In this document: in pieces, positions 1-64,000 of the stretch
Numbering within the stretch: the stretch's first letter is position 1
How the letters are laid out: each line of letters opens with the position of its first letter
NCBI GenBank assembly: GCA_002733805.1
Contig: NVXG01000035.1
Location: 1 to 64,000, forward strand
Length of the DNA: 64,000 bases
Source of the DNA: Robiginitomaculum sp.
GTDB taxonomy: Bacteria; Pseudomonadota; Alphaproteobacteria; Caulobacterales; Maricaulaceae
Direction: 5' to 3'
Made by a program: the position numbers and the translations under genes
Notes under the pieces: generated by a model
Told to the model about the DNA's origin: nothing
What the model saw: the letters and a program-made list of their open reading frames with translations, nothing else
Databases searched by the model: none

Positions 1-339
1 TTTGCGGACGGTGGTGAAGTTAAAGGGCGTGGGACGGGTAGGTCTGACAGTATTTTGGCGAATGTGTCTAAGGGCGAATTTGTAATGAATGCCCAGGCAA
101 CCAAACGTAACCGCGCACTTTTGGAAGAAATGAACAAGAAAGGCGCACCAAGTTTTGCCAATGGCGGCATGGTTGGAGCAACACCGGTTGCTGTGCAGGG
201 CGAGAAGCAACCGATTACTATTGTTAACGTTACAGACCCTAAAATGGTGGAGGAATTTTTAGCTACACCAGCGGGTGAACGAGCAATCGTTAACGTAATG
301 CAACGTAACGCATCAGCAATTAACGCAGTTTTAGGATAA
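1..339 (+). CDS. Tail tape measure protein, C-terminal end (partial)
   Basis: The reading frame is open from base 1 and stops at 339, so this is the last ~112 residues of a gene whose 5' part lies outside the window. The sequence has the typical tape-measure tail end: FADGGEVKGRGTGRSDSI followed by a SKGEFVMNAQATKRNRALLE segment and another Gly/Met-rich FANGGM motif. Tape-measure proteins set tail length and sit in the tail lumen. Its position directly before the tail-tip genes agrees with this. An internal ATG at 127 or a GTG at 67 should not be taken as the start. Confidence 0.85.
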   Translation, partial: FADGGEVKGRGTGRSDSILANVSKGEFVMNAQATKRNRALLEEMNKKGAPSFANGGMVGATPVAVQGEKQPITIVNVTDPKMVEEFLATPAGERAIVNVMQRNASAINAVLG

Positions 340-345
340 ATAAAA

Positions 346-1344
346 ATGGCATCGGAATCCGGTACAGCAACAGATTATTTAGACTTGTTATCAAAGCTAA
401 AAACATTCTTAACCACCGACGCGGATCTAATCGCGGCAAGCCAAACCTGGACGTCCTTAAAAGATACGTCGGTAGAGTTTGCACTACCCGACCTGGGATT
501 ACTAACACCCGAACGGCACTTGTATTTAGAGGGGCCTGGTCTATCAGGTACTGATACTATTCACGTTAATATACGTGCTTATCGTGATCCGAGTAATATC
601 AGTTATTTTAATTGGGATATACGGGCCGCAGTTGGTTTTGATGGGGGTGAGTCCTTTGATACGCAACCTGGCTCATCACCTATTGTAACTAGCTCAACTT
701 TTGGTGGGCCGCGTATAACGTTAGCAAACAGTTCAATGAATTATTGGTTTGTTGCTAACGGTAGGCGGTTTATTGTTGTCGCTGACGTGAACGGTACTTG
801 GGCGACAATGTACGCGGGGTTTATGTTACCGTATGCAACCCCTTCCGAAATGCCATACCCAATGTATATAGCAGGTAATGCGGGAGCAGAGGATACGGAC
901 TCTACCGAGGTATCAGACAAAGTTGGGTCAATATTTGATCCCGTTGGAACCTTGGTAACCCCTGGTACAAATTCAGCTTATTTACGTGATTTCAATGGGG
1001 GTTGGATATCTATATCAAACTATGCGTGGGCGACTGGAATTAGTCGTAACAACCAGTCTACGGGTGCTTGGGTTTGGCCCTACAACTGGATGTATAGCGA
1101 AGATTTAGCCGGTGACATAATTATACAAAACCCGGATGGTAGTACTACCACCCTCCCTTGCGTCATACATGCATCAATTAACGGGGGGAACGTCTTTGGT
1201 GAACTGGACGGGGTTGTGTTTATGTCGGGGGTTTCTCGAAGCCCTGCCGACACCTTGACGATTGGCGGTGATACTTATTTAGTTGTCCGAAGCTCATTTC
1301 GTCAAAACACATCATTCGATTTTGCCGCAATTAACTTAGCTTAA
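346..1344 (+). CDS. Tail structural protein (paralogue of next gene)
   Basis: A 332-residue protein rich in Ser, Thr, Gly and aromatic residues, with no signal peptide or membrane span, as expected of a beta-rich virion protein. It starts 6 bp after the tape-measure stop. N-terminal SGTATDYLDLLSKLKTFL aligns by eye with TGVATSITDFFTQLRTF of the next gene, and the C-termini (FAAINLA, FAYERIA) are also alike, so the two look like a tandem duplication. The place between tape measure and BR0599-type hub suggests a distal-tail component. Exact role is not known to me. Confidence 0.65.
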   Translation: MASESGTATDYLDLLSKLKTFLTTDADLIAASQTWTSLKDTSVEFALPDLGLLTPERHLYLEGPGLSGTDTIHVNIRAYRDPSNISYFNWDIRAAVGFDGGESFDTQPGSSPIVTSSTFGGPRITLANSSMNYWFVANGRRFIVVADVNGTWATMYAGFMLPYATPSEMPYPMYIAGNAGAEDTDSTEVSDKVGSIFDPVGTLVTPGTNSAYLRDFNGGWISISNYAWATGISRNNQSTGAWVWPYNWMYSEDLAGDIIIQNPDGSTTTLPCVIHASINGGNVFGELDGVVFMSGVSRSPADTLTIGGDTYLVVRSSFRQNTSFDFAAINLA

Positions 1345-1358
1345 TTTAAGGAATCCAC

Positions 1359-2354
1359 ATGGCTTTTACCACTGGCGTTGCCACATCAATAACTGATTTC
1401 TTTACTCAATTGCGAACCTTCGCGGCGGCGAATGCTGGGTTTTCAAATGATGGAACCACTTCGATAAATGGGAATACTGTTCATCATTTATCAAAAGGGG
1501 GTTTGTTCTGGAACTTTGAAGAAACCCTAAGCGCCGTTAACGGTATATTCACGTGGAAGTATGCGCGCATGCGTATGACGTACACGAAACCCACTGTTAC
1601 CTTTAATGAAACAACCCCCACCGGACAACCGCGTTACTCGTGTTTTGGTTTTTACCAAAGTGAGGGGCCATACACCTCACATACCTTTTTCACCGAAGGT
1701 ACGGCAATACACTGTCTTATAGAAGTGTTCCCGAACGTATTTAATCATATGTCCTTCGGTAGTATTACGAAGTTTGGAGCCTGGTCTGGCGGTGAGTATA
1801 TAACAGCGGGAAGTTACCAACGTAATAGCTCAAGTACGAACCCTTTTGTTTCAAACTCAACTTCATTTCCGTTCGCTGATGATTACGGTCAGGGTCACGC
1901 CGCAGGTGTCGGTGCTGGATTTACTAACGCTTGTCAGGGGTTTTTACGTTATGTACAAACGGGGACTAACAACGACGATTTCGCGCCGATGGGTACCGTT
2001 AAAATAAATAACCAAAGGTGCCGTATGTCCGGTAATTTCTTGTCTACACAGGATTTTTCGGTAATGAATAACGAGCTTTTAAGAAGCTCACCAAACCAAG
2101 CCAACTTGCGGGCCGCGCTTTTTCCTATGCATGTTAGAGTACGTGATTATACCGCTAATTCCCCCGCGTCACGTGACGCTTATTTTATAGGTGGAGTTAT
2201 ACCAGGGGTGCGCGTTTGTAATATGTTGGAACTAAACCCTTACGAAATTATAAACACTAATTGGCAAGTATTCCCAGTGGTACAGGAAGATGGGGATTTG
2301 ACAATCGCGCCGATATCATTAACTGAGGCGTTTGCCTACGAGCGTATTGCGTAA
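1359..2354 (+). CDS. Tail structural protein (paralogue of previous gene)
   Basis: A 331-residue beta-rich protein nearly identical in length to its upstream neighbour (332) and similar at both ends, suggesting duplication followed by divergence. A good ribosome site (AAGGAATCCACATG) precedes the ATG. It abuts the next gene, whose ATG follows the TAA directly. Probably a virion tail protein. No catalytic motif is visible. Confidence 0.65.
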   Translation: MAFTTGVATSITDFFTQLRTFAAANAGFSNDGTTSINGNTVHHLSKGGLFWNFEETLSAVNGIFTWKYARMRMTYTKPTVTFNETTPTGQPRYSCFGFYQSEGPYTSHTFFTEGTAIHCLIEVFPNVFNHMSFGSITKFGAWSGGEYITAGSYQRNSSSTNPFVSNSTSFPFADDYGQGHAAGVGAGFTNACQGFLRYVQTGTNNDDFAPMGTVKINNQRCRMSGNFLSTQDFSVMNNELLRSSPNQANLRAALFPMHVRVRDYTANSPASRDAYFIGGVIPGVRVCNMLELNPYEIINTNWQVFPVVQEDGDLTIAPISLTEAFAYERIA

Positions 2355-4007
2355 ATGGCTAATTTTACAGGTTACATTGTTGCGGTATTCGAAAACGGCA
2401 TACCCGTTACGCGTGCAGCTTGGTTAGGTGACATAGGCCCCGTTAATTCGAGTGGGTCGGGTTTCCTGGCAAGTGTTGGCCTAGATGGAACGGTTACACC
2501 TGGATCGTCTCCATACAATACGGTGGCTTACACTGGATACAGTGGTGGGGGTTACGCTGACATATTCTACAACCGGATCTTGTTGGAACCATCTACCCTT
2601 AATCTAGGTAACTTGGTATCGAACCAGGTTCGTAGTATTTCTGTGTTTAACGGTTTCTTAACTGGGAAAACATTAACCGCCATAAACACGGTTGGTGGTG
2701 ACGGTATATCACTAACCGGTGATACCCCACCGCCTGACGTTGAGTTTGCGGCACTGCAGGAACGTACCTATAACCTAGAAATATTGGTAGACGGGCCACC
2801 TTCCGTATCCGCGTCATTCACCTTTGTTTTTACTGGCATAGATGACCCTGTACTTTCCGTCACCGGTTCCCGTATCGTTGTATTACCATATTACATACAA
2901 GAATTTGCGGGGGAGTCTTTGGCGTGGTTAACAAATATAATGACGGCCCGCGACGGTACGGAACAACGTGTACAAGGTCGAAAATTACCTAGACAGAACT
3001 TTACTACCACGGCGACCATCAGCCCTAATGAATTGAACCGAGTAGATAACTTGTTCTACGGTTGGCGCGATAAGTTGTGGGCGCTACCAGTCTGGACAGA
3101 GGGTAGGTTAGCTTCCCCTGTATTGGATGGTGATATGGTTATAACAGTAAATACCCTGTACGGGGATTTCCGCGTGGGTGAATTAGCTATGATTTGGTCA
3201 GGCCCAAGAAATTTTGACGCCTTCGAAATTTTAGCTAAATCAGATAACGATCTAACATTAGGTAGAGGTGTTACGGGTAATTTTCCAAGCGGCATTGTGT
3301 TACCTGTTAGAATCGCTCGACTAGTATCCGACCCAAGACGAAACACAAACGGTTTTAGTGGTGAAATTAACACATCATTCACCGTTAAAGATAACCCAAC
3401 CTATGTCCCCGAGGTTTCCGCGACAACACACAATGGTGTTGACGTTTACGTACAACAACCTTTGCGAACTGGGGGCTTTGTATCGGACACCTACAACAAA
3501 CTTACTGAAACCGTGGACTACAAAACGGGGGTTGTTGAATTAGTCGACCCTTGGACGTACACAAAAATTAATCGTCAATTTTCTTTGGTGTTGGATAGTT
3601 TACAACAAGTTTGGGAGTTTAAGAGTTGGTTGGCTGCAAGAAAGGGTAGATTGGTACCATTCTACATGCCCACTTTCGAGGACAATCTACCCCTGTTAAG
3701 TACTGGATTTTTGACAAGCCCTATTGTTGTATCGAACCATGAGCAAGCAGCGTTAGGATCTGATCGAACAACGATTGCGGTTAATACCAAGACCGGTTGG
3801 TTGTTCCGTGACGTAATTGGTTACAGTGTCGATGGTAATGGTGATGTGGTCGTATCGCTTAGTTCCGGTTTGTTACTAGACGCCGATGAGGTTAATTTTA
3901 TCTCATTCATGGGCTTGAAACGGTTAACGAGTGATACAATCAGCATGACCTGGCGACAAAACTTTCTTGCGCAGGTAGTTGTACCAATAACTGAGATAAC
4001 GCCATGA
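2355..4007 (+). CDS. Putative distal tail / tail-tip assembly protein
   Basis: A 550-residue protein. The N-terminal ~190 residues are a Gly/Ser/Thr-rich beta region. The C-terminal part carries features I associate with distal-tail-like proteins of lambdoid and D3-like siphophages: LPYYIQEFAG, WRDKLWALPVW, and a repeated WEFKSWLAARKGRLVPFYMPT block. It probably sits at the tail end, linking the tail tube to the hub proteins encoded next. The stop overlaps the following ATG by 4 bp (ATGA), which implies translational coupling. Confidence 0.6.
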   Translation: MANFTGYIVAVFENGIPVTRAAWLGDIGPVNSSGSGFLASVGLDGTVTPGSSPYNTVAYTGYSGGGYADIFYNRILLEPSTLNLGNLVSNQVRSISVFNGFLTGKTLTAINTVGGDGISLTGDTPPPDVEFAALQERTYNLEILVDGPPSVSASFTFVFTGIDDPVLSVTGSRIVVLPYYIQEFAGESLAWLTNIMTARDGTEQRVQGRKLPRQNFTTTATISPNELNRVDNLFYGWRDKLWALPVWTEGRLASPVLDGDMVITVNTLYGDFRVGELAMIWSGPRNFDAFEILAKSDNDLTLGRGVTGNFPSGIVLPVRIARLVSDPRRNTNGFSGEINTSFTVKDNPTYVPEVSATTHNGVDVYVQQPLRTGGFVSDTYNKLTETVDYKTGVVELVDPWTYTKINRQFSLVLDSLQQVWEFKSWLAARKGRLVPFYMPTFEDNLPLLSTGFLTSPIVVSNHEQAALGSDRTTIAVNTKTGWLFRDVIGYSVDGNGDVVVSLSSGLLLDADEVNFISFMGLKRLTSDTISMTWRQNFLAQVVVPITEITP

Positions 4008-4819
4008 GTTTTGATATAGTAGAACGTAGTTTAAACGATGGAACCCCCGTCGAATTGTATACCTTCACCCGATCCGCGCAGGTGTTCCGTTATACCTCGG
4101 CAGACGAGGATGTTTTGTACCAAGGGGCAACATTCACCGCCGTTCCTTTGTCGCGCCCATCGTTTGAACAAAGTCAAGATCCTGGCAGAAAACCAATATC
4201 GTTAAAAGCTTCCAGTGGTTTGGGTTTTGTTCAGCAGTATATTGCCTCACCCCCTACGGACTCAATCAGCCTTATCATTCGCCGTTTTCATACCGAAGAC
4301 AATACCACCGAGGCGGTTATATCTTGGATGGGGCGGGTAACTAACGTTAAATTTGAATCTAACCAGGTTGAGATTCAATGTGAACCCATTTTTACATCAA
4401 TGAAAAGGCCTGGTTTACGCCGCCTTTATCAAACGACCTGCCCACACTTGTTATATGGCCCTGAGTGCAAGTTTTCTAAGCCTACATTCCAACTGGATGC
4501 AGCGGTTAATATTACCGGTGGTACCACCTTAACGGCGGCGAGTATCGGGGGGGAAGCTGATGGTTTTTATACAGGCGGGATGGTTGAATGGACTAACGCG
4601 GGTGTCATAGATAAACGGTTCATATTGACCCACACAGGAAGTGGAATTACAATTAACTTACCGTTTGAAGGAATGGTAAACGGGGACAGCGTTAGAATAT
4701 TCCCTGGCTGTGATCACGTGTTATCCACATGTGTGGACAAATTCAGTAACGAGGTGAATTACGGTGGGTTCCCCTTCATTCCTACAAAAAACCCGTTCAG
4801 TGGTACGCCTATCTTCTAA
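4004..4819 (+). CDS. Tail hub protein, DUF2163 / BR0599 family
   Basis: 271 residues. The N-terminal half matches the DUF2163 style (VELYTFTRSAQVFRYTSAD). The C-terminal half has the Phage_BR0599 signature: CPHLLYGPECKF, then PGCDHVLSTCVDKFSN and GGFPFIPTKNPF. This family is the counterpart of lambda gpL and GTA hub proteins. The four conserved cysteines (about residues 145, 152, 243 and 249) could bind a metal or iron-sulfur centre, as shown for lambda gpL. It acts in the virion tail tip. ATGA overlap with the gene before. Confidence 0.8.
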   Translation: MSFDIVERSLNDGTPVELYTFTRSAQVFRYTSADEDVLYQGATFTAVPLSRPSFEQSQDPGRKPISLKASSGLGFVQQYIASPPTDSISLIIRRFHTEDNTTEAVISWMGRVTNVKFESNQVEIQCEPIFTSMKRPGLRRLYQTTCPHLLYGPECKFSKPTFQLDAAVNITGGTTLTAASIGGEADGFYTGGMVEWTNAGVIDKRFILTHTGSGITINLPFEGMVNGDSVRIFPGCDHVLSTCVDKFSNEVNYGGFPFIPTKNPFSGTPIF

Positions 4820-4831
4820 AAGGAAAATGTT

Positions 4832-5062
4832 ATGTCGTTTGTTTTTGTAGCTGTATTAGCAATAGCCGTTAAAATAGCGGTGGCCCTATCTCCAAAAGCA
4901 CCGACAGAAAAACCCGCAGCGTTCACAGACTTTGATACCCCCGTGGCAAAAGAGGGGCACCCTGTCCCTGTGGTTTTTGGCGTAGTTACTGTCACCGGCC
5001 CCAATGTTGTTTGGTACGGTGACCTTTCCTACCGAGCGGTTAAGACACGCGGCGGTAAATAA
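4832..5062 (+). CDS. Small tail-tip assembly protein with N-terminal membrane segment
   Basis: 76 residues. Residues 2-19 form a hydrophobic Val/Ala segment. The remainder contains GHPVPVVFGVVTVTGPNVVWYGD, of which VPVVFG and PNVVWYGD recur in small proteins encoded before J-like tail fibres. RBS AAAAGGAAAATGTT is good. The stop overlaps the next ATG by one base. Probably a tail assembly or tip accessory factor. The family is familiar but its biochemistry is not known to me. Confidence 0.6.
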   Translation: MSFVFVAVLAIAVKIAVALSPKAPTEKPAAFTDFDTPVAKEGHPVPVVFGVVTVTGPNVVWYGDLSYRAVKTRGGK

Positions 5063-5277
5063 TGCAACCACCAATCAAAGTACACTTACGTCATGCCCGA
5101 GAACTGCAATATTGTTCATCGGGTATTCGTGATTTTTGTAAGATGTATAATTTAAAATTTATGGTACTGGTTCGAGAAGGGTTAGATGCTGACGACCTTT
5201 TTGCAACCGGTGATACATTGGCTATAAACATGGCGCAACGTGCCGTGGACGAATGGAGCGAAGAAAATGGGGGGTAG
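5062..5277 (+). CDS. Small tail-tip accessory protein
   Basis: 71 residues containing HLRHARELQYCSSGIRDFC and GLDADDLFATGDTLAINM, a conserved small-protein pattern that usually sits just before the central tail fibre of siphophages. Soluble, no membrane span. It overlaps the start of the next gene by 11 bp. Role in tail-tip assembly is inferred from position. Confidence 0.6.
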   Translation: MQPPIKVHLRHARELQYCSSGIRDFCKMYNLKFMVLVREGLDADDLFATGDTLAINMAQRAVDEWSEENGG

Positions 5278-8200
5278 TAGCAGTCGGGTAACCATCGGTT
5301 ACAAATATTACATGGGTATGCATTTGGCAATATGCCATGGCCCCGTTGATGCGGTTGAAGCAATCATAGTAGGCGAGAGAACCGCCTTTTCCGGTAACGT
5401 TACGGTGAGTTCTGCCATTTCCATCGACCAACCAAACCTTTTTGGTGGTGAGAAAAAGGAAGGCGGAATACAAGGTACTGTCGATATTGCCATGGGCGAA
5501 GATACCCAAGGGAAAAACGCTTACTTAATGGGACAACTTGGTTCTGATATACCGGCGTTTAGAGGTACCTTAACTTTGGTACTGCGTAAGATGTATCTAA
5601 CCGCTATGACCCGAAATATTAAACCGTGGGCCATCCGAGTACGTCGGGCGGCGGCGGTTGATTGGTATGCGGCAAAGGCATCGATTGTAGGAGTGGGTTC
5701 CCCAGGTGAGGTCGGATTCATCCCCCCAAATTCTGCTAATGGCGTCCACATTATTTACGAGGCACTTTCAAATACTGATTGGGGTTTGGGCTTACCGGCC
5801 ACCCTCGTAAATAGTACGTCATTTATGGCGGCGGCGGATATTCTCTATGATGAGAATTTTGGCCTTTCTATGATGTTTGCAAAACAGACATCGGTAGAAG
5901 ATTTTATAACGAATATTATTCAACACATTGGCGCGGTAATTTACACCGACAATTCCACCGGCCAATTTACAATTAAATTAATCCGTCAACCTTCGCAAGA
6001 CGAATTAGATAACGCAGTAGTTTTTAACTCTTCGAATATTCTTGAACACCGTAGTTTTGAACGCCCAAGTTTTGCCGAAATGATTAACGAGGTGATTGTT
6101 AATTACCGGCCGCAAGGGGCTAGAAAAGATTCTGCACTAACCTTGCAGGATTTAGCGTCAGTTGATGCGCAACTAGGTTTAGTTTCACAAACAGTTCAAT
6201 TCCCTGGTATTGATAACGCAACGATAGCGGCCCGTGTCGGTGCTCGTGAATTGAGCCAATATTCCACGCCATTGGCAAAAGTACAATTTGAATGTAACCG
6301 CGACGGTTGGGATGTTAACCCAGGCGACATCGTAAAATATAACAACCCCGAATTAGGTATTACTAATTTAATCGTTCGCGTGTTTAGTATGAACTTCGGG
6401 ACATTGTTAAACGGGGAAATCACTATTGATGGCACCCAAGACATTTACACAATGCCCGAGACATCCTATTTAGCAAGTCAAGAAACGGCATGGGTGGAAC
6501 CTATTCAAGATCCACTTCCATCACCTTCTACATCTTTGTTTGAGATTCCATACTTTGAAATTGCTAACAACTTTTCCGAAGGCGACCAAGCAACCTTTGA
6601 CGAATTTACAGCATATTTACAGGCGTTGGTACAGGAACCACCGTCTGCATCAGCTAGCTTTCAATTGTGGTTAAGCCCTGACGCAACCATCAGTAATTAT
6701 ACTTTTGATGTTGATGGGAACTATACCCCCTCGGTTGAAATCGTGACCGCGCTGTCTATACCTAAAAATTTAGGTGAGGCTACAGAAACCCTATCGTTTA
6801 CGAGCGGTACAGGCACCTTCTTTGATATTACGGAGGGTACCTATGCGTATGTAGATAGCGAAGTAATAGAAATTATATCAATGGATGTTAACGCCTCTAC
6901 AATTACCATTCGACGTGCAGTACTTGATACGCTGCCACAAACACACGTAGCTAATTCAATTGTATTTTTTGCCGAAGAAGGTAACACCCAAGCAAGCCAA
7001 CAATATTTGGCCGATCCCACCGGTTCGGGTGGTGGTGATACCGCATATACGCGGATGCTAACCCAAACGGATATAGGTGTACTTCCTATTAATGACTCTG
7101 TGGAATTTACCCACACGTTTACCGGACGTCAAACAAAGCCATTCCCACCCAGTGCTGTACGGTTGGATAACAAGTTTTTCCCTGTAGCGTTAGCTCAATT
7201 AAACAGTGAATCATTTGCTATTGGTTGGAAATCACGTAACCGTAAATTACAAATTACTAAACCTTTTGCATCCTGGTACAACGAAACAGTGGTTGGTATT
7301 GTTGAACCAACATCGGACTTTTACATTAATTATTACGGGGAAGAAAACACCCTCCTAGAAGTAGAAAAAGTTCTTGGGTTAACTATGGCTACAAACTACG
7401 GTACAACGTATAACGAAACCCGAGAAAATAGGGCGAGCGGGTTTACGTTACCTGGTACCTATATAAATCTAGATGCGCAAGGTGGTGCGGCACAAACAGG
7501 GGATAACACTGTAACGTTCAGTTTAACCGATACCAGCGCAACGGCACGACCTGATTTACCCTTGTTTCATAGTGACAAAGTTTATTTGGAATTCACGGCA
7601 GACACGGATAGTTTTTTGGTGGGCGTTAGTGGTAATGATGCGGGTATTCGTCAGCAGGATACTGCTAACGTTTCATACCTTCAATACCAAGATGATACCT
7701 TAGTGGGTTCTATAACCGGAACCATTGGGGCCGGTCTTTTACACGGTGGAACTGCGGGCGTTGCTATCGATCAAGGTAACCTTAAATTTTGGTTGCGTAA
7801 TATTGATGGTTCTTGGCGCGATGGTGATCCGGCAACAAACACAGGTGGTTTTTCGTTCTCTACCTTGGTTACCGGAACCATTACAGGACAAACGTTTTAT
7901 CATCTTGCGTTTGCTAATGATACAACTACCCTACCTCAATCCAATACAATTATAGAAACTAACCTTGGGCGCGTTGCATTTACCCATACGATACCGGCTG
8001 GGTTTGTTTCGTATAATTCACCGCCAACGGGACGTACACAAATTGATACTGTTGATATTGGTTTAGGGTTTACCACAACCCTCGAAGACGACGGGTTAAC
8101 CTTTACCTCTCTTAGTCCACCAACGTGGACACGGATTAAGATTGACAGGGTTAAAACAGAAGGTCGTTTTTATTCGGAAGTTATTATAAAAGCGATTCCT

Positions 8201-8755
8201 ATACAAACTAACTTTGGTATAGGTGTGCAACCTGGTACGTTTACTATGTCTGGTTTTGGTACTGTGTTGGGCATGGCGCGTTGGATGGCTGACGGGAAAG
8301 TAAACGTAGATTCCACCGTTGAAAGTGATATTGATAGTTACACCGTTGGCGATAGGGTTGGTGTTGCCGTGGATTATTTCGCGGGGGAAGTACGGTTCTT
8401 TAAAAATGGTGGTGCGGTGGGTTCCGTTTATACCCTAACGATATCAGCCGATGCGGTGCCGATGTGTATAATGCTATCGTCTGGGCATTCGGCAACATTT
8501 AGCCACGTTTACCAACCAACAACTTTTGACGACCCAAGCCCCCCGTTTAAATATGGTTTGTACGATCTTTACGAAGGCGAAACCGTTGAACGTAAAAACG
8601 GTTCCCTACGTATTGAGATGTACACGACGAGAGATGTTACAATTGATTTGGAAACGGAACTTATAGAAAGTTTAGTTAGATTTGATCACACCACCAACCG
8701 CAACGGTTGGGGTTATCGTTATGGCGAATACTACGGCGGCGGAGACGTATTATAA
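5267..8755 (+). CDS. J-like central tail fibre / tail tip protein with SPRY-like domains
   Basis: 1162 residues. The N-terminal ~430 residues resemble phage tail-tip proteins (GYKYYMGMHLAICHGPVDAV, then WGLGLP and a hub-like middle). Two SPRY/B30.2-like beta domains follow: residues ~735-905 (HSDKVYLEFTADTDSFLVGV, a WRDGDPATNTGG loop) and ~930-1090 (GRFYSEVIIKA, NFGIGVQPG, YTVGDRVGVAVDYFAGEVRF). Such domains often bind receptors or carry host-range variation. I start at ATG 5267 (MGGSSSRV) rather than the in-frame GTG at 5240, because the family begins with MGGK/MGGS and GAAGAA precedes it. The TAA overlaps the next ATG. Confidence 0.8.
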   Translation: MGGSSSRVTIGYKYYMGMHLAICHGPVDAVEAIIVGERTAFSGNVTVSSAISIDQPNLFGGEKKEGGIQGTVDIAMGEDTQGKNAYLMGQLGSDIPAFRGTLTLVLRKMYLTAMTRNIKPWAIRVRRAAAVDWYAAKASIVGVGSPGEVGFIPPNSANGVHIIYEALSNTDWGLGLPATLVNSTSFMAAADILYDENFGLSMMFAKQTSVEDFITNIIQHIGAVIYTDNSTGQFTIKLIRQPSQDELDNAVVFNSSNILEHRSFERPSFAEMINEVIVNYRPQGARKDSALTLQDLASVDAQLGLVSQTVQFPGIDNATIAARVGARELSQYSTPLAKVQFECNRDGWDVNPGDIVKYNNPELGITNLIVRVFSMNFGTLLNGEITIDGTQDIYTMPETSYLASQETAWVEPIQDPLPSPSTSLFEIPYFEIANNFSEGDQATFDEFTAYLQALVQEPPSASASFQLWLSPDATISNYTFDVDGNYTPSVEIVTALSIPKNLGEATETLSFTSGTGTFFDITEGTYAYVDSEVIEIISMDVNASTITIRRAVLDTLPQTHVANSIVFFAEEGNTQASQQYLADPTGSGGGDTAYTRMLTQTDIGVLPINDSVEFTHTFTGRQTKPFPPSAVRLDNKFFPVALAQLNSESFAIGWKSRNRKLQITKPFASWYNETVVGIVEPTSDFYINYYGEENTLLEVEKVLGLTMATNYGTTYNETRENRASGFTLPGTYINLDAQGGAAQTGDNTVTFSLTDTSATARPDLPLFHSDKVYLEFTADTDSFLVGVSGNDAGIRQQDTANVSYLQYQDDTLVGSITGTIGAGLLHGGTAGVAIDQGNLKFWLRNIDGSWRDGDPATNTGGFSFSTLVTGTITGQTFYHLAFANDTTTLPQSNTIIETNLGRVAFTHTIPAGFVSYNSPPTGRTQIDTVDIGLGFTTTLEDDGLTFTSLSPPTWTRIKIDRVKTEGRFYSEVIIKAIPIQTNFGIGVQPGTFTMSGFGTVLGMARWMADGKVNVDSTVESDIDSYTVGDRVGVAVDYFAGEVRFFKNGGAVGSVYTLTISADAVPMCIMLSSGHSATFSHVYQPTTFDDPSPPFKYGLYDLYEGETVERKNGSLRIEMYTTRDVTIDLETELIESLVRFDHTTNRNGWGYRYGEYYGGGDVL

Positions 8756-9126
8756 TGGCATCACAAACAGAAGCACGAAATGGGATCGAGTACGATTGGG
8801 ATCAAGGCGAAAGCACTTGGAAAGCGGGAATGGATAACAACCTACGTACAATAGGATCAATCCTAAACCTTTCCGTGATCGATATAATTAATGATCCACC
8901 TGGTTCACCCTCGGACGGTGACGCCTACATCGTTTTGGTAGGCACTGGTCTTTGGTCGGGTAATGATGATAATATAGCTATCTGGTTTAACGCGGATGCT
9001 GTGTGGCGGTTCTACGTTCCAACAACGGGAATTACTTCCTTTGTTACAACGGGAACTTTCGCAAATCAGTTAATAGCCTATAATGGTACTAACTGGTCAA
9101 CCAACGGTTTCACTTTCACTTTCTAA
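8755..9126 (+). CDS. DUF2793-family tail protein
   Basis: 123 residues, starting at ATG 8755, which overlaps the fibre stop codon (TAATG). An in-frame upstream extension to 8707 would only shadow the fibre gene. The layout YDWDQGESTWKAGMDNNL, then PPGSPSDGDAYIV, TGLWSGNDDNIAIW and WRFYVPTTG is that of DUF2793 proteins, which follow J-like fibres in many phages. Probably virion associated; function unknown. Confidence 0.75.
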   Translation: MASQTEARNGIEYDWDQGESTWKAGMDNNLRTIGSILNLSVIDIINDPPGSPSDGDAYIVLVGTGLWSGNDDNIAIWFNADAVWRFYVPTTGITSFVTTGTFANQLIAYNGTNWSTNGFTFTF

Positions 9127-9140
9127 TATAAGGAATACCC

Positions 9141-9293
9141 ATGTCCCGCCCACGTTCTTACCGAGGCCAACCCCGTTCACAAGACGGGCGATTTGCTAGA
9201 AAACGTGGGCGTACCCTTGCGGGTATGGGTATTACCATAAAAGGTACCCGAAAAATTAATGGCGCTGCCATTCGTCGTGTAAGGACAACATGA
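9141..9293 (+). CDS. Small basic protein
   Basis: 50 residues, strongly basic (about 14 Arg/Lys), beginning MSRPRSYRGQPRSQDGRF and containing GMGITIKGTRKINGAAIRR. It has a clear RBS (AAGGAATACCCATG) and fills the gap between its neighbours exactly. No family recognised. The charge suggests nucleic-acid or phospholipid contact, but this is only an inference. Confidence 0.55.
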   Translation: MSRPRSYRGQPRSQDGRFARKRGRTLAGMGITIKGTRKINGAAIRRVRTT

Positions 9294-9294
9294 C

Positions 9295-10005
9295 ATGCCT
9301 TTCTTATTCGCTATGCTGCTTACAACCTTATTGCAGAATAGTTATCTACTTATCCCCGTTGAAGAGGACATGCTTGCTACCTTAGTTTATATGGCAACCA
9401 CCCACCTACAGGTTGCCGTCTGGGTAATAACGTTAGCAATGTACCTTCCTTATAAATTATTAATCTATAAATGCTCGTTAATGATTTACGGGCTATATGA
9501 TATCAATTTAGCATTAAGTATAATGTATTTAGATAGCCATCAATTACCGATGATGGTTAGCTTGTGCGCTGTATTTATCGTTTGGCTTTCGTTCGTATTT
9601 TTGAGAAGTTATACACGCCCAGACGATAAAATTAGTCTAGACTGTATTTACTACCTGAAACATAGGCCGGACTCTTTTCAAGATTTAGTTATGTCTTTGT
9701 TCGGATCACCTACGGGTGGTAATGCTGTGTATATGAATGGTATCGTTTACCATTTTCACAAAGGTATTATGAAGAGAACACAGTACTCAAAATTTAATAA
9801 CTCGATGCGGGCTAAATGGCAAATCGTAAAAGGAACCCCCACCACCGCATCGAAACTAAGACAATTAGAAATGATTGTTGGGAGACAATGGGCGTGGAAT
9901 CACAATTGCATAACGACGATTTACCCAATAGCGCGGTGGGGACATCCGCTAACCCTAAGCGGCGTCAGTCAGATGGCACGGGACTCTTTGAAGGAATCGA
10001 AATGA
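9295..10005 (+). CDS. Membrane protein of unknown function, possible lysis role
   Basis: 236 residues. The N-terminal ~105 residues contain about four hydrophobic segments, the last followed by LRSYTRPDDK. The rest is soluble and includes a VYMNGIVYHFHKG stretch. It lies between the tail genes and a probable lysis pair and overlaps the next ATG (ATGA). Holin-like or host-surface-modifying roles are possible. I do not recognise the family. Confidence 0.5.
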   Translation: MPFLFAMLLTTLLQNSYLLIPVEEDMLATLVYMATTHLQVAVWVITLAMYLPYKLLIYKCSLMIYGLYDINLALSIMYLDSHQLPMMVSLCAVFIVWLSFVFLRSYTRPDDKISLDCIYYLKHRPDSFQDLVMSLFGSPTGGNAVYMNGIVYHFHKGIMKRTQYSKFNNSMRAKWQIVKGTPTTASKLRQLEMIVGRQWAWNHNCITTIYPIARWGHPLTLSGVSQMARDSLKESK

Positions 10006-10430
10006 GCAACGAACTTGGGCCAATCTTTGAACGTTTAGGTGAACTCGGTGGGACTCTAAAAGCGGTTGACTCTAATCTCACCGAACTTAAAGAAGATCAC
10101 GCGGATATGCGTGCAAAACTCACTGACGTGGAAAAACATGTTTCATCACTAAACAGTGTAGAAAAGAAGTTAGGCCACCTCGGTATTAATTATTCTGAGG
10201 CTAACGACTTTCGAGATTTAATAGGTTGGGTTACTAAAAAACGAGATGCGGAAAAGAACAGAAACCAAATTATATTTAAAACGGTACTGACTGCGGGGGT
10301 ACTTGGTTTATGTGCTACCTTCGGCGGTTATTTTTACAACGGTCTTAAGGCGGATATAAATGCTAACAGTCAAGCGGTACACCAACCACCCGTTAATGGG
10401 AACCCTAGGGGAATTGTTTCTAAACAATGA
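10002..10430 (+). CDS. Coiled-coil protein with C-terminal membrane anchor (XhlA/DUF1515-like, putative holin accessory)
   Basis: 142 residues from ATG 10002, chosen because AAGGAATCG sits just upstream and the start overlaps the preceding stop. Residues ~5-60 form a heptad-rich coil (FERLGELGGTLKAVDSNLTE). One transmembrane helix lies at ~98-120 (VLTAGVLGLCATFGGYF). This layout (soluble coil plus one membrane span) matches haemolysin XhlA/DUF1515-like lysis accessories. It overlaps the next gene by 71 bp in another frame. Confidence 0.55.
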   Translation: MSNELGPIFERLGELGGTLKAVDSNLTELKEDHADMRAKLTDVEKHVSSLNSVEKKLGHLGINYSEANDFRDLIGWVTKKRDAEKNRNQIIFKTVLTAGVLGLCATFGGYFYNGLKADINANSQAVHQPPVNGNPRGIVSKQ

Positions 10431-10794
10431 CGCTATGGCTCAAACCGTAGAACAACCGAATAATGGTAACATGCCTTTTGCGTCTTGCGTCCCTGCAGGG
10501 TTGTACGAATTGGTTAACATCAATTCTCCACGTTACGGTGATACCGTTTGTTTATACAACCCCGATTTAAACGTAGTACTTGGGGAACGTGATCAGCGAA
10601 ACCGGTTAACTCGGTGGGGTTGTTTAGTTCATCCAGCTAACAAAGCTTCTCAGCTACAAGGTTGTATTGCATTGGGTGATGGGCTTGGGTTTTTGGACGG
10701 TGAATGGTGTGTTACAAATAGCCGAACAACCACAGAAAGATTAATGCCCTTGTTGCGAAAAGAAAAGTATGTTCTAATTAAAGACGTCGAATAA
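10360..10794 (+). CDS. DUF5675-like protein, candidate lysis protein
   Basis: 144 residues. Features typical of DUF5675: GTLGELFLNN near the N-terminus, CVPAGLYELVNINSPRYGDT, a LVHPANKASQLQGCIALG segment with a conserved His and Cys, then a C-terminal helix. The family is often annotated as lysis-related, without firm biochemistry. AAGGCGGATATAAATG gives a good RBS although the start is buried in the previous gene. It is the last gene before the terminator. No other endolysin-like protein is evident in the window. Confidence 0.55.
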   Translation: MLTVKRYTNHPLMGTLGELFLNNDAMAQTVEQPNNGNMPFASCVPAGLYELVNINSPRYGDTVCLYNPDLNVVLGERDQRNRLTRWGCLVHPANKASQLQGCIALGDGLGFLDGEWCVTNSRTTTERLMPLLRKEKYVLIKDVE

Positions 10795-10825
10795 CCACCC
10801 TCCAATTGGTTCCTACCCGACGAAT

Positions 10826-10853
10826 AAAAAGACCACTTATAAGTGGTCTTTTT
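10826..10853. terminator. Bidirectional intrinsic terminator
   Basis: A perfect palindrome of A5-GACCACTTAT-AAGTGGTC-T5, giving a GC-containing stem with A and T tracts on both sides. It lies between convergent units: the rightward tail/lysis operon (ends 10794) and the leftward operon (ends 10856). Confidence 0.9.
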
Positions 10854-10855
10854 AT

Positions 10856-11365
10856 TTATTTCGAAATACCCCGTCGTTTCTTGGCTAATAAATGTTGTAA
10901 GGTTTCTTCTTCGATTTTGTTTAACCCTGCGGGTGGAAAAACGGGGTCGGGTTCATTTTCATAATCGTAATAACTTTTTGCAATAACTTCCTGTTCAATT
11001 AATTCATGGTTGGTTTGTTCAGTGTGGTGAAACGTCATCCATATGGTATCTGAATGGGCATACCCAGCCCGTTTAGTTCCTGGTGGACTTATTAGAACTG
11101 CGGGGGCGGTAATTAATTTTTGCCCGTTCTCAGTCTCCACCGTTATTTTTCCTTTCGTAATCACATTGATACAACTATGACGGTGAATCTTACCCGTTAA
11201 CGTACAACCTTTAGGGATTAAAACCTCACGAGAATAAACCCCGTGGGCGTAATGGTGTTGGGTGTCAATCTCTACCTTTATTACATCGGGGGATTTTTCG
11301 AATGATTTTTCAAGGTCTTCTATGGTGCTACGGAACTCCTGGTTTACTAGCGTTTTGTCATTCAT
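10856..11365 (-). CDS. Cupin-fold protein
   Basis: 169 residues. The middle has a cupin arrangement: EVLIPKGCTLTGKIHRHSCI (motif 1-like with two His), GKITVETENGQ, and PGTKRAGYAHSDTIWMTFHH (motif 2-like with His). Cupins bind a metal in a small beta barrel; the substrate is unknown. It is the last gene of the leftward operon, after thymidylate synthase, from which it is separated by a 92-bp gap with a hairpin. Small cupins recur in siphophage genomes. Confidence 0.6.
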   Translation of the reverse strand: MNDKTLVNQEFRSTIEDLEKSFEKSPDVIKVEIDTQHHYAHGVYSREVLIPKGCTLTGKIHRHSCINVITKGKITVETENGQKLITAPAVLISPPGTKRAGYAHSDTIWMTFHHTEQTNHELIEQEVIAKSYYDYENEPDPVFPPAGLNKIEEETLQHLLAKKRRGISK

Positions 11366-11425
11366 GGTTTACCTATGTTATAGTTTAATCAGTTATTACC
11401 TTTGGTTGTAACTACCCGACAAATC

Positions 11426-11444
11426 GGCCCGCATTATGCGGGCC
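11426..11444 (-). terminator. GC-rich hairpin between thyA and the cupin gene
   Basis: An 8-bp perfect stem (GGCCCGCA / TGCGGGCC) with a TTA loop. On the leftward transcript it is followed by CGATTTGTC, a weak T tract, so it may reduce rather than stop readthrough. On the + strand the following TTTGTTGTT is slightly better. Confidence 0.55.
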
Positions 11445-11457
11445 TTTGTTGTTATGC

Positions 11458-12285
11458 TTATACAGCAAACGGGTATTTTATATGATTGTGATGGTCATAG
11501 TTCTTTAATTCAAAATCATCTACCGTTACCCAGGTTTCCAAGTCTTCTAAGGTTTTTATACGTGGATTAATTATAAGCGTAGGTAACGGCTTTGGTTTTC
11601 GTTTCACCTGTTCTAACAGCCCGTCGATTTGGTTTACGTAGATGTGTATGTCTACCATGAAATGATTAAACGTTCCCACCTTCAAACCAGTAATTTGAGC
11701 GATAACAGAAAGTAACCAAGAATAACCCGCGATATTAAAGGGAACCCCCAACGGAACATCACAACTACGTTGGTACATTGATAAACAAAGTTTCCCGTTA
11801 TCAATACTAAACTGATATAAAAGATGGCAAGGCGGTAACGCCATTTCAGCCATCTCGGCTGGGTTCCAATGGGTGACGATTTCGCGACGGGTATCAATTC
11901 CTTTTGATAAGTTTTCAACACAAGATTTTAATTGATCTATACCCCCTTTCCAACGTCGCGCCTGTACCCCATAAATACGGCCAAGGTCGTCAGTACCTTT
12001 CCGGTTTTCGTTCCCCGTCCATTGTTTATTCTTATTTGCGTTTGCATCCCAAACGGCAGAACCAAGTTGGCGGAACTGTTGAGCGCTATCATAACCACGA
12101 AGGAAACCTAACATTTCAGCCACAACAGATTTAAACGCTAAACGTTTTGTTGTAACGGCTGGAAAACCCTCGGCTAAATCGTATTGGCAGAAGTCGCCGA
12201 TATAGCCAATGGTATTTATACCTGTTCTGTTTTCTTTCAGTGAACCGCCCAAGGCCTTAAGGCATAAATCTAAATATTGTTTCAT
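11458..12285 (-). CDS. thyA: Thymidylate synthase
   Basis: 275 residues, the usual length of ThyA-type enzymes. It methylates dUMP to dTMP using methylene-tetrahydrofolate. The catalytic cysteine is visible in LPPCHLLYQF (about residue 153) with the dUMP-binding QRSCDVPLGVPFN block at ~172-184. RTGINTIG, TDDLGRIYG and HIYVNQIDG-like segments are present. The start is MKQYLDLC at 12285, overlapping the stop of the upstream gene by one base (TAATG), rather than the extension to 12300. It raises dTTP supply during replication. Confidence 0.95.
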   Translation of the reverse strand: MKQYLDLCLKALGGSLKENRTGINTIGYIGDFCQYDLAEGFPAVTTKRLAFKSVVAEMLGFLRGYDSAQQFRQLGSAVWDANANKNKQWTGNENRKGTDDLGRIYGVQARRWKGGIDQLKSCVENLSKGIDTRREIVTHWNPAEMAEMALPPCHLLYQFSIDNGKLCLSMYQRSCDVPLGVPFNIAGYSWLLSVIAQITGLKVGTFNHFMVDIHIYVNQIDGLLEQVKRKPKPLPTLIINPRIKTLEDLETWVTVDDFELKNYDHHNHIKYPFAV

Positions 12286-12782
12286 TATACGTATTCCCAA
12301 TGTATTACTTTTGAATCGAAGTCGGTGGATGACACGTGTTTGATATGAAACCCATTCGCGTTTGAGTACGCTATATTTTGCCTAACCACACCGTTTTCTA
12401 ATTTAACTTTACATAACACTATTAAAACATCTAGCGGAACTACAGGTTTATTATTTGCATACTCAACCCAGCTATATACCTTACCGACCCCCGCGAGGCA
12501 CTCCAATTCAGGTACGGGTTCGAATGCGTCCTCTGCCATCATGTTAAGTTCGCATTGCGCACAGGCAATGATTTCCATTAATACTTTTTTAGCGGAATGG
12601 CCTTTGCTCGTAAACCGTAATGCCTTTTTAACAATGTGTTCTAACATGTGGTTGCCGAGCTTATACGTTTTAAATATTCGAGCCGGATCAATCCGAAGAT
12701 TAACAAAACCTTGTTCGCACTCATCTTTTGTTAGCGGTCGTTTCCATTCAACGTTGTAGTGTTTGCTCACGTCATCAGTCAT
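12285..12782 (-). CDS. Conserved hypothetical phage protein
   Basis: 165 residues. The N-terminal two thirds are helical (WKRPLTKDECEQGF, LGNHMLEHIVKKALRF, VLMEIIACAQCELNMM). The last ~50 residues are beta-like and end HVSSTDFDSKVIHWEYV, a layout reminiscent of DUF551-type C-termini. I do not know its function. It is translationally coupled to thymidylate synthase downstream and overlaps the XRE gene upstream by 8 bp. Confidence 0.6.
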   Translation of the reverse strand: MTDDVSKHYNVEWKRPLTKDECEQGFVNLRIDPARIFKTYKLGNHMLEHIVKKALRFTSKGHSAKKVLMEIIACAQCELNMMAEDAFEPVPELECLAGVGKVYSWVEYANNKPVVPLDVLIVLCKVKLENGVVRQNIAYSNANGFHIKHVSSTDFDSKVIHWEYV

Positions 12783-13035
12783 CTTCGTATAAACCCTTTT
12801 TTCTAGACAATGTTATATTTGTTTCAAATCCCAATTCGCGGCGGATTCTAATTAATCGATCCAATGTAAATTTTTCGTGTATTTCCCGTTGTATTAATGA
12901 TATTTCACTTTGCGTTAAAACATCACATTCCTTCGCAATATCTTTTTGTGTATCACCAAGCTTATTCATTTCAATTCGAATTGATTTAACCACCTGGTTT
13001 TTCAACCGATTGATTGTTTTATTTCCTGTATTCAT
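12775..13035 (-). CDS. XRE-family (HTH_37-like) DNA-binding protein
   Basis: 86 residues. A helix-turn-helix is seen as TQKDIAKECDVLTQSEISLIQ followed by KFTLDRLIRIRRELGFE, the layout of HigA-like XRE proteins of the HTH_37 type. No toxin gene is adjacent, so an addiction role is unlikely; a transcription regulator is more probable. It overlaps both neighbours by a few bases in the leftward operon. Confidence 0.7.
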   Translation of the reverse strand: MNTGNKTINRLKNQVVKSIRIEMNKLGDTQKDIAKECDVLTQSEISLIQREIHEKFTLDRLIRIRRELGFETNITLSRKKGLYEDD

Positions 13036-13553
13036 TTAATTTTCCATTTGTTTTTATCGTTAGAGGTTTTCGTTGTACCGAAGTAATATTGCATAGCCCC
13101 AACCCATGCCGTGGTAATTGCACCGGATATGGGAAGGACTACGTTTAACGCGTTCTGTTCCAATCCCCCAAACGCTATAAGCAAAACAATCAATGAAACC
13201 ATTACGGACAACACCCCTGCAAGTATGGCGGGCATGTTATCCCCCGTTGCTATCTCACGTTTCCGTGCGTCGGATTTATCCTGCATAATTATTTGGTCGC
13301 GGGTGATACCGAGATTTTCCATCTCCAAAAGGAAAGACTGTTCTACTTCCTTTACCTTGTGTAAGTCCTCGGGCTTCGCACGCGCCATCATATCCTGCAG
13401 TACTTCTACTGGGGCGTCCTCGTCGCCAGTTAATGCCCCTGCCAGTGCCTTAAGGGCCATGCCGCCAAGGGGGTTACCTCCTGCCAGAACGGTACCTAAT
13501 ACCGGTGCCACACTGCCAACTAACGCTTTCCAGTCAAAACCTTTACTAGACAT
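13032..13553 (-). CDS. Holin-like protein (3-TM family, PF11351 type)
   Basis: 173 residues. FDWKALVGSVAPVLGTVLAGG at the N-terminus, a helical EVEQSFLLEMENLGITRDQ middle, KSDARKREIATGDNMP, then two C-terminal membrane helices (~110-130, ~135-155) and YYFGTTKTSNDK. This order is that of the 'holin of 3 TMs' family described for gene-transfer-agent release. GGAGAATAAAGGGTATG gives its RBS. Unusually for a lysis gene, it is in the leftward operon with metabolic genes. Confidence 0.75.
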   Translation of the reverse strand: MSSKGFDWKALVGSVAPVLGTVLAGGNPLGGMALKALAGALTGDEDAPVEVLQDMMARAKPEDLHKVKEVEQSFLLEMENLGITRDQIIMQDKSDARKREIATGDNMPAILAGVLSVMVSLIVLLIAFGGLEQNALNVVLPISGAITTAWVGAMQYYFGTTKTSNDKNKWKIK

Positions 13554-13619
13554 ACCCTTTATTCTCCATATTTCATTGATTTTAGACGTTTTAAAGCAAA
13601 ACTAAGGCTAGGGTAGCCC

Positions 13620-15299
13620 CTAACCCAAGTAAGCCGCTAAGGCGTCGTTAAACGAGCACTCATCATCTGTTTGAATTCCAGGTAAATTCTTAACATCAAC
13701 CCCACGGTCGACCCATTCCTGATGCTTGTCCCCTAGAACGTCCTGCATGACCCCACGTTTGCGAACCATTGAATCCAGTATTTGGGAATCCATAGAGTCG
13801 ATGGTTTCAAAATCGACATAGACCACGTTTTTATTTTGTCCGATGCGGTGCGCCCGATCTTCGCTTTGCAAACGATGTTCTAGGTTGAACGAGTTGGAAT
13901 AATACAAAACGTATTCCGCAGCCGTAAGCGTTATACCTATTCCCGCCGCCGCTTGGTTAGCAATGAAGAAACGAACCTTGGATTTTTTCGGCCAAAACTT
14001 TGTAGGGTCGTTTGGATCTCGTTCGATGTCCTGAAAAGAATCCACGGCGATTTGACGGTCTTCTTTGTCAGTTTTACCGTAGTAAGATACAACGGACTCT
14101 TTACCGAAAACCTCCGATACTTTTTCAACAATCATTTCTAGTTCGGCAGTGAAGCGAGACCAGATAATAACTTTTGCATCGTCGTGGATGTCGTCGAGAT
14201 ATTCCAACACCGATTTAATTCGGTTGTTGGTGCCTTCGAGTTCCATCATCTCAACGTTTTCTATTTGTTCGATCATTGGGCCGATTTCGGTCTCGTGAGT
14301 GATTTCTGTTATCCCTGTCGTAACAGGAACAAACCCCCCGAGTATTTGCTGTAACCGAACGATACGAACGATAGCCGCTTTTGCTGTAATCTCACCGGCT
14401 GCCAATTCAACCTTAAGATTTTCATCCATCCCTTTGTATAAACGCTTTTGTTCTGCGGACATTGTTAATTTTCTAGTAACAAAAATCTTTTCGGGTAAAT
14501 CCAAACAATCCCGTTTTAATACACGGGTGGAACACCCTGATATTTTACGGCGTAATTCATCTAAGTTTTTATAACTGTCGAGTACGTCGTATTCCTGGTT
14601 TGTGTTGTGGTTGTATTCCCTGTGGAATTCCCCGTAGTGATGTTTAAATGAGTGGAACGAGGGGAAGTATAAAATACCTGGATCTAAAAATTTATATTGC
14701 GAATATAAATCGAATGGGGATTGTGGGTTAGGTGTACCAGAAAGTATGGCGCGGTAATTCGACGCTTTACTTAACGCTAACGTGTTCTTTGTTATCTTTG
14801 CCCCTGGTGTTTTTATCCGTGAACTTTCGTCAACGATATGAAAACAACGGAACGAGTTAAGGAATTTTTTAGCGAGCTTATACGCCTTTCCGGTGACAGG
14901 TTGTTGGAGTGCTTCCACGTTCATCGACAGCACACGTAAACCAAAAACGTCAGGATCAAATAAACGTTCGATAGCTTCGCGTTGTTTTTTCTTAGGAGTA
15001 GACCCCTCCCAAGTTGCTGTGATTTGCATAGATGAGATAATGGGGCAGTGGATGGGGAACTCGTTATAGATCCAATTCCGGTGTACCCCGTTGGGTGCCT
15101 CAATAAAAACGGCATCAATCAAACCCTTACCGTAAAGATACGCTGCTTTGTCGATAGTGACCTTTGATTTCCCTGTTCCCTGTTCCATAAGATAAGCCCA
15201 AAATATGGCGTCTCTGCTTTCAAGAAAACAATCGTGTTGGTGCTGATAAGGTTCTGTTTTATAAACGTGATCTTCACACGTTAGTTCTTTTTTACTCAT
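13620..15299 (-). CDS. SNF2-type DNA helicase/translocase (SF2)
   Basis: 559 residues. Walker A is EQGTGKS (about 39-45), motif II is the variant DESS (157-160) followed by RIKT, motif III SGTPNP, and motif VI EDRAHRIGQ near 470. The order and the RAHRIGQ box are diagnostic of SNF2-like ATPases. It likely translocates on double-stranded DNA in replication or recombination. First gene of the leftward operon, reading out of the 15.3-15.7 kb control region. A weak hairpin follows in the 66-bp gap to the holin gene. Confidence 0.88.
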   Translation of the reverse strand: MSKKELTCEDHVYKTEPYQHQHDCFLESRDAIFWAYLMEQGTGKSKVTIDKAAYLYGKGLIDAVFIEAPNGVHRNWIYNEFPIHCPIISSMQITATWEGSTPKKKQREAIERLFDPDVFGLRVLSMNVEALQQPVTGKAYKLAKKFLNSFRCFHIVDESSRIKTPGAKITKNTLALSKASNYRAILSGTPNPQSPFDLYSQYKFLDPGILYFPSFHSFKHHYGEFHREYNHNTNQEYDVLDSYKNLDELRRKISGCSTRVLKRDCLDLPEKIFVTRKLTMSAEQKRLYKGMDENLKVELAAGEITAKAAIVRIVRLQQILGGFVPVTTGITEITHETEIGPMIEQIENVEMMELEGTNNRIKSVLEYLDDIHDDAKVIIWSRFTAELEMIVEKVSEVFGKESVVSYYGKTDKEDRQIAVDSFQDIERDPNDPTKFWPKKSKVRFFIANQAAAGIGITLTAAEYVLYYSNSFNLEHRLQSEDRAHRIGQNKNVVYVDFETIDSMDSQILDSMVRKRGVMQDVLGDKHQEWVDRGVDVKNLPGIQTDDECSFNDALAAYLG

Positions 15300-15379
15300 G
15301 TCTTACGTTGCCCGTTCTAAGTAGTTTCTGAGTTACCTATATTACCAAATAGTGATAATGGGCGCTAGCACACAAAAAG

Positions 15380-15408
15380 TTGACCTTTTAACGAAGGTGG
15401 TGTATTTA
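15380..15408 (+). promoter_or_regulatory. Sigma70-like promoter for the early rightward region
   Basis: TTGACC (15380-15385), 17-bp spacer, TATTTA (15403-15408). It lies in the 410-bp gene-free divergent region 15300-15709, 31 bp ahead of the 56-bp repeat. The leftward side holds an ATATTA (-10-like on the minus strand, 15339-15344) next to a TATCACTATTTGG-like site, but no matching -35. Confidence 0.6.
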
Positions 15409-15430
15409 CACACGCATTACGAGGATTAAA

Positions 15431-15605
15431 TATAATGTTGGAAAAACATTTTAAAATGTGCTATCACGTCAGGCGTCGACTAGGGTACATATTCCAAAAT
15501 GATTTAAAAAATATTCCTTAATTCAATTATCAAAAATTTGCCTCTTAATGGGTGCGTGAATACAGAAAGAAACCACCTTTGTAAAGAACTAACGTAACCT
15601 TTGTA
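15431..15605. repeat. Duplicated control element, copy 1 (56-bp perfect core 15439-15494)
   Basis: The core 15439-15494 is identical over 56 bases to 52952-53007. A TATAAT box (15431-15436) lies 2 bp upstream of the core, so a transcript could start within it. The core contains the 14-bp palindrome ACATTTTAAAATGT (15446-15459) and ends with GGGTACATATTC. ATGTGC and GTACAT inside it can pair (one G-U), and CTA/TAG inside them. Similarity to copy 2 continues, diverged, to about 15600 (for example CAATTATCAAAAAT). Function unknown: a leader RNA or a protein-binding element. Confidence 0.85.
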
Positions 15606-15623
15606 ACAATCGTAAATTAGGGG

Positions 15624-15651
15624 TTGCGCCGGTTAATGTTCCACGTATACT
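15624..15651 (+). promoter_or_regulatory. Sigma70-like promoter before the first early gene
   Basis: TTGCGC (15624-15629), 16-bp spacer, TATACT (15646-15651). The transcript would start near AGAAACCTAG, a decamer repeated at 15653-15662 and 15677-15686 and akin to the AGAAACGA leaders further on. The first gene begins at 15710 without a clear Shine-Dalgarno site. Confidence 0.55.
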
Positions 15652-15709
15652 TAGAAACCTAGCAACACAGAACACAAGAAACCTAGAAATCAAAATAAGC
15701 GAATTACAT

Positions 15710-16024
15710 ATGACAGTATTTATTGTTCAAGAACCAACCCGACAGGTGGCTGGTGTTCCCCGTCCTTCAATGGATCTATCACCCGCGCAAGAGTTCGGAG
15801 AGTTAGAGTTTATGCTACCTCCAGGGCCGGTAATGTTTAATCCTGTTCCTATGAAGGCACGACTTAAGGCCTCATTATCCAAGTTTTCAGATGACGATTA
15901 CCTTATGTGTATTGGTGACCCCACCGCTATGGTTTGGGCCGGTATCTACGCTGCCCAGGCGAATCATAACAACGTTAAAATGCTAAAATGGAATCGTTCC
16001 ACGCGGAAATACGTTATAGTATAG
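15710..16024 (+). CDS. Conserved early phage protein
   Basis: 104 residues: MDLSPAQEFGELEFMLPPGP, then KASLSKFSDDDYLMCIGDP and a C-terminal VKMLKWNRSTRKYVIV. This pattern recurs as a small early protein at the head of replication regions in pseudomonad-type siphophages, without known function. No membrane span or HTH is seen. Only a weak RBS. The next gene follows after 9 bp. Confidence 0.65.
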   Translation: MTVFIVQEPTRQVAGVPRPSMDLSPAQEFGELEFMLPPGPVMFNPVPMKARLKASLSKFSDDDYLMCIGDPTAMVWAGIYAAQANHNNVKMLKWNRSTRKYVIV

Positions 16025-16033
16025 GGGTAGGTT

Positions 16034-16579
16034 ATGATCGATTTTGAGGGTGATGCGGAAGAAACACAGCATATTGCCACACAAAAAGAGCTTAGCGCGG
16101 TATCTGATCTAACCGCTGAGCTACACACTATACAAGCCAGAATTGCCCGAGGTAGGGAAATATTGGCAGAATTAGAGAAAGCAGAGACCAAAATTCTCTG
16201 TGATTTACTCCCCGCCTCAATGAAAGAAGCAAACCTAAAAGCCTTTGAGATGCCCAATGGTATGGGAATTAGCGTCACTGATCACGTAGTGACCAGTATT
16301 AAGAAGGCAGATAAACCCGTTGCTTACGCTTGGTTAGGTAAAAACGGTTATGGATCTTTAGTCAAAACCAAATACACAATCGATTTTGGAATGGGCGAAC
16401 TCGAAAGAGCTGGCGAATTACAAAAGTTTCTAGATAAGGAAGGTTTTGATTATGGTAGTAAGCAGGACGTCCACGCAGGAACCTTGAAAAAGTTCGGTAA
16501 GGATGCTTTAGCCGCTGGTCTAGTGATGCCAGAACAAATCAAAATCACCACATTTCCTAAAGCTGAAATAAAAAAGTGA
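16034..16579 (+). CDS. Conserved early phage protein with coiled coil
   Basis: 181 residues. Residues ~18-60 form a coil (ELHTIQARIARGREILAELE); the rest is alpha/beta with AYAWLGKNGYGSLVKTKYTI and a helical tail. It is cotranscribed with the next gene and the primase, so a replication role is likely but unproven. RBS: GGGGTAGGTTATG. Confidence 0.6.
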   Translation: MIDFEGDAEETQHIATQKELSAVSDLTAELHTIQARIARGREILAELEKAETKILCDLLPASMKEANLKAFEMPNGMGISVTDHVVTSIKKADKPVAYAWLGKNGYGSLVKTKYTIDFGMGELERAGELQKFLDKEGFDYGSKQDVHAGTLKKFGKDALAAGLVMPEQIKITTFPKAEIKK

Positions 16580-16586
16580 GTTAAAA

Positions 16587-17393
16587 ATGTCTAAGAAAGA
16601 AATCAAAGCGTCAACAGATGAAAACCTCCCTATGATTTTTGATATGGAAGCGGATGCCGGTTCCGGTTTTGAAAATGTTGATGCGGATACTTTTATAGTT
16701 CCCCGAATTAGTATTATCCAAAGTAATTCCCCGCAAGTAAAAGACAGTAAGCCCGAGTACAACGCAGAAGCCCGCGAAGGTATGTTGCTTAACACAGCAA
16801 CTCAGGAACTTTACGACGGTAACGCGGGAATAGGCATTATTGTTTGTACCTTTAAACGTGCATTTCTTGAATGGATGCCTCGTGAAACTGGTGGTGGTTT
16901 GGCCGGTGTTCACACACCCGCAGATTATGGCCTACTAAACCGTGAGATTAGAGAGACGGACAAAGGTAATAAAGAATTTGTTGTTGGTACTGAAAACACC
17001 TTAGCCGATACCCGCGAACATGCCGTTATTGTTTTCGTAGAAGGTCAAAAACCGTTCCCTGCCTTAATGTCTTTTTCTTCTACTCAGATTAGTAAGTCAA
17101 AGCAAATCATGACTATCATGAACGGAATAGAAGTACAGGGAAAGAAAGGCCCGTTCCAACCACCTTTGTTTGCACACGAATGGCACCTAACCACTGTTAG
17201 CGAGTCAAACGCCAAAGGGGATTGGAAAGGCTACAAGTTCGCCCGATTAGGTATGGTCAGTGATGCTGGTAAATACAACATGGCTAAGGTCTTTTCTGAG
17301 CAAGTTAAGGAAGGTAACGTCGAGGCAGAAGGCGGTGAAGAAGGAAGCCAGCCGAAGGACGCGGATATTAACGGCGGTAAGCAACAATTCTAA
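16587..17393 (+). CDS. Conserved early protein, possibly DNA-binding (replication region)
   Basis: 268 residues. VDADTFIVPRISIIQSNSPQ, GIGIIVCTFKRAFLEWMP and a C-terminal Glu/Gly-rich tail are visible. The tail (about 240-268) is flexible and partly acidic, as in many single-strand-binding proteins, but the typical acidic DIPF-like end is absent. It is directly followed by a terminator and then the primase. Such proteins in this position are often guessed to bind single-stranded DNA; I cannot confirm it from sequence. Confidence 0.55.
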   Translation: MSKKEIKASTDENLPMIFDMEADAGSGFENVDADTFIVPRISIIQSNSPQVKDSKPEYNAEAREGMLLNTATQELYDGNAGIGIIVCTFKRAFLEWMPRETGGGLAGVHTPADYGLLNREIRETDKGNKEFVVGTENTLADTREHAVIVFVEGQKPFPALMSFSSTQISKSKQIMTIMNGIEVQGKKGPFQPPLFAHEWHLTTVSESNAKGDWKGYKFARLGMVSDAGKYNMAKVFSEQVKEGNVEAEGGEEGSQPKDADINGGKQQF

Positions 17394-17408
17394 AAAGTAG
17401 TTAATAAT

Positions 17409-17430
17409 AAAGGGGCCATAAGGCCCCTTT
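17409..17430 (+). terminator. Intrinsic terminator after the first early genes
   Basis: A perfect 9-bp stem (AAAGGGGCC / GGCCCCTTT) with an ATAA loop, followed by ATTTT. It separates 15710-17393 from the primase gene, which starts 17 bp further. Confidence 0.85.
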
Positions 17431-17446
17431 ATTTTCAAATAGAATA

Positions 17447-18982
17447 ATGAGAATTAGCATGGAAAAGAGTGTAATTTTAAATAAATTTATAGACCTATAC
17501 ACCGGACTACAACGCGCCCATGGTACCTACACGGTAGGAGAGAAAAGCGCCAATGGTAAAGTAGGTGGAAAAGCTCGAACAGTGCAAGAAGAAACGACAC
17601 GAGAAAAATACAAAAATCATTTAAGCGGTACCCATGGTATTGGTATTGTTCCAATACGTGAAGATAATTCCTGTTCATTCGGCGTCATCGACATTGATGA
17701 ATACAACGGCACCATTAACCATGCGCAGTTAGAAAAGCAGTGCCAAGAACTTAACCTCCCTATTGTTGTTTGCTGCAGTAAATCAGGCGGTGCTCATTGT
17801 TACCTATTTCTAACCGAACCAATTCCAGCGGGTGATATGCTCGACACGATGTCCACTATTGCAACATTAATAGGACATCCAGGGGTTGAGATATTCCCAA
17901 AACAACGAAGCCTAGCCAGCGACCAAGACACCGGAAATTGGATTAACATACCGTATTTCGATTGGGAGTTTCCCACGCGGCATGCCTTCGTTAACGGTGA
18001 GCCTGCCGATTTAGAACAATTTATCGTCCATGCCGAAAATATGAGGGTAACCCCCGCCGAATTTCACGCCTTGGAACTCACCCCAGAAGTCGATGATTTG
18101 TTGGAAGGTGCACCACCATGCCTTATTGCACTTTCTCAACAAACCGTGTCAGAAGGTGGGAGAAATAATTCTCTGTATAATTTCGGTGTTTATTGTAAGC
18201 AGCGGTGGCCGGATGATTGGGAATCAAAGATAGGTGATTTCAATAGCCGGTTTATTGAACCTAGCCTACTACCTGCCGAAGTTCTAAATATTTCTAAGTC
18301 GTTGAGGAAAAAGGATTATTTCTATGGCTGCGATGGGCCGCCCATAAAACAGTTCTGCAATAAAACCGTGTGCAAAAAGCAGAAGTACGGTATTGGTGGC
18401 GAAACTTTCGACAGTTTACCCCCGTTAATTCCCGACAGTATTCAAAAAATTGACACCACACCCCCGATTTGGATTATCGGCGTCGAAGGTATTCGTATAG
18501 AATGTTCTTCTACCCAATTATTAAAACAGGAACATTACCAAGTGTTATTGATGGATAAACTCAATAAAATTCACGGTAATATCAAACCGGACAAGTGGCG
18601 CAAGATTATTGCGGGCCTTATGTCAGACGTTGAAGTCATGCCAGCACCCATGGAATTAACCGAAACCGGAAAGCTCGGGCATCATTTAGAAGAGTATTTA
18701 CAGAACCGACCGAAAGCGCGCATTATTGATGGTATGGATAGGGGCCAAATTTGGGTAGAAAACCACAAAGCTCATTTCTTGTTAAATAAGTTCGCTGAAT
18801 TTTTGGAGACTAAACGGCAAGCGATGCCTCCTGAAAAACTTTGGTCAACATTGAGTAAGATGGGTGCGGAGCAAAAAACACTCACTATTGGTGATCTAGA
18901 AAAAGGCGTGTGTTTGGTTGACGAAAAGTTCGCTAGAACTATTGAACTAGAAGTCGTCGACGAAGATACAAGGGCGTTCTAA
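17447..18982 (+). CDS. Archaeo-eukaryotic-type primase (TOTE/Prim-Pol-like)
   Basis: 511 residues. The catalytic AEP motifs are seen: FGVIDIDEY (DxD at ~82-84) and SKSGGAHCYLF (His at ~117). A Cys cluster near 296-311 (CDGPPIKQFCNKTVCKK) is probably a zinc site and matches the TOTE-conflict-type primase arrangement. It would make primers for the polymerase encoded at 24.5 kb. A second in-frame ATG (MEKSV, 17459) is an equally plausible start. It overlaps the helicase start by one base. Confidence 0.8.
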   Translation: MRISMEKSVILNKFIDLYTGLQRAHGTYTVGEKSANGKVGGKARTVQEETTREKYKNHLSGTHGIGIVPIREDNSCSFGVIDIDEYNGTINHAQLEKQCQELNLPIVVCCSKSGGAHCYLFLTEPIPAGDMLDTMSTIATLIGHPGVEIFPKQRSLASDQDTGNWINIPYFDWEFPTRHAFVNGEPADLEQFIVHAENMRVTPAEFHALELTPEVDDLLEGAPPCLIALSQQTVSEGGRNNSLYNFGVYCKQRWPDDWESKIGDFNSRFIEPSLLPAEVLNISKSLRKKDYFYGCDGPPIKQFCNKTVCKKQKYGIGGETFDSLPPLIPDSIQKIDTTPPIWIIGVEGIRIECSSTQLLKQEHYQVLLMDKLNKIHGNIKPDKWRKIIAGLMSDVEVMPAPMELTETGKLGHHLEEYLQNRPKARIIDGMDRGQIWVENHKAHFLLNKFAEFLETKRQAMPPEKLWSTLSKMGAEQKTLTIGDLEKGVCLVDEKFARTIELEVVDEDTRAF

Positions 18983-20493
18983 TGAAGTATTTTAAGATCT
19001 TTGGCCCTCCTGGGTGCGGTAAAACGCATTCATTAATGGAAATTTTAGACCAAGAACTTAAAAAAGGAACGCCACCAGATAGAATCGCATTAGTTACCTT
19101 CACCAAAAAAGGGGCAGAAGAAGCTAAGCAGCGGGCAATAGAAAAATTCAATTTCAAAGAAAATGAATTACCGTATTTCCGTACCCTACACTCGATGGCA
19201 TTTAATGCTATGAGTGTGGGGTATGGCTCGGTGATGACTATGGAACATTGGAAAGATCTTTTTTCCAGTCTCGGACTTAGTTCAAAAAGTATTGATCACG
19301 TACAAAGCGGGGTCGCCGGTTCGGATTTGGACGGTGACCTATGTAACATGGTATTCAACATGGCGAGGAACCGCGCCGAAAATATCATAGATACGTATTA
19401 CGATTTAAACTTACCCCTTGCACAAGAAAAATTAGAGTTGTTTCAAAAAGTCGTTAGTGATTATAAGGAAGAACACCACCTCAACGACTTCACCGATATG
19501 CTAGAAGACTTTAAAGATACGGTACCCGTGGACGTCGCTATCATTGATGAGGCCCAAGATTTATCGTTCCTACAGTGGCGGGTGGTTGACACTGCTTTTG
19601 CTGACGCACAGCGTATGTACATGGCGGGGGATGATGACCAGGCGATTTATAAATGGTCGGGGGCTGACGCTAATATTTTCAGGAACAGAGAGGGGGAAGT
19701 ACGGATACTAAATAAGTCCTACCGGCTACCCCGTGTCGTGTGGCAATTGGCTAATAATATTTCCAGTCAAATAAAACAACGTCAAGCTAAAAAGTGGTTC
19801 CCAAAAGATGACGAGGGGTTCATTGATCACCGAACTGATATTTCACAAATAGATATGTCAAAAGGCGAGTGGCTTTTGTTATCCAGAAATAAGCACTTAC
19901 TGAAAACGTACAGTAAACGATGTCGAGCATTGGGCTACGTCTACATGTTGGGAAATACACCGTCGGTTAAAACCAAGCATTTAAACGCCATAACCATTTG
20001 GCGCTCGTTAATGTCGGGTAATGCCTTCGCCAAACTAGACCTATTACCTGTACTTAAGCTGTGCGAAGCCTTCGTCGACGGTTCGGCCTTTGATGTTGCC
20101 GACGATACAGACACATTCACAGTGGATGAATTGGTTGATATGGGCGCACTGTTAAATGGGGGTAGTTGGGCTAATCTACTCACCAGCATATCGCGCACTG
20201 ACAGAGAGTATTACGCCGAGATACTAAGCCAAGGGGGTAAGCTAGATGACGCCCCACGCATCAAAATATCGACGATGCACGCAACAAAAGGAGGGGAGTG
20301 CGATAACGTCGTTGTCCTTTCTGATATGACAAAACGCTGTTATACAGAGTATCAAGATTTCCCCGACGAGACGCACCGCGTATTTTATGTTGCTGTTACC
20401 CGAGCGAAACAAAGCCTATTTATATTAGAACCGAAGACAGAATATTATTATAAGTTTAACTGGTCTTTTGTATTGCAAAGCGGCAATCACTAA
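18982..20493 (+). CDS. UvrD/Rep-like SF1A helicase
   Basis: 503 residues. Walker A GPPGCGKT (8-15), motif Ia LVTFTKKGAEEA, Walker B IDEAQD (~187-192), motif III AGDDDQAIYKWSGA, motif IV LNKSYRLP, motif V STMHATKGGE and motif VI VFYVAVTRAKQ are all present. A full-length, apparently active 3'-5' type helicase, adjacent to the primase, so probably part of the replisome. A second SF1A helicase lies at 30117-31598. Confidence 0.92.
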   Translation: MKYFKIFGPPGCGKTHSLMEILDQELKKGTPPDRIALVTFTKKGAEEAKQRAIEKFNFKENELPYFRTLHSMAFNAMSVGYGSVMTMEHWKDLFSSLGLSSKSIDHVQSGVAGSDLDGDLCNMVFNMARNRAENIIDTYYDLNLPLAQEKLELFQKVVSDYKEEHHLNDFTDMLEDFKDTVPVDVAIIDEAQDLSFLQWRVVDTAFADAQRMYMAGDDDQAIYKWSGADANIFRNREGEVRILNKSYRLPRVVWQLANNISSQIKQRQAKKWFPKDDEGFIDHRTDISQIDMSKGEWLLLSRNKHLLKTYSKRCRALGYVYMLGNTPSVKTKHLNAITIWRSLMSGNAFAKLDLLPVLKLCEAFVDGSAFDVADDTDTFTVDELVDMGALLNGGSWANLLTSISRTDREYYAEILSQGGKLDDAPRIKISTMHATKGGECDNVVVLSDMTKRCYTEYQDFPDETHRVFYVAVTRAKQSLFILEPKTEYYYKFNWSFVLQSGNH

Positions 20494-20568
20494 TTTATGA
20501 TAACCACATGGCGTCAAAGAACACAGTTAACGTTGGGAACTGTATACACGACACCATAGGAGAGGGTT

Positions 20569-20600
20569 AACCCCAAAATTAACCCTCTCCACCCAGAAAC
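20569..20600 (+). other. Perfect 12-bp hairpin without T tract
   Basis: GGAGAGGGTTAA pairs fully with TTAACCCTCTCC around an 8-base loop (CCCCAAAA). No T run follows, so it is not a classical terminator. It precedes a small leader with CAGAAACT and CGAAAC motifs and the gene at 20620. It could be a processing or mRNA-stability structure. Confidence 0.7.
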
Positions 20601-20619
20601 TAAAACCGAGAATCGAAAC

Positions 20620-20697
20620 ATGATAAATTTTATTAATCGCAATGCCGAAAACATAATTTTGGTATCAGCCCCTTTTGTTATTGGGTGGATAGTATGA
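20620..20697 (+). CDS. Very small membrane peptide
   Basis: 25 residues with one hydrophobic stretch (IILVSAPFVIGWIV). It starts after a hairpin and an A-rich leader (ATCGAAACATG), and its TGA overlaps the next ATG (ATGA), which supports translation. Unknown function. Confidence 0.4.
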   Translation: MINFINRNAENIILVSAPFVIGWIV

Positions 20698-20888
20698 CTA
20701 TCGATTACCAAGTATTAGCCTTTGTTTTGTATTTACTCGGCGCATTCCTACAGTACAATTTCCTTAGATTTATAAACGCGACTACAGGTAGGAAAAACAG
20801 ACGGTTTTCGTTGTGTTTATTATCAATATTCTGGTTCTTAGGTACAATCTACATTTTATTTACACTGAAGATTAAGGATTGGTTATGA
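20694..20888 (+). CDS. Small two-span membrane protein
   Basis: 64 residues from ATG 20694 (ATGA overlap with the preceding peptide); an in-frame GTG at 20685 is the alternative. Hydrophobic helices at ~7-24 and ~42-60 flank a basic loop (TTGRKNRRF). No family recognised. Overlaps the next gene by 4 bp. Confidence 0.55.
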   Translation: MTIDYQVLAFVLYLLGAFLQYNFLRFINATTGRKNRRFSLCLLSIFWFLGTIYILFTLKIKDWL

Positions 20889-21688
20889 AAATGGAAAAAC
20901 CTGTTTACATGATTGACGGTATATTGTTTCGGGACGGTTATAGCGGTAAGCCGGTAATGTTAACGGAATACACAAACCCCACGGAACCGGTACTAGGTCA
21001 CGCGGACAATAAGTATGACTACGAACATGATTGTCATTTTGTTTATTGCCCTTACTGTAACTATTGCGACGAAGAACCGTACTTTAGTACACGCGATATG
21101 TTTTTTGAAGAAGAGGAATTCGAGTGCTCATCGTGCAGTAGAGAATTCACCGTAGACGCGGACTTTGGTTCCGGTTATACAGCCAACACGAAACGATGCC
21201 GAGAGGGTGCCCACAAATACTATTTTGAACGTCAGGGGTCTAACCACTCTATGGATAAAATGGGGTGGCACAAGGTATTAACTTGTACCAATTGCGACTA
21301 CTCAAAATACACTTGGTCACCAAAGGACACTAAAACCCGCGAATTTTTAGAAGTAACTACCCCATTACCTTGGCGGGAAGAGTACAACAACCCTGATTAT
21401 TTCGACCCCGAGGGAACGCTTAAGGCATCGAAGACCTACGGGGCATGTACACAGTGTAATTACCAGGGTGTTCTGAATAAACAGAGTACGGATGAGGACG
21501 GGAACGGTGGTTATTACGATTGCCCCGAGTGCCACGAAGAAGCAGAACCCAAAAACATTTTAGATTTACCCTTTTTGAAAACCCCAATATTGGACGGGGT
21601 GGAAATAATGGCCATGCAACGTGATTGGAAAAATAAATACGGTTACGAAAGAAAATTTACTTTAGAAGAGTGCAGACGATGGAGGTGA
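20885..21688 (+). CDS. Multi-zinc-ribbon protein
   Basis: 267 residues starting at ATG 20885, behind TAAGGATTGGTT. At least four CxxC pairs are seen (YCPYCNYC, ECSSCS, CTNCDY, CTQCNY, CPEC), consistent with two or three zinc ribbons. Such proteins bind nucleic acid or act as adaptors. It lies between helicase and clamp genes, so a replication or transcription factor role is possible. Unknown family. Confidence 0.65.
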   Translation: MKMEKPVYMIDGILFRDGYSGKPVMLTEYTNPTEPVLGHADNKYDYEHDCHFVYCPYCNYCDEEPYFSTRDMFFEEEEFECSSCSREFTVDADFGSGYTANTKRCREGAHKYYFERQGSNHSMDKMGWHKVLTCTNCDYSKYTWSPKDTKTREFLEVTTPLPWREEYNNPDYFDPEGTLKASKTYGACTQCNYQGVLNKQSTDEDGNGGYYDCPECHEEAEPKNILDLPFLKTPILDGVEIMAMQRDWKNKYGYERKFTLEECRRWR

Positions 21689-21690
21689 TA

Positions 21691-22467
21691 TTGAACAATT
21701 TCATTTTTGACTTAGACACGTTTAGCGTGGTTTTTCGCGCTAGTGACGACACGGTCAACAACGAGAACATTATGTTAACACTACCGGAAAAATACGTTAT
21801 GTATGACGTATTCACCGCAGTGGATGACATAGCCAAAAAGTATAAACAAAAAGACATTGCCACGATGGCACGTCAATACCTCGGCATGAAGCAAGACCGC
21901 TGCCGTCAGCCAGCACGAACCGCCGCGCAGTTAATCGAAGTTTGGGTGAACGCTAAAGATATTCCTGTGTTTCCCGTTCCGGTGGTTAAGGTTCAAAACG
22001 ATGACCGGAAAGGTACTTGGCGCAAAGAACCACCCGCGATGATGCACCCACAGCACGGGGATAGAAAAGCGCGTTGTTACTTCGGAATTAAACGTGAGCT
22101 ACAATTAATTAGATCTAACATACGATTGTGGAGAACTCGTGACAAAATATGCGAAGAGTTAGCCGTTAAATATGATCTAGCCGTTGGTACCGTAAAATTA
22201 GTCTACACTGAGGTTAGGCAGGATTTCCCCGTACTTAAAGAACTCCCCCACTTAGCGTCAATGGCCTATTTACAATTCATCCGCGAAAAGCGGGCCGAAG
22301 GTTGCACGGAGGAATACATAAGAAAAGATTTCCTATTAGCGTTTGGTACAAGTACCACCGATTGTGCCTTATACCTGCAGGGCAAAAAGCCACCTAAATA
22401 TCAACCCACCAAAAAAGAACGTGAGGCTATAAAATATGAATCAATCAACAGTAAGAAATCTAACTGA
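21691..22467 (+). CDS. Hypothetical protein, replication region, TTG start
   Basis: 258 residues if started at TTG 21691, chosen because a perfect GGAGGTG (21681-21687) lies 5 bases before it and it follows the previous stop. An in-frame ATG at 21679 has no such RBS. Contains LPEKYVMYDVFTAVDDIAKKY and a helix-turn-helix-like TRDKICEELAVKYDLAVGTV. A DNA-binding role is possible. Family not recognised. Confidence 0.6.
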   Translation: MNNFIFDLDTFSVVFRASDDTVNNENIMLTLPEKYVMYDVFTAVDDIAKKYKQKDIATMARQYLGMKQDRCRQPARTAAQLIEVWVNAKDIPVFPVPVVKVQNDDRKGTWRKEPPAMMHPQHGDRKARCYFGIKRELQLIRSNIRLWRTRDKICEELAVKYDLAVGTVKLVYTEVRQDFPVLKELPHLASMAYLQFIREKRAEGCTEEYIRKDFLLAFGTSTTDCALYLQGKKPPKYQPTKKEREAIKYESINSKKSN

Positions 22468-22576
22468 TCAAGAAATTGCGTAAATGGTAGAAACAGAAAC
22501 GAACGAACTTGTTAAACGACGATTAGAAAAAGAGTGTGTTAGACGCTTTGTAAAAGCAACTTTTAAAATACTATAA
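22436..22576 (+). pseudogene. Small phage gene interrupted by an in-frame TAA
   Basis: Reading from ATG 22436 gives MNQSTVRNLTDQEIA, a TAA at 22481-22483, then in the same frame MVETETNELVKRRLE to a TAA at 22576. The joined product has the pattern LTDQEIAxMVxxETxELV known from many short phage proteins, with the stop replacing the usual Gln/Asp/Glu codon (TAA from CAA or GAA). Either a nonsense mutation, with the 30-residue 3' part possibly still translated from ATG 22484, or a sequencing error. Genes nearby use TAA as a normal stop. Confidence 0.6.
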
Positions 22577-22776
22577 TGTTAACCAAGGCAATAGCTCAAA
22601 AAATAACAATCAGGGCAAACAAGTTAAAACCTTGGTTAAATCGGCGTATAGTTTGGTTAGCTATTAAGGTCATTACCACCCCAATCGATGACATTAATGC
22701 TAACCTAGCCATTAACGAAACAACGCGAGAAATGTATGTTAGAAACATTGAATTTTGTGAAAGGGGCGGTTGGTAA
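22576..22776 (+). CDS. Small basic hypothetical protein
   Basis: 66 residues, basic N-terminus (KITIRANKLKPWLNRRI) and a helical middle. Its ATG overlaps the stop of the preceding broken gene (TAATG). It overlaps the sliding clamp gene by 41 bp in another frame, which is unusual but supported by continuous coupling. Confidence 0.5.
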   Translation: MLTKAIAQKITIRANKLKPWLNRRIVWLAIKVITTPIDDINANLAINETTREMYVRNIEFCERGGW

Positions 22777-23701
22777 AAAGGGTGCCGCGCCAATACTTTC
22801 ACACTTCCATATAAAGGGCGGCCGTATACTTGCGACGAATGGTAACATTACTATTAGCGCCCCTACTGATTTATCTATCGAAGCGAAAGTACCAGCATCC
22901 CGTTTTATTCAAGCTATGCGCAGTGTTGGTAAAAAGGAATACGAAATTAAAACCACGCAGAAGAACCTCATTGTTAAAGCCGGTTCTTTTCGAGTGCAAT
23001 TACCGCTAACAACAATTGCTTTTCCAGAAGTAGAACCAGGTGATTATAATTACGAATTACCGGAAACCTTCCTAGCTCACCTTGCGGTAGCCTTACCGTT
23101 TATTGCTGACGACCCTAGCCGACCATGGGCGTGTGGTTTGTCGATTAAGGGTGGTTGTATTTATGCAACGGACAATACCAGCCTCATTCAAATTATGGCG
23201 GACATTCACACCGACCTTGCATTTGTTCTACCGATTTACGCGGTAGAGGAATTAATACGAATGAAAACGGTTCCTGGTTCGGTAAGTGTTGACGAATGTT
23301 CTGCAACGTTTCATTATTCAGATACGTCATGGTTTAGAACCAACTTGTTTACTCAGCCATGGCCGGATTTAGACAAGCATTTAGAAGGTGTCGAAGTACC
23401 GGACTATATGCATATTCAATTAGAAATGATTGCAGAAATAAAGAATTTAATACCGTTTTGTGATGACAGTAATAAACCAACATTACACTTCAACGGTTCA
23501 ACCGTAGCCACCGATGACGGCCCGACGAAAGCTAGTGTTAAACTCACAGGGTTTGATGGTACGGGAATGTATAACGCACACCATTTATTGAGGGTGCTGG
23601 CGGTAGCCGAATTTGCTAACTTCACTGTTTACCCTAAGGGCGTACCATTCATGGGTTTAAACGGTTTATTAAAAGGATTATTAACAGGGGTTCGAAAATG
23701 A
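22736..23701 (+). CDS. DNA polymerase sliding clamp (beta clamp-like)
   Basis: 321 residues, a little shorter than bacterial DnaN (~366). N-terminal MLETLNFVKGAVGKKGAAPI continues into LSHFHIKGGRILATNGNITI, as in DnaN domain 1. PASRFIQAMRS, LPLTTIAFPEVE, GLSIKGGCIYATDNTSL and LPIYAVEELIRM follow. A ring clamp would tether the family A polymerase encoded 0.8 kb downstream. No clamp-loader gene is evident, so the host loader is presumably used. Confidence 0.8.
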   Translation: MLETLNFVKGAVGKKGAAPILSHFHIKGGRILATNGNITISAPTDLSIEAKVPASRFIQAMRSVGKKEYEIKTTQKNLIVKAGSFRVQLPLTTIAFPEVEPGDYNYELPETFLAHLAVALPFIADDPSRPWACGLSIKGGCIYATDNTSLIQIMADIHTDLAFVLPIYAVEELIRMKTVPGSVSVDECSATFHYSDTSWFRTNLFTQPWPDLDKHLEGVEVPDYMHIQLEMIAEIKNLIPFCDDSNKPTLHFNGSTVATDDGPTKASVKLTGFDGTGMYNAHHLLRVLAVAEFANFTVYPKGVPFMGLNGLLKGLLTGVRK

Positions 23702-24021
23702 ATTTTATAGAATTTATACAAGAAGTGATTAGTTTAGCGGAACTGCAGGTTGCTGCATTTGCAGAAAACCCCGCCGAAGCGGTGGTCTATATAAAGGCTA
23801 TTGAGCTTTTTAAAAAACATTTAACATGGCACCCCGCGAACCACAGTTGTAAGTACCTCGCTGGGGTAATGGCTATGTTACGAACCCAAGTACCTGATTA
23901 CGACACCGTCCTTTCTGACGTTATAGGGAACACCTTAGGCCTTATAGATGATGGAGCAGAATCACGATATCGGTTAGCTACAGCGCGTGCCCAACTTAAA
24001 GCCTTAGGGGTGATGCTATGA
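23698..24021 (+). CDS. Hypothetical helical protein
   Basis: 107 residues, mostly helical, with LFKKHLTWHPANHSCKYLAG in the middle. ATGA overlaps on both sides tie it to the clamp and the next XRE-like gene. No family recognised. Confidence 0.6.
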   Translation: MNFIEFIQEVISLAELQVAAFAENPAEAVVYIKAIELFKKHLTWHPANHSCKYLAGVMAMLRTQVPDYDTVLSDVIGNTLGLIDDGAESRYRLATARAQLKALGVML

Positions 24022-24263
24022 AAATGAGAAAACCAACACACCCAGGCGAACGCTTCGCCGAGTTTGTTTTAAACCAGGGCCTAATTATATCAGTGGCCGC
24101 CCTTGCTATGGGTTATCGAGTGCAGGAACTTCGCGAAGTGGTAGATGGTGCACCGTTGTCGATAGAAATGGCCGAGAAGTGGGGTATATTTACCGACACA
24201 ACAACAGAGTCTTGGTATAACATGCAAGTGGCTTTTGACGAATGGGAAATTGAAAATGTTTGA
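24018..24263 (+). CDS. HigA/VapI-like XRE protein without toxin
   Basis: 81 residues. The frame of HigA-type antitoxins is clear: PTHPGERFAEFVLNQGLIIS, VAALAMGYRVQELREVVDG, then ESWYNMQVAFDEWE (family form SPEFWLNLQAAYDLWE). No HigB-like toxin is next to it. The HTH is degenerate, so it may be a decoy, an anti-toxin supplied by the phage or a regulator. Confidence 0.7.
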   Translation: MKMRKPTHPGERFAEFVLNQGLIISVAALAMGYRVQELREVVDGAPLSIEMAEKWGIFTDTTTESWYNMQVAFDEWEIENV

Positions 24264-24468
24264 TGGCCTGTGTTATAACAAAACGATTAACTCGGCTAGT
24301 TTAAATGTAAATCTCGGTGATATCACAGTGAGATATGTTTTATTCTTTCCAATAAAAAACCAACCTAGTGTTGAGACAGGTATTTCCGAAATTAGAACAG
24401 CGGCAAATTACCCCTACACCCTTCTTAGTATAATTTCAGCTCGATCATTTAAGGAATTTGTATGTTAG
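24256..24468 (+). CDS. Small hypothetical protein
   Basis: 70 residues from ATG 24256 (an upstream in-frame start at 24235 lies inside the previous gene). Beta-rich with VNLGDITVRYVLFFPI and a helical end (YTLLSIISARSFKEFV), a size and layout like KTSC-type domains but without the motif. Overlaps the DNA polymerase start by 7 bp. Confidence 0.5.
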   Translation: MFDGLCYNKTINSASLNVNLGDITVRYVLFFPIKNQPSVETGISEIRTAANYPYTLLSIISARSFKEFVC

Positions 24469-26480
24469 ATGGTATTTTTTGGGATGGTCACGGGAACGGT
24501 AAAAAGAAGCGGGCGGATTTTAGACCGTTGGCACCGATACCAAAAACAGGATGGGTAAAGCCGAGCGGCTACCCTGATTTGTCCTCTGCTAATATTATAT
24601 CAATCGACATAGAAACCCGTGATCCTGATTTAAAAACCATGGGTAGCAGTGTGCGACGTGATGGTTATATAGCAGGGGTTGCCGTTGGTACCGATGACGG
24701 TTTTCGTTCGTACTACCCGATTGCTCATGAAGTTGGTGGTATTATGTCACCGCACAACATGCCCGCGAAGTTCGTTTTCAAATGGTTGAGCCGTGAGCTT
24801 GGTAGAAAAGAACAGTTTAAAATCGGGGCCAACCTTCTGTATGATTTGGAATATTTGGAACACGCCGGTGTTACTTGGTGCGGTCAGATTATTGATGTTC
24901 AGATTGCAGAACCTTTGATTGATGAAAATAACTTTTCATACGCCCTCGACCGCATCGCGAATAAGTATTTGGGAGAATCAAAAGAAGACGAAGCGTTACA
25001 CAAATGGGCGGCCCAAAGTTACGGCGGTAAGCCCACGCGAACAGACCAGGCTAGAAACTATTGGAGGTGCCCACCAGAATTGGTTGGCCCTTATGCTATA
25101 TCTGACATTGATTTGCCCCTGCGTATTTGGGAACATCAAAAAATGATTATCAAACAACAGAACCTTGAAAACGTGTTTGATATGGAATCCCGATTAATGC
25201 CTATGCTGTTAAAGATGAAACAGAAAGGCGTACGGGTTGACCCTAAAATGGTAAAGAAATTAGGGCAGGAATGGCGAGAAGAACGGGGTATTTTAGTTCG
25301 TAACCTTTCTAAGTTCGTTAACATCCGAGAAGAATTTAATGCCGATGATAAAGGCCACTTAAAACTACTTTGGGATAAACAAGATTTACCCGTTGTAAAA
25401 ACAAAGAAAGGACAGCAATCATTCGCGGCAGCCGTTATTGATGCTAGCAACGACCCCTTTGTTAATAAAGTTAAACGTATTCGACAGCTTACAAAATCGA
25501 TAGGGACGTATGTAGATGGATACTTCGGAAAACACGTTATTAATGGCAGGATACACTGCCAATTTAATCAGCTTCGTTCAGATGACGGCGGCACGGTCTC
25601 AGGCCGATTTTCCTCATCCCAACCGAATTTACAAAATGTCACTAGCCGAGGGGAATTCTCAGTTTTGCGTGAAGCCTTTTTGCCAGAACCTGGTCAAAGG
25701 TGGTGGAAGCTCGATTACTCATCTATCGAGCCAAGATTATGCGCGCATTACGGAAGCGGCCCAAGTGCCGACGCCCTACGGGCATTGTATAAAAAGAATC
25801 CCAAGACTGACTTTTATTTGATTGCGGCAGACGCGGCGAATATTGAACGACCGCCCGCAAAAGTCGTTGCCTTGGCTGACATGTACGGGCGTGGTTTGGC
25901 TAGCATGGCATTAGCGTTAGGTATCACTGAAAAAGAAGCTGAACGTATTAAGGATTTAATGCACAAAGCGAACCCATTTATTCCCGCATTAGCAAAGGCT
26001 GCCAGCAACCGAGCAAAGCAACGTGGTTATATCACTATGCTTTCGGGTCGTCGACGTCGTTTTGACCGTTGGTCACCGAAAAACTGGGACATACGCAAAA
26101 AGTACGAAGATAAAAACGGTTACGGTTCAGCTACCCGCGATAGTGAAGAGGAAATACTTGCCGAATTTGGGTGTTCAGCACAACGCGTAGAGACGCACAA
26201 GGCGCTTAATTCCATCCTACAAGGGGGTAGTGCCGACTTAATCAAGAAAGCCATGGTAGAGTCATTTGAGGCGGGTGTGTACGACGAAATTGGAGTACCT
26301 CAGTTAACGGTACACGATGAACTAGATTTATCAGCAGACCCCGAAAACCCCGCACACGTGGAAGCAATATTCGAAGCCAAAAATCATATGGAAACCTCGT
26401 ATGACCTTGGCGTATTCCCCCTGGTAGATGTCGAGATGGGGCCAAACTGGAAGCAGGTAGAAGACTATGAACGTAATTAA
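24462..26480 (+). CDS. DNA polymerase I family (family A) with 3'-5' exonuclease
   Basis: 672 residues. The 3'-5' exonuclease ExoI motif is SIDIETRDP (DxE at 49-51). Polymerase motif A is KLDYSSIEPRLCAHY (~416), motif B lies in the KVVALADMYGRGLASMAL helix and motif C is VHDEL (~616). No N-terminal 5'-3' nuclease domain, as in many phage enzymes. The replicative polymerase of the phage, encoded in an overlapping cluster with clamp and primase. Confidence 0.95.
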   Translation: MLDGIFWDGHGNGKKKRADFRPLAPIPKTGWVKPSGYPDLSSANIISIDIETRDPDLKTMGSSVRRDGYIAGVAVGTDDGFRSYYPIAHEVGGIMSPHNMPAKFVFKWLSRELGRKEQFKIGANLLYDLEYLEHAGVTWCGQIIDVQIAEPLIDENNFSYALDRIANKYLGESKEDEALHKWAAQSYGGKPTRTDQARNYWRCPPELVGPYAISDIDLPLRIWEHQKMIIKQQNLENVFDMESRLMPMLLKMKQKGVRVDPKMVKKLGQEWREERGILVRNLSKFVNIREEFNADDKGHLKLLWDKQDLPVVKTKKGQQSFAAAVIDASNDPFVNKVKRIRQLTKSIGTYVDGYFGKHVINGRIHCQFNQLRSDDGGTVSGRFSSSQPNLQNVTSRGEFSVLREAFLPEPGQRWWKLDYSSIEPRLCAHYGSGPSADALRALYKKNPKTDFYLIAADAANIERPPAKVVALADMYGRGLASMALALGITEKEAERIKDLMHKANPFIPALAKAASNRAKQRGYITMLSGRRRRFDRWSPKNWDIRKKYEDKNGYGSATRDSEEEILAEFGCSAQRVETHKALNSILQGGSADLIKKAMVESFEAGVYDEIGVPQLTVHDELDLSADPENPAHVEAIFEAKNHMETSYDLGVFPLVDVEMGPNWKQVEDYERN

Positions 26481-26769
26481 AGTTAATTCCCCCTTTGAAG
26501 TGGGTCGTACTGATATAGAAGAGATAGCGGACTTAACAACCCGCGCCCACCTTATGCTCAATATTCGAGACGTAATTGATCATAACAAGTGGTCACAAAA
26601 ACAGGCGGCGACTGTTTTGAGAACAACACAGCCCCGCATTAGCTCACTTAAAAATGGGGAAGCTTCTGAATTCTCAGTAGGAATGTTAATTACCTTTTTA
26701 GTTAGACTTGGTTATACCTCTGAAGTAACCTCATCAAAAGATAAAATACAATTGGAATTAAAGAAATGA
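26467..26769 (+). CDS. XRE-family (HTH_37-like) regulator
   Basis: 100 residues. HTH at KWSQKQAATVLRTTQPRISS, then LKNGEASEFSVGMLITFLVRL, the same layout as the 12775-13035 protein. No toxin gene adjacent. It overlaps the polymerase end by 14 bp and the next gene by 4 bp. Probably a phage transcription factor. Confidence 0.75.
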   Translation: MNVIKVNSPFEVGRTDIEEIADLTTRAHLMLNIRDVIDHNKWSQKQAATVLRTTQPRISSLKNGEASEFSVGMLITFLVRLGYTSEVTSSKDKIQLELKK

Positions 26770-27164
26770 ACGTTAAAATTGAGGGTGTTGCGTACACCTC
26801 ACAACAGTTACAATACTCAACCGTGGTATACGCTACAACGGTTATAGACGCTATCATAGAAGAGGAACGCAAACGCCTTGCCGATCTTAAAGAATGGTTA
26901 TCTACTCGAAAAAACAGTGGTAGTATTTTTATACCTATAGACATAAGTGGCCGACTTGGTGACGTACCCAACGGTTACAACCTTGACGAAGAGGACGACT
27001 ATAACCTTGACGAAGAGTTGGACAAGGCCGGTTGTCCCGTTCCATTCGAAGATCCAAGGTTTGATTGGCATTACGCACAAGTACACGCCATGACTGCATG
27101 TAACAGTACACAGGTAAGTTGGGAAATAAAACCAGGTGTTAAAATTACAGGTAAAACATTATGA
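26766..27164 (+). CDS. Hypothetical protein with KAGCxVP motif
   Basis: 132 residues. Two copies of YNLDEE lie in tandem at ~79-90 (a short in-frame DNA duplication at 26978-27015). The C-terminal part, LDKAGCPVPFEDPRFDWHY, resembles VEKAGCTVPYGDPSLQWV of the next gene, so the two share a domain. Unknown function. Confidence 0.55.
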   Translation: MNVKIEGVAYTSQQLQYSTVVYATTVIDAIIEEERKRLADLKEWLSTRKNSGSIFIPIDISGRLGDVPNGYNLDEEDDYNLDEELDKAGCPVPFEDPRFDWHYAQVHAMTACNSTQVSWEIKPGVKITGKTL

Positions 27165-27364
27165 GCGACGAAAACATTAATGGGCGAGTAAGTATCCCAG
27201 GTATTGAACTTAGTGTTCTGGGTGGTGCGGCCTATCTAGCCCACATAGGCCGGTGTGTTGAAAAGGCCGGTTGTACCGTTCCCTACGGTGACCCTTCGTT
27301 ACAATGGGTTAAGCAGGAATCACAAACCACTGACGCGGTGATAATTTTTTGGATGCCCCGTTGA
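27161..27364 (+). CDS. Hypothetical protein with KAGCxVP motif (paralogue)
   Basis: 67 residues. It contains VEKAGCTVPYGDPSLQW, also seen in the preceding gene. It overlaps that gene by 4 bp, and its TGA overlaps the -35 box of the promoter at 27361. Function unknown. Confidence 0.55.
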   Translation: MSDENINGRVSIPGIELSVLGGAAYLAHIGRCVEKAGCTVPYGDPSLQWVKQESQTTDAVIIFWMPR

Positions 27365-27389
27365 CAGTATCACCAATTAGATATATGGT
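27361..27389 (+). promoter_or_regulatory. Early promoter, ATCACTAATTA class
   Basis: TTGACA (27361-27366), 17-bp spacer containing ATCACCAATTAG, then TATGGT (27384-27389). The leader ends in CAGAGACAGAAACG directly before ATG 27422. The -35 overlaps the upstream stop codon. Confidence 0.7.
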
Positions 27390-27421
27390 TAGGTTCTTCT
27401 AAACACACAGAGACAGAAACG

Positions 27422-28408
27422 ATGAAAACACGGACGATTAATAAGATACTAACTGCTAAAACCAACGATTGGATTGAATCGATTGATCATAAGGAGCTAC
27501 GTAAGCTCCTTAAAAAGGACATTGTGATCACGGGCGGTTCCATTGCATCCATGTTGTTGCAAGAACCTGTAAACGATTATGATATTTACATCAGTAACGT
27601 TACAACGCTGGCTATGTTGGTTGAGTATTACGTTAAAGATTTCAACAAAGAACACGGCGAAGGAACCGCCTTTATTGTTCATCATTCAGACACCTACGAA
27701 GACGACGACCGCGACCCCAATGAACCCCACCAAAGACTGTATGATACAGAACACAGCCTTTCCGGTTTGTACGGATGTCTGAAAGAAGGTGACCGTATAG
27801 AAATTGGCTTGGAATCCGGTATTGGTATGGTTGCGTCTAACGAAGAGGAAAACAGCCACGACGCGGCGAACGAAGAACAAGGGAAATACCGCACCGTCTT
27901 TTTATCCTCCAACGCTATTACTCTTTCCGACAAGATTCAAATCATTGTTCGTTTCTACGGTGATCACAAAGAGATTCACAGTAACTTTGACTTTGTTCAC
28001 GCTCGAAATTGGTGGACGTTAGAAACCGGTGTTGTTTTAAACGTCAAATCAATGGAATGCTTAATGTCACGTGAGCTTATCTACAGTGGGTCAAAATACC
28101 CGTTAGCCTCCCTGTTCCGTACGCGTAAGTTTATCATTCGCGGATGGCGTTGCCCGATATCCAATTTTATTAAAATGGCAGTGCAGTTGAACGAGTTTGA
28201 TCTAAAAAATATACACGTACTGCGGGAACAGTTAACAGGGGTGGACGCCCTTTATTGTAAAGCGCTAATCAATGCCTGCCAAACCAAGGTTAATTGCGAG
28301 GGAAGTGATTTTGAGTTGGGCGCTGATTACATGTGCGAAGTAATAGAAAAAGTAATGGAAAATCAAGAGTCAGACGAAGAGAACGCGGAGAATTCAGAAA
28401 ATGGGTAA
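27422..28408 (+). CDS. Nucleotidyltransferase-fold protein
   Basis: 328 residues. VITGGSIASMLLQEPVNDYD followed by IYI matches the hG[GS]...D[x]D core of DNA polymerase beta-type nucleotidyltransferases (GGS ~38, DYD ~52). Further carboxylates occur in NFDFVHARNWW. Similar proteins recur in tailed phages; the substrate (RNA or protein) is unknown. It is preceded by its own promoter and an AGAAACG leader without a Shine-Dalgarno site. Confidence 0.65.
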   Translation: MKTRTINKILTAKTNDWIESIDHKELRKLLKKDIVITGGSIASMLLQEPVNDYDIYISNVTTLAMLVEYYVKDFNKEHGEGTAFIVHHSDTYEDDDRDPNEPHQRLYDTEHSLSGLYGCLKEGDRIEIGLESGIGMVASNEEENSHDAANEEQGKYRTVFLSSNAITLSDKIQIIVRFYGDHKEIHSNFDFVHARNWWTLETGVVLNVKSMECLMSRELIYSGSKYPLASLFRTRKFIIRGWRCPISNFIKMAVQLNEFDLKNIHVLREQLTGVDALYCKALINACQTKVNCEGSDFELGADYMCEVIEKVMENQESDEENAENSENG

Positions 28409-28700
28409 GATAACGGGACACGTTGTTGACGGTTTTCTATTCATGACCGAAGACGAGTACGAAGACCGACCTAACGTTAAAGGTGAACTTTTACCCTACG
28501 GAACGATAATCAAGTGTATTAAAGGTTACGAATGGGTTTATGTTGGGTACAGTATTAAAAACACAGTTGGTCGGGTTGAACATTTCTTTTATAGAACCGG
28601 AGAGTGTGACCCATATTCCCGTTGGTGTTATAACGCAACATTTACTGACACACTTTGTAAACGGTTCCCTGATTTGGAGGCGCTTTTAAATGGGGAGTGA
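28401..28700 (+). CDS. Hypothetical protein
   Basis: 99 residues, beta-rich with three aromatic clusters (YEWVYVGY, HFFYRTGECDPYSRW). Soluble. It overlaps both neighbours. Family not recognised. Confidence 0.55.
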   Translation: MGKITGHVVDGFLFMTEDEYEDRPNVKGELLPYGTIIKCIKGYEWVYVGYSIKNTVGRVEHFFYRTGECDPYSRWCYNATFTDTLCKRFPDLEALLNGE

Positions 28701-29145
28701 AAACAGCACTTGGGCGACGTTGCGGGATAAGTTGAAGAACCACCGTAACGTCAGGATGACGCGGAATGAAGATAAGTTTGATGTAGGAAAGCCTGACGTT
28801 ACCTTTGGCATCCGATTAACGGAATTCAACAAGGTGACGGGGTTTATTGAACTTAAGTATTTGGAACGATGGCCGCCGCGTGCGCCCATCGTCAAAATAA
28901 AGCATTACACCCAAGCACAAAAAGATTGGCTTTTTGATCAAGGCGAAACAGGCGGCTGTTGCTTCTTGTTCGTTCAGGTCGGTAAGGAATACTTCCTGTT
29001 CGATTATAAGCAGGCCCAACATATCGGAAGTGTACCAAAAGATTGGTGGTACAAACATAACGCCGCACATTGGCCCCAGTTAATGGGCCTACATGCCCTA
29101 CCCTTGTTAGTGCGGATCGTCTCATCGAAAACCGAGGATATATGA
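28690..29145 (+). CDS. PD-(D/E)XK nuclease (VRR-NUC / resolvase-like)
   Basis: 151 residues. The nuclease core is seen as VGKPDVTFG (Asp ~36) and GFIELKYLERW (ExK ~57-59), followed by KIKHYTQAQKDWLFDQGETG, the usual VRR-NUC order. A structure-specific endonuclease acting on branched DNA is likely. RBS GGAGG (28676) lies 9 bases before the start. Its stop overlaps the next ATG. Confidence 0.75.
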   Translation: MGSENSTWATLRDKLKNHRNVRMTRNEDKFDVGKPDVTFGIRLTEFNKVTGFIELKYLERWPPRAPIVKIKHYTQAQKDWLFDQGETGGCCFLFVQVGKEYFLFDYKQAQHIGSVPKDWWYKHNAAHWPQLMGLHALPLLVRIVSSKTEDI

Positions 29146-29363
29146 AAATACATTTATCAGCCCCACACCCACCCATTATTTGGCCTGCAGTAATCGACGC
29201 GCTAGAAACCTGGGAACATGAGGGGTTGGTACCTTCCGAACTTCGCGCCTGTGATGGCAAAATGGTATTAATAACGAATAAGAGTTCGTTAACCAAGGTG
29301 TCCGAGAACGTAACCTGCAAACATTGTTTGAAAGTGATTGACAGGAATATAACTAATCACTAA
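29142..29363 (+). CDS. Hypothetical protein with CxxC
   Basis: 73 residues from ATG 29142 (ATGA overlap with the nuclease gene; an upstream start at 29070 would be internal to it). The C-terminus has VTCKHCLKVID, a possible half zinc ribbon. Unknown function. Confidence 0.6.
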   Translation: MKIHLSAPHPPIIWPAVIDALETWEHEGLVPSELRACDGKMVLITNKSSLTKVSENVTCKHCLKVIDRNITNH

Positions 29364-29366
29364 TAT
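29338..29366 (+). promoter_or_regulatory. Early promoter, consensus boxes
   Basis: TTGACA (29338-29343), 17-bp spacer ending CTAATCAC, TAATAT (29361-29366). It lies in the end of the preceding gene. The leader to 29408 contains CACAGAAACGAGACAGAAAC and no Shine-Dalgarno site. Confidence 0.75.
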
Positions 29367-29407
29367 GCACGGACTAACTAGAAACACACAGAAACGAGAC
29401 AGAAACG

Positions 29408-29614
29408 ATGACCTTCGGTAACGAGAACACCACAAAAGAACTACTACGTAAAAAACAGAAAGAACTTAATTACTTTTTGTTATATAGGAACGGGAAAACC
29501 AATCTTATTTGCCAAAAGGAACAATCTTTGATCGCTGAGATTGAACTATTAAAAGAAGGCGTTACAATTAACATTGATAGCGTACAACAACAAATCACTG
29601 ACTTTTTCGTATAA
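29408..29614 (+). CDS. Small coiled-coil protein
   Basis: 68 residues, helical with heptads (ELLRKKQKELNYFLL, SLIAEIELLKEG). It is led by an AGAAACG-rich leader in place of a standard RBS. Unknown function. Confidence 0.55.
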   Translation: MTFGNENTTKELLRKKQKELNYFLLYRNGKTNLICQKEQSLIAEIELLKEGVTINIDSVQQQITDFFV

Positions 29615-29626
29615 GGAAAAACAGCA

Positions 29627-29827
29627 ATGTCACTATCAATAGGAACAATTATTGTAGTATTTGCGGCAACATCTTTCGAAGCACCGATATGCAGAATCAA
29701 CGAAGAAACGAATACCTTTCAAGTCGAACTAAACCTAGGCGGTAAAATGTCTTTTCACCTCCCTGATAACAAGGGTGGTTGTGACGGGTACGGTCATAAC
29801 GTTTATGCCAAAGTGAAGGGGGCGTAA
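29627..29827 (+). CDS. Small hypothetical protein
   Basis: 66 residues, beta-rich, with FQVELNLGGKMSFHLPDN and two cysteines. RBS AAGGAAAAACAGCAATG. Unknown. Confidence 0.55.
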   Translation: MSLSIGTIIVVFAATSFEAPICRINEETNTFQVELNLGGKMSFHLPDNKGGCDGYGHNVYAKVKGA

Positions 29828-29828
29828 C

Positions 29829-30080
29829 ATGATTTGTTCGGCTTGCAAATACGACGGCCCGAATTGGATCAAGTTTAGTAGTCTTAACAAAAAGCAGTGT
29901 ACCCAGTGTGGTAACAGGATGGATTGGGACTTATCCCCAGACCAGGCCCCACTGGTTAGTAATAATAGAATGATATCAGAAGGTAGTGTACGAAAAGCGA
30001 ACCGAGAAGAAGCAGAAAAATATATAAGTAAGCATGGTATGTGCGGACTTTTAAATTACATCTACGGCCCGACCCTATAG
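29829..30080 (+). CDS. Zinc-ribbon protein
   Basis: 83 residues. CSACKYDGP and CTQCGNRMDW give a C4 zinc ribbon (residues 3-30). A helical KANREEAEKYISKHG follows. Starts 1 bp after the preceding stop and ends at the terminator. Confidence 0.6.
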   Translation: MICSACKYDGPNWIKFSSLNKKQCTQCGNRMDWDLSPDQAPLVSNNRMISEGSVRKANREEAEKYISKHGMCGLLNYIYGPTL

Positions 30081-30100
30081 CCCCCTCGGGGGCCTTTTTT
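30080..30100 (+). terminator. Intrinsic terminator
   Basis: GCCCC and GGGGC arms around a CTCG loop, then CTTTTTT. It closes the 27.4-30.1 kb unit, 16 bp before the second helicase gene. Confidence 0.85.
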
Positions 30101-30116
30101 CAACAAGCGAGTTACT

Positions 30117-31598
30117 ATGAACGGCGAATTCAGAGCATCCAGAAACCAGGTATCTATTTTCGATCACTGTGTTACCAACATCAACCCTAGAAACCTACTC
30201 GTTCAAGCGGTAGCCGGTTCGGGTAAATCCACCACCTTGTTCCACCTTGTTCGAATTCTTAAGGAACGTGGCAAGTTAGGCCGCGCCGTTTTGTTGGCAT
30301 TCAACAAAGACATAGCCACCGAACTTAAAAAGAAGGGCCTACCTGCGGCCACGTTTCATTCGTTGGGATTGGCGGCGATATATCAATATTGCCGTAGGGG
30401 TAAGTTAATAGAACCAACAATTGAACAATACAAGTGCGCCGATATTTTCGACCATATGGATATACAGGAAGATCACAAACGCTTATACAAAGCTAACGTA
30501 CTTAAATTGGTATCTTTGTCCAAGAATGCGAACATCGACCCCACCACGGATTCAGCGGTGGATCAAATCGAAGATTTGGCCTTTCGTCACGATGTTGATT
30601 CCGAACACCACGAATACCAGGACGTTATCGCGGCAATGTATACAAGCAATGTCTTGATGAAATCCAATAACGACATAGCCCTAATTGATTTTGACGACAT
30701 GCTGTATATGCCCGTTAACCGTATGATGAGCTTCGCCACCTACAAATGGTGTTTTGTGGATGAGTCACAAGATACCAATTTACTACAGCGGGAATTCCTC
30801 CGGTTACTGCGGGCGCAACATTACGTTTTTGTTGGCGACCGGTCACAGGCAATTTACGGCTTTCGTGGTGCGGATTCCGAAGCCATGGATTTAATCAAAG
30901 ACGAGTTCGATTGCGCCGAGTTACCGCTATCTGTCTGTTACCGCTGCCCGACAGTTGTTTTGGATATGGCCCGCCCGTACTGCCCATCTATAGAAGCCCG
31001 TGAGAACGCGCCAGTGGGTGTTTTTAAGGACTTGGGCCAAGACTATGGGTTAGATGAGTTCGTAGCGTCTGACGTGGTTCTCTGCAGAAATATACGCCCT
31101 TTGATTACCTTAGCCCTAAGAATGTACGCAGAAGGGTTAAAAGCGCACCTTTTGGGCCGAGATATTGGTAAGGGTATAATAAAACTTGTCGATAAGATGA
31201 AAGCCCACAGTACAGAAAACCTTGAAGATAACTTACTAGCCTTCTACACTAAGTTATCGTTAAAAACGAAAGAGTCAGAGCAGGGGGTTCTAGAATCACT
31301 GTTAGATAAAATTGAGTGTATTCAAGCGGTAATTGCTTCCTTAGAAGTTAACACCATTGAAAACCTTCGCAAAAAGATTGATAGTTTGTTTAGCCAAAAA
31401 GGTGGTGTAACACTTTCCACCATTCATAAATCAAAGGGTGGACAATGGCCCCGCGTATTTTTGTTGGATGAGAACTTACTACCAAGCCCTTATGCAAAGC
31501 AAGGTTGGCAGATACAACAAGAAAATAATTTAAGGTACGTGAGCTATACGCGTGCAGAAAAAGAATTGTACTTTATCGCAAGTACTCAAAGCAGTTAG
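30117..31598 (+). CDS. Second UvrD-like SF1A helicase
   Basis: 493 residues. Walker A AGSGKST (33-39), LLAFNKDIATEL motif Ia, Walker B FVDESQD (~212-218), motif III GDRSQAIYGFRGAD, motif IV LSVCYRCP, motif V STIHKSKGGQ and motif VI RYVSYTRAEKELY are complete. It differs clearly from the 18982-20493 helicase, so they are not a recent duplication. Its place after a terminator, outside the primase cluster, suggests recombination or late replication use. Confidence 0.9.
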   Translation: MNGEFRASRNQVSIFDHCVTNINPRNLLVQAVAGSGKSTTLFHLVRILKERGKLGRAVLLAFNKDIATELKKKGLPAATFHSLGLAAIYQYCRRGKLIEPTIEQYKCADIFDHMDIQEDHKRLYKANVLKLVSLSKNANIDPTTDSAVDQIEDLAFRHDVDSEHHEYQDVIAAMYTSNVLMKSNNDIALIDFDDMLYMPVNRMMSFATYKWCFVDESQDTNLLQREFLRLLRAQHYVFVGDRSQAIYGFRGADSEAMDLIKDEFDCAELPLSVCYRCPTVVLDMARPYCPSIEARENAPVGVFKDLGQDYGLDEFVASDVVLCRNIRPLITLALRMYAEGLKAHLLGRDIGKGIIKLVDKMKAHSTENLEDNLLAFYTKLSLKTKESEQGVLESLLDKIECIQAVIASLEVNTIENLRKKIDSLFSQKGGVTLSTIHKSKGGQWPRVFLLDENLLPSPYAKQGWQIQQENNLRYVSYTRAEKELYFIASTQSS

Positions 31599-31603
31599 GC
31601 AAC

Positions 31604-31627
31604 GGGGCCGAGCCTTTTATCGGCCCC
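31604..31627 (+). other. GC-rich hairpin without T tract
   Basis: A GGGGCCG / CGGCCCC stem with a 10-base loop immediately after the helicase gene. No T run follows; a strong RBS (AAGGAGGTGATCT) does. Possibly a weak terminator or mRNA end protector. Confidence 0.5.
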
Positions 31628-31643
31628 ACTAAGGAGGTGATCT

Positions 31644-31922
31644 GTGTTAAGACGATTATCTATCGTCAAGGTGGGGATGTTCCTAATGCTTATGGTCAGT
31701 ATGGCCGTAGCATACGGGGACATTCGACAGGACATCATCGAAACTGATGACGCCCGACCATCGTATAACGCCCCTGTACACGTAGGCGCTAGCAATGCCG
31801 AAAACGTATGCGAGGTGCATAAATGGGCCGGTTGTGTGGATTGGGATTGGGCTACCGTGTCCTTTTCTATGACTAGCATGGCTGCAGGGCAAGAACGGCT
31901 TTTCGACGTCATGCGGCATTAG
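31644..31922 (+). CDS. Small exported protein with signal peptide
   Basis: 92 residues from GTG 31644, fixed by a perfect AAGGAGGTGAT RBS. RRLSIVKVGMFLMLMVSMAV followed by AYG resembles a signal peptide (cleavage near 24). The mature part has two Cys (VCEVHKWAGC) and is acidic. An early phage protein sent to the periplasm may serve superinfection exclusion, which is only an inference. Confidence 0.6.
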   Translation: MLRRLSIVKVGMFLMLMVSMAVAYGDIRQDIIETDDARPSYNAPVHVGASNAENVCEVHKWAGCVDWDWATVSFSMTSMAAGQERLFDVMRH

Positions 31923-31947
31923 CTACCTCAACCGTGAAACCCCATAT

Positions 31948-31967
31948 ACCCGCACTCGCGGGTTTTC
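31948..31967 (+). terminator. Intrinsic terminator
   Basis: 6-bp stem ACCCGC/GCGGGT with ACTC loop and TTTTCT behind it. The next leader, with two AGAAAC copies, begins at 31971, so downstream genes may rely on readthrough or processing; no promoter is seen between. Confidence 0.7.
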
Positions 31968-32035
31968 TGGGTAGAAACTAACAGAAACGAGACCTAATTA
32001 TGAAACTACCTAAATTCTTAGAAAGGAAAACACGA

Positions 32036-32257
32036 ATGCCCTTAACTTATATTACCTTTGGTCAAAACCACGCCCATTCCGTGAACGGTAAAACATTCGA
32101 TAAGGATTGTGTCGCAACGATTGAATGTAATAGCGCGGAAGAAGGTAGATTGATAGCCTTCGCAACTTTTGGGGATAAATGGTGTTTCTGCTACTTCGAT
32201 ACCGAGTTTGACCACGCTAACTTAAGTTATTTTCCGAGAGGGTTAATTAGCGTTTGA
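32036..32257 (+). CDS. Conserved phage protein (ITFGQxHAH family)
   Basis: 73 residues. I start at ATG 32036 because AAGGA lies 8 bases upstream and phage relatives begin near YITFGQ; the in-frame ATG at 32000 has no RBS. YITFGQNHAHSVNGKTFDKD and a C-terminal FDHANLSYFPRGLI are conserved in many early phage regions. Function unknown. Confidence 0.65.
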   Translation: MPLTYITFGQNHAHSVNGKTFDKDCVATIECNSAEEGRLIAFATFGDKWCFCYFDTEFDHANLSYFPRGLISV

Positions 32258-32282
32258 CAGATTATCACTAATTAACTATATT
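32254..32282 (+). promoter_or_regulatory. Early promoter, ATCACTAATTA class
   Basis: TTGACA (32254-32259), 17-bp spacer with TTATCACTAATTAAC, TATATT (32277-32282). The leader carries CCAGAAACGACAACAGAAAG. Close match to the 40256 promoter. Confidence 0.8.
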
Positions 32283-32320
32283 TCAGACACCAGAAACGAC
32301 AACAGAAAGAGCGAATAATA

Positions 32321-32659
32321 ATGTCAGGATTAGCCGGTAAGTTAGTAAACGATTTAATGATTGCCCCCAAGGGTACCAACGTTTTATCCAGCCGTGTTTT
32401 TAATTACTTGTCAGAACGGGAGGTTGACCCCTTCGGATTTGCTTTGGAAGAAGCGGGTATGATGGTCTACCCACCTTTAACAGAGTCAATGGACTTATGT
32501 TCCGAACTTTTCTTTGAAACAGATATGGACTTAGATATACAAATTAAAAACCACACATGCGTCATTGTTGTAGGCGGTGTTAGTGTACAAACGGCGGGAA
32601 AGGATTGTATACCCCGCGCAATTTGTGCCATCGGTATTAAATTAATGGAATTGAGATGA
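32321..32659 (+). CDS. Conserved phage protein, possible ABA-sandwich domain
   Basis: 112 residues. The C-terminal CVIVVGGVSVQTAGKDCIPR, AICAIGIKLME pattern resembles the phage ABA-sandwich family, in which an ...TAPLAICRAALKA helix closes the domain. Soluble; unknown function. It overlaps the next gene (ATGA). Confidence 0.5.
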   Translation: MSGLAGKLVNDLMIAPKGTNVLSSRVFNYLSEREVDPFGFALEEAGMMVYPPLTESMDLCSELFFETDMDLDIQIKNHTCVIVVGGVSVQTAGKDCIPRAICAIGIKLMELR

Positions 32660-32928
32660 TTCCGCGAATAGCTTTTGTACTTATTGCCGCGTTAGCATGT
32701 GATTCTGTTTACGCCACGCATTTACAAAAGGGTTCCTTAATCTGTAGCACAAAGAAAGCCTTGGTTAGTCAGAACAAATCTTTTTCCCGTGGGTATTACC
32801 GTTTGTTTGATGGGTGTGATATTAACGGCAGGAAAATACGTGTTCGTTACGAAGCTAACGGGCAAATAAAATTAATTCGAGGCGGTCGTACTGTCTACGT
32901 CAACAGTTGGAAGCTTAACAATGATTGA
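32656..32928 (+). CDS. Small secreted protein
   Basis: 90 residues. IAFVLIAALACDSVYA is a likely signal peptide (cleavage after A20). The basic mature part has two Cys and ends with RTVYVNSWKLNN. The second exported protein of the early region (after 31644). It overlaps its upstream neighbour by 4 bp and the next gene by 8. Confidence 0.55.
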   Translation: MIPRIAFVLIAALACDSVYATHLQKGSLICSTKKALVSQNKSFSRGYYRLFDGCDINGRKIRVRYEANGQIKLIRGGRTVYVNSWKLNND

Positions 32929-33358
32929 TGCCAATTATCAAGACCACTACCTCCCACCGTGGGCAGCCTCAAAGGGTAAATACCCGTACATGACTTTGTT
33001 GGCTCAACTGAGCACAAAGGATGGTCGTACATGCGGTAACGCTGTCGTTGTCGCTATAGCACCGGAACGTGAAGGTATAAGCGCGCATGCCATTGTATTA
33101 ACCGATGCCGGAAACCTGATGAACCTAACCCCCAACGAAATGGAAGAGTATTTCCACCCTGTCGAATACATTCAGTTGCGGGTTGTGTTAGAAGATCGAA
33201 TCGATGACCTTGTTATAGCACTTAACGACCTGTTTATTGACTTCAAACAAATACACGCGGTTTGGAATGCCCTCCCTGACGCCTTCGAAGAACGCCCAGC
33301 GGTTAAGGCAACCCTAGCTATGTTAAAAAAATGCGGAATGGGTAACGAGTACACCTAA
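32921..33358 (+). CDS. Conserved early phage protein
   Basis: 145 residues. YLPPWAASKGKYPYMTLLAQ, LSTKDGRTCGNAVVV and AIVLTDAGNLMNLTPNEME form a pattern widely kept in siphophages of Gram-negative hosts. No catalytic residues known. Soluble. Confidence 0.65.
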   Translation: MIDANYQDHYLPPWAASKGKYPYMTLLAQLSTKDGRTCGNAVVVAIAPEREGISAHAIVLTDAGNLMNLTPNEMEEYFHPVEYIQLRVVLEDRIDDLVIALNDLFIDFKQIHAVWNALPDAFEERPAVKATLAMLKKCGMGNEYT

Positions 33359-33389
33359 CATTAATCAATATTTACTAGAGGGATTTACG

Positions 33390-33956
33390 ATGAACCACAT
33401 TATGCTCGACTTTGAGTCAATGAGCACAGAACATAACGCCGCGTTAATTCAATTGGGGGCGGTTGAATTTGATCCGGTAGCCGGTGAACTCGGCAGAGAG
33501 ATTTCAATAAACATTGATTTAACATCGTCAGTTGATGCGGGGTTGCACGTTTCCCCTAGTACGATACTTTGGTGGTTAGGTCAAAGTAATGAAGCACAGA
33601 AAACCATTACCGACGTTAAGGGGACTTCACTAGCACAAGCCTTGTTGGAATTTAAAATGTTCTACCAAAATGCTTGTGCCAACGCCTCACATGACAAGGG
33701 TAGCCATATTTGGGCGAACGGGCCGCGTGCTGATTTAAATTGGTTATCCTCTGCCTGCATTGCCGTCAATATGAAACCGTTTTGGCATTACTCGTGCGAT
33801 AAGTGTGTTAGAACAATTGTTGAACTCGGCCGAGCCATAGGTATCGACCCCAAGAACGAAAACCAATTTGACGGTGTTGAACATTGCGCACTAGATGACG
33901 CTAAATTTCAAGCGCGGTACTGCATGGAAATTTGGGAAAAACTCACTAGAATCTAA
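33390..33956 (+). CDS. DEDD-type 3'-5' exonuclease
   Basis: 188 residues. ExoI motif MLDFES (DxE at 7-9), GAVEFDP, ExoII WANGPRADLNWL, ExoIII HCALDDAKFQARY. This is the Rv2179c/exonuclease-VIII-like branch of DEDDh nucleases. It may trim DNA or RNA ends in replication or recombination. RBS GAGGGATTTACGATG. Confidence 0.8.
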   Translation: MNHIMLDFESMSTEHNAALIQLGAVEFDPVAGELGREISINIDLTSSVDAGLHVSPSTILWWLGQSNEAQKTITDVKGTSLAQALLEFKMFYQNACANASHDKGSHIWANGPRADLNWLSSACIAVNMKPFWHYSCDKCVRTIVELGRAIGIDPKNENQFDGVEHCALDDAKFQARYCMEIWEKLTRI

Positions 33957-33965
33957 GGATCAATT

Positions 33966-34454
33966 ATGTCGATTGAATTTGAAAGCCCCAGCTTTGACAG
34001 TTTTAAAGAAGAGATGAAATTAAAGTTAGAACGGGTAACACCGGACACGCAATCAATCGCGTTAACCATCTACCAGCTCAAAGAAATCAACCGCTACTTA
34101 CAAGGGATCGAAGAACACCGAGTTGAACTAACACCGTGCACACCGGCGGAAGCTGAGTTACAAGAACAATTAGATTTCTGTAAAAAACAAACGGAAAGCT
34201 TCCAAGCGGTGAATAGTAAGCTCAGTGACGAAATGGCTATCCTGGAAACGGAACACGCCGACGAGTTGTCGCACCAGTCGTTAAGTATTAGTAATTTGAC
34301 GGTAGAAAACGAAGACCTTCGCAAACAAATAATAATCATGGAACAGAAACTATACGACCAAGAAAACCGTGAAGATCCACGGGCGGAAATATTGGGCCTC
34401 ACATTAGCTAAATTGGTGGAAGAGATACGCCATTATGACTTCAACGACGGCTAA
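33966..34454 (+). CDS. Coiled-coil protein
   Basis: 162 residues. A long coil covers ~55-135 (EAELQEQLDFCKKQTESFQ, LTVENEDLRKQIIIMEQKLY). Acidic. Overlaps the next gene by 20 bp. Function unknown; it could multimerise or bind another early protein. Confidence 0.55.
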   Translation: MSIEFESPSFDSFKEEMKLKLERVTPDTQSIALTIYQLKEINRYLQGIEEHRVELTPCTPAEAELQEQLDFCKKQTESFQAVNSKLSDEMAILETEHADELSHQSLSISNLTVENEDLRKQIIIMEQKLYDQENREDPRAEILGLTLAKLVEEIRHYDFNDG

Positions 34455-34671
34455 AGAACGGGCGGTTATTTATAACCAGAAGCGGAGCGCTACCGACCGG
34501 CAGCGCCTCGACCTCTGTACAAAGATAATCAGGGTGTTAGAAGAAAAACACGGATCATTAGATTATGTCCCCGCTGACAAGCAGGTTTCTATTTCGGCGG
34601 AATCATTATTAATTTTAATCGGCGGGTATTTATCCGCAATGGAAAAAGTGAACGACCATGACAGAACGTAA
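34435..34671 (+). CDS. Small hypothetical protein
   Basis: 78 residues: basic helical N-terminus (KERAVIYNQKRSATDRQRL), then ISAESLLILIGGYLSAME. Overlaps both neighbours. Unknown. Confidence 0.5.
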   Translation: MTSTTAKERAVIYNQKRSATDRQRLDLCTKIIRVLEEKHGSLDYVPADKQVSISAESLLILIGGYLSAMEKVNDHDRT

Positions 34672-35728
34672 ATTAGAAGTACGCCACGAAGGTGATCACA
34701 CTTATATACAATCAGGTGAAACTAAATTACTTTTATATGGTAACGAGTTTTTTGAACTGACAGACCATGCGGGCCTCCTAAGTCTAACAAAAGATTTGGC
34801 CTTTTTAATGCAAGAACTAGGCGCAGCCTATGTTGCACAACCACCGGCACCTGATTTCGAAACACTAGACCAAAATTACGACCTTCTGCAGATTGAGCAC
34901 AACGTTCTAAAAGAAGAACACATGAAATTAGTTAACGAACGCTCGGCGATGTCTAAAAAGACGGTATCGTATAGCAATGAACAGGAACTCGCCCAGAAGG
35001 TTGTTGCGTTGGAGGGGGTTAACGACAGGTTGAGACGCTTGGTTGCCCGTTTGGAGCTGGAAAACCAAGCGCATCTAATTGATTTCGGTGATATGACCGC
35101 ACCCATCGTAGCACCCATTGACGTGGTTACTCGGATCCAGTCGGCGTTGGATAAGGGTCAACCGGTTACTGTTACTAACACAGTAGTCGAGGCGGATTTA
35201 GTCTTTGCTCCTACGGAATCCAGGAACTCCGCCCCGCGTCCTGGCTCAGAGGCGGAATATTACGAAGGGGTTAACGCTAGTAACGCCTTTATTGCCCAGA
35301 CTCACAAAGGGGCCGAGTCCCCGAACTTCGAAGCGGTGACCATGCGTGGGCTTATGGAAACAAAGGAGCGACAAGAAAAAGTGACTGACGCCTTGGTTCT
35401 CCTTACTGAAACTTGCCATGGGTTAGCAAAGGAAGGGGGCTGGTGGCCCGAGGGTGAGGAACGCGACGTAGGTAACATGTTAATGTTAATCGTCTCAGAA
35501 GTTGCCGAAGCACTGGAGGGGGATAGAAAAGATTTAATGGATGAACACCTACCCCACCACAAAATGTTTGATGTTGAAATGGCAGACGTTTTAATTCGAT
35601 CATTCGACATTATCGGCGGTCTTCTTGCTGACACCGCTATTGCGTTTCCTGAAAAACTGCTTTACAACATCAACCGCGCCGACCACTCAAAGGAGGCCCG
35701 TGCAGCGAAAGGCGGGAAGAAGTATTGA
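34658..35728 (+). CDS. Coiled-coil protein fused to a MazG-like C-terminal domain
   Basis: 356 residues. N-terminal ~60 residues beta, then a coil (~65-145), a linker (~150-220), and a helical C-terminal domain (~235-350) with LMLIVSEVAEALEGD and VEMADVLIRSFDIIG, the ExxE...ExxD pattern of MazG/NTP pyrophosphohydrolases. MazG proteins hydrolyse NTPs or (p)ppGpp. The long N-terminal extension is unusual for this small domain. Confidence 0.7.
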   Translation: MTERKLEVRHEGDHTYIQSGETKLLLYGNEFFELTDHAGLLSLTKDLAFLMQELGAAYVAQPPAPDFETLDQNYDLLQIEHNVLKEEHMKLVNERSAMSKKTVSYSNEQELAQKVVALEGVNDRLRRLVARLELENQAHLIDFGDMTAPIVAPIDVVTRIQSALDKGQPVTVTNTVVEADLVFAPTESRNSAPRPGSEAEYYEGVNASNAFIAQTHKGAESPNFEAVTMRGLMETKERQEKVTDALVLLTETCHGLAKEGGWWPEGEERDVGNMLMLIVSEVAEALEGDRKDLMDEHLPHHKMFDVEMADVLIRSFDIIGGLLADTAIAFPEKLLYNINRADHSKEARAAKGGKKY

Positions 35729-36138
35729 GCTGGTTCACTATTTGGCTACTAACCTTTCTCGTTAACCTTCTGGTAGCCTTCCAAATAGAACGGCACCACG
35801 AAGACGAAAACGGGGTACTTATGGAAGATATGACGTTTAGCGATTGGCGGTGGACAATAGGCGTCTCCGCTACTTGTGTATTTATTTGGTGTTGGATAAT
35901 TGTTAAGTTAATTATTCCCTTCTTAAAAAAGGAACGTACGATAAGCAAAACCGAGTTATTCCCCGTTAATACTAAGGGGGCGAAAATGTTTGAATACCCA
36001 CTAACCGACGCGGAATTAGAAAGGCCGGTGGAGTCATTCAACGATGACACGTTCGTGATGTATAACGACATTACTAATTATTCGGACAGTGCTGAAGATA
36101 CGAAAGGGGAAAGTAATCATGGTAAATGTGACGATTAA
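35725..36138 (+). CDS. Two-span membrane protein
   Basis: 137 residues from TTG 35725, overlapping the preceding stop (TTGA). Membrane helices at ~3-19 and ~44-68 with a charged loop (ERHHEDENG). An acidic cytoplasmic or periplasmic tail follows. Unknown. Confidence 0.55.
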   Translation: MSWFTIWLLTFLVNLLVAFQIERHHEDENGVLMEDMTFSDWRWTIGVSATCVFIWCWIIVKLIIPFLKKERTISKTELFPVNTKGAKMFEYPLTDAELERPVESFNDDTFVMYNDITNYSDSAEDTKGESNHGKCDD

Positions 36139-36349
36139 TATTCAACTGCCGGAGGGGGCAACCCTCCACGAAGATTTAATGATTGGTAAAAAGGCATACG
36201 GGAACGGTACTATTACCGGTATGGCTAGCTACGATTTGTTTGGTGTGGTTGAAGTGGCAGAAGAAGCCTTAAACAGTATAGCCGAGGATAATAGTAGTCT
36301 AGCAATAGACGCCCTGGTATCAATGCAAGAAATCGAGATGAGCCGATGA
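36119..36349 (+). CDS. Small acidic hypothetical protein
   Basis: 76 residues from ATG 36119 (AAAGGGGAAAG upstream), inside the end of the previous gene. Pattern VTINIQLPEGATLHEDLM; acidic helices at the C-terminus. Unknown. Confidence 0.5.
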   Translation: MVNVTINIQLPEGATLHEDLMIGKKAYGNGTITGMASYDLFGVVEVAEEALNSIAEDNSSLAIDALVSMQEIEMSR

Positions 36350-36684
36350 GAACGATTGATTTAGACAACGGTAAATACACCGTACAGGTTGACGATAACG
36401 GCGGTGTTACCTGCCTTCGTAACGGGGAAGATTGGCGAGATTGTTGTGGTGATAGTTTAATTTATTTCATGGCCTTGGCGTTACTCGAAAACCAAAGACC
36501 TGTGGTACCTTTCGACGAACTGGAAAACGGTGTTTGGTATTGGGTAGCAAACCCCAGGGAACCCGACGTAGGTTATCCCGTTTATGTTAACCTTGAGGGT
36601 GGCGTAATTGTGGGTAACGGTAATGCGGTGATGGATAAAGGATTTTTAAGTAACTTAACAGTACATAAGTTGGGTTGGCCATGA
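36346..36684 (+). CDS. Conserved small phage protein
   Basis: 112 residues: DNGKYTVQVDDNGGVTCLRN, GEDWRDCCGD, then ENGVWYWVAN. This architecture is recurrent in early phage regions. Soluble. Function unknown. ATGA overlaps on both ends. Confidence 0.55.
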   Translation: MRTIDLDNGKYTVQVDDNGGVTCLRNGEDWRDCCGDSLIYFMALALLENQRPVVPFDELENGVWYWVANPREPDVGYPVYVNLEGGVIVGNGNAVMDKGFLSNLTVHKLGWP

Positions 36685-37004
36685 AACAGTTAGAAGATTT
36701 TACCGAACTGGTGGGAAAAACGATTAAATATACCCGCCTTGTTGATTCCGACGAAAAGCTCGTACTAGTTTTCGAAGATGATTCTTTCACCGTTGTAGAA
36801 ATTAACCGTTTCGGGGAGTGTGTCGAACTAGTGTTAGATGAACCAGGTTGCTTAAGCGACGTGGATTTGTTGTGTGCCGGTCTGATGACGAAGGCAGATT
36901 ACATCCGAAAGAGTGCCGAAATAAACAAGAAAGCAGCGGACGAGAACGAAGCTAGCGAACGCCATGTATTGCGTCAACTTAAAGTTAAGTACCCTGATGC
37001 CTAG
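36681..37004 (+). CDS. Small hypothetical protein
   Basis: 107 residues from ATG 36681 (ATGA overlap; an in-frame ATG at 36675 is the alternative). A beta N-terminal half (KLVLVFEDDSFTVVEI) and a helical, charged C-terminal half. Unknown. Confidence 0.5.
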   Translation: MKQLEDFTELVGKTIKYTRLVDSDEKLVLVFEDDSFTVVEINRFGECVELVLDEPGCLSDVDLLCAGLMTKADYIRKSAEINKKAADENEASERHVLRQLKVKYPDA

Positions 37005-37245
37005 GTATAACGACCCCGCGCAATTGAAATGGTACCTTGACGTGGGTTGCCTTGATTACAGCGAAAGGTTGGGCTTCGTCTCGGTACCAGGAAACTACGC
37101 CCTTCTGTTAAACAGTGACTACTCGCACTTTTTCTACATTAAAGCCGGTGTTGAAGATGAGAGTTGTGTTCATTGGGATAAATGGGCTGTTTACCGTTGG
37201 ATAAAACAGGACGCGAAACCCTTTGACAAGGATATCACTAGCTAG
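36997..37245 (+). CDS. Small hypothetical protein
   Basis: 82 residues from ATG 36997, overlapping the previous gene by 8 bp; an in-frame start at 36964 lies deeper inside it. Aromatic-rich (LKWYLDVGCLDYSERLGF). The end overlaps the promoter at 37223. Confidence 0.5.
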   Translation: MPRYNDPAQLKWYLDVGCLDYSERLGFVSVPGNYALLLNSDYSHFFYIKAGVEDESCVHWDKWAVYRWIKQDAKPFDKDITS

Positions 37246-37251
37246 TAATAT
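37223..37251 (+). promoter_or_regulatory. Early promoter, ATCACTA class
   Basis: TTGACA (37223-37228), 17-bp spacer with ATATCACTAGCTAG, TAATAT (37246-37251). Leader contains CAACAGAAACGACAGAGAG. It drives the genes from 37285. Confidence 0.75.
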
Positions 37252-37284
37252 CACCGTATCAACAGAAACGACAGAGAGTATATC

Positions 37285-37449
37285 ATGCAAGCCGAGAATC
37301 GAATACTTATACAACCACCGTACGAAGACCACCCTTGCACGGCATTTCAAGTGTTCCCATCAATTGGTAAGGCACCGCACAAAATGCCGAAGTCGTACAA
37401 GTCGAAGCGTAAAGCACAACGCGCCGCCCGCCGTAAGAGTAGATCATAA
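37285..37449 (+). CDS. Small basic protein
   Basis: 54 residues with a very basic C-terminal half (KSYKSKRKAQRAARRKSRS). It starts after the AGAAACGA leader and its TAA overlaps the next ATG. Likely binds nucleic acid; otherwise unknown. Confidence 0.5.
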   Translation: MQAENRILIQPPYEDHPCTAFQVFPSIGKAPHKMPKSYKSKRKAQRAARRKSRS

Positions 37450-37658
37450 TGAACAGATGCCAACCAATCACCACCCTTAAGAACTTGGATGCAGCGATGG
37501 CCTTTGCTAAGGCAGGTATCGATTTTGTTTGTATACCTGTAAAAAATGAGGAACACAGAGCCGATTTAATGCTGATGGCAAATAAGATATTTACCGAACT
37601 TATCGTAGACGCTGAACTACGTGACGTTATAGAGCAAGCGAGGAAAGATCATGAGTAG
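37449..37658 (+). CDS. DUF1382-like small protein
   Basis: 69 residues: KNLDAAMAFAKAGIDFVCIP, VKNEEHRADLMLMANKIFTE. This matches the small DUF1382 pattern (AA..FA.AGI.FVPIPV) from phages. Function unknown. Confidence 0.55.
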   Translation: MNRCQPITTLKNLDAAMAFAKAGIDFVCIPVKNEEHRADLMLMANKIFTELIVDAELRDVIEQARKDHE

Positions 37659-37998
37659 CCGTGATAAGGCCCGTACCCTGTTTAAGAGCAAGGGGTTGAC
37701 CTACGCCGACCTGACACGCGAAAACGTCCAGGAGCTACGTTATATCATCAATAAGAAGATGATGGGGAGTAAGTTACTCGATGATTCATACCGATGCCGC
37801 CCACGGTGCCAATTCCAACCCGATAACGCGGGTGGATTTTGGGCTGGAATACGGTGCAAATCGCGTTATTTCGGTGACAGGGAAGCCGTTAGTTTTAACC
37901 GTGACGGTTTTATAGGGTTTGGTGGTTGGGCTGACGATAAAAATGTTGTGCCAATAGTCGATGGTTTCGAACAGTGGGTTAACGAGGTGATGACGTGA
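37651..37998 (+). CDS. Hypothetical protein
   Basis: 115 residues: basic helical start (LTRENVQELRYIINKKM), then beta region FWAGIRCKSRYFGDREAVSF. Overlaps neighbours. Unknown. Confidence 0.5.
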   Translation: MSSRDKARTLFKSKGLTYADLTRENVQELRYIINKKMMGSKLLDDSYRCRPRCQFQPDNAGGFWAGIRCKSRYFGDREAVSFNRDGFIGFGGWADDKNVVPIVDGFEQWVNEVMT

Positions 37999-38225
37999 GC
38001 CTGTTAACGAGTTCCGAATTGTTTGCCGCTTACAACGATTTACTTGGTAACTGGAACGTACTAATTAAACGCATCAATGCTAAGGGAGGTGAGGACTTTA
38101 TGCAGTCGACACCGTTTACACCGGAAGAGATTAACCAGTTAATTACCCTCTGTCATCCTGACAAACACGACGGTAAGAAGTTAGCCGTTGAAATGACACA
38201 AAAACTACTAGAGCGTAGATCGTAA
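37995..38225 (+). CDS. J-domain-like small phage protein
   Basis: 76 residues from GTG 37995. FTPEEINQLITLCHPDKHDG keeps the HPD tripeptide of J domains and KKLAVEMTQKLLERR follows, a family form I know from phages. It might contact DnaK or simply be a structural relic. Confidence 0.55.
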   Translation: MSLLTSSELFAAYNDLLGNWNVLIKRINAKGGEDFMQSTPFTPEEINQLITLCHPDKHDGKKLAVEMTQKLLERRS

Positions 38226-38464
38226 TGTACGATAAAGAGTTTTTATTATTTATTTATAAACGATTAGCTATGAAGCATGGGGAAGACGTTAGTGTTGATT
38301 ACATGCAAAAGTTACGGTCAATAATCGACGACACCGACCCCAAGCAGTTAACCCCAAACGTAACCTGCAACCACAAGTGGTCTAAGCTTAATGATAAATT
38401 GGGGTTTTGTGAAAAATGTCTAATAACAGGGAAAATAAAACATGTCAACAAAACAGAAGGATAA
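38225..38464 (+). CDS. Small protein with possible zinc ribbon
   Basis: 79 residues. VTCNHKWSKLNDKLGFCEKC near the C-terminus gives a C-H-C-C metal site. The N-terminal half is helical. Overlaps the next gene by 23 bp. Confidence 0.5.
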   Translation: MYDKEFLLFIYKRLAMKHGEDVSVDYMQKLRSIIDDTDPKQLTPNVTCNHKWSKLNDKLGFCEKCLITGKIKHVNKTEG

Positions 38465-38654
38465 CGAAATTAAAGCCAACGCCCTGGTCTCTGTAATCAG
38501 ACGGTTGGAGAATGAGCAATGCAAGTTACGTTATACCATTCAGGCCCGTAAAACTCATATGCGGAAGCTTACGGAATTACAAACGCGTGCGGTTACGGAA
38601 ATTGCGCAGCTCGGCGAATTACTTAGGGGATTAAAAAGTGAAGAACGTAATTAA
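38442..38654 (+). CDS. Small coiled-coil protein
   Basis: 70 residues, mostly helix (LVSVIRRLENEQCKLRYTIQ, LQTRAVTEIAQLGELLRGL). No family recognised. Confidence 0.45.
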   Translation: MSTKQKDNEIKANALVSVIRRLENEQCKLRYTIQARKTHMRKLTELQTRAVTEIAQLGELLRGLKSEERN

Positions 38655-38674
38655 GTGGTTTGCGGATGGGCATT

Positions 38675-38905
38675 ATGAGTGGCACTAGTGGGTTGTGTGT
38701 TGGCGGGCCGTTGGACGGCGAATATCGCACGTATGATACTGATGTGTTCCAAGCTTTTCCAAAGCCCGCAGTAGGTGAACCGTGTTTTGCTAACGGTGAG
38801 TCAATCGAGCCAACGTCAACCGTGAATATATATGTCTACACCAAAAAATGGTGCGGGCGAATATCTAAATCAGGTAACAGGACTTTGTGGTATGAATGGC
38901 ATTAA
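38675..38905 (+). CDS. Small conserved phage protein
   Basis: 76 residues from ATG 38675 (in-frame TTG 38660 and ATG 38666 are alternatives). GLCVGGPLDGEYRTYD resembles short phage proteins beginning with a GGPLDG box. Unknown. Confidence 0.5.
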   Translation: MSGTSGLCVGGPLDGEYRTYDTDVFQAFPKPAVGEPCFANGESIEPTSTVNIYVYTKKWCGRISKSGNRTLWYEWH

Positions 38906-39464
38906 CGAATATTTAAAAATAATTGGTCACCGTGCGGTTACGGAAATTGCGGGGGAACTTACCGACGTTTACAAATCGCGTGAAGATGGTTCGTACATCT
39001 GCCACGCAACCGAGCCGGTACAGTCGGGGTTATTAAAGTTTTTAAATGAACACGGTGTAAATAAAGTGTACGCCATTCACCTGGGTGGATGCGCGCAAAT
39101 CGGGTTTAGTAAGGAGGAAAACAAGTGGTATGGTTGGGGACGTGGTATCTACGGTTTTGGTATCGGTAGCGAAGTTGAGCGAGGTGATTGCGCATACAAC
39201 CCCGTAGATAAAGATGATTTCCTAAAATCAATTGTTGAGTTTTGGAGCGATGAACACCGCATAAATGTCAGGGGGGAGCACCGAGCCGATGGGGTTTATG
39301 TAAGTTGGACTTATGCACCTGATACACCAAACGAAAAGGTACGTGGGCAAATATCGGGGGTTAACAATCAGTACCCTGATGAATATGGTAAAGGTGAGTG
39401 GACGGCCTTAACACTTAACGAAGCCCGACAAATGGCAATCGATTATTCTAACGGGGTGAGTTAA
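38892..39464 (+). CDS. Conserved hypothetical phage protein
   Basis: 190 residues from ATG 38892 (in-frame ATG 38832 would overlap the previous gene more). Contains KWYGWGRGIYGFGIGSEVER and a C-terminal EWTALTLNEARQMAIDYSNG. Aromatic-rich and soluble. Unknown. Confidence 0.55.
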   Translation: MNGINEYLKIIGHRAVTEIAGELTDVYKSREDGSYICHATEPVQSGLLKFLNEHGVNKVYAIHLGGCAQIGFSKEENKWYGWGRGIYGFGIGSEVERGDCAYNPVDKDDFLKSIVEFWSDEHRINVRGEHRADGVYVSWTYAPDTPNEKVRGQISGVNNQYPDEYGKGEWTALTLNEARQMAIDYSNGVS

Positions 39465-39468
39465 CGTT

Positions 39469-39693
39469 ATGAAATGGTGCACTAAATGTCACAGCCAGTT
39501 GAATGAACAGGGTGACCATTACCAGTTGACGCACTGTGTACGGCGTGAGCTGGAGCTATTACGAGAAATTCACCAGCGGTCGCGGCAATTAATGCGGTAC
39601 AACGGTATTGATCTAGAACGGGCCACCGCTGCCTATGACGAGTTGAAAGAGGCTACACATGTCGTCACTGACTTTTATAAAAAGGTGGACTAA
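39469..39693 (+). CDS. Small zinc-finger protein
   Basis: 74 residues. KWCTKCHSQLNEQGDHYQLT, then HC, gives C-C-H-C ligands; a helical ELELLREIHQRSRQLM follows. RBS GGGGTGAGTTAACG. Unknown. Confidence 0.5.
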   Translation: MKWCTKCHSQLNEQGDHYQLTHCVRRELELLREIHQRSRQLMRYNGIDLERATAAYDELKEATHVVTDFYKKVD

Positions 39694-39893
39694 TGGATAA
39701 ACTAATCGAGGCGTTAACCCTATTCCGTAAGTATGGTAACCCTAAGCACCCGACGTGGTGCGAACATGATGTTTTACACGTCGATATAGATTCAAGTGCA
39801 GTATCAATACTTGATAAACGTAAACTTTCTGAATTAGGGTTTACCCCTAATTCAGAAGGTGGTTTTCTATCATTCTATTTTGGGAGTTGTTAA
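39693..39893 (+). CDS. Small hypothetical protein containing a strong hairpin
   Basis: 66 residues (LFRKYGNPKHPTWCEHDVLH, then LGFTPNSEGGFLSFYFG). Its mRNA holds a perfect 13-bp inverted repeat at 39827-39857. Starts at the base shared with the previous stop. Confidence 0.55.
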   Translation: MDKLIEALTLFRKYGNPKHPTWCEHDVLHVDIDSSAVSILDKRKLSELGFTPNSEGGFLSFYFGSC

Positions 39894-39894
39894 C

Positions 39895-40122
39895 GTGAAG
39901 ACCTGCCCTTTCTGTAAAGAGGTGCCGGAACTGCCGAGTGGTGACGGTACTCAATATGAGATTGTATGCGCATGTGGTATGGCGCAATCTTGCGTGCAAA
40001 TATCCGACCTAATGACGATTGATGAACGGGCCGGTGATGATTTTATTGATTACCGGTACGCGGAAGAGTACGTCGAACGCGCCAAGGCCGAGGCCATACG
40101 AAAATGGGATGATAGGTGTTGA
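39895..40122 (+). CDS. Lar-like zinc-ribbon protein (restriction alleviation family)
   Basis: 75 residues from GTG 39895 (GGGAG upstream; an in-frame extension to 39859 overlaps the previous gene). KTCPFCKEVPELPSGDGTQY, then CACGM, IQISDLM-type DLMTIDER and EAIRKWDDR match phage Lar-type zinc ribbons. Lar of Rac modulates host type I restriction; for this relative that is only a hint. Confidence 0.65.
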   Translation: MKTCPFCKEVPELPSGDGTQYEIVCACGMAQSCVQISDLMTIDERAGDDFIDYRYAEEYVERAKAEAIRKWDDRC

Positions 40123-40123
40123 C

Positions 40124-40255
40124 ATGGATTTCTGTAAACGGTGTAAATGCTTTTTGCCTACCAAGGAAGAAAAGAAACTTGGTTTGTGTATTGATCATAT
40201 TGAAGAACGTGACGACCATCTCGATTTAACCGAAGAAGATAGGGCCAATGAGTAG
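40124..40255 (+). CDS. Small zinc-ribbon protein
   Basis: 43 residues from ATG 40124, 1 bp after the preceding stop. CKRCKCFLPTKEEKKLGLC plus an acidic tail. An upstream in-frame start at 40019 lies within the Lar-like gene. Unknown. Confidence 0.5.
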   Translation: MDFCKRCKCFLPTKEEKKLGLCIDHIEERDDHLDLTEEDRANE

Positions 40256-40284
40256 TTGACGGTATATCACTAATTAGCTATATT
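40256..40284 (+). promoter_or_regulatory. Early promoter, ATCACTAATTA class
   Basis: TTGACG (40256-40261), 17-bp spacer with ATATCACTAATTAGC, TATATT (40279-40284). It starts directly after the preceding TAG. Confidence 0.8.
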
Positions 40285-40408
40285 GAGGGGGTGCAAGGTG
40301 CCAGTGATTAGCAAAAGAAAGTTAGAGTCATATAAAAGAGCGATCCAAACCAACTCTGTACTTTTGTTATCCACTGGATGAAAGTGGTTAAATTAACAGG
40401 GAATGATT
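40285..40408 (+). other. Long untranslated leader
   Basis: 124 bases between promoter and gene with no convincing ORF. A near-perfect hairpin (CCACT/AGTGG core, flanks TTAT/TTAA with one mismatch) lies at 40367-40391. Unlike the other leaders of this class it lacks the AGAAACGA motif. It may hold a regulatory RNA structure. Confidence 0.4.
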
Positions 40409-40729
40409 ATGGAATACAAAGAAGGTTTTTATCACATAACATCCGAAGCAGAACCAAAACCGGTACTGGTACACGGTTATAAATGTACTGACATGGGCGG
40501 GGCGTTTGTTTTTGGATTTAACACGCATGATGGCGGCGGGTTGTTACCTCTGTCAGATGTTACCGACGGTACAAAAATAACTGCAGTACGCATTGGTGAC
40601 GATAGGGCAATTGAAGCTATTGGTTGGGCGTATGCTGATTGCTGTGTAACGCTAGACAAAGGCGGCGACCCTCGACAAACCGTGATGCCTGACGTACTGG
40701 TTCGAGCAACGAAGGACTTGGGGTTATGA
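40409..40729 (+). CDS. Hypothetical protein
   Basis: 106 residues from ATG 40409, preferred to ATG 40403 because CAGGGA ends immediately before 40403. GFYHITSEAEPKPVLVHGYK, then IEAIGWAYADCCVTLDKGG. Unknown. ATGA overlap with next gene. Confidence 0.55.
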   Translation: MEYKEGFYHITSEAEPKPVLVHGYKCTDMGGAFVFGFNTHDGGGLLPLSDVTDGTKITAVRIGDDRAIEAIGWAYADCCVTLDKGGDPRQTVMPDVLVRATKDLGL

Positions 40730-40866
40730 AAGCTGATTTAGCTGAGATCATTAGAAAGTTAGATCATATTCAAGACCTTTTACATCAAAACAGGCATAGC
40801 GAAGCAGGGACGGCAGTATACGAAGCTCAAAGCCTTGTTGAATTTTTAAGGGACACTAAGCTATGA
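40726..40866 (+). CDS. Small helical protein
   Basis: 46 residues, helical: LAEIIRKLDHIQDLLHQNRH, SLVEFLRDTKL. ATGA overlaps on both sides support expression. Unknown. Confidence 0.5.
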   Translation: MKADLAEIIRKLDHIQDLLHQNRHSEAGTAVYEAQSLVEFLRDTKL

Positions 40867-41240
40867 GTAAGGTCGAGGTGGTTACACACACCGGTAGTTT
40901 GTACGACTATAGCGGTGGTATAGGTTGCGGTGTGTTAATTAAAGAACGTGTTATGCGTAAGCTCGTTAAGCTACAACAAAAGCATTTAGAAGATGTTAAG
41001 CGAACACTAATGGACGAAGCGGAAAAGGGAAATGTTTTCCCTTCTATGTGGACGTTACATTACCCAGAAGGGGAACAAACACCGGTTCGGTTTATTGATA
41101 CAAGTGAGGATGTTAAGGATAGAATAAAGTCCGCGACGACATCAGCGCAACCGGTACATATACCGTTAGTGTTTATCGCGGACAGCATGCAAGAAGCCGA
41201 AGCCATGGCCGACAAAAGGAGTAAGCACCATGCACACTGA
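40863..41240 (+). CDS. Hypothetical protein
   Basis: 125 residues, with a helical centre (VMRKLVKLQQKHLEDVKRT) and a His-rich C-terminal end (KRSKHHAH). Overlaps the next gene by 11 bp. Unknown. Confidence 0.5.
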   Translation: MSKVEVVTHTGSLYDYSGGIGCGVLIKERVMRKLVKLQQKHLEDVKRTLMDEAEKGNVFPSMWTLHYPEGEQTPVRFIDTSEDVKDRIKSATTSAQPVHIPLVFIADSMQEAEAMADKRSKHHAH

Positions 41241-41472
41241 ATTCCAAGAAAAATATACAAGACTAGGTGACATGGTACCTGGTGATATCGCTGTATCGAA
41301 AGATAGGAAATGTTTTTTCGTCTGTAGTTATCATTACAATTTCCTGAAAAAAGGTAACGAGTACGCTATAACTGATGTTAACAATTTGTATAACCAATCC
41401 CCAGATAATCGGGATATGAACCAACCGGTTAAAATTCTTAAGCAGGGCGATAAATTCACGTGTACGATATAA
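41230..41472 (+). CDS. Small hypothetical protein
   Basis: 80 residues, beta-rich (RLGDMVPGDIAVSKDRKCFF, PVKILKQGDKFTC). Unknown. Confidence 0.5.
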   Translation: MHTEFQEKYTRLGDMVPGDIAVSKDRKCFFVCSYHYNFLKKGNEYAITDVNNLYNQSPDNRDMNQPVKILKQGDKFTCTI

Positions 41473-41485
41473 GGAGAAAGTTAAC

Positions 41486-41719
41486 GTGAAGCAGATCAGA
41501 CGATTATTACCCGATAAAGTTATGGATATTAAGTTTAGGATAGCCCACCGGAAAATATCTAAAAAGCTTACTAAGTTCAATGATAGGAAGTGTATCGCGT
41601 GTGATGGTACTGGATTTATTAGCGCAGGGGATGGTGTAATTGGCTCCTGTATTTGCTCACAGTGTAATGGTACTGGTAAGTGTTTTGATTTCGATAACGC
41701 TATAAAAGTACTGTTTTAA
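41486..41719 (+). CDS. DnaJ-type CxxCxGxG zinc-finger protein
   Basis: 77 residues from GTG 41486 (AAGGAGAAAG upstream). CIACDGTGF and CSQCNGTGK are the paired CxxCxGxG repeats of DnaJ-like zinc fingers. The N-terminus is basic (RRLLPDKVMDIKFRIAHRK). Unknown role; protein- or RNA-binding possible. Confidence 0.6.
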   Translation: MKQIRRLLPDKVMDIKFRIAHRKISKKLTKFNDRKCIACDGTGFISAGDGVIGSCICSQCNGTGKCFDFDNAIKVLF

Positions 41720-41734
41720 ATAAAGGAGAATAGA

Positions 41735-41962
41735 ATGGGCGTATTAGCGTGTGATAGATCCGGTTGTGAGAATGTGATGTGTGATAGGCTTTCCAATACC
41801 TACGGCTACATATGCAATGAGTGCTTCGATGAGCTGGTTAAGTCTGGAGCGGAAACAAATATTGGTGATTTTATGCATACACCAAAAACCCAAGCTACCT
41901 CAGAAGATGAGGCAAGGGCGCGGTTTGACGTGGCTTTTCCCCTCATGAATCACTCTCTGTAA
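41735..41962 (+). CDS. Conserved small zinc protein
   Basis: 75 residues. LACDRSGCENVMCDRLS and YICNECFDELV hold six Cys. Such proteins recur in phage early regions. RBS AAAGGAGAATAGAATG. Confidence 0.55.
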   Translation: MGVLACDRSGCENVMCDRLSNTYGYICNECFDELVKSGAETNIGDFMHTPKTQATSEDEARARFDVAFPLMNHSL

Positions 41963-41985
41963 CTAGGTATAGGAGTTACTTAAAA

Positions 41986-42264
41986 ATGAAGAAAAAATAC
42001 TTTCTTTATGATCCTGAAAATGGATTCGAAACATACGAAACCAAGTTGGAATGTGAGAAGGCGGCGGAAGAGTCAATCGAATATTATTTAGATGATTTCT
42101 GGAATGAGAGCGTGACGAACCTGGTCATTGGCGTAATTACCCATAGTGCTACAAAAACCGATGTCGAGCGCCAACCGGAAGATCAAGAAACCGCCGAAGA
42201 AGAGGGTTGGGATGAAGATTGTAAGTACCGATGCAATTATAAGATGCTACCAATCGAAACGTAG
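41986..42264 (+). CDS. Conserved acidic phage protein
   Basis: 92 residues: KKKYFLYDPENGFETYETKL, then QPEDQETAEEEGWDEDCKY. This 'FLYDPE.GFE.Y.T' pattern is common in small early proteins of lambdoid and T1-like phages. Very acidic; DNA mimicry is conceivable, but no evidence. RBS TAGGAGTTACTTAAAA. Confidence 0.55.
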   Translation: MKKKYFLYDPENGFETYETKLECEKAAEESIEYYLDDFWNESVTNLVIGVITHSATKTDVERQPEDQETAEEEGWDEDCKYRCNYKMLPIET

Positions 42265-42286
42265 TTCTGTCGAAGAGGTGAATTTG

Positions 42287-42502
42287 ATGGACAAAGAAGA
42301 ATTTGAAGCAATGGAGGTTAAAGTAGAAAGACCAGGGTGGTACTGGGTAACGCTTTTTCAGTTCAAAAAAGACGAGCCTAAAGACCCTAGCTACATAACT
42401 GAATGGGTGGAATTCGTCGGTGAAGATTGGGATTACCGAGAACTTAAAGATTCATGTTATGTCTGCTTTATACACAAACGAGAAGATGGCAAAGAGGTAT
42501 AA
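42287..42502 (+). CDS. Small conserved acidic protein
   Basis: 71 residues from ATG 42287 (AGAGGTGAATTTG before it; an in-frame start at 42146 lies inside the previous gene). VERPGWYWVTLFQFKKDEPK, then EWVEFVGEDWDYRE. Unknown. First member of the cassette-like array. Confidence 0.5.
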   Translation: MDKEEFEAMEVKVERPGWYWVTLFQFKKDEPKDPSYITEWVEFVGEDWDYRELKDSCYVCFIHKREDGKEV

Positions 42503-42533
42503 ATTCCTTATTTGTCGCATAGGAGTGACTTAA

Positions 42534-42743
42534 ATGAAAACTATAAAATGTTATGTATGTGGGTGCGGCGAAGAAATTTACGAAGATGACGACGCGTGTT
42601 GTAATTGCGGAAAACCCGTAGACCAGGGGAAGTTTAAAGAAGAACCCTTGGTAGAAATTAAGCACGTTTCACATACCGAAATAACGATCGACACAAGAAA
42701 ATCAGGGGTCGACATTAGGGACATTTTGCGGCCTAAATCGTAG
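42534..42743 (+). CDS. Zinc-ribbon protein
   Basis: 69 residues. CYVCGCGEEIYEDDDACCNC is a compact ribbon. Behind a TGTCGCATAGGAGTGACTTA element shared with the next gene. Unknown. Confidence 0.55.
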   Translation: MKTIKCYVCGCGEEIYEDDDACCNCGKPVDQGKFKEEPLVEIKHVSHTEITIDTRKSGVDIRDILRPKS

Positions 42744-42767
42744 ATTTGTCGCATAGGAGTGACTTAG

Positions 42768-43004
42768 ATGTATTTAGAAATATTTTTATTAGTTGTAATC
42801 ACTGTGTGTTTTTTAACACTGATCAAACTCAGTTACAAAATCACCATAGCTAATGAGTTCACGCCAAGCCTCGAAAGTTTGGAGATACAAAGGAGTAGCT
42901 TTTCAGAAAACTTCTGGATAGATGAGGCAGGTGTCCACACTTCGCCAAGAGATATGAAGATCATTAGAAAGCGTATGTGGTGGGATAATTTTAACAACGC
43001 GTAA
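42768..43004 (+). CDS. Single-span membrane protein
   Basis: 78 residues, membrane helix ~4-22 (IFLLVVITVCFLTLIKL), then a soluble part with RKRMWWDNF. Preceded by a near copy of the upstream boundary element. Unknown. Confidence 0.5.
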   Translation: MYLEIFLLVVITVCFLTLIKLSYKITIANEFTPSLESLEIQRSSFSENFWIDEAGVHTSPRDMKIIRKRMWWDNFNNA

Positions 43005-43007
43005 AAA

Positions 43008-43104
43008 TGTCGTTAGTAAAAGTTTTGGGGACGCTCAAATCGTCGGGTAACAAGCCCGCAAGCCTAGCCCCATTTTTAATGTCGGAGGATAAAGTTTTGA
43101 AATG
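43008..43104 (+). other. Structured spacer / 32-codon mini-ORF
   Basis: Between two cassette genes. ATG 43008 opens a 32-residue frame (MSLVKVLGTLKSSGNKPASL...) with no RBS. The DNA also forms nested stems: TGGGG (43026-43030) with CCCCA (43088 region excluded; 43068-43072) and CGGG/CCCG inside, followed by TTTTT at 43073. So it may be a terminator or structured RNA rather than a gene. Confidence 0.4.
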
Positions 43105-43281
43105 ATAAAGAAATTAAAAGCTATTAAAGATACAGAGGGTGGCTTCTTCAATACCTGGACAGAGACAAAATGGATCAATGCATCACAGGTTAGAAAAGTC
43201 ACTAAATATAACTTTCACAAGTGGTGCTTTTTCAAGGTCACTAACTACGAAACGAACATGGACACTTTCGCTAAATCGTGA
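43102..43281 (+). CDS. Small hypothetical protein
   Basis: 59 residues: KKLKAIKDTEGGFFNTWTET, then KWINASQVRKVTKYNFHKW. Behind a TGTCGGAGGATAAAG boundary element providing GGAGG. Unknown. Confidence 0.5.
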   Translation: MIKKLKAIKDTEGGFFNTWTETKWINASQVRKVTKYNFHKWCFFKVTNYETNMDTFAKS

Positions 43282-43301
43282 ATTTGTCGGGAGATAGAGT
43301 T

Positions 43302-43466
43302 TTGAAACTAACAATCGAAAACGCCCCTATTGGAACAATAGCCCCTTCTGTAATTGGCGGCCATTGGGTAAAGACTCCTTGCGGTTGGCAATCGCTCGGG
43401 GGTTCCACATTTCCCACGCCTGGTGGTGACTGGGGCGGCGAACTGATACCGCCTAAAACTAAGTAA
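43302..43466 (+). CDS. Small Gly/Pro-rich protein
   Basis: 54 residues from TTG 43302, chosen because TGTCGGGAGATAGAGTT places GGGAG 8 bases ahead; the in-frame GTG at 43278 has no RBS. GGHWVKTPCGWQSLGGSTFP and GGDWGGELIP suggest no regular fold. Unknown. Confidence 0.45.
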   Translation: MKLTIENAPIGTIAPSVIGGHWVKTPCGWQSLGGSTFPTPGGDWGGELIPPKTK

Positions 43467-43513
43467 TGTCGTTAGCGCAGTTTTAAATATTTCATCTTAT
43501 TTGCCCAAACCAC

Positions 43514-43542
43514 TTGCGTTGGTACCAACGGCGTGACACTAT
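43514..43542 (+). promoter_or_regulatory. Promoter with overlapping 14-bp palindrome
   Basis: TTGCGT (43514-43519), 17-bp spacer, CACTAT (43537-43542) with an extended TG. A perfect palindrome CGTTGGTACCAACG (43517-43530) covers the -35 end and spacer and may be an operator. AT-rich sequence lies upstream. It would drive the second half of the cassette array from 43576. Confidence 0.6.
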
Positions 43543-43575
43543 AGGTGCATCGAAACATGAAGCGGGATAAATAAA

Positions 43576-43884
43576 ATGACTAACAAATATAATCTAGCAG
43601 AAGTTGTAGCAGCTAAGACAGACATGCAAATATTAAAAATGATAAAACTGAGAGTACAGAACGAAAAGAGGGCTTACGCCATCGTGTCGTTCTTCGAAAT
43701 GTCCTTATTTGATGAGTACACCGAGAAGACGCAAAAAATGTTAATCAAGGCTGACAGCATAGTGGGCGACGCTAACGACTGGCTAAGAGATTGCGCGGCG
43801 TACTTTGCAGAGGAAAAATGGGACGACATGATACTAAAGTCCGGTTCTTGCTTAGAGTGCCACGGATGGGAAGCCCTATCATGA
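43576..43884 (+). CDS. Hypothetical helical protein
   Basis: 102 residues, helical (LAEVVAAKTDMQILKMIKL), ending with SCLECHGWEALS. First gene after the 43514 promoter; overlaps the next by 4 bp. Unknown. Confidence 0.5.
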   Translation: MTNKYNLAEVVAAKTDMQILKMIKLRVQNEKRAYAIVSFFEMSLFDEYTEKTQKMLIKADSIVGDANDWLRDCAAYFAEEKWDDMILKSGSCLECHGWEALS

Positions 43885-44030
43885 GTCAACCTAAAACAAG
43901 CACCCAAAGGTCGGCAGTAAGGGCCGAAGCTCAAAAGGCGTTAGGTCGTGTTCCTCGCCAAGTTTGGGCCGCACCAGAAGAACACGAGCGCGTCAAATTG
44001 TTCCTTATCGGGCTTCGTAAAACGCTTTAA
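43881..44030 (+). CDS. Small basic protein
   Basis: 49 residues from ATG 43881 (ATGA overlap; an in-frame upstream start at 43791 is internal). QKALGRVPRQVWAAPEEHER resembles small phage proteins that bind nucleic acid, but this is uncertain. Confidence 0.5.
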   Translation: MSQPKTSTQRSAVRAEAQKALGRVPRQVWAAPEEHERVKLFLIGLRKTL

Positions 44031-44047
44031 TGTCGGGGGTTTGAGTT

Positions 44048-44308
44048 ATGACAATACCATTAATTAAGGAATTAAAGTGCAGTTGTGGTAATGAAGATCA
44101 AGAGAAATTTGTTACCACAACTGAGATTGTGGGTAGTGAAAAATGTGGCATATGGCCCTTACAAGAAGTTAGACCAGTAACTAAATTTAAGGGTTTTACG
44201 TGCCTAATTTGCCATGAACTATATGGTGAATGCGATCACGATTACGAAGACATGGGAAAGTATTACCAGTGTACATATCCTAAATGTCAGAACGTCAAAA
44301 CTAAGTAG
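44048..44308 (+). CDS. Cys-rich protein with zinc sites
   Basis: 86 residues. CSCGNE, CLICHELYGECDH and QCTYPKC supply at least six Cys plus His. Preceded by the TGTCGGGGGTTTGAGTT element that recurs before 45001. Unknown. Confidence 0.55.
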   Translation: MTIPLIKELKCSCGNEDQEKFVTTTEIVGSEKCGIWPLQEVRPVTKFKGFTCLICHELYGECDHDYEDMGKYYQCTYPKCQNVKTK

Positions 44309-44329
44309 TGTCGAAGGAGCAAATTTAGA

Positions 44330-44515
44330 ATGAGCAATTATAATACTATTTTAGAAGTGCGGCACCATCTGGGAGTTGCCCGCCTTGAGCTTATGATGTC
44401 TTCTGCGAAACTCGGCCGAACAGTAATGTTTGGTAATACAATAAAAGAAATAGATGACACTGTAGCTGACTTAACAAAAGCTATAGACCAGCTATCAAAA
44501 CACATCGAAGCGTAA
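44330..44515 (+). CDS. Small coiled-coil protein
   Basis: 61 residues, two helices (EVRHHLGVARLELMMSSAKL, TVADLTKAIDQLSKHI). RBS AAGGAG within a TGTCG element. Unknown. Confidence 0.5.
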   Translation: MSNYNTILEVRHHLGVARLELMMSSAKLGRTVMFGNTIKEIDDTVADLTKAIDQLSKHIEA

Positions 44516-44539
44516 TTTTGTCGAATAGGAGAAAGTTAA

Positions 44540-44734
44540 ATGCCAGATATGAGAGAGCCTTACGCATACATAAGCGAAGAAATTGGAGCGCACGAATGGA
44601 AAGCATTAGAAGCAAGGAAAGAAGTCACTCGACTAACTGCCGTTGCAGAGGTTCACGAAATAGCAGCAAGACGGCTTGCTGATGCGCTACGTGAACAGAA
44701 AGAAGCTGACGCAGAACGAGAACAAGACGCTTAA
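44540..44734 (+). CDS. Small helical protein
   Basis: 64 residues, one long charged helix (EARKEVTRLTAVAEVHEIAA, LADALREQKEADAERE). RBS AGGAGAAAG in a TGTCG element. Unknown. Confidence 0.5.
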   Translation: MPDMREPYAYISEEIGAHEWKALEARKEVTRLTAVAEVHEIAARRLADALREQKEADAEREQDA

Positions 44735-44770
44735 ATGTCGTTAGCGCAAATTTAATAATTAGGAGGAATC

Positions 44771-44983
44771 ATGGTAGATCAAAACCTACTCTCGTACCAA
44801 GAGGTCAAAGAAATAGCAGGAAACTGCATGGGGTTTAAAACGGTTGAATTAACAAACGAAGATTACGAAAAGTTAGCTCAATCAAAGGACTCCCTTCAGT
44901 TAATTATTAAATTGATATTTGAAAGCTCGGTTAACGAATTTCTAGCTGAAGCGTGCGAGTTGGCGCTAAGTAAGTCGAAGTAA
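44771..44983 (+). CDS. Small helical protein
   Basis: 70 residues: LSYQEVKEIAGNCMGFKTVE then long helices to SKSK. RBS AGGAGG. Unknown. Confidence 0.5.
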   Translation: MVDQNLLSYQEVKEIAGNCMGFKTVELTNEDYEKLAQSKDSLQLIIKLIFESSVNEFLAEACELALSKSK

Positions 44984-45000
44984 TGTCGGGGGTTTGAGTT

Positions 45001-45186
45001 ATGGGAATGCCAGTAAATGCAGACACGTTCGATAAAATGGTAGATGAAGATATTGACTGGTTAAAGCAAAACGCACCAGAAAGTCATATCTACCGCGACC
45101 ACATAATAAAATGCTTAGAGATGGCAAAAAAGCACTACAGAGAGGTGCAGTTACCAAACATGCCAGACTCGGAATGGGACTGCTAA
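45001..45186 (+). CDS. Small acidic protein
   Basis: 61 residues: VDEDIDWLKQNAPESHIYRD, then HIIKCLEMAKKHYREVQLP. Boundary element near-identical to that before 44048. Unknown. Confidence 0.5.
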   Translation: MGMPVNADTFDKMVDEDIDWLKQNAPESHIYRDHIIKCLEMAKKHYREVQLPNMPDSEWDC

Positions 45187-45224
45187 ATATAAATTATGTC
45201 GAAAAACCGTTTTAAGGAAACGCT

Positions 45225-45407
45225 ATGGTATCACTAGTTATTGACGCGGGAACAGAGGCGCTTGTTAACGCTTTGCGCCAGGTAATGGTAGACTTTACGG
45301 ACGAGCAAAAAGCGCAACTGTTTGAAAAACTAACAGAAACCCGCTGTGACGAGTGCGGCACGGTAACCGAGCACAAGTGTTACTGTTCGCCTGCATATGA
45401 CGAGTGA
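45225..45407 (+). CDS. Small protein with C-terminal zinc site
   Basis: 60 residues. Helical N-terminus (ALVNALRQVMVDFTDEQKAQ) and CDECGTVTEHKCYC. Last member of the TGTCG array. Confidence 0.5.
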   Translation: MVSLVIDAGTEALVNALRQVMVDFTDEQKAQLFEKLTETRCDECGTVTEHKCYCSPAYDE

Positions 45408-45420
45408 AGTGAGATAGTTG

Positions 45421-45448
45421 TTGTATTAATCAAACAGTTTGATATAAT
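45421..45448 (+). promoter_or_regulatory. Promoter of the TTGTATTAATC class, copy 1
   Basis: TTGTAT (45421-45426), 16-bp spacer, TATAAT (45443-45448). An inverted repeat ATCAAA-CAG-TTTGAT (45429-45443) overlaps it. The 39 bases from 45421 match 47586 onward with only two differences. The leader carries three (A)GAAAC copies. Confidence 0.8.
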
Positions 45449-45493
45449 GATTGTGTTGAAACAGAAACCCAGAAACGAAATAGAGAAACGATT

Positions 45494-45655
45494 ATGACCG
45501 AAGCCCAAAAGATCCAAAAAGAAATGTTCCACATGATGGCCGATTTTCGCAAGAACAAAGCCGCTAATACTGTTGAGTGTGGTGCTTTGGTTACAAACAG
45601 AACTTACACCTACCGTAAGACCACAATAATCAAAGCAAAGGATTTGGCGTTATGA
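45494..45655 (+). CDS. Small hypothetical protein
   Basis: 53 residues: basic helix (QKIQKEMFHMMADFRKNKAA), then TVECGALVTNRTYTYRKTTI. It starts right behind the promoter and AGAAACGA leader and overlaps the next gene (ATGA). Unknown. Confidence 0.5.
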   Translation: MTEAQKIQKEMFHMMADFRKNKAANTVECGALVTNRTYTYRKTTIIKAKDLAL

Positions 45656-45993
45656 GTTTATTAAAGAAATTAGCAGTCGACCACCCGTACTACTGCAACG
45701 ACTCGAATTATACCTGTATTGAGTCGAGTAAATCGTGGGCTACCATGACAGGTTTTTTGGATTCATACGAAGACTGTGATATTGATATGAACCTCATTTT
45801 CCGGTGGGATGTTGAAAAGGATACTGACGCGGTGGGTGGGTATCGAGCGGAGGTTTTTATCATGCACCAACGCAAAGGGAATTTTGCTCCACATTCAATC
45901 GCCAGTATAAGCGAAGATGAGGTCGAGCGTTTCCAAGCGTTGATGTTAAGACACTGGGCAGTAATGAAACAAATATGGGAACCGCTATCATGA
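45652..45993 (+). CDS. Conserved hypothetical phage protein
   Basis: 113 residues: LAVDHPYYCNDSNYTCIESS, NLIFRWDVEKDTDAVGGYRA, EVFIMHQRKGNFAPHSIASI. A recurring early-region family of unknown function. Soluble. Confidence 0.55.
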   Translation: MSLLKKLAVDHPYYCNDSNYTCIESSKSWATMTGFLDSYEDCDIDMNLIFRWDVEKDTDAVGGYRAEVFIMHQRKGNFAPHSIASISEDEVERFQALMLRHWAVMKQIWEPLS

Positions 45994-46244
45994 GTAAGCC
46001 ACTAATTTCACTGTTGGCAGCACCGGCAGCAGATGAACCGGTGATTGACACAGGGTTTGTTCGCGATGGAATACGTACCAAGGTTAGAACAGCGTTACAC
46101 CTTGGTATATCGTTGGAAGTTATCACCGCTCGAATAGAACATGAATTTACCGTGGGGTATAACCTAAAGGCATTGGTTGCGCACTTTTACGAAAGAGAGG
46201 TGGCCCATGACCGGATCGGAGCAAGCGAAGAAAGCGGGGTTTAA
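45990..46244 (+). CDS. Small hypothetical protein
   Basis: 84 residues from ATG 45990 (ATGA overlap; 45975 alternative). IRTKVRTALHLGISLEVITA gives two helices of a possible DNA-binding fold. Overlaps the next gene by 38 bp. Confidence 0.5.
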   Translation: MSKPLISLLAAPAADEPVIDTGFVRDGIRTKVRTALHLGISLEVITARIEHEFTVGYNLKALVAHFYEREVAHDRIGASEESGV

Positions 46245-46407
46245 CTCGCTTACAGAGGTATCTAATTTATTGGGTACCAAAGCCAACGGTCAGCCGGTTG
46301 TTAGCGGTCAGACGTTGGACAACTGGTCTAAAGATAAACCACTGCTATTCGCGGCGGTATTGGAAGGCGTGCACATAAGTGCAGTAATGCAGGGACTAAT
46401 GACATGA
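46207..46407 (+). CDS. Small HTH DNA-binding protein
   Basis: 66 residues from ATG 46207 (GAGAGGTGGCCC upstream). FNSLTEVSNLLGTKANGQPV, then SGQTLDNWSKDKPLLFAAVL, is the phage 'SLTEVSxLTGVSRQTLxNW' helix-turn-helix pattern. A likely regulator. Confidence 0.65.
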   Translation: MTGSEQAKKAGFNSLTEVSNLLGTKANGQPVVSGQTLDNWSKDKPLLFAAVLEGVHISAVMQGLMT

Positions 46408-46850
46408 CTACTACATACAATGCGCAGGGCGAAGGCTCGGACGGTTCACAGTTGGAGCACGGGAAGTTATACCGCGCTCGGTTTATGGGGTGTGAAAGTG
46501 ATGGAAGTAAACCGCACACCGAGTACCACACCTACAAGGCTGTTAAAAATGGATTATTGTTTTCTATGTGGCGGACGGACGTACAGTGGTATCACGTTTT
46601 GCATTTCTTCGAGTTCCAAGCCCTGGATTATCAAGTGACGTTTACTCCTGCGATGGGGCAAGACCTAGAACCGTTCGTGCGTGAGTTCGAAACCCATGCC
46701 GAGGCCGAGGCGGCACTAGATATGTTGCTGAAATACACGACCCATTTGCACGAAAATAAATTGATGTATGATTTTCCGCACGAGGGGCGGGTGTACAAGA
46801 TAGAGGGTATTGTGTTGGTGGAACTCGATGGCGACGGGAACCCACTGTGA
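46404..46850 (+). CDS. Hypothetical protein
   Basis: 148 residues, beta then helix: ARFMGCESDGSKPHTEYHTY, EFETHAEAEAALDMLLKYTT, EGRVYKIEGIVLVELDGDG. ATGA overlap upstream. Unknown. Confidence 0.55.
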   Translation: MTTTYNAQGEGSDGSQLEHGKLYRARFMGCESDGSKPHTEYHTYKAVKNGLLFSMWRTDVQWYHVLHFFEFQALDYQVTFTPAMGQDLEPFVREFETHAEAEAALDMLLKYTTHLHENKLMYDFPHEGRVYKIEGIVLVELDGDGNPL

Positions 46851-46975
46851 CTATACCTACTTGGTTGTTTATTGGTGCCATGGTAACTTTTACCATTTTC
46901 AATCTTATTTTTGGATTCGATTTACACAGTACTTTAGGTCAACTTAAGGAGAGTGCACAATGTTACCCAGAATAG
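46847..46975 (+). CDS. Small membrane protein (GTG start)
   Basis: 42 residues from GTG 46847, which overlaps the preceding TGA. One hydrophobic helix (WLFIGAMVTFTIFNLIFG). It covers the AAGGAG RBS of the next gene. Coupling supports it, but it is short. Confidence 0.4.
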   Translation: MTIPTWLFIGAMVTFTIFNLIFGFDLHSTLGQLKESAQCYPE

Positions 46976-47346
46976 AAATAACAGATGGTATTTTGTCAGC
47001 AACAATAAAAATGTCCAATGGTGATACCTCCGCCGTTTTGGCGATGACGAGAATGGTCGCCAAATCGGAAGAGATCGACCCTGATAACGTCCTTGGTGGT
47101 ATTGGTGCCATCATGCACCTGGACTCCTTCGAGATCTACGGGGAAGCTATAGGGCACCTTTACCAAAAGACGTGTGGGGGTGATATACGGCGTCTCCTGC
47201 TAATTATCCGTACCTGCCAGCTAGGACATATGTCGGTTGGTTTATTGCAGGGTTTATCTTTAGGTACCCACGAACTCGACGAGGGACATTGGGCGCTGTA
47301 CGAAGCCAACGTACTTAAGGATTTACCAGGTTTTCAAAAGAAATGA
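46960..47346 (+). CDS. Hypothetical protein
   Basis: 128 residues: SATIKMSNGDTSAVLAMTRM, GAIMHLDSFEIYGEAIGHLY, GLSLGTHELDEGHWALYEAN. Helical. RBS AAGGAGAGTGCACA. Unknown. Confidence 0.55.
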   Translation: MLPRIEITDGILSATIKMSNGDTSAVLAMTRMVAKSEEIDPDNVLGGIGAIMHLDSFEIYGEAIGHLYQKTCGGDIRRLLLIIRTCQLGHMSVGLLQGLSLGTHELDEGHWALYEANVLKDLPGFQKK

Positions 47347-47576
47347 AGACTGTGACGACTAAAGCGCAAATTACTGCCGCTGCAATCAAAGAACATGGTT
47401 CACTTTGTATTTACACTTTCCCCGCCCTTACTATCTACCAGGGGGAAACCCAGTTAGTAATGAAGGCGGAAAAAGGTTACGACGTTGTAAAAATGGTAGC
47501 AGGGAAAATAGTTACAACTAAAAATTACAGTACTCTAGCCGCACTAAAACTAGTTATACGAGTTTTCCACTTCTAA
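47343..47576 (+). CDS. Small hypothetical protein
   Basis: 77 residues, beta-rich and basic (YTFPALTIYQGETQLVMKAE). ATGA overlap with previous gene. Unknown. Confidence 0.5.
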   Translation: MKTVTTKAQITAAAIKEHGSLCIYTFPALTIYQGETQLVMKAEKGYDVVKMVAGKIVTTKNYSTLAALKLVIRVFHF

Positions 47577-47585
47577 CGAAAACAC

Positions 47586-47613
47586 TTGTATTAATCAAAC
47601 AGTTTTATATAAT
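47586..47613 (+). promoter_or_regulatory. Promoter of the TTGTATTAATC class, copy 2
   Basis: TTGTAT (47586-47591), 16-bp spacer, TATAAT (47608-47613), nearly identical to the 45421 promoter. The right half of the inverted repeat is changed (TTTTAT for TTTGAT). Leader with AACAGAAACGAAATAGAGAA, also shared. Confidence 0.8.
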
Positions 47614-47657
47614 GCTTGTGTTGAGAGAGTAAACAGAAACGAAATAGAGAAACGGTT

Positions 47658-47873
47658 ATGAAATTTATCGTAAGAGAGAATGAAAGAGTTAGTATTTCCT
47701 CGGAAGTTTTCGCCACCAAGGAAGAGGCGGCAAAGCAGGTAGGTATGGAATCCGTTTCTTTTGTTGCTGACGGTTACGCCAAGGTGTTGGGCTTCCCTTG
47801 TGGTGGTTACATTGCTAAAGACGTTTTTGGTAAGCCGTTAGAAATCCATGTTCAAGAGGTGAGTCATGAATAG
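47658..47873 (+). CDS. Small hypothetical protein
   Basis: 71 residues: VSISSEVFATKEEAAKQVGM, then VLGFPCGGYIAKDVFGKPLE. First gene of the 47586 promoter. Unknown. Confidence 0.5.
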   Translation: MKFIVRENERVSISSEVFATKEEAAKQVGMESVSFVADGYAKVLGFPCGGYIAKDVFGKPLEIHVQEVSHE

Positions 47874-48171
47874 TAGGGAAGAGTTCTTGCAGGGACTTGC
47901 TTCCCTTCGAGCGGCCATTATAACCCGCGATTGTCAGATAAGGGCTAACCCCCTTCCCCACCTTAAGGCAATGGAAAAACGGTGTGCGGAACTCGAAGAC
48001 CTTTTTAATAAAATAGATTACGCGCTATCCCCCAACATGGTTTTCGATACCTGGGATACGCTGTGCGACAAAGACGTTATACAACGTCCAACCGATATTC
48101 AAGGTGAGGCGCTGATACGATGCAACGCCGCGTTGAAAGTTATTTCTGATTACAACAAAGGTGAGTCATGA
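47866..48171 (+). CDS. Hypothetical helical protein
   Basis: 101 residues: EEFLQGLASLRAAIITRDCQ and LKAMEKRCAELEDLFNKIDY. Soluble. Overlaps both neighbours. Unknown. Confidence 0.5.
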   Translation: MNSREEFLQGLASLRAAIITRDCQIRANPLPHLKAMEKRCAELEDLFNKIDYALSPNMVFDTWDTLCDKDVIQRPTDIQGEALIRCNAALKVISDYNKGES

Positions 48172-48479
48172 AGCCGAATAAACCACACAGTGTGTTACTT
48201 AAGTTGGATGCCTTGGGTGTTATCCATGGCCTGGAAATTGAACAGAAACAAAACGACACCTTCTGTAAAATCATCGGGGAAAGGGGTAAGTGCGAGGGCC
48301 TATGGCGCACCTACAGTGATTTCCTGGATGTTGGTGTGGGTTGGAACTCTATTGCACAGATAAAGAATAAGGACAAGGTGTTGTTGGTCAACTGGCGGGA
48401 ATTCCAAACGCAGTACGCCGTGGACATCCAAGAATTTAAACGACTGGCAGAAAAATTGGGGTTTGATCATGGCGCATAG
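48168..48479 (+). CDS. Hypothetical protein
   Basis: 103 residues: SVLLKLDALGVIHGLEIEQK, GEGLWRTYSDFLDVGVGWN-like segment (CEGLWRTYSDFLD). Overlaps by 4 and 11 bp. Unknown. Confidence 0.5.
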   Translation: MKPNKPHSVLLKLDALGVIHGLEIEQKQNDTFCKIIGERGKCEGLWRTYSDFLDVGVGWNSIAQIKNKDKVLLVNWREFQTQYAVDIQEFKRLAEKLGFDHGA

Positions 48480-48759
48480 TGAAATCGATAAAGTAAAAGA
48501 ACGCCTACGTTTTGCTGTGATGGGGGGTTGTAGTGCTGTGTTTAAACCCCTATTTATATCGGATGATCAAATAGCTATCGTTAGGGTGTTAGGTTTGTGG
48601 GGACAAAGTACCTCATGGCGATTGGCGGCATCGTTGGCTATTTCTGTACCTAGTGCCAGTAATCGCCTCAAATCTTTGTGGGAGTTGGGCTATCTCACGC
48701 GGGAAGAGTTCGCGGCCCCCTCGGGCGGTATCGAATACATTTACAAAGTGGTGGATTGA
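48469..48759 (+). CDS. Winged-helix-like regulator
   Basis: 96 residues from ATG 48469 (GGGG at 48458; in-frame TTG 48463 alternative). SWRLAASLAISVPSASNRLK then SLWELGYLTREEFAAPSGGI is a winged-helix pattern (recognition helix then wing) as in MarR/ArsR-like proteins. Probably a transcription factor. Confidence 0.6.
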   Translation: MAHSEIDKVKERLRFAVMGGCSAVFKPLFISDDQIAIVRVLGLWGQSTSWRLAASLAISVPSASNRLKSLWELGYLTREEFAAPSGGIEYIYKVVD

Positions 48760-48906
48760 ATGAAGTGTAAACTATGTGGTGATGAAACCAAGGTGACCTT
48801 TACTATTAAAATGAAACAGGAAGCCGTTTGCGATTGGTGCGCTAGGTCGATCACCAAACAAAACATTGATTATTTATTAGAGCTTGCGCGTAAAGTAGTA
48901 GACTGA
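48760..48906 (+). CDS. Small zinc-ribbon protein
   Basis: 48 residues. CKLCGDE and CDWCARS form a C4 site; a helix NIDYLLELARKVV follows. TGAATG links it to the wHTH gene before it. The end overlaps the 48899 promoter. Confidence 0.5.
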   Translation: MKCKLCGDETKVTFTIKMKQEAVCDWCARSITKQNIDYLLELARKVVD

Positions 48907-48927
48907 CTATCCCTAATTTGATATATT
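48899..48927 (+). promoter_or_regulatory. Early promoter, ATCACTAATTA class (weak -35)
   Basis: TAGACT (48899-48904), 17-bp spacer with CTATCCCTAATTTGA, TATATT (48922-48927). It aligns base by base with 32254 and 40256. Leader with TTAGAAACGAACAGAGAGG. Confidence 0.65.
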
Positions 48928-48960
48928 GGCGTTGAAGATTAGAAACGAACAGAGAGGATT

Positions 48961-49260
48961 ATGATGGAAATATCTATTCAGTTACCTGCAGAAGCAATAC
49001 CATCGGGTGAGCGGGTTGAGTTATCTTCGTTCTATGTGGGGGTTGGCCCGTCATCATACATAACCGGTGTGTGTAGGATACAAAGGCACTTAACTTTGGT
49101 TGGGGATCAAAAGATACACCCACTAGAAGGTCATGTTTTCTTGGTTACGGAAGAGGGTTTTGTGTGTTTGTATCCCCTGGAACTACCGTTAATTTGGCAT
49201 GTTCGAAAAGGTGCGGAAGGGGTTAACCAAGTAATCGACGCCTTGGGGGATAGCTTATGA
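48961..49260 (+). CDS. Hypothetical protein
   Basis: 99 residues; ATG 48961 and 48964 are adjacent starts after AGAGAGGATT. Beta-rich (LPAEAIPSGERVELSSFYVG, GHVFLVTEEGFVCLYPLELP). Overlaps the next gene (ATGA). Unknown. Confidence 0.5.
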   Translation: MMEISIQLPAEAIPSGERVELSSFYVGVGPSSYITGVCRIQRHLTLVGDQKIHPLEGHVFLVTEEGFVCLYPLELPLIWHVRKGAEGVNQVIDALGDSL

Positions 49261-49466
49261 ACATCATGATTCTATTCATCACCTTGTTGGTGGTTGCTGG
49301 CTTGTGGCTTTGCGTACTTGCAGACCGTCGGGACTTTCAGCGGATGGTGGATAAGTTACAGCCACCCACTTACCCCAACGATCACCGGTTCACTACGTGG
49401 CATGGTAAAGATGTGGTGTTGGTTACTGAAAACGGACGTTGGGTTAAGTTCAAGGGGGTGAAATGA
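49257..49466 (+). CDS. Single-span membrane protein, repeat member 1 of 3
   Basis: 69 residues. Membrane helix ~4-20, then DRRDFQRMVDKLQPPTY and a TTWHGKDVVLV strand. It shares this layout (TM, R.F.RMV.KL.PP.Y, W.GK.V.L) with the next two genes. The soluble part would face the cytoplasm or periplasm; unknown. ATGA overlaps. Confidence 0.55.
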   Translation: MNIMILFITLLVVAGLWLCVLADRRDFQRMVDKLQPPTYPNDHRFTTWHGKDVVLVTENGRWVKFKGVK

Positions 49467-49681
49467 ATTACGATTTAATTTTTATTATGGGTGGGTTGTT
49501 TGGGTTGGTGGTTGCGGTGGGGTTGGATCGTTGGCGATTTAACCGTATGGTAGCGAAACTACCACCCCCTGTTTATCACCTTCAGACGATGTACGTTCTT
49601 TGGCGCGGTAAGCAGGTTAAGTTGTACGCATTATGTGATTCAGGGCGTATTGAATGTGGTGTTAAATGGGGGAGGCTTTAA
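49463..49681 (+). CDS. Single-span membrane protein, repeat member 2 of 3
   Basis: 72 residues. Hydrophobic ~4-20 (FIMGGLFGLVVAVGL), then DRWRFNRMVAKLPPPVY and YVLWRGKQVKLYAL. A clear paralogue of its neighbours. Unknown. Confidence 0.55.
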   Translation: MNYDLIFIMGGLFGLVVAVGLDRWRFNRMVAKLPPPVYHLQTMYVLWRGKQVKLYALCDSGRIECGVKWGRL

Positions 49682-49683
49682 TA

Positions 49684-49932
49684 ATGCTGTATCTAAGTAT
49701 GTTTTTGCTTTGTATGTTGGTGACACACTGGGGGTTGAGAATACGTGACCGGCGTTTGTTTAACGAACGGCTAGGGCGTCTACCTCCACCAAAGGTAGAA
49801 TTTGAATCACGGGAAATCATCTGGAAAGGGAAGCGGTACCAAGTGTTTGCTTTTATGGATGATGAGACGGGGCGGTTATGGTGGATGCCTTACGTAATTA
49901 AACCAAAGAGGCGTGGTGATGAGATTAAGTGA
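49684..49932 (+). CDS. Single-span membrane protein, repeat member 3 of 3
   Basis: 82 residues from ATG 49684 (TAATAATG; in-frame 49666 start is internal). Membrane helix ~3-19, then DRRLFNERLGRLPPPKV and REIIWKGKRYQVFAFMDDE. Third tandem paralogue, with a longer basic tail (KPKRRGDEIK). Confidence 0.55.
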   Translation: MLYLSMFLLCMLVTHWGLRIRDRRLFNERLGRLPPPKVEFESREIIWKGKRYQVFAFMDDETGRLWWMPYVIKPKRRGDEIK

Positions 49933-50239
49933 CGTTGGTTTTCTGGACATTCAGTTTAGTAAGGAGGGGGCGGCCTATTTCCAATTGGATATAGAAGACC
50001 TCGGGCCTGGTAAGGTAACAGAAGGTACGGGGCTTCGTGTGGACATGCCAGGGGCTGGCGGAGGTAAGTTCGTCCGTATGATGAAAGTGCTCGGGGTTTC
50101 TCGGGTGGAGTTTCGAGGTACTAGACGGGTTCACGTTGAAATACTGCGGGAATTCTTTGAACAAGACGAAGATCCAACAAAGCGGCGTCGATTGAGCGAC
50201 GCTTTACTTAAAAAGATTGGAACAGTAACTATTGGATAA
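49919..50239 (+). CDS. Hypothetical protein
   Basis: 106 residues from ATG 49919 (GAGG upstream; two GTG codons precede in frame). VGFLDIQFSKEGAAYFQLDI and RVEFRGTRRVHVEILREFF. Unknown. Confidence 0.5.
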   Translation: MRLSDVGFLDIQFSKEGAAYFQLDIEDLGPGKVTEGTGLRVDMPGAGGGKFVRMMKVLGVSRVEFRGTRRVHVEILREFFEQDEDPTKRRRLSDALLKKIGTVTIG

Positions 50240-50253
50240 GGCGGTGGGCGATT

Positions 50254-50853
50254 ATGATATTTACACACGGTGAATTAAAGTTAGCACAAGCATTACCAGA
50301 TCACGACGAATTTACAGAAGAGGATGTCGTACGGCTTTACGCGGTGGAACGCCGTTCTGTTAAATCCATAGCAACGACGTTTGCTCAATCGTTGAAGTAC
50401 ATCCGTGATGTACTGAAGAAACACGGGGTAGCTATTAGAACAACCGGTGGAACTTGCCTTGCAGCAAAAGCCAAGGCGGGGGCTACTCGACCTGCGGCAC
50501 CCATACCGCAGGATACTCGGTTTTTATTCGAATTCAAAAACGCCATGTCTAAATGCCGGTTGGAACTCGGGCAGAAAGGGTTTGTTATCGACACGGTGAT
50601 ATTTTTGGAAGGCTGTGCAAGTTCATTAGGATTCGATAGCTTTTACCTGATGCGTTTAGATGAGCGTGACGGTTTGGGCTTGGGGCGTGTTGCTTGCCAC
50701 CCTACTAATGCACCACATACCCGATTAACAAAGCTGCTGATTGAAAAGGAAGACATGAGCAAAGAAGATGCCACCTTTCTTGGGAACATGGGCCGCGTTG
50801 CTATCCACATGGCTATTGGTGATTTCTACCTTGGTTATACCCATGGATGCTAG
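50254..50853 (+). CDS. HTH-containing hypothetical protein
   Basis: 199 residues. TEEDVVRLYAVERRSVKSIA and TTFAQSLKYIRDVLKKHGVA make a helix-turn-helix in the first ~65 residues. The C-terminal ~110 residues (FLEGCASSLGFDSFYLMRLD) are an alpha/beta domain of unknown kind. RBS AAGGCGGTGGG. Possible regulator. Confidence 0.55.
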   Translation: MIFTHGELKLAQALPDHDEFTEEDVVRLYAVERRSVKSIATTFAQSLKYIRDVLKKHGVAIRTTGGTCLAAKAKAGATRPAAPIPQDTRFLFEFKNAMSKCRLELGQKGFVIDTVIFLEGCASSLGFDSFYLMRLDERDGLGLGRVACHPTNAPHTRLTKLLIEKEDMSKEDATFLGNMGRVAIHMAIGDFYLGYTHGC

Positions 50854-51013
50854 GGCGTTTGTTTTGATCGCCCTCTGTACAGAAGCAATACAGCGGGATG
50901 AATTCGGGCGACTACATAACGGTTTAGCAGTGGAACTATTGAAGTGTTACGGTGCTGAGCTTCTTAAATATTTGGAAGGTGAACAGGCAAAGCCTGGGGA
51001 TGTGGTGCATTAA
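50843..51013 (+). CDS. Small helical protein
   Basis: 56 residues from ATG 50843 (in-frame start at 50768 would be internal). FVLIALCTEAIQRDEFGRLH. Weak RBS. Unknown. Confidence 0.45.
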   Translation: MDARAFVLIALCTEAIQRDEFGRLHNGLAVELLKCYGAELLKYLEGEQAKPGDVVH

Positions 51014-51538
51014 ATGAAGATCGACGTACAGTTTTTTAAAATTAATTTAACAGCAGGTTATTGTGGTAGTGAGAAGGATCACGATAAGTTTTGTGAAAAG
51101 TTCGTAGCATTTGGGATTGAAACCAAACCCTACGACAAAGAAAGTCATTGGGGTTCACCCTTCGTTGAAGGCTCCGATATTGTGGTGGACAAAGAACGGT
51201 TGGTTGAATTGGTGGTAGCCGGTGTAGAATTTAAGGTAGAGGGTGACCTTAAGTCCTCGGTGACCATCGGGAAAGATTTAGAGGATATGTGTAACAAGGT
51301 AGGTGATAGGTTGGCGGGTACCGCACCGGTTGAGCCAGGTAATTACAATGTTAAATGCGAAGTTCATCAACCTGGGCAAGCGTTGTCTATGTATAACAAT
51401 GTGCTGCTACTGGAAGATGCCTGTACCGACCGTTTGAACGATCATTTGGAACAAGGGTGGCGCATGGTCGCCGCGTGTCCTCAACCCGAGCAACGACGAC
51501 CTGATTACATTATGGGCCGGTATGTGGCCCCATCTTGA
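51014..51538 (+). CDS. Hypothetical protein with DUF1737-like C-terminus
   Basis: 174 residues. VLLLEDACTDRLNDHLEQGW, then RMVAACPQPEQRRPDYIMGR, resembles the short DUF1737-type domain common in phages (position ~130-170). N-terminal part is unfamiliar. Starts at the base following the previous TAA. Confidence 0.55.
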   Translation: MKIDVQFFKINLTAGYCGSEKDHDKFCEKFVAFGIETKPYDKESHWGSPFVEGSDIVVDKERLVELVVAGVEFKVEGDLKSSVTIGKDLEDMCNKVGDRLAGTAPVEPGNYNVKCEVHQPGQALSMYNNVLLLEDACTDRLNDHLEQGWRMVAACPQPEQRRPDYIMGRYVAPS

Positions 51539-51546
51539 GTGATGTA

Positions 51547-51741
51547 ATGGAATGGAACTATGAGGGGGAACCTACGGTTAACGGGATCTATGCCGTTAAG
51601 TATAATTTCGGGGAACCTACAGGGTTAGGTTATATGGCCATGACTTGGAGTTCGGGCAAGTGGGATGCAAGGTGGCCTGTGGTTGGTTGGTCATCAAAAC
51701 CTTTCTCTACCTACAAAGAGGCTTGGGAATGGATTGAATAG
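51547..51741 (+). CDS. Small hypothetical protein
   Basis: 64 residues from ATG 51547; the TTG at 51535 (TTGA overlap) is an alternative. MEWNYEGEPTVNGIYAVKYN and a Trp-rich end. Unknown. Confidence 0.5.
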   Translation: MEWNYEGEPTVNGIYAVKYNFGEPTGLGYMAMTWSSGKWDARWPVVGWSSKPFSTYKEAWEWIE

Positions 51742-51769
51742 GGCGGCTATGTTATAATAGCGGCCCTTT
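51741..51769 (+). terminator. Imperfect terminator hairpin
   Basis: GGGCGGCTAT pairs with ATAGCGGCCC (one G-G mismatch), followed by TTTCT. It ends the long early unit before the last early gene. Confidence 0.6.
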
Positions 51770-51784
51770 CTGGGTGGGAGTGGA

Positions 51785-51798
51785 CTGAATTAATTCAG
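51785..51798. promoter_or_regulatory. 14-bp perfect palindrome, possible operator
   Basis: CTGAATTAATTCAG is self-complementary. A weak -35/-10 pair (TTCAGC at 51794, TATTAT at 51818, 18-bp spacer) overlaps its right half, ahead of the gene at 51849. Confidence 0.5.
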
Positions 51799-51848
51799 CG
51801 CCACATCATAAATTACTTATTATTAATTCAATATAAAGGCGAGATACA

Positions 51849-52061
51849 ATGGCTACAACTACAGAAAAATTAGCACTAAAAGTAATCGGTTCAGTTGACG
51901 CGTTAAACGATGCAGTAGCGAAGGCGTCAGCGGTGGGTATTAGTTTGGCTTTGTCGATCGATATCTCGAACGTTATTTCTATTGTTACAATGGAATCACG
52001 CCAAGACTTTTTGGCTGACAGTAAAGAAGCAGAGGCGGATGCTGATGCTGTTGGTGATTAA
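51849..52061 (+). CDS. Small Ala-rich protein
   Basis: 70 residues, Ala/Asp/Val rich: LKVIGSVDALNDAVAKASAV, GISLALSIDISNVISI, acidic tail. RBS AAAGGCGAGATACAATG. It stands alone between two terminators, so it is probably made from its own promoter. Unknown. Confidence 0.55.
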   Translation: MATTTEKLALKVIGSVDALNDAVAKASAVGISLALSIDISNVISIVTMESRQDFLADSKEAEADADAVGD

Positions 52062-52085
52062 TATCACCGTTTAGTTATCGTTATT

Positions 52086-52112
52086 AAAAAGCCCGCTGAT
52101 AGCGGGCTTTTT
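52086..52112. terminator. Bidirectional intrinsic terminator
   Basis: 12-bp perfect stem AAAAAGCCCGCT/AGCGGGCTTTTT with a GAT loop between the convergent genes ending 52061 (+) and 52131 (-). Confidence 0.9.
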
Positions 52113-52130
52113 CGTGGCCGGTGGTTGGGG

Positions 52131-52667
52131 TTACAAATAATCAGGGGTGGTGGCCTTGGTGTACATTTCCCAAAACGCATCGTGGTTAGGATGGCCCAAA
52201 TCTTTTAGGTGCTGTTTATAGGCGGAGAGTGTTGGGTAGTTTCCCTCTGCTTCACGCCAGCCAAAAGGTGACCTTGGGCCACGGTTTTTTGGGGTATAGT
52301 GGGGTATTGGTTTGGGGGTGCTTAGTGGTGGATTCGACACATAACAAAGGTTCTCAGGGCGATAGTCTAACTCTCTTGCGCCCTTAAATCGTACCGGTTC
52401 CGTGGGGTATTCACCGAAGGCTAACACCCATAACACCGCCATTTTTTTGAACTTATACTGTCCTATAAACAGGTAATCACCCGATATTCCACCGTGATTG
52501 TGGCGTAATATGTCTTTTCTGGCGGTGATATAATCGTAAAATAATGAAAGTTTTACAGGTCTATAGGAACATCGACCATCAATTGGGCAGTAATAGAACG
52601 ATGATTGGATCTGTTCTATGGAAAAGTAGGTGATTTCTTGAACAGGAACGGGTTTTTTGCGTGGCAT
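52131..52667 (-). CDS. HNH-like (degenerate) DNA-binding protein
   Basis: 178 residues. GDYLFIGQYKFKKMAVLWVL, AFGEYPTEPVRF, then ELDYRPENLCYVSN follows the HNH_3 homing-endonuclease layout (strand, helix, ...DNRxENLr). The Asn is kept but the first catalytic His (VDHxNG) is replaced by a VRFKGARELD segment, so nuclease activity may be lost. A YCPIDGRC metal-like site lies at ~26-33. Lone leftward gene, an insertion-like position. Confidence 0.55.
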   Translation of the reverse strand: MPRKKPVPVQEITYFSIEQIQSSFYYCPIDGRCSYRPVKLSLFYDYITARKDILRHNHGGISGDYLFIGQYKFKKMAVLWVLAFGEYPTEPVRFKGARELDYRPENLCYVSNPPLSTPKPIPHYTPKNRGPRSPFGWREAEGNYPTLSAYKQHLKDLGHPNHDAFWEMYTKATTPDYL

Positions 52668-52715
52668 CTTATAACCTCATCAGGGTTTATCATTACGAAA
52701 GGGTAAAAATCCCAG

Positions 52716-52739
52716 GGCGGGTAATGAATCCGCCTTTTT
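52716..52739 (+). terminator. Intrinsic terminator in the late control region
   Basis: A 7-bp stem (GGCGGGT/ATCCGCC with one G-T pair), AATGA loop, then TTTTT. It would stop rightward transcripts before the late control element. The gene-free stretch 52668-53194 (527 bp) also holds a degenerate ATCACTAACTAGA-TATAGA site (52832-52850) without a -35, the 56-bp repeat and a palindrome. Confidence 0.65.
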
Positions 52740-52943
52740 GGCCGCTAAACCTAGGGAACCAATTAGATTAAAGGATGGCGTGGTGTTTTGCAATAAGTAT
52801 TTGAGAAATGTATTTTTGGTCAATTCGGGCAATCACTAACTAGATATAGAGGATTAGGGGCAAAAAGGGTTCTAGGCTTAGTGGGGTATGGGTTACAGAG
52901 GTTTTTGGCTGAATATGCGGAAATGTTTTCTAAGAGGGTAAAT

Positions 52944-53098
52944 TATAATAATGGAAAAACATTTTAAAATGTGCTATCACGTCAGGCGTCGACTAGGGTA
53001 CATATTCAAAATAGTTATAAAAAATAAACTTAAATCAATTATCAAAAATCACCCTCTATATGCGTGTGTAAGTACACCACTTTGTAACTTCTGTAAAC
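52944..53098. repeat. Duplicated control element, copy 2 (56-bp perfect core 52952-53007)
   Basis: Core 52952-53007 is identical to 15439-15494. A TATAAT box (52944-52949) is again 2 bp upstream, with no -35 hexamer, which suggests an activated or phage-modified promoter. Downstream similarity to copy 1 (CAATTATCAAAAAT, then CCTCT and CACTTTGTAA-like blocks) continues to about 53090. It leads to the packaging and head genes. Confidence 0.85.
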
Positions 53099-53108
53099 CC
53101 CTAAAAGG

Positions 53109-53125
53109 TTAGTTAGGCTAACTAA
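53109..53125. promoter_or_regulatory. 17-bp perfect dyad before terS
   Basis: TTAGTTAG-G-CTAACTAA, two 8-bp arms around one base. It is absent from copy 1 of the duplicated control region. It could be an operator or part of a packaging site next to the terminase gene. Confidence 0.5.
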
Positions 53126-53171
53126 TTGAAAATGTGACTCCCACTGTAGGTTTCCGTACAATGGTGCCATG

Positions 53172-53232
53172 GGCGCGATGCCCTAACCGGCGCGATGCCA
53201 AACATTTTTAAAATTAACCGAGTGCGTGACGC
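53172..53232 (+). repeat. GCGYGATGC repeats around the terS start
   Basis: GCGCGATGC at 53173 and 53190, and GCGTGACGC at 53224: spacings 17 and 34 bp. Two are in the longer form GGCGCGATGCC. The second contains the ATG of terS. The same motif occurs before the scaffold and capsid genes. Confidence 0.65.
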
Positions 53233-53878
53233 CATGGCTGATTATACCCCGATTGACTTCCTTTCTGACGACCCCGACATTCCCACTTTGAAAGATTTAG
53301 AGTTCATCGATGAACTACTTTCGAACGGCAATCACAAAAACAAAGCAGCTATCAAAGTCTACGGATGTGAAACAGATAACATAGCGTCGACTATCGCACA
53401 TAAGATTTTACTTAAACCTGCCGTGGGAAAAATTTACAATCGTAGGATGAACGATAAGGTTCGTGCGAGCGGAATTTCTATGGACTGGATCGAAGGTCAA
53501 TTGGAAGATATAGCGACCACAACGATACAAGATTATTACGATGAAAATGGAAAACAAATTCCTATCCATAAACTTTCTGAAAAAGCGGCGGGCGGTGTAA
53601 GTTCGGTTGAAATTGAATACGTCGATAACATGCGACGAGAGAAATTAAAAACTTATGATCGTTCTGGTGCATTAAAAACTTTAGCGTCAATCCGTAAACC
53701 AATTGCGCAACACAAAATGGAAATTACAGGGAAGGATGGAAAACCAATTAACGTTGAAGTTTCTGGTGGTGTACTTGCGTTACCTTCTGCAACCAACACC
53801 GAAGGGTGGGCGGATGATGCGTCAGAGTCACAAGACGCTGTCCTAGCAGTCGCAAACGAAGGATACGAAAACGAATGA
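53195..53878 (+). CDS. terS: Terminase small subunit
   Basis: 227 residues. LLSNGNHKNKAAIKVYGCET, then HKILLKPAVGKIYNRRMND, the helical N-terminal DNA-binding pattern of terminase_2-like small subunits, with an ITGKDGKPINVEV motif in the C-terminal region. It recognises the packaging site and recruits TerL. No Shine-Dalgarno precedes ATG 53195; ATG 53234 (MADYT) is a possible alternative. ATGA overlap with terL. Confidence 0.8.
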   Translation: MPNIFKINRVRDAMADYTPIDFLSDDPDIPTLKDLEFIDELLSNGNHKNKAAIKVYGCETDNIASTIAHKILLKPAVGKIYNRRMNDKVRASGISMDWIEGQLEDIATTTIQDYYDENGKQIPIHKLSEKAAGGVSSVEIEYVDNMRREKLKTYDRSGALKTLASIRKPIAQHKMEITGKDGKPINVEVSGGVLALPSATNTEGWADDASESQDAVLAVANEGYENE

Positions 53879-55452
53879 GTATCGAACTAACCAGCGCAAT
53901 AATTGAACCTGAGTTTAATTACAAAGAACATTTCACTCCTGTTAAATCCCCGTTCGCGCAATTCGATTTGGATTATTCTAAACCGTATGAACACGACCAT
54001 AAAAAATACCCAATCGTTTGGCAGCCTCAACCTGGTTCTCAAACTCTTGCAATCACTTGCCCGTTTACGGAAATACTTTACCAAGGTGCTCGTGGCCCTG
54101 GTAAAACTGATTGGATTCTTATGCGTTATGCTATGCGTGTTGGTTTGGGTTTTGGCCCGTACTGGACAGGTATTATTTTCCGACGTGAGTACAAAGAATT
54201 AAACGATATAATTAAAAAATCAAAACGTTGGTTCCCTCGAATATTTCCAGGTGCAAGATTTCTTCGTTCAGCATCAGAATTAAAATGGGTGTTCCCTGAT
54301 GGTGAAGAATTATTATTCCGTTTAATAAAAACCGAAGAAGACTATTGGAACTATCACGGGCACGAATACCCGTTCATTGGATTCGAGGAGCTTTGTACAT
54401 GGCCATCACCTGATTGCTATGACGTGATGTTTTCCTGTAATCGATCCGGTTACCTTCCACCCGAGGGTCAGGCACCCATACCATTGGAGGTTGTATCTAC
54501 TGCAAATCCATATGGTGTTGGTCATAACTGGGTTAAGTCTCGTTTCATCGACAAGGCGAAACCAGGCCGCCCATTTCTCGCTGACTCCAATCGTGTGGCC
54601 GTTCACATCTTCGGACATCCAACCGAGAACCGATTTCTAGATCCGCAATATCTGGACACCATTCGAAACATCAAAGATCCAAACAAACATGCTGCGTGGT
54701 GGCGTGGATCTTGGGACATTACGGCGGGTGGAATGTTCGACGAATTTTGGCGCTCAGATATCCACAAAGTTGAGCCTTTTAAGATTCCTGGGGGCTGGGA
54801 AGTGTATAGGGCGTTCGATTGGGGGTCTAGCAAGCCATTTAGCGTAGGCTGGTGGGCCGTTAGTGATGGTAGCAATGTCAACGCCTATGGTAGGACGTTT
54901 AAGACCATACGCGGCGATCTATACAGAATTGGGGAATTCTACGGATGTACAGGAAAACCCAATGAGGGCCTTAGATTGACCTCGGGTAAGGTCGCCCAAC
55001 TCGGATTGGAACGAGAAGAACGGCTGATGCAACGCTATGGCATCAATGAAATATTGCCAGGGCCTGCGGATTCATCCATTTATACGCTTGAGGATGGCAA
55101 CTGTATTGGGGACAATATGGAAGCTGAGGGGATGTACTTTGTTCCCGCAAATAAGTCCAAAGGGTCACGAAAAAATGGTTGGGAACTCATTAGAAACCTT
55201 CTCGAAGCGGCCATACCCATCCAAGCAAAGGACGATGATGGCAACGTGATACAGGGCGAGTTTCTTCCACGCGATAAACCATCGTGTTATATTTTCGACA
55301 CTTGCACCGACTTTTTGCGAACAATTCCAACCCTTCCACGTGACTCCACCGACATGGATGATGTGAATACAGAGGCAGAAGATCATATTGCAGACGAGTT
55401 CAGATACATGGCACTTCACCAATTTGGTAACTTTACACAAGAGGAATTTTAA
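53875..55452 (+). CDS. terL: Terminase large subunit
   Basis: 525 residues. Walker A GARGPGKT (71-78), Walker B YPFIGFEE (~168), and a RNase-H-like nuclease with AFDWGSSKPF (Asp ~315) and a C-terminal DHIADEFRYM acid cluster. ATP-driven DNA packaging motor at the portal. Full length for the family. Confidence 0.95.
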   Translation: MSIELTSAIIEPEFNYKEHFTPVKSPFAQFDLDYSKPYEHDHKKYPIVWQPQPGSQTLAITCPFTEILYQGARGPGKTDWILMRYAMRVGLGFGPYWTGIIFRREYKELNDIIKKSKRWFPRIFPGARFLRSASELKWVFPDGEELLFRLIKTEEDYWNYHGHEYPFIGFEELCTWPSPDCYDVMFSCNRSGYLPPEGQAPIPLEVVSTANPYGVGHNWVKSRFIDKAKPGRPFLADSNRVAVHIFGHPTENRFLDPQYLDTIRNIKDPNKHAAWWRGSWDITAGGMFDEFWRSDIHKVEPFKIPGGWEVYRAFDWGSSKPFSVGWWAVSDGSNVNAYGRTFKTIRGDLYRIGEFYGCTGKPNEGLRLTSGKVAQLGLEREERLMQRYGINEILPGPADSSIYTLEDGNCIGDNMEAEGMYFVPANKSKGSRKNGWELIRNLLEAAIPIQAKDDDGNVIQGEFLPRDKPSCYIFDTCTDFLRTIPTLPRDSTDMDDVNTEAEDHIADEFRYMALHQFGNFTQEEF

Positions 55453-55455
55453 ATA

Positions 55456-56880
55456 ATGGCGACTGAAAAGAACAAGGTGGAGACACCATCTAGTGCATAC
55501 ATGGTCATGCAACCTCGTCTAATGCTCGGCAAAACTTTGTTGGGCGGTACCCCTGCAATGCGTGATGCGGAAAAAGCATACCTTCCACAATACGAGCGCG
55601 AAAGTAAAACGAACTATGAAACACGTTTAGAAAAAGCTGTTTTGTTCAATGCCTACAAAAAGACTTTGAATGGCTCGGTGGGTCGTGTGTTCTCCAAGCC
55701 CATTACACCCTCTGATGATATGCCGCCGGTAATTAGAACTATGCTCGACGATGTCGACCGCCAAGGGAACAACCTAGACACGTGGGCGCGTAATTCTTTC
55801 CGTGATGGTATGAACAGTGCGCTAACACATTGTTTAATATCTTTCCCTACGATTGCAGCGGAGACGGCAGAAGATCAGTTAAACCAAAAGGCAACCCCGT
55901 ACTTCACAATGATTCCGCATGAGAATTTAATAGCCGCCTACTCTGAAATAATAGATGGTGTTGAAGTTCTAACCCATATTAGAATATACGAAGAGTCCAC
56001 CGCCGTTGTGGATTTTGAAGAGGTGACGGTACAACGTATCAAGGTTGTTGAACCTGGTAGATTCGATATCTACGAAAAAAGTAAACGCGGTTACGAATTA
56101 GTCCCTGAATTAAGTGGAGAGTTTGATTTAGACTTTATACCCCTTCGTACCTTCTACGCCGAGCGCGACGAGTTCATGATTGGAACTCCACCACTCAGTG
56201 ACCTTGGTTATTTAAACGTGTCGCACTGGCAGGTATCTAGCGACATGCAAAACACGTTAGCCGTTGCCTCATTCCCAATACTTGCGGCTACTGGGATAAG
56301 TACAGGGAAGGACGGAAAAATAGTTATAGGCCCGAAAGAAGTTTTAACTTCGAGCAAAACCGACGCAAAGTTTTACTACGTAGAACACAGTGGCGCGTCA
56401 ATTAAATCAAATAGAGATCTATTACAAGACACCGAGGGACGAATGGCCCTTGAAGGTTTAAACCTACTCCGCCAGCGTAAATCAGGTGAGACTGCTACAG
56501 GTCGAGCGTTGGATAGTGCAGAGGAAACCAGCGACCTTCGAGAAATGGCGTTACGTTACCAAGACTTTCTAAACTCTTGTATAGAGGTTGCAGCGGTGTG
56601 GGCGGGGCAGGAAACCCCTGGAACAGTCGAAGTTAATACCGATAATCTAGTAATGGCAGAGAGTGATATTGATCACCTTCGTTTGCTTTATGATATGGCC
56701 ATTGCGAACAGATTATCTTGGGTGAGTTATTATTCTGAAGTAAAACGACGTTCATTGCTTGCCGACGCGGTTACCTATGAAAATGAATTGAAACTCATAG
56801 AAAAACAACCTGTAGATGATCGTTTCAATATGTTTGGGGATGAACCCACAACCAAACCACCATCGGGCGATAGTGAGTAA
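55456..56880 (+). CDS. Portal protein (DUF4055-type)
   Basis: 474 residues. NYETRLEKAVLFNAYKKTLN, GSVGRVFSKPITPSDDMPPV and WARNSFRDGMNSALTHCLIS are typical of DUF4055 portal proteins. The twelve-subunit portal is the DNA entry and neck platform. It starts 3 bp after terL and its stop overlaps the next start. Confidence 0.88.
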   Translation: MATEKNKVETPSSAYMVMQPRLMLGKTLLGGTPAMRDAEKAYLPQYERESKTNYETRLEKAVLFNAYKKTLNGSVGRVFSKPITPSDDMPPVIRTMLDDVDRQGNNLDTWARNSFRDGMNSALTHCLISFPTIAAETAEDQLNQKATPYFTMIPHENLIAAYSEIIDGVEVLTHIRIYEESTAVVDFEEVTVQRIKVVEPGRFDIYEKSKRGYELVPELSGEFDLDFIPLRTFYAERDEFMIGTPPLSDLGYLNVSHWQVSSDMQNTLAVASFPILAATGISTGKDGKIVIGPKEVLTSSKTDAKFYYVEHSGASIKSNRDLLQDTEGRMALEGLNLLRQRKSGETATGRALDSAEETSDLREMALRYQDFLNSCIEVAAVWAGQETPGTVEVNTDNLVMAESDIDHLRLLYDMAIANRLSWVSYYSEVKRRSLLADAVTYENELKLIEKQPVDDRFNMFGDEPTTKPPSGDSE

Positions 56881-58079
56881 TGACCACAGCAAACCAAGAA
56901 TACTTTGACATTATGGTTTCCCACAATCTTAACTTAGAACAAGTTAAGACGGGGATTGCTAACGATATGGTGAAGTTGTTAGATGCGAGTGAGTCGAGTC
57001 TAAAAGAATTGATTGCAGGTCGTATTGCTAACATCACAGGAAGAGGACAGGAAAAATACGGTAGAGGAACCACCCGCAGATTAAACGCTTTGTTAAAAGA
57101 CGTTAAGAAGATGCGCGGAAAAGTATTCCGAGACATTGAGAAGGAACTCACCGAACAATTAATTGAAGTCGGCGTGCATGAGGCGGCATTCAATCAGGCG
57201 GCGGTTGTTAGCGTCGTACCCATGGAAGAATTCTCCATGGTGGGCGCATCACGGGATCAAATCGTAGCCGCCGCACAAGCAACCCCAATACGCGGCCGGT
57301 TTCTCAATGAATGGTTTGACCAAGCACAATCGGCTGAACTTGGTCGCCTCAATGATGCGTTGAAGGTTGGTTTCTTCGAAGGTCGTAGCAATGACGAAAT
57401 CGTTAGGGGAATATTCGGAACCCGCTCTGTACCTGGTGACCTTCGCAAGTCTCGAAACAATGTTAAAACGATTGTTAGAACGTCGATGTCTACCATGGCG
57501 AGTGCCTCACGTGACGAATTGTTTGGTAACAACTCGGACATAATAGAATTTGCTCGGTACACTGCAACACTTGATGGTAGAACGTCAGACATCTGTTCAT
57601 CACGTGATGGTAATCAGTATAAGCTCGGTGAGTTCCGTCCTGAGATACCCGCGCACCCGAACTGCAGAAGTATCTACCTACCTATCTTGTTCGGTGTAGG
57701 TATCGTTGGCAATCGGCCGACAGTGACCGACACTCGCACCCGTGAGAAACGAGAAATAGATTTTCGTGCGGATGCCCAAGCACAGTCAAGAGGGCAGTGG
57801 GGTAACATGTCACCACAGCAACGAAACAAGGCCGTACAACGTCAGCGCGTTAAGTGGGGGAACGAGGCAATAGGCACCACCCCAGCGGCAACCACCTATT
57901 CTGAATGGTTCCCTCAACAATCAGCGGACTTTCAGCGCGCAAAACTTGGCCCCACGAAATATGATCTATATACTAAGGGAGGATTGGATTTAAACGACTT
58001 CGTGAATGATACAGCGAGTACCCCGTGGACAATCGATCAACTGAGAGCTAGAGAGGCGGACGCTTTCAGTAAGATATAA
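56880..58079 (+). CDS. Minor head protein, MuF-like
   Basis: 399 residues. Residues ~190-280 carry the MuF C-terminal block: TIVRTSMSTMASASRDELF, FARYTATLDGRTSDICSSRD, PAHPNCRSIYLPIL. An MuF/SPP1-gp7-like protein that attaches to the portal in the procapsid. The end STPWTIDQLRAREADAFSKI is not a recognised toxin domain. Confidence 0.88.
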   Translation: MTTANQEYFDIMVSHNLNLEQVKTGIANDMVKLLDASESSLKELIAGRIANITGRGQEKYGRGTTRRLNALLKDVKKMRGKVFRDIEKELTEQLIEVGVHEAAFNQAAVVSVVPMEEFSMVGASRDQIVAAAQATPIRGRFLNEWFDQAQSAELGRLNDALKVGFFEGRSNDEIVRGIFGTRSVPGDLRKSRNNVKTIVRTSMSTMASASRDELFGNNSDIIEFARYTATLDGRTSDICSSRDGNQYKLGEFRPEIPAHPNCRSIYLPILFGVGIVGNRPTVTDTRTREKREIDFRADAQAQSRGQWGNMSPQQRNKAVQRQRVKWGNEAIGTTPAATTYSEWFPQQSADFQRAKLGPTKYDLYTKGGLDLNDFVNDTASTPWTIDQLRAREADAFSKI

Positions 58080-58104
58080 CTTAAATTTTAAACCGGTGAG
58101 CAAT

Positions 58105-58482
58105 ATGTCAGACCATCTCTTAGAAGTGCGGATCGTTGCTGTGGCATCCAAAGAAAGGGTACCTCGTCCCGTTTATGGATTCCTCGTACGTATTAAGTCC
58201 AATGTAAAGGATAACCTGTGGACTAACGTTACCTTGGAACCAAGCAAATACAAATCATCAGGCGAAACACTGCGGGCAGTAGAAGTTGCCGGTTGTGCCG
58301 CCGCCGAACACCAATGCGCTGAATACGGCGACCATATCGACTGTGAACGAGCGGGCCGTATTGCGTTAGAAATATTTAAACGATTGATGTTAGAGATTCA
58401 CAATAAATCTATTTCAATTGTGCAGTTAAGCCGGATGAGTCACGTGAGTGGCCCTGGTTTGTTTCACCAAGAAACAGTTTGA
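58105..58482 (+). CDS. Small hypothetical protein in head operon
   Basis: 125 residues from ATG 58105 (CCGGTGAG upstream is the RBS; in-frame GTG 58096 alternative). CAAAEHQCAEYGDHIDCERA gives three Cys/His-rich residues. Position between MuF and scaffold suggests a head role, but sequence shows none. Confidence 0.5.
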   Translation: MSDHLLEVRIVAVASKERVPRPVYGFLVRIKSNVKDNLWTNVTLEPSKYKSSGETLRAVEVAGCAAAEHQCAEYGDHIDCERAGRIALEIFKRLMLEIHNKSISIVQLSRMSHVSGPGLFHQETV

Positions 58483-58487
58483 CCCTA

Positions 58488-58517
58488 GGCGCGATGCCGA
58501 CAATGCGTGATGCACCC
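58488..58517 (+). repeat. GCGYGATGC repeat pair before the scaffold gene
   Basis: GGCGCGATGCC (58488-58498) and ATGCGTGATGCACCC (58503-58517); the GCGYGATGC cores are 16 bp apart (58489 and 58505). The 15-base second unit recurs exactly at 59471-59485. Confidence 0.65.
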
Positions 58518-58534
58518 ATACAGGAAATATGATT

Positions 58535-59299
58535 ATGCCTTTTGAATATCCAAACGAAGTAACAGACCTCGAATTAGTCCCTGACAATTCAAAATCACTT
58601 TATGTTGCTAACGAAGATAGCACCGCCTTTGTTCTTGATGCAGATCTGGCTGGCAGACTCGATACCAGCAAACTAAAGAACGCACTTAACAAAGAACGTA
58701 ACCAAAACCGTGAAGGTGCGGCGACGTTAGAAGGATGGCGAGGGCTTGGTTATGAGACCGTAGCAGATGCTCAAACAGCTTTCGAAGAAATGAAGAACGC
58801 CGTTGCGTCTGGTGAAAAGGGTAGTGTTGATTTTGATAAGTGGCGTCTAGACAATGAGGCGAAGACTAATAAGCTATTGTCAGCAAAAGACGAAGAAGTA
58901 AACCAGGCGAACAACACTGTTCGAGAATATTTAATAGACAATGCAGCTACCGGCATACTTGCGGACAAGCAACAAGGCCTAGCAGGTTCTGCGGACTTGA
59001 TCATGCCCCACGTGCGCGCACAAACCGAAGCCGTGAAAGGTGACGATGGTAAGTACGTTGTTCGCGTTAAGGATCTAGAAAACCCAGGTCACTATCGATC
59101 AAACGGTGATGGTGGGTTTATGTCAGTAAAAGAACTTCTTGTTGAAATGAAGGCGAGTCCTGGTTTGTCGCGTGCATTCGATGCGGAAGTGAAGAAAGGA
59201 CTTGAAACAGTTACACCAAACCTTGGAGGTATGCGTACCCAAAAGGGCGGTATGACACCAAACCAAAAAATATCGGCTGGCTTGCGAAAGCGCGGCTAA
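58535..59299 (+). CDS. Head scaffolding protein
   Basis: 254 residues, hydrophilic and mostly helical (LKNALNKERNQNREGAATLE, WRLDNEAKTNKLLSAKDEEV) with a central ~110-residue coil and a basic C-terminus (MTPNQKISAGLRKRG). Size and place before the capsid gene fit a scaffold, probably removed after assembly. ATG 58535 is 9 bases from AGGA; ATG 58529 is too close. Confidence 0.75.
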   Translation: MPFEYPNEVTDLELVPDNSKSLYVANEDSTAFVLDADLAGRLDTSKLKNALNKERNQNREGAATLEGWRGLGYETVADAQTAFEEMKNAVASGEKGSVDFDKWRLDNEAKTNKLLSAKDEEVNQANNTVREYLIDNAATGILADKQQGLAGSADLIMPHVRAQTEAVKGDDGKYVVRVKDLENPGHYRSNGDGGFMSVKELLVEMKASPGLSRAFDAEVKKGLETVTPNLGGMRTQKGGMTPNQKISAGLRKRG

Positions 59300-59305
59300 C
59301 AGTTA

Positions 59306-59362
59306 GGGCCTCATCCCTTGGTAGTATTCGCCTGCTATCTCCCACCGGAAGGGTTGAGGCCC
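59306..59362 (+). terminator. Long hairpin after the scaffold gene
   Basis: GGGCCTCATCCCTT pairs with AAGGGTTGAGGCCC over 13 of 14 positions around a 29-base loop. Only a short T run (CCCCTTTG) follows. It may attenuate or stabilise transcripts between scaffold and capsid. Confidence 0.55.
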
Positions 59363-59368
59363 ACCCCT

Positions 59369-59396
59369 TTGTCAAGTAATAAATTTGTGATACACT
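59369..59396 (+). promoter_or_regulatory. Promoter for the capsid gene
   Basis: TTGTCA (59369-59374), 16-bp spacer, TACACT (59391-59396) with an extended TG. It overlaps the end of the upstream hairpin region and lies 140 bp before the major capsid gene. Confidence 0.55.
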
Positions 59397-59439
59397 ATCT
59401 ACATAAAGGCGTGAGGCCGAACCAATTCAACCAACACAT

Positions 59440-59485
59440 GGCGCGATGCCCGTTGGATGTCTTGGCAAAAATGCGTGATGCACCC
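59440..59485 (+). repeat. GCGYGATGC repeat pair before the capsid gene
   Basis: GGCGCGATGCC (59440-59450) and AATGCGTGATGCACCC (59470-59485); cores at 59441 and 59473 are 32 bp apart (twice the 16 bp seen before the scaffold gene). Confidence 0.65.
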
Positions 59486-59532
59486 CAAAAAATTCAAACC
59501 ATACCCTACTGAACTTTTAAGGAGCCTCACTA

Positions 59533-60468
59533 ATGGCCTCAGTTACTCTTGTCGAATCCGCAAAACTTGCCCTAGATGATCTTGTTGCGGGCATTATCGA
59601 AAATATCATCACCGTCAACCACATGTTCGAAATGATCCCTTTCGATGGCATCGACGGTAACTCTCTTGCGTATAACCGTGAAAATGTATTAGGTGACGTT
59701 GAGACTCTAGGCGTGGGCGGAACTATTGCCGCTAAAGCCGCTGCTACTTTCACCAAAGTAAACAGCTCGCTAACAACTATCATCGGTGATGCAGAAGTCA
59801 ACGGATTGATCCAAGCTACTCGATCAAGCGATGGCAACGACCAAACCGCTGTGCAGATTGCATCTAAAGCGAAGTCTGCCGGACGTTCTTTCCAGCAGCA
59901 GTTAATTACTGGTGACGGTACTGGTGATGACTTCACAGGTCTAGAAAACCTTGTTGCAGGTAGTCAATCAATCGTTCAAGACACTGCAGGCGTTGAAACT
60001 AACGGTGGTGATTTGTCGCTTGAGAAAATGGATGAGCTTATCGATTTGGTTACAGATAAAGACGGAAACGTTGATTATCTAACCGGAAACGCACGTACAT
60101 TAAGAAGCTATTACAGCTTACTACGTGCATTGGGTGGAGCTTCCATTATGGACTCTATTACGTTGCCGTCTGGTACGTCTATCTCAGCTTACCGTGGAAT
60201 TCCATTGTTCCGTAATGACTACGTCCCTGTTAACCAAACCACTGGTTCGTTGACGACTGGTGCAACTTTGTATGCTGGTACTTTTGACGACGGTTCTCGT
60301 TCATCTGGTATCGCTGGATTAACTGCGCAAAACGCGTCAGGTATTGCTGTTGTTAGCGTTGGTGAGTCTGAAACTAAGGACGAGCACATCACTCGTGTGA
60401 AGTGGTATTGTGGTCTTGCATTGTTCAGTGAGAAAGGCCTAGCCGCTCTTACTGGTATAGCAAACTAA
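59533..60468 (+). CDS. Major capsid protein
   Basis: 311 residues, HK97-fold family length. SLAYNRENVLGDVETLGVGG, LTTIIGDAEVNGLIQATRSS and WYCGLALFSEKGLAALTGI fit capsid proteins of this type, with no N-terminal delta domain or protease. Strong RBS AAGGAGCCTCACTAATG, own promoter and own terminator, as expected for the most abundant protein. Confidence 0.85.
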   Translation: MASVTLVESAKLALDDLVAGIIENIITVNHMFEMIPFDGIDGNSLAYNRENVLGDVETLGVGGTIAAKAAATFTKVNSSLTTIIGDAEVNGLIQATRSSDGNDQTAVQIASKAKSAGRSFQQQLITGDGTGDDFTGLENLVAGSQSIVQDTAGVETNGGDLSLEKMDELIDLVTDKDGNVDYLTGNARTLRSYYSLLRALGGASIMDSITLPSGTSISAYRGIPLFRNDYVPVNQTTGSLTTGATLYAGTFDDGSRSSGIAGLTAQNASGIAVVSVGESETKDEHITRVKWYCGLALFSEKGLAALTGIAN

Positions 60469-60487
60469 TAGCTATTCCTGCATAATG

Positions 60488-60512
60488 AAAGGAGCCGTAT
60501 GGCTCCTTTTTT
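60488..60512 (+). terminator. Intrinsic terminator after the capsid gene
   Basis: 9-bp perfect stem AAAGGAGCC/GGCTCCTTT with GTAT loop and T-rich tail. The gene after it starts 25 bp later. Confidence 0.85.
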
Positions 60513-60536
60513 ATTAACTAAAAACCGGTGTTAATT

Positions 60537-60941
60537 ATGATCGAAGAAAACCGACCAAGCACAATCGAATTTAAGTTGTACGGCCCGCATAAAGACAAGA
60601 CGATGACGATTAAAAAATATCGATTTGTTAATGGTATTTGCCCCATTGATAAATTAGATGCCGTGGCGGTTGAACGTTCCCTACGTAATTATAGTGCTTG
60701 CCTCGAAAACGAATTCGAGACAAGACAAGCTGACTTTGAAGAGTCTCAAAAAAAGGTGTTAGAGAATGAAGCACAAGCGAAAGCACTTGATGAAGCCAAA
60801 GCCGACCTTGAAGCCGAGGCCGCGAAACAAAAGAAGGCGATAACCGATAAAGCAGCCGTAGCGGTGGCAGCCGTAGAAAAGGATGCCGAAGCAGTTAAAG
60901 AGGTGAAGAATGGCGACGGTAAGGGTAAAAATAAATCGTAA
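60537..60941 (+). CDS. Head-region coiled-coil protein
   Basis: 134 residues from ATG 60537 (GTG 60528 alternative). N-terminal domain with STIEFKLYGPHKDKTMTIKK, then an Ala/Lys/Glu-rich coil ending KNGDGKGKNKS. Unknown head role. It overlaps the basic ORF that follows. Confidence 0.6.
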   Translation: MIEENRPSTIEFKLYGPHKDKTMTIKKYRFVNGICPIDKLDAVAVERSLRNYSACLENEFETRQADFEESQKKVLENEAQAKALDEAKADLEAEAAKQKKAITDKAAVAVAAVEKDAEAVKEVKNGDGKGKNKS

Positions 60942-61086
60942 CACCAGTCGGCCCACCAAAGGCAAGGCGACCTTTCACAGGTCGTCTACTGGGTTGAAAA
61001 AGCATAAACAAACAACCTCACGAGTACAAACCACCCCTAGAAAAGGGCGAGCGGGCAACCGTCCCCGACGCGGCTCAAGCCGTTAA
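60910..61086 (+). CDS. Basic protein overlapping the preceding gene
   Basis: 58 residues, extremely basic, no acid residues apart from rare ones (RVKINRNTSRPTKGKATFHR, TPRKGRAGNRPRRGSSR). ATG 60910 is preceded by AGAGGTGAAGA. It overlaps the end of the previous gene by 32 bp in another frame. DNA-contacting head protein possible; expression is unproven. Confidence 0.45.
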   Translation: MATVRVKINRNTSRPTKGKATFHRSSTGLKKHKQTTSRVQTTPRKGRAGNRPRRGSSR

Positions 61087-61102
61087 CGATTGGAGCTAAG
61101 AC

Positions 61103-61456
61103 ATGAAGCCTTTATCAGACGCCGGTTTTGCCAAAATATTTAGTATTTCAGGCCCTATCGGTACCCCTTTGGTAAGATCCATTAATTGGGAGTTTGCCCA
61201 CAGTTTTGTTGGCGTAGACTTTTTCACTGACGAAGCCCTAACTAACGCCATCGAACCAACCACCGGAACCGTGGCTATCACTGTAAAAAGTGTAACTTGT
61301 GATTTAGAACAGGCCGTTGTAAATAGCCCTATTACGGCAAGTTCTCGGGAAGTACTTAGTTTCGCCGGAAATACCGTATCAGTTACGGCAACCCCCACTG
61401 GCATAAGTGCAGGCACCAACTATTATCGATTACGTGTAGCAACAAACCGTAGTTAA
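61103..61456 (+). CDS. Head structural protein
   Basis: 117 residues, beta-rich (SFVGVDFFTDEALTNAIEPT, VAITVKSVTCDLEQAVVNS, SVTATPTGISAGTNYYRLRV). Such Ig-like or jelly-roll small proteins decorate capsids. RBS GGAGCTAAGAC. Role inferred. Confidence 0.55.
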   Translation: MKPLSDAGFAKIFSISGPIGTPLVRSINWEFAHSFVGVDFFTDEALTNAIEPTTGTVAITVKSVTCDLEQAVVNSPITASSREVLSFAGNTVSVTATPTGISAGTNYYRLRVATNRS

Positions 61457-61474
61457 CAGTTAAGAAAATAAACC

Positions 61475-61546
61475 GACCGGTAAACACCGGTCTATCTAAT
61501 CAAAAACGGCAAACGCCGTTGAGGAGTGACCAGGGGATCAAACCCC
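61475..61546 (+). other. Three consecutive small hairpins
   Basis: GACCGGT/ACCGGTC with AAAC loop (61475-61492), AACGGC/GCCGTT with AAAC loop (61505-61520) and GGGG/CCCC with a 6-base loop (61533-61546). They fill most of the 115-bp gap before the next gene. The first two share the unusual AAAC loop. No T tract, so not plain terminators. Confidence 0.6.
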
Positions 61547-61571
61547 GTTAACAGTCTTGGGAGGTAACACC

Positions 61572-62108
61572 ATGACTTTAGGTATTGCTTATGGCGGTGC
61601 GGTTGGCACTGTTACTTATGTCGATGAACTTCGGTCGGAATGCGACATAGACCAAAGTCCGACAGGTACGGACGTGCCTTTAACAGTTATTTTCGGTGAC
61701 GCGCAAGGTGGGCCTACGGACAACGTAGCACTCGACGCGGGCGGTGTTATATCTATAAATTTAACAGGATTTTACTCCATACAATTCAAGGCCCAATACG
61801 GGCGGTCTGGGGCGGCGGGGACATCATGGATTTATTTCAGGACAATGGTAGCTTTTGATGGGGTCAACTTCATTCAACCGGCGGGTAGCACACTTACCAA
61901 GATAACTAACTCAAACGAAGACCAAAGCATAACGGAAAGGGCGCTTTTGGAGTTACAACAGGGTTGGAAACTTAAAGTTGAGATAATGCGCGGTAGCGAA
62001 GGGAATGACAGTGGGGGCCTTATTGCTACTGTCCCTGCGGAAGGTACTTGGATGACCTCTTTTTCCTCGGAAGTTACCGTACAGCGCGTTGTATGGGTGC
62101 CGTCGTAA
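61572..62108 (+). CDS. Structural protein (head or neck)
   Basis: 178 residues from ATG 61572 (GGGAGGTAACACC gives the RBS; in-frame 61557 alternative). Beta-rich with WIYFRTMVAFDGVNFIQPAG, resembling small phage structural beta proteins. Function inferred from position. Confidence 0.6.
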   Translation: MTLGIAYGGAVGTVTYVDELRSECDIDQSPTGTDVPLTVIFGDAQGGPTDNVALDAGGVISINLTGFYSIQFKAQYGRSGAAGTSWIYFRTMVAFDGVNFIQPAGSTLTKITNSNEDQSITERALLELQQGWKLKVEIMRGSEGNDSGGLIATVPAEGTWMTSFSSEVTVQRVVWVPS

Positions 62109-62174
62109 TCAGCTAAGTTGGGGGTTTTTCTTTTCTAGTGTAGAATAGGGAAAACCTCCGAAGAGATTAAAACC

Positions 62175-62693
62175 ATGGCATTCCTTGTTGAAGACGGTAG
62201 CACCGTAGACGGCGCAAACTCCTATAGCACGGTAGCTGATGCCGACACGTACCACACCGACCGTAATAACGTTACCTGGTTAGCCTTATCCACCGCAGCT
62301 AAGCAAGCGGCATTAATCAAGGCGAGCGATTACATTGACCAACGGTTTAGTTTTATTGGTTGGAGACGTACCAAAGAACAGGGTTTAGATTGGCCTCGTT
62401 TCGACGCCTACGATGATGATGATTTTTTATTGGATGGCGTACCACCAGAAGTCCTAAAAGCCGTTGCGGAGTACGCCCTATTAACCGCCACCGCCCCTTT
62501 GTTCCTTACCCCTACCTATGCCGCTAGTGGACAGGATATCAAGACCACCCGCAAGAAGGTTGGGCCCATTGATATCACAACCACCTTTCAAGACGCACCC
62601 AGCTCCACAAAAAACACTATTCGAGAATTGCCCGAGGCTGACAACTACCTCAGTGGGTTGACTATCTCAGGCACCCAAATCTTAAGGGCATAG
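62175..62693 (+). CDS. Head-tail connector / adaptor protein (DnaT-like family)
   Basis: 172 residues: GSTVDGANSYSTVADADTYH, RFSFIGWRRTKEQGLDWPRF, GVPPEVLKAVAEYALLTATA. The family is labelled 'DnaT-like ssDNA-binding' in databases but is found between capsid and tail genes, where it acts as a head-tail adaptor. Confidence 0.75.
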   Translation: MAFLVEDGSTVDGANSYSTVADADTYHTDRNNVTWLALSTAAKQAALIKASDYIDQRFSFIGWRRTKEQGLDWPRFDAYDDDDFLLDGVPPEVLKAVAEYALLTATAPLFLTPTYAASGQDIKTTRKKVGPIDITTTFQDAPSSTKNTIRELPEADNYLSGLTISGTQILRA

Positions 62694-62694
62694 C

Positions 62695-63078
62695 ATGGCA
62701 GTTTTCGATTACTCAGAAATCACAGCGGACGTTCTCGAAATCTTAAATGAATTCGGGCAACAAACGGGAATGGTTTATTTGGAACCTGTCGAAGGTTCCG
62801 AAGTTAACCCAGCGCAACCATGGTTAGGTACAACAGGCACCGTTACCCGCCATGATTTTATTGGCCCCGTGTTTGATGTCCTTGCGGATACAATCAACAA
62901 CACGACAATCCAAAAAGGTGACAAACAAGTTTTGATTAGTCCCCTTGATGTAACCGTGGCAATTACTGATCAAGGCACCATAGAAATTGATGGGGTGGTG
63001 TGGTCAATCCTACCGCCCGTGGAAACTATCGCCCCTGCCGGTTCGGCGGTTTTATATTTAGTTAACATTCGGAAATAA
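62695..63078 (+). CDS. Neck / head-completion protein
   Basis: 127 residues: DVLEILNEFGQQTGMVYLEP, KGDKQVLISPLDVTVAITDQ, VWSILPPVETIAPAGSAVLY. Size and place fit head-closure (stopper) proteins. Starts 1 bp after the preceding stop. Confidence 0.65.
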   Translation: MAVFDYSEITADVLEILNEFGQQTGMVYLEPVEGSEVNPAQPWLGTTGTVTRHDFIGPVFDVLADTINNTTIQKGDKQVLISPLDVTVAITDQGTIEIDGVVWSILPPVETIAPAGSAVLYLVNIRK

Positions 63079-63082
63079 GGAT

Positions 63083-63334
63083 ATGGCTACAATTAATACA
63101 GCAGCATTAACCGCAGCGCGACAAAGATCAGCACGTGAACTTGATTCCGTGTTGTATACAACAAATCAATTTAATAACATGCTACAAGATGCCGTCGATT
63201 GTATCCTTTCTGCAGAAATGGTGTCGGATATAAATACATGTGTAACCAATGCTAACCCTGACTTTAGTCCAAACGCGGAGTTATTAAGTATTATTGTTCG
63301 GTTGGCTTATCTCGAAGCAGGAGCGCAAACCTAA
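63083..63334 (+). CDS. Small neck or tail-completion protein
   Basis: 83 residues, helical (TAALTAARQRSARELDSVLY, QDAVDCILSAEMVSDINTC). Stop overlaps the next start. Probably a minor connector; no family recognised. Confidence 0.55.
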   Translation: MATINTAALTAARQRSARELDSVLYTTNQFNNMLQDAVDCILSAEMVSDINTCVTNANPDFSPNAELLSIIVRLAYLEAGAQT

Positions 63335-63846
63335 TGCCTATCGTACAGTTACCAATATTAAATGCGTCCATAAACGGGGCGTTAACAAATGGTGCATACC
63401 AAAACCCGTACTCGATTTACGCAACAAACGATGTGTGGAACGGCTTGGTGTGGGTGTTCCCTGACAATGGTAACCGAACAGGCCTAACCGGTCGTTTTCG
63501 CGTACCAATTGGGTACGTAGATTCAGCTAATTTTATTGTTGAATGGACGAGTACCGCAATAGTTGGTGATACTTTTTGGGATATTGATTACCGCGTTGTG
63601 ACCGGTCTTACTGACACAACCTCTATGGATCAAACGGGGGAGACTCAAGCCGTAGCCCTCGGCGCAACGGCGGCACCAACGACGGCACACAACCGAATGT
63701 TGAACGATATTGATGTACTCGATACCAACTTCTCGGCACAGGCAACTATAGAGTGGTCGCTATTTCGTAATGACGTAGAGGTGGGTGACGATATGGCCGC
63801 CGCTGGTTTACTACTTGATTTGTTTTTCGAATACTCGGACGAATAA
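63334..63846 (+). CDS. Structural protein, possible tail component
   Basis: 170 residues, beta-rich: NGLVWVFPDNGNRTGLTGRF, TSTAIVGDTFWDIDYRVVTG, IEWSLFRNDVEVGDDMAAAG. Similar beta proteins can be tail tube or decoration proteins. Function inferred from position. Confidence 0.55.
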   Translation: MPIVQLPILNASINGALTNGAYQNPYSIYATNDVWNGLVWVFPDNGNRTGLTGRFRVPIGYVDSANFIVEWTSTAIVGDTFWDIDYRVVTGLTDTTSMDQTGETQAVALGATAAPTTAHNRMLNDIDVLDTNFSAQATIEWSLFRNDVEVGDDMAAAGLLLDLFFEYSDE

Positions 63847-63849
63847 ACC

Positions 63850-64000
63850 ATGGGTTTAATCACATCAGCAGCCAACCGGAAAATTGTTGTACCTACGAGT
63901 TCATCTTTAAACTCGTTAACAGGGTTCACAGTTGCCGGTTGGTATTTTGTCACCGAACGGGCAAGCGATGACACGTTTTGTTATCGTTTAAACGCCGCCG
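63850..64000 (+). CDS. Structural protein, start only (partial)
   Basis: ATG 63850 opens a frame that runs off the end of the window. MGLITSAANRKIVVPTSSSL, then FTVAGWYFVTERASDDTFCY has the look of a LamG/concanavalin-like beta sandwich (FTVAGWxxxT). The major tail protein and most of the tape measure must lie beyond. Confidence 0.55.
   Translation, partial: MGLITSAANRKIVVPTSSSLNSLTGFTVAGWYFVTERASDDTFCYRLNAA

Follow-up and report, generated by a model that had tools for sequence, protein, structure and literature searches.

Two intergenic regions share a 56-bp core

The DNA analysed here (the window) comprises the first 64,000 bases of a phage contig of 71,463 bp. It contains two large rightward gene units, which we designate early and late from gene content alone, and each is headed by a long intergenic gap. 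The early head (15300–15709, 410 bp) lies between a leftward unit headed by a DNA helicase gene (phrog_62; 13620–15299, minus strand) and a rightward unit that begins with a Pam3_gp32-like gene (15710–16024, plus strand) and includes gp33- and gp34-like genes as well as those of a primase, a UvrD-type helicase, a clamp, and PolA. The late head (52668–53194, 527 bp) separates a leftward 178-aa ORF from the genes of the terminase small subunit (terS; 53195–53878, plus strand) and large subunit (terL; 53875–55452, plus strand). Two helix-turn-helix (HTH) genes are located elsewhere in the window (26467–26769 and 12775–13035).

Each head includes the same 56-bp core on the plus strand, at 15439–15494 (copy 1) and 52952–53007 (copy 2). 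The two copies are identical over all 56 positions and mismatch at the next base on both sides, compared with 38–70% identity in the flanks; in ungapped comparison, the identity falls off sharply to 16/30 and 23/60 upstream and 14/20 downstream. A 43-bp part of the core, with 3 mismatches allowed, had no match in 100 shuffles, and a chance origin of the repeat is excluded. The core sits in the longest of the 9 reported direct-repeat families of the window (105 nt at 86%), and an overlapping 70-nt family that runs from the core end onward is 73% alike between copies. Exactly 2 copies of the core are present in the whole 3.7-Mb assembly, in which no 16S gene and 2 rpoB-type matches were found, so that the bin looks mixed.

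A first-pass annotation of this DNA had described a perfect repeat with these ends, a TATAAT hexamer two bases upstream of both copies, and a position ahead of the two large rightward units. All three descriptions are borne out, the last by the gene context (a replication unit and a late unit with terS and terL).

Organization of the two heads

Both copies are built in the same order, that is, a TATAAT hexamer (15431–15436 and 52944–52949), a 2-bp spacer, the 56-bp core (which includes a 14-bp palindrome), and an AT-rich tract of 45–46 bp with an A+T content of 85% in one copy and 87% in the other. Ranked by 50-bp windows over the contig, the tract behind core 1 (15489–15539) is second in low stability and that behind core 2 (52999–53049) is first. 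The observation on this AT-rich element is one of low duplex stability, not of unwinding as such. The core has no tandem direct repeats. The palindrome, ACATTTTAAAATGT, occupies residues 15446–15459 of copy 1 and 52959–52972 of copy 2, and the core ends can pair, with one G-U pair included; both features had been noted before. The palindrome would provide each copy with a candidate operator near the promoter.

In copy 1, the hexamer is part of a promoter-like site on the plus strand, TACACA-18-TATAAT (15407–15436, 10/12 matches; 1 site found against 1.6 expected in shuffles). A −35 hexamer at a distance of 16–18 bp was not found in copy 2, which has the TATAAT only (best −35 match 1/6). A further promoter-like site, GTGACT-17-TACAAT (53134–53162, plus strand, 9/12), is located between core 2 and terS, in a stretch with 2 such sites against 1.5 expected in shuffles. 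The counts of promoter-like sites in the heads are not above those of shuffled sequence. Convergent promoters seen by eye in the arms described below were dropped, as their −10 hexamers are poor and they are absent from the scan list.

Inverted arms that agree at 83% over 24 nt flank copy 1, namely a left arm TATTTACACACGCATTACGAGG (15403–15424, plus strand) and its inverted relative on the right (15541–15562, minus strand). Copy 2 retains the right arm, which reads TACTTACACACGCATATAGAGG on the minus strand (53053–53074). The best inverted 20-mer match is 16/20 in each head, a score that was reached by 10 of 300 random stretches, and the arms taken alone are weak evidence. Exactly two places in the window carry a 16-bp box, TGTGTAANTACACCAC: one to the left of copy 1 (15397–15412, minus strand, TGTGTAAATACACCAC, which contains GTGTANNTACAC) and one to the right of copy 2 and on the opposite strand (53065–53080, plus strand, TGTGTAAGTACACCAC). 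Within the window, exact GTGTANNTACAC is confined to the two heads. Flanking boxes of the broader ACCTYTGTAA type number 4 in the heads and were rejected as evidence; the pattern had been taken from the heads themselves, and in a blind test 28 of 300 random pairs did as well as the window heads, so the enrichment is not significant. The corresponding counts were 17/300 for YuA, 20/300 for Bhz59, 262/300 for MW2, and 0/300 for PaMx11, the last being dominated by a CAG-type simple repeat.

Relatives of the phage and of its heads

By protein, the window phage stands apart. The best matches of its TerL in the phage collection are of the Vibrio ALK and Seurat types (up to 51%), and those of its gp34 are Luteibacter Pluto and Pbunavirus-like phages (38% or less). 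Among the phages compared, its gene order is closest to that of the Mesyanzhinovviridae. MW2, YuA, PaMx11, and Bhz59 have relatives of the window helicase (32–34%), gp32, gp33, gp34, PolA, TerL (46–48%), and tail protein, and in all four the helicase, gp32, gp33, and gp34 relatives are adjacent in that order. Sonora has relatives of the helicase, gp32, gp34, PolA, and TerL, and gp33 and the tail protein were not found in it. The helicase is the first gene of the unit in these five phages, whereas it is divergent from the unit in the window. Seurat has relatives of only TerL (51%) and the clamp among 11 window proteins tested. A same-family assembly (G077) contains 7 gp34-like genes on contigs C2, C10, C26, C30, C67, C92, and C97, 6 of which also carry a helicase relative, as if several related phages had been binned together.

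The core sequence was found in none of these relatives. Residues 15380–15720 had no match in the phage collection at an E-value of 1e-5, pattern scans of IMG/VR viral contigs with a 26-mer and a 19-mer of the core had none, the relative loci compared and the G077 contigs yielded chance-level pieces only, and the nearest relative of the late unit (L003) is without the core. The layout does recur. In all 9 Mesyanzhinovviridae phages compared, the early head resembles the late head of the same genome; these represent about five lineages, two of them weak, since CN1, CN2, FP1, and MW2 hardly differ from one another in this region, and the same holds for YuA and LKO4. The exact head-to-head runs are 55–69 bp in the four Bordetella phages (CN1, 69; CN2, 69; MW2, 62; FP1, 55), 30 bp in YuA, and 28 bp in LKO4. 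In MW2, the strongest self-repeat of the genome (140 bp at 82%) joins the pre-helicase gap to the pre-terS gap. The Sonora heads match over 110 bp at 72%, and those of Bhz59 and PaMx11 have short matches only (24 and 25 bp, and 28 bp at 93%, respectively), with stronger repeats elsewhere in both genomes.

The heads of MW2, YuA, and the others, in GenBank records with no named element at these places, are in the same positions before helicase/gp32/gp33/gp34 and before terS, and in the same orientation, as those of the window, but their sequences are unrelated. The block common to the two MW2 heads has three direct repeats of 9 bp with an AT-rich stretch behind them, and the two YuA heads have an identical 30-bp run of repeats ahead of AT tracts that differ in letters. 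The repeat units of both phages, AAGTAAGTT, are not shared by the window phage, which has its 56-bp core in place of 9-bp direct repeats. The YuA record annotates a promoter in both heads, each of "medium activity (1000 MU)", and the repeat block begins 86 and 85 nt past the annotated −10. The window element is best regarded as one local form of a layout with two heads that a group of phages has in common, written in different letters.

Conservation in relatives was part of the test that the first-pass annotation had set for its own proposal; the sequence was found in no relative, and it is the layout that recurs. The annotation had also inferred strong selection on the 56 bp. Such selection is not separable from gene conversion, because a single genome carries the core sequence.

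No head-to-head repeat was found in IMG/VR record G163 (9 kb compared with 4.5 kb and with a locus of 13 kb) or in Seurat, whose single listed self-repeat is not at the terS head; in Pluto, which has another gene order, none of the listed self-repeats joins the terL gap to another head. Of Vibrio ALK and the best tblastn matches of PolA and gp34 (Klebsiella, Variovorax, Luteibacter, and others), the comparison of heads covered Pluto. In the terS head of L003, inverted arms (846–865 and 1090–1109; 90% over 20 nt) bracket 224 bp and partly resemble the window arms; their match of 18/20 is above the best score, 16, of 300 stretches drawn at random from the window. A profile of the window arms had its best match in the 9.4 kb of L003 within the terS head at all three profile lengths, and a second match in that head ranked 2 with the 18-bp profile and 3 with the 14- and 22-bp profiles. 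As the two matches lie on one strand, the minus strand, the inverted layout is not reproduced by the profile itself; the resemblance is suggestive only.

Four relative loci (L054, 19624–19950; L047, 21237–21551; L051, 42116–42445; and L050, 1222–1563) encode a "repressor" near the primase with HTH-type family matches at its N- and C-terminal parts, as a tandem-HTH protein would have. It is a candidate binder of the repeated boxes. No counterpart of it turned up at the corresponding position of the window, nor did the HTH gene that adjoins the phrog_2165 gene in relatives, and neither of the two window HTH genes gave a BLASTP alignment with YuA gp25.

Duplex stability and GC skew

Duplex stability was ranked over whole genomes in non-overlapping windows by nearest-neighbour values, with widths of 50 and 100 bp tried first, together. 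At 50 bp, the two least stable windows of the window contig, MW2, YuA, Bhz59, and PaMx11 lie one in each head, beside the repeat. The heads of Sonora, which was ranked after the pattern had been noticed, again hold ranks 1 and 2, which makes 6 of 6 whole genomes at this width. When the width is set to 40, 60, 80, or 100 bp, the heads of MW2, YuA, and PaMx11 keep ranks 1 and 2, and the respective ranks are 1/3, 1/2, 1/4, and 1/2 for Bhz59; 1/2, 1/4, 1/4, and 1/4 for Sonora; and 1/3, 1/3, 4/16, and 3/14 for the window phage. The rank result is width-dependent, and it is weakened most for the window phage at the other widths. Part of the low stability is expected because intergenic gaps are generally AT-rich; if one intergenic window in ten falls in each head, the chance is about 0.02 per genome, which is a rough estimate and not a computed control.

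Lower ranks were obtained elsewhere. The late head of L003 ranks only 4 within 9.4 kb, in three partial G077 contigs the gap at the helicase takes ranks 29, 51, and 8, one tested gap in the first 32 kb of RDJL1 (heads not identified) ranks 49, and of two gaps tested in Pluto, one ranks 7 and the other is outside the first 150. The terS head of Seurat is absent from its ten least stable windows. In PaMx28, a partial record with a different gene order and 100 N, the least stable window is at the terS head (L074, 1–51) and the second elsewhere (16134–16184, ahead of the major head gene in a gap of 560 bp). As a separate observation, the three least stable 50-bp windows of Seurat fall in one gap (L077, about 46880–47050) beside a leftward unit, far from terS; this gap is possibly a single origin or control site.

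The maximum of the detrended cumulative GC skew of the window contig is at 52,997, inside copy 2. The minimum is 18 kb from either head, so that copy 1 has no skew turn. In the other five genomes, both extremes are 0.9–16 kb from the heads, and none is at a head.

A possible role in DNA opening

According to the available text of a study of the siphovirus SPP1 (PMC6316719), this phage has two origins, oriL and oriR, each with direct repeats and an AT-rich unwinding element; the repeats are bound by gp38, and oriL lies within gene 38. The window phage likewise has two copies of a candidate binding region beside an AT-rich element in one siphovirus genome. It differs from what is described there in that both window copies head operons and no initiator has been identified. 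By analogy with oriL and oriR, an identical core next to a tract that is alike in composition only, an arrangement also seen in YuA, would have the look of a protein-binding site beside an unwinding element.

We tentatively interpret the two copies as a module that acts at the DNA level and opens the head of each unit, replication and late, with origin-like firing that is probably coupled to promoters; we put this at somewhat less than an even chance. A phage DNA-binding protein would bind the 56-bp core and help melt the adjoining AT tract, and melting would let replication start at both heads, probably in coupling with the neighbouring promoter. The core would be kept letter by letter because it is a binding site, and the tract mainly by composition because ease of melting alone would matter. 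We infer both the existence of this protein and the step from DNA that opens easily to DNA at which replication starts. The first-pass annotation had offered an origin-like element or a regulator site as options, and the duplex-stability ranking adds support to these. Its broader description, that of an element controlling the early and late units from their heads, finds support in the position, in the counterparts in nine phages, and in the YuA promoter annotations. As a whole, its interpretation is borne out in part. The identity of the core, the A+T content and low stability of the tracts, the heads of the related phages, and the skew maximum inside copy 2 count in favor of the opening module.

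Several results stand against an origin. The window core is without the tandem direct repeats expected from SPP1, no initiator gene was identified, no skew extreme lies at the heads in 5 of 6 genomes or at copy 1 in the window, the low-stability rank depends on width, and L003 and the G077 contigs rank low. G163 lacks the head-to-head repeat, and Seurat, which is closer by TerL and has no helicase–gp34 genes, has neither the repeat nor a low-stability terS head. Moreover, SPP1 has AT islands at its transcriptional control regions as well (PMC6316719). The two copies may instead form a shared transcription switch, a promoter and operator through which one phage regulator would control both units, with the AT tract aiding promoter melting or marking promoter DNA and with no replication role; we regard this as possible and hold it with slightly less confidence than origin-like firing, from which the present data do not separate it. 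Both copies lie in the same orientation between a divergent leftward gene and the first rightward gene, and this position, the orientation, and the TATAAT are explained as well by a switch as by an origin. The palindrome in each core, the exact 16-bp box near each, the 10/12 site of copy 1, the HTH genes of the window, and the YuA promoters, each with its repeat block at a similar distance, would all fit such a switch. By contrast, the missing −35 of copy 2, promoter-like counts at the level of shuffles, and the non-significant flank boxes speak against it, and a switch alone leaves the least-stable status of both tracts in six genomes unexplained.

The remaining readings concern RNA, protein, or no function at all. 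The put sites of phage HK022 and the nut sites of lambda are short elements that recur where two transcription units begin, and they act as RNA through defined hairpins. An antitermination or processing signal of this type at the start of both transcripts would account for the shared position and orientation, for a core that makes up the first ~50 transcribed bases behind the TATAAT, and for its pairable ends. The window element is likewise repeated at two unit starts, but it has no RNA-structure signal: among seven pieces folded against shuffles, the five of the plus strand folded no better than shuffles (z of −0.63, −0.87, +0.46, +0.41, and −0.85), and on the minus strand z was −2.58 for copy 2 and +0.15 for copy 1. 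With no Rfam match at gathering scores, and with an MW2/YuA counterpart that is a simple repeat and looks unstructured by sequence alone, we consider an RNA leader improbable, and the structured transcript leader suggested earlier finds no support. The earlier description of the element as untranslated is not established, because a 28-codon ORF (15435–15521, plus strand) and a 53-codon ORF (52951–53112, plus strand) span the core in one frame. They have 19 codons in common, an in-frame ATG in both copies, and GAGG upstream, and may be read as a duplicated small gene or leader peptide; their codon scores (−0.09 and −0.02 per codon) exceed the shadow-frame mean of −0.41 but are below those of all 9 small genes compared (0.025–0.182). 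Differences outside the core are even across codon positions (11, 12, and 11 of 35), the frame of copy 1 is broken by a 1-nt gap, and no significant protein relative was found (best PHROGs E-value 0.079; no tblastn match in phages). The codon statistics and the difference pattern do not favor a protein, and we rate a small gene as the least probable of all these readings. Scarcely more probable is that two older, related heads recently underwent duplication or gene conversion, which left 56 bp without special function; this reading draws on the presence of the sequence in one genome only, which leaves it inseparable from selection, whereas the relatives carry their own repeat at the same two places.

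Going back to the opening module, a stronger form would have one phage protein bind both copies of a sequence that varies by lineage along with the protein itself, open the weakest DNA at both heads, and tie the start of replication to late transcription, as a paired origin–promoter switch common to the group. We consider this form rather unlikely as it stands. In the literature covered, neither replication start sites nor the timing of replication relative to late transcription were found for YuA-like phages. A search by title and abstract start gave no description of twin heads among the matches listed, and we do not claim novelty. The available text of a Mesyanzhinovviridae paper (PMC11946847) is without the words "promoter", "intergenic", and "leader", and that of a Vojvodinavirus paper (PMC8471281) without "promoter", "intergenic", and "repeat". 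Paired elements that are fixed in place, free in sequence, and located on the two weakest spots of a genome offer two exact, testable coordinates per phage, and the layout could help to forecast where uncultivated relatives have their control regions or origins.

Other repeated elements

A hairpin of the GGCGGG..CCCGCC type, close to CCTAGG, was seen by eye in the leftward part of the late head both in the window (52700–52760) and in L003 (about 730–790), and is possibly a conserved leader of the leftward gene. A promoter-like unit, TTGTAT-16-TATAAT, is duplicated at 45421–45467 and 47586–47632. A 15-bp palindrome, ATCAAACAGTTTGAT, lies between the hexamers and overlaps them, and it is imperfect in the second unit; behind these units, a ribosome-site stretch is also duplicated (45470 and 47634). 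Repeated stretches of ribosome site and start codon occur among small early genes of the window at 42510, 42744, and 44516, and at 44012 and 44965.
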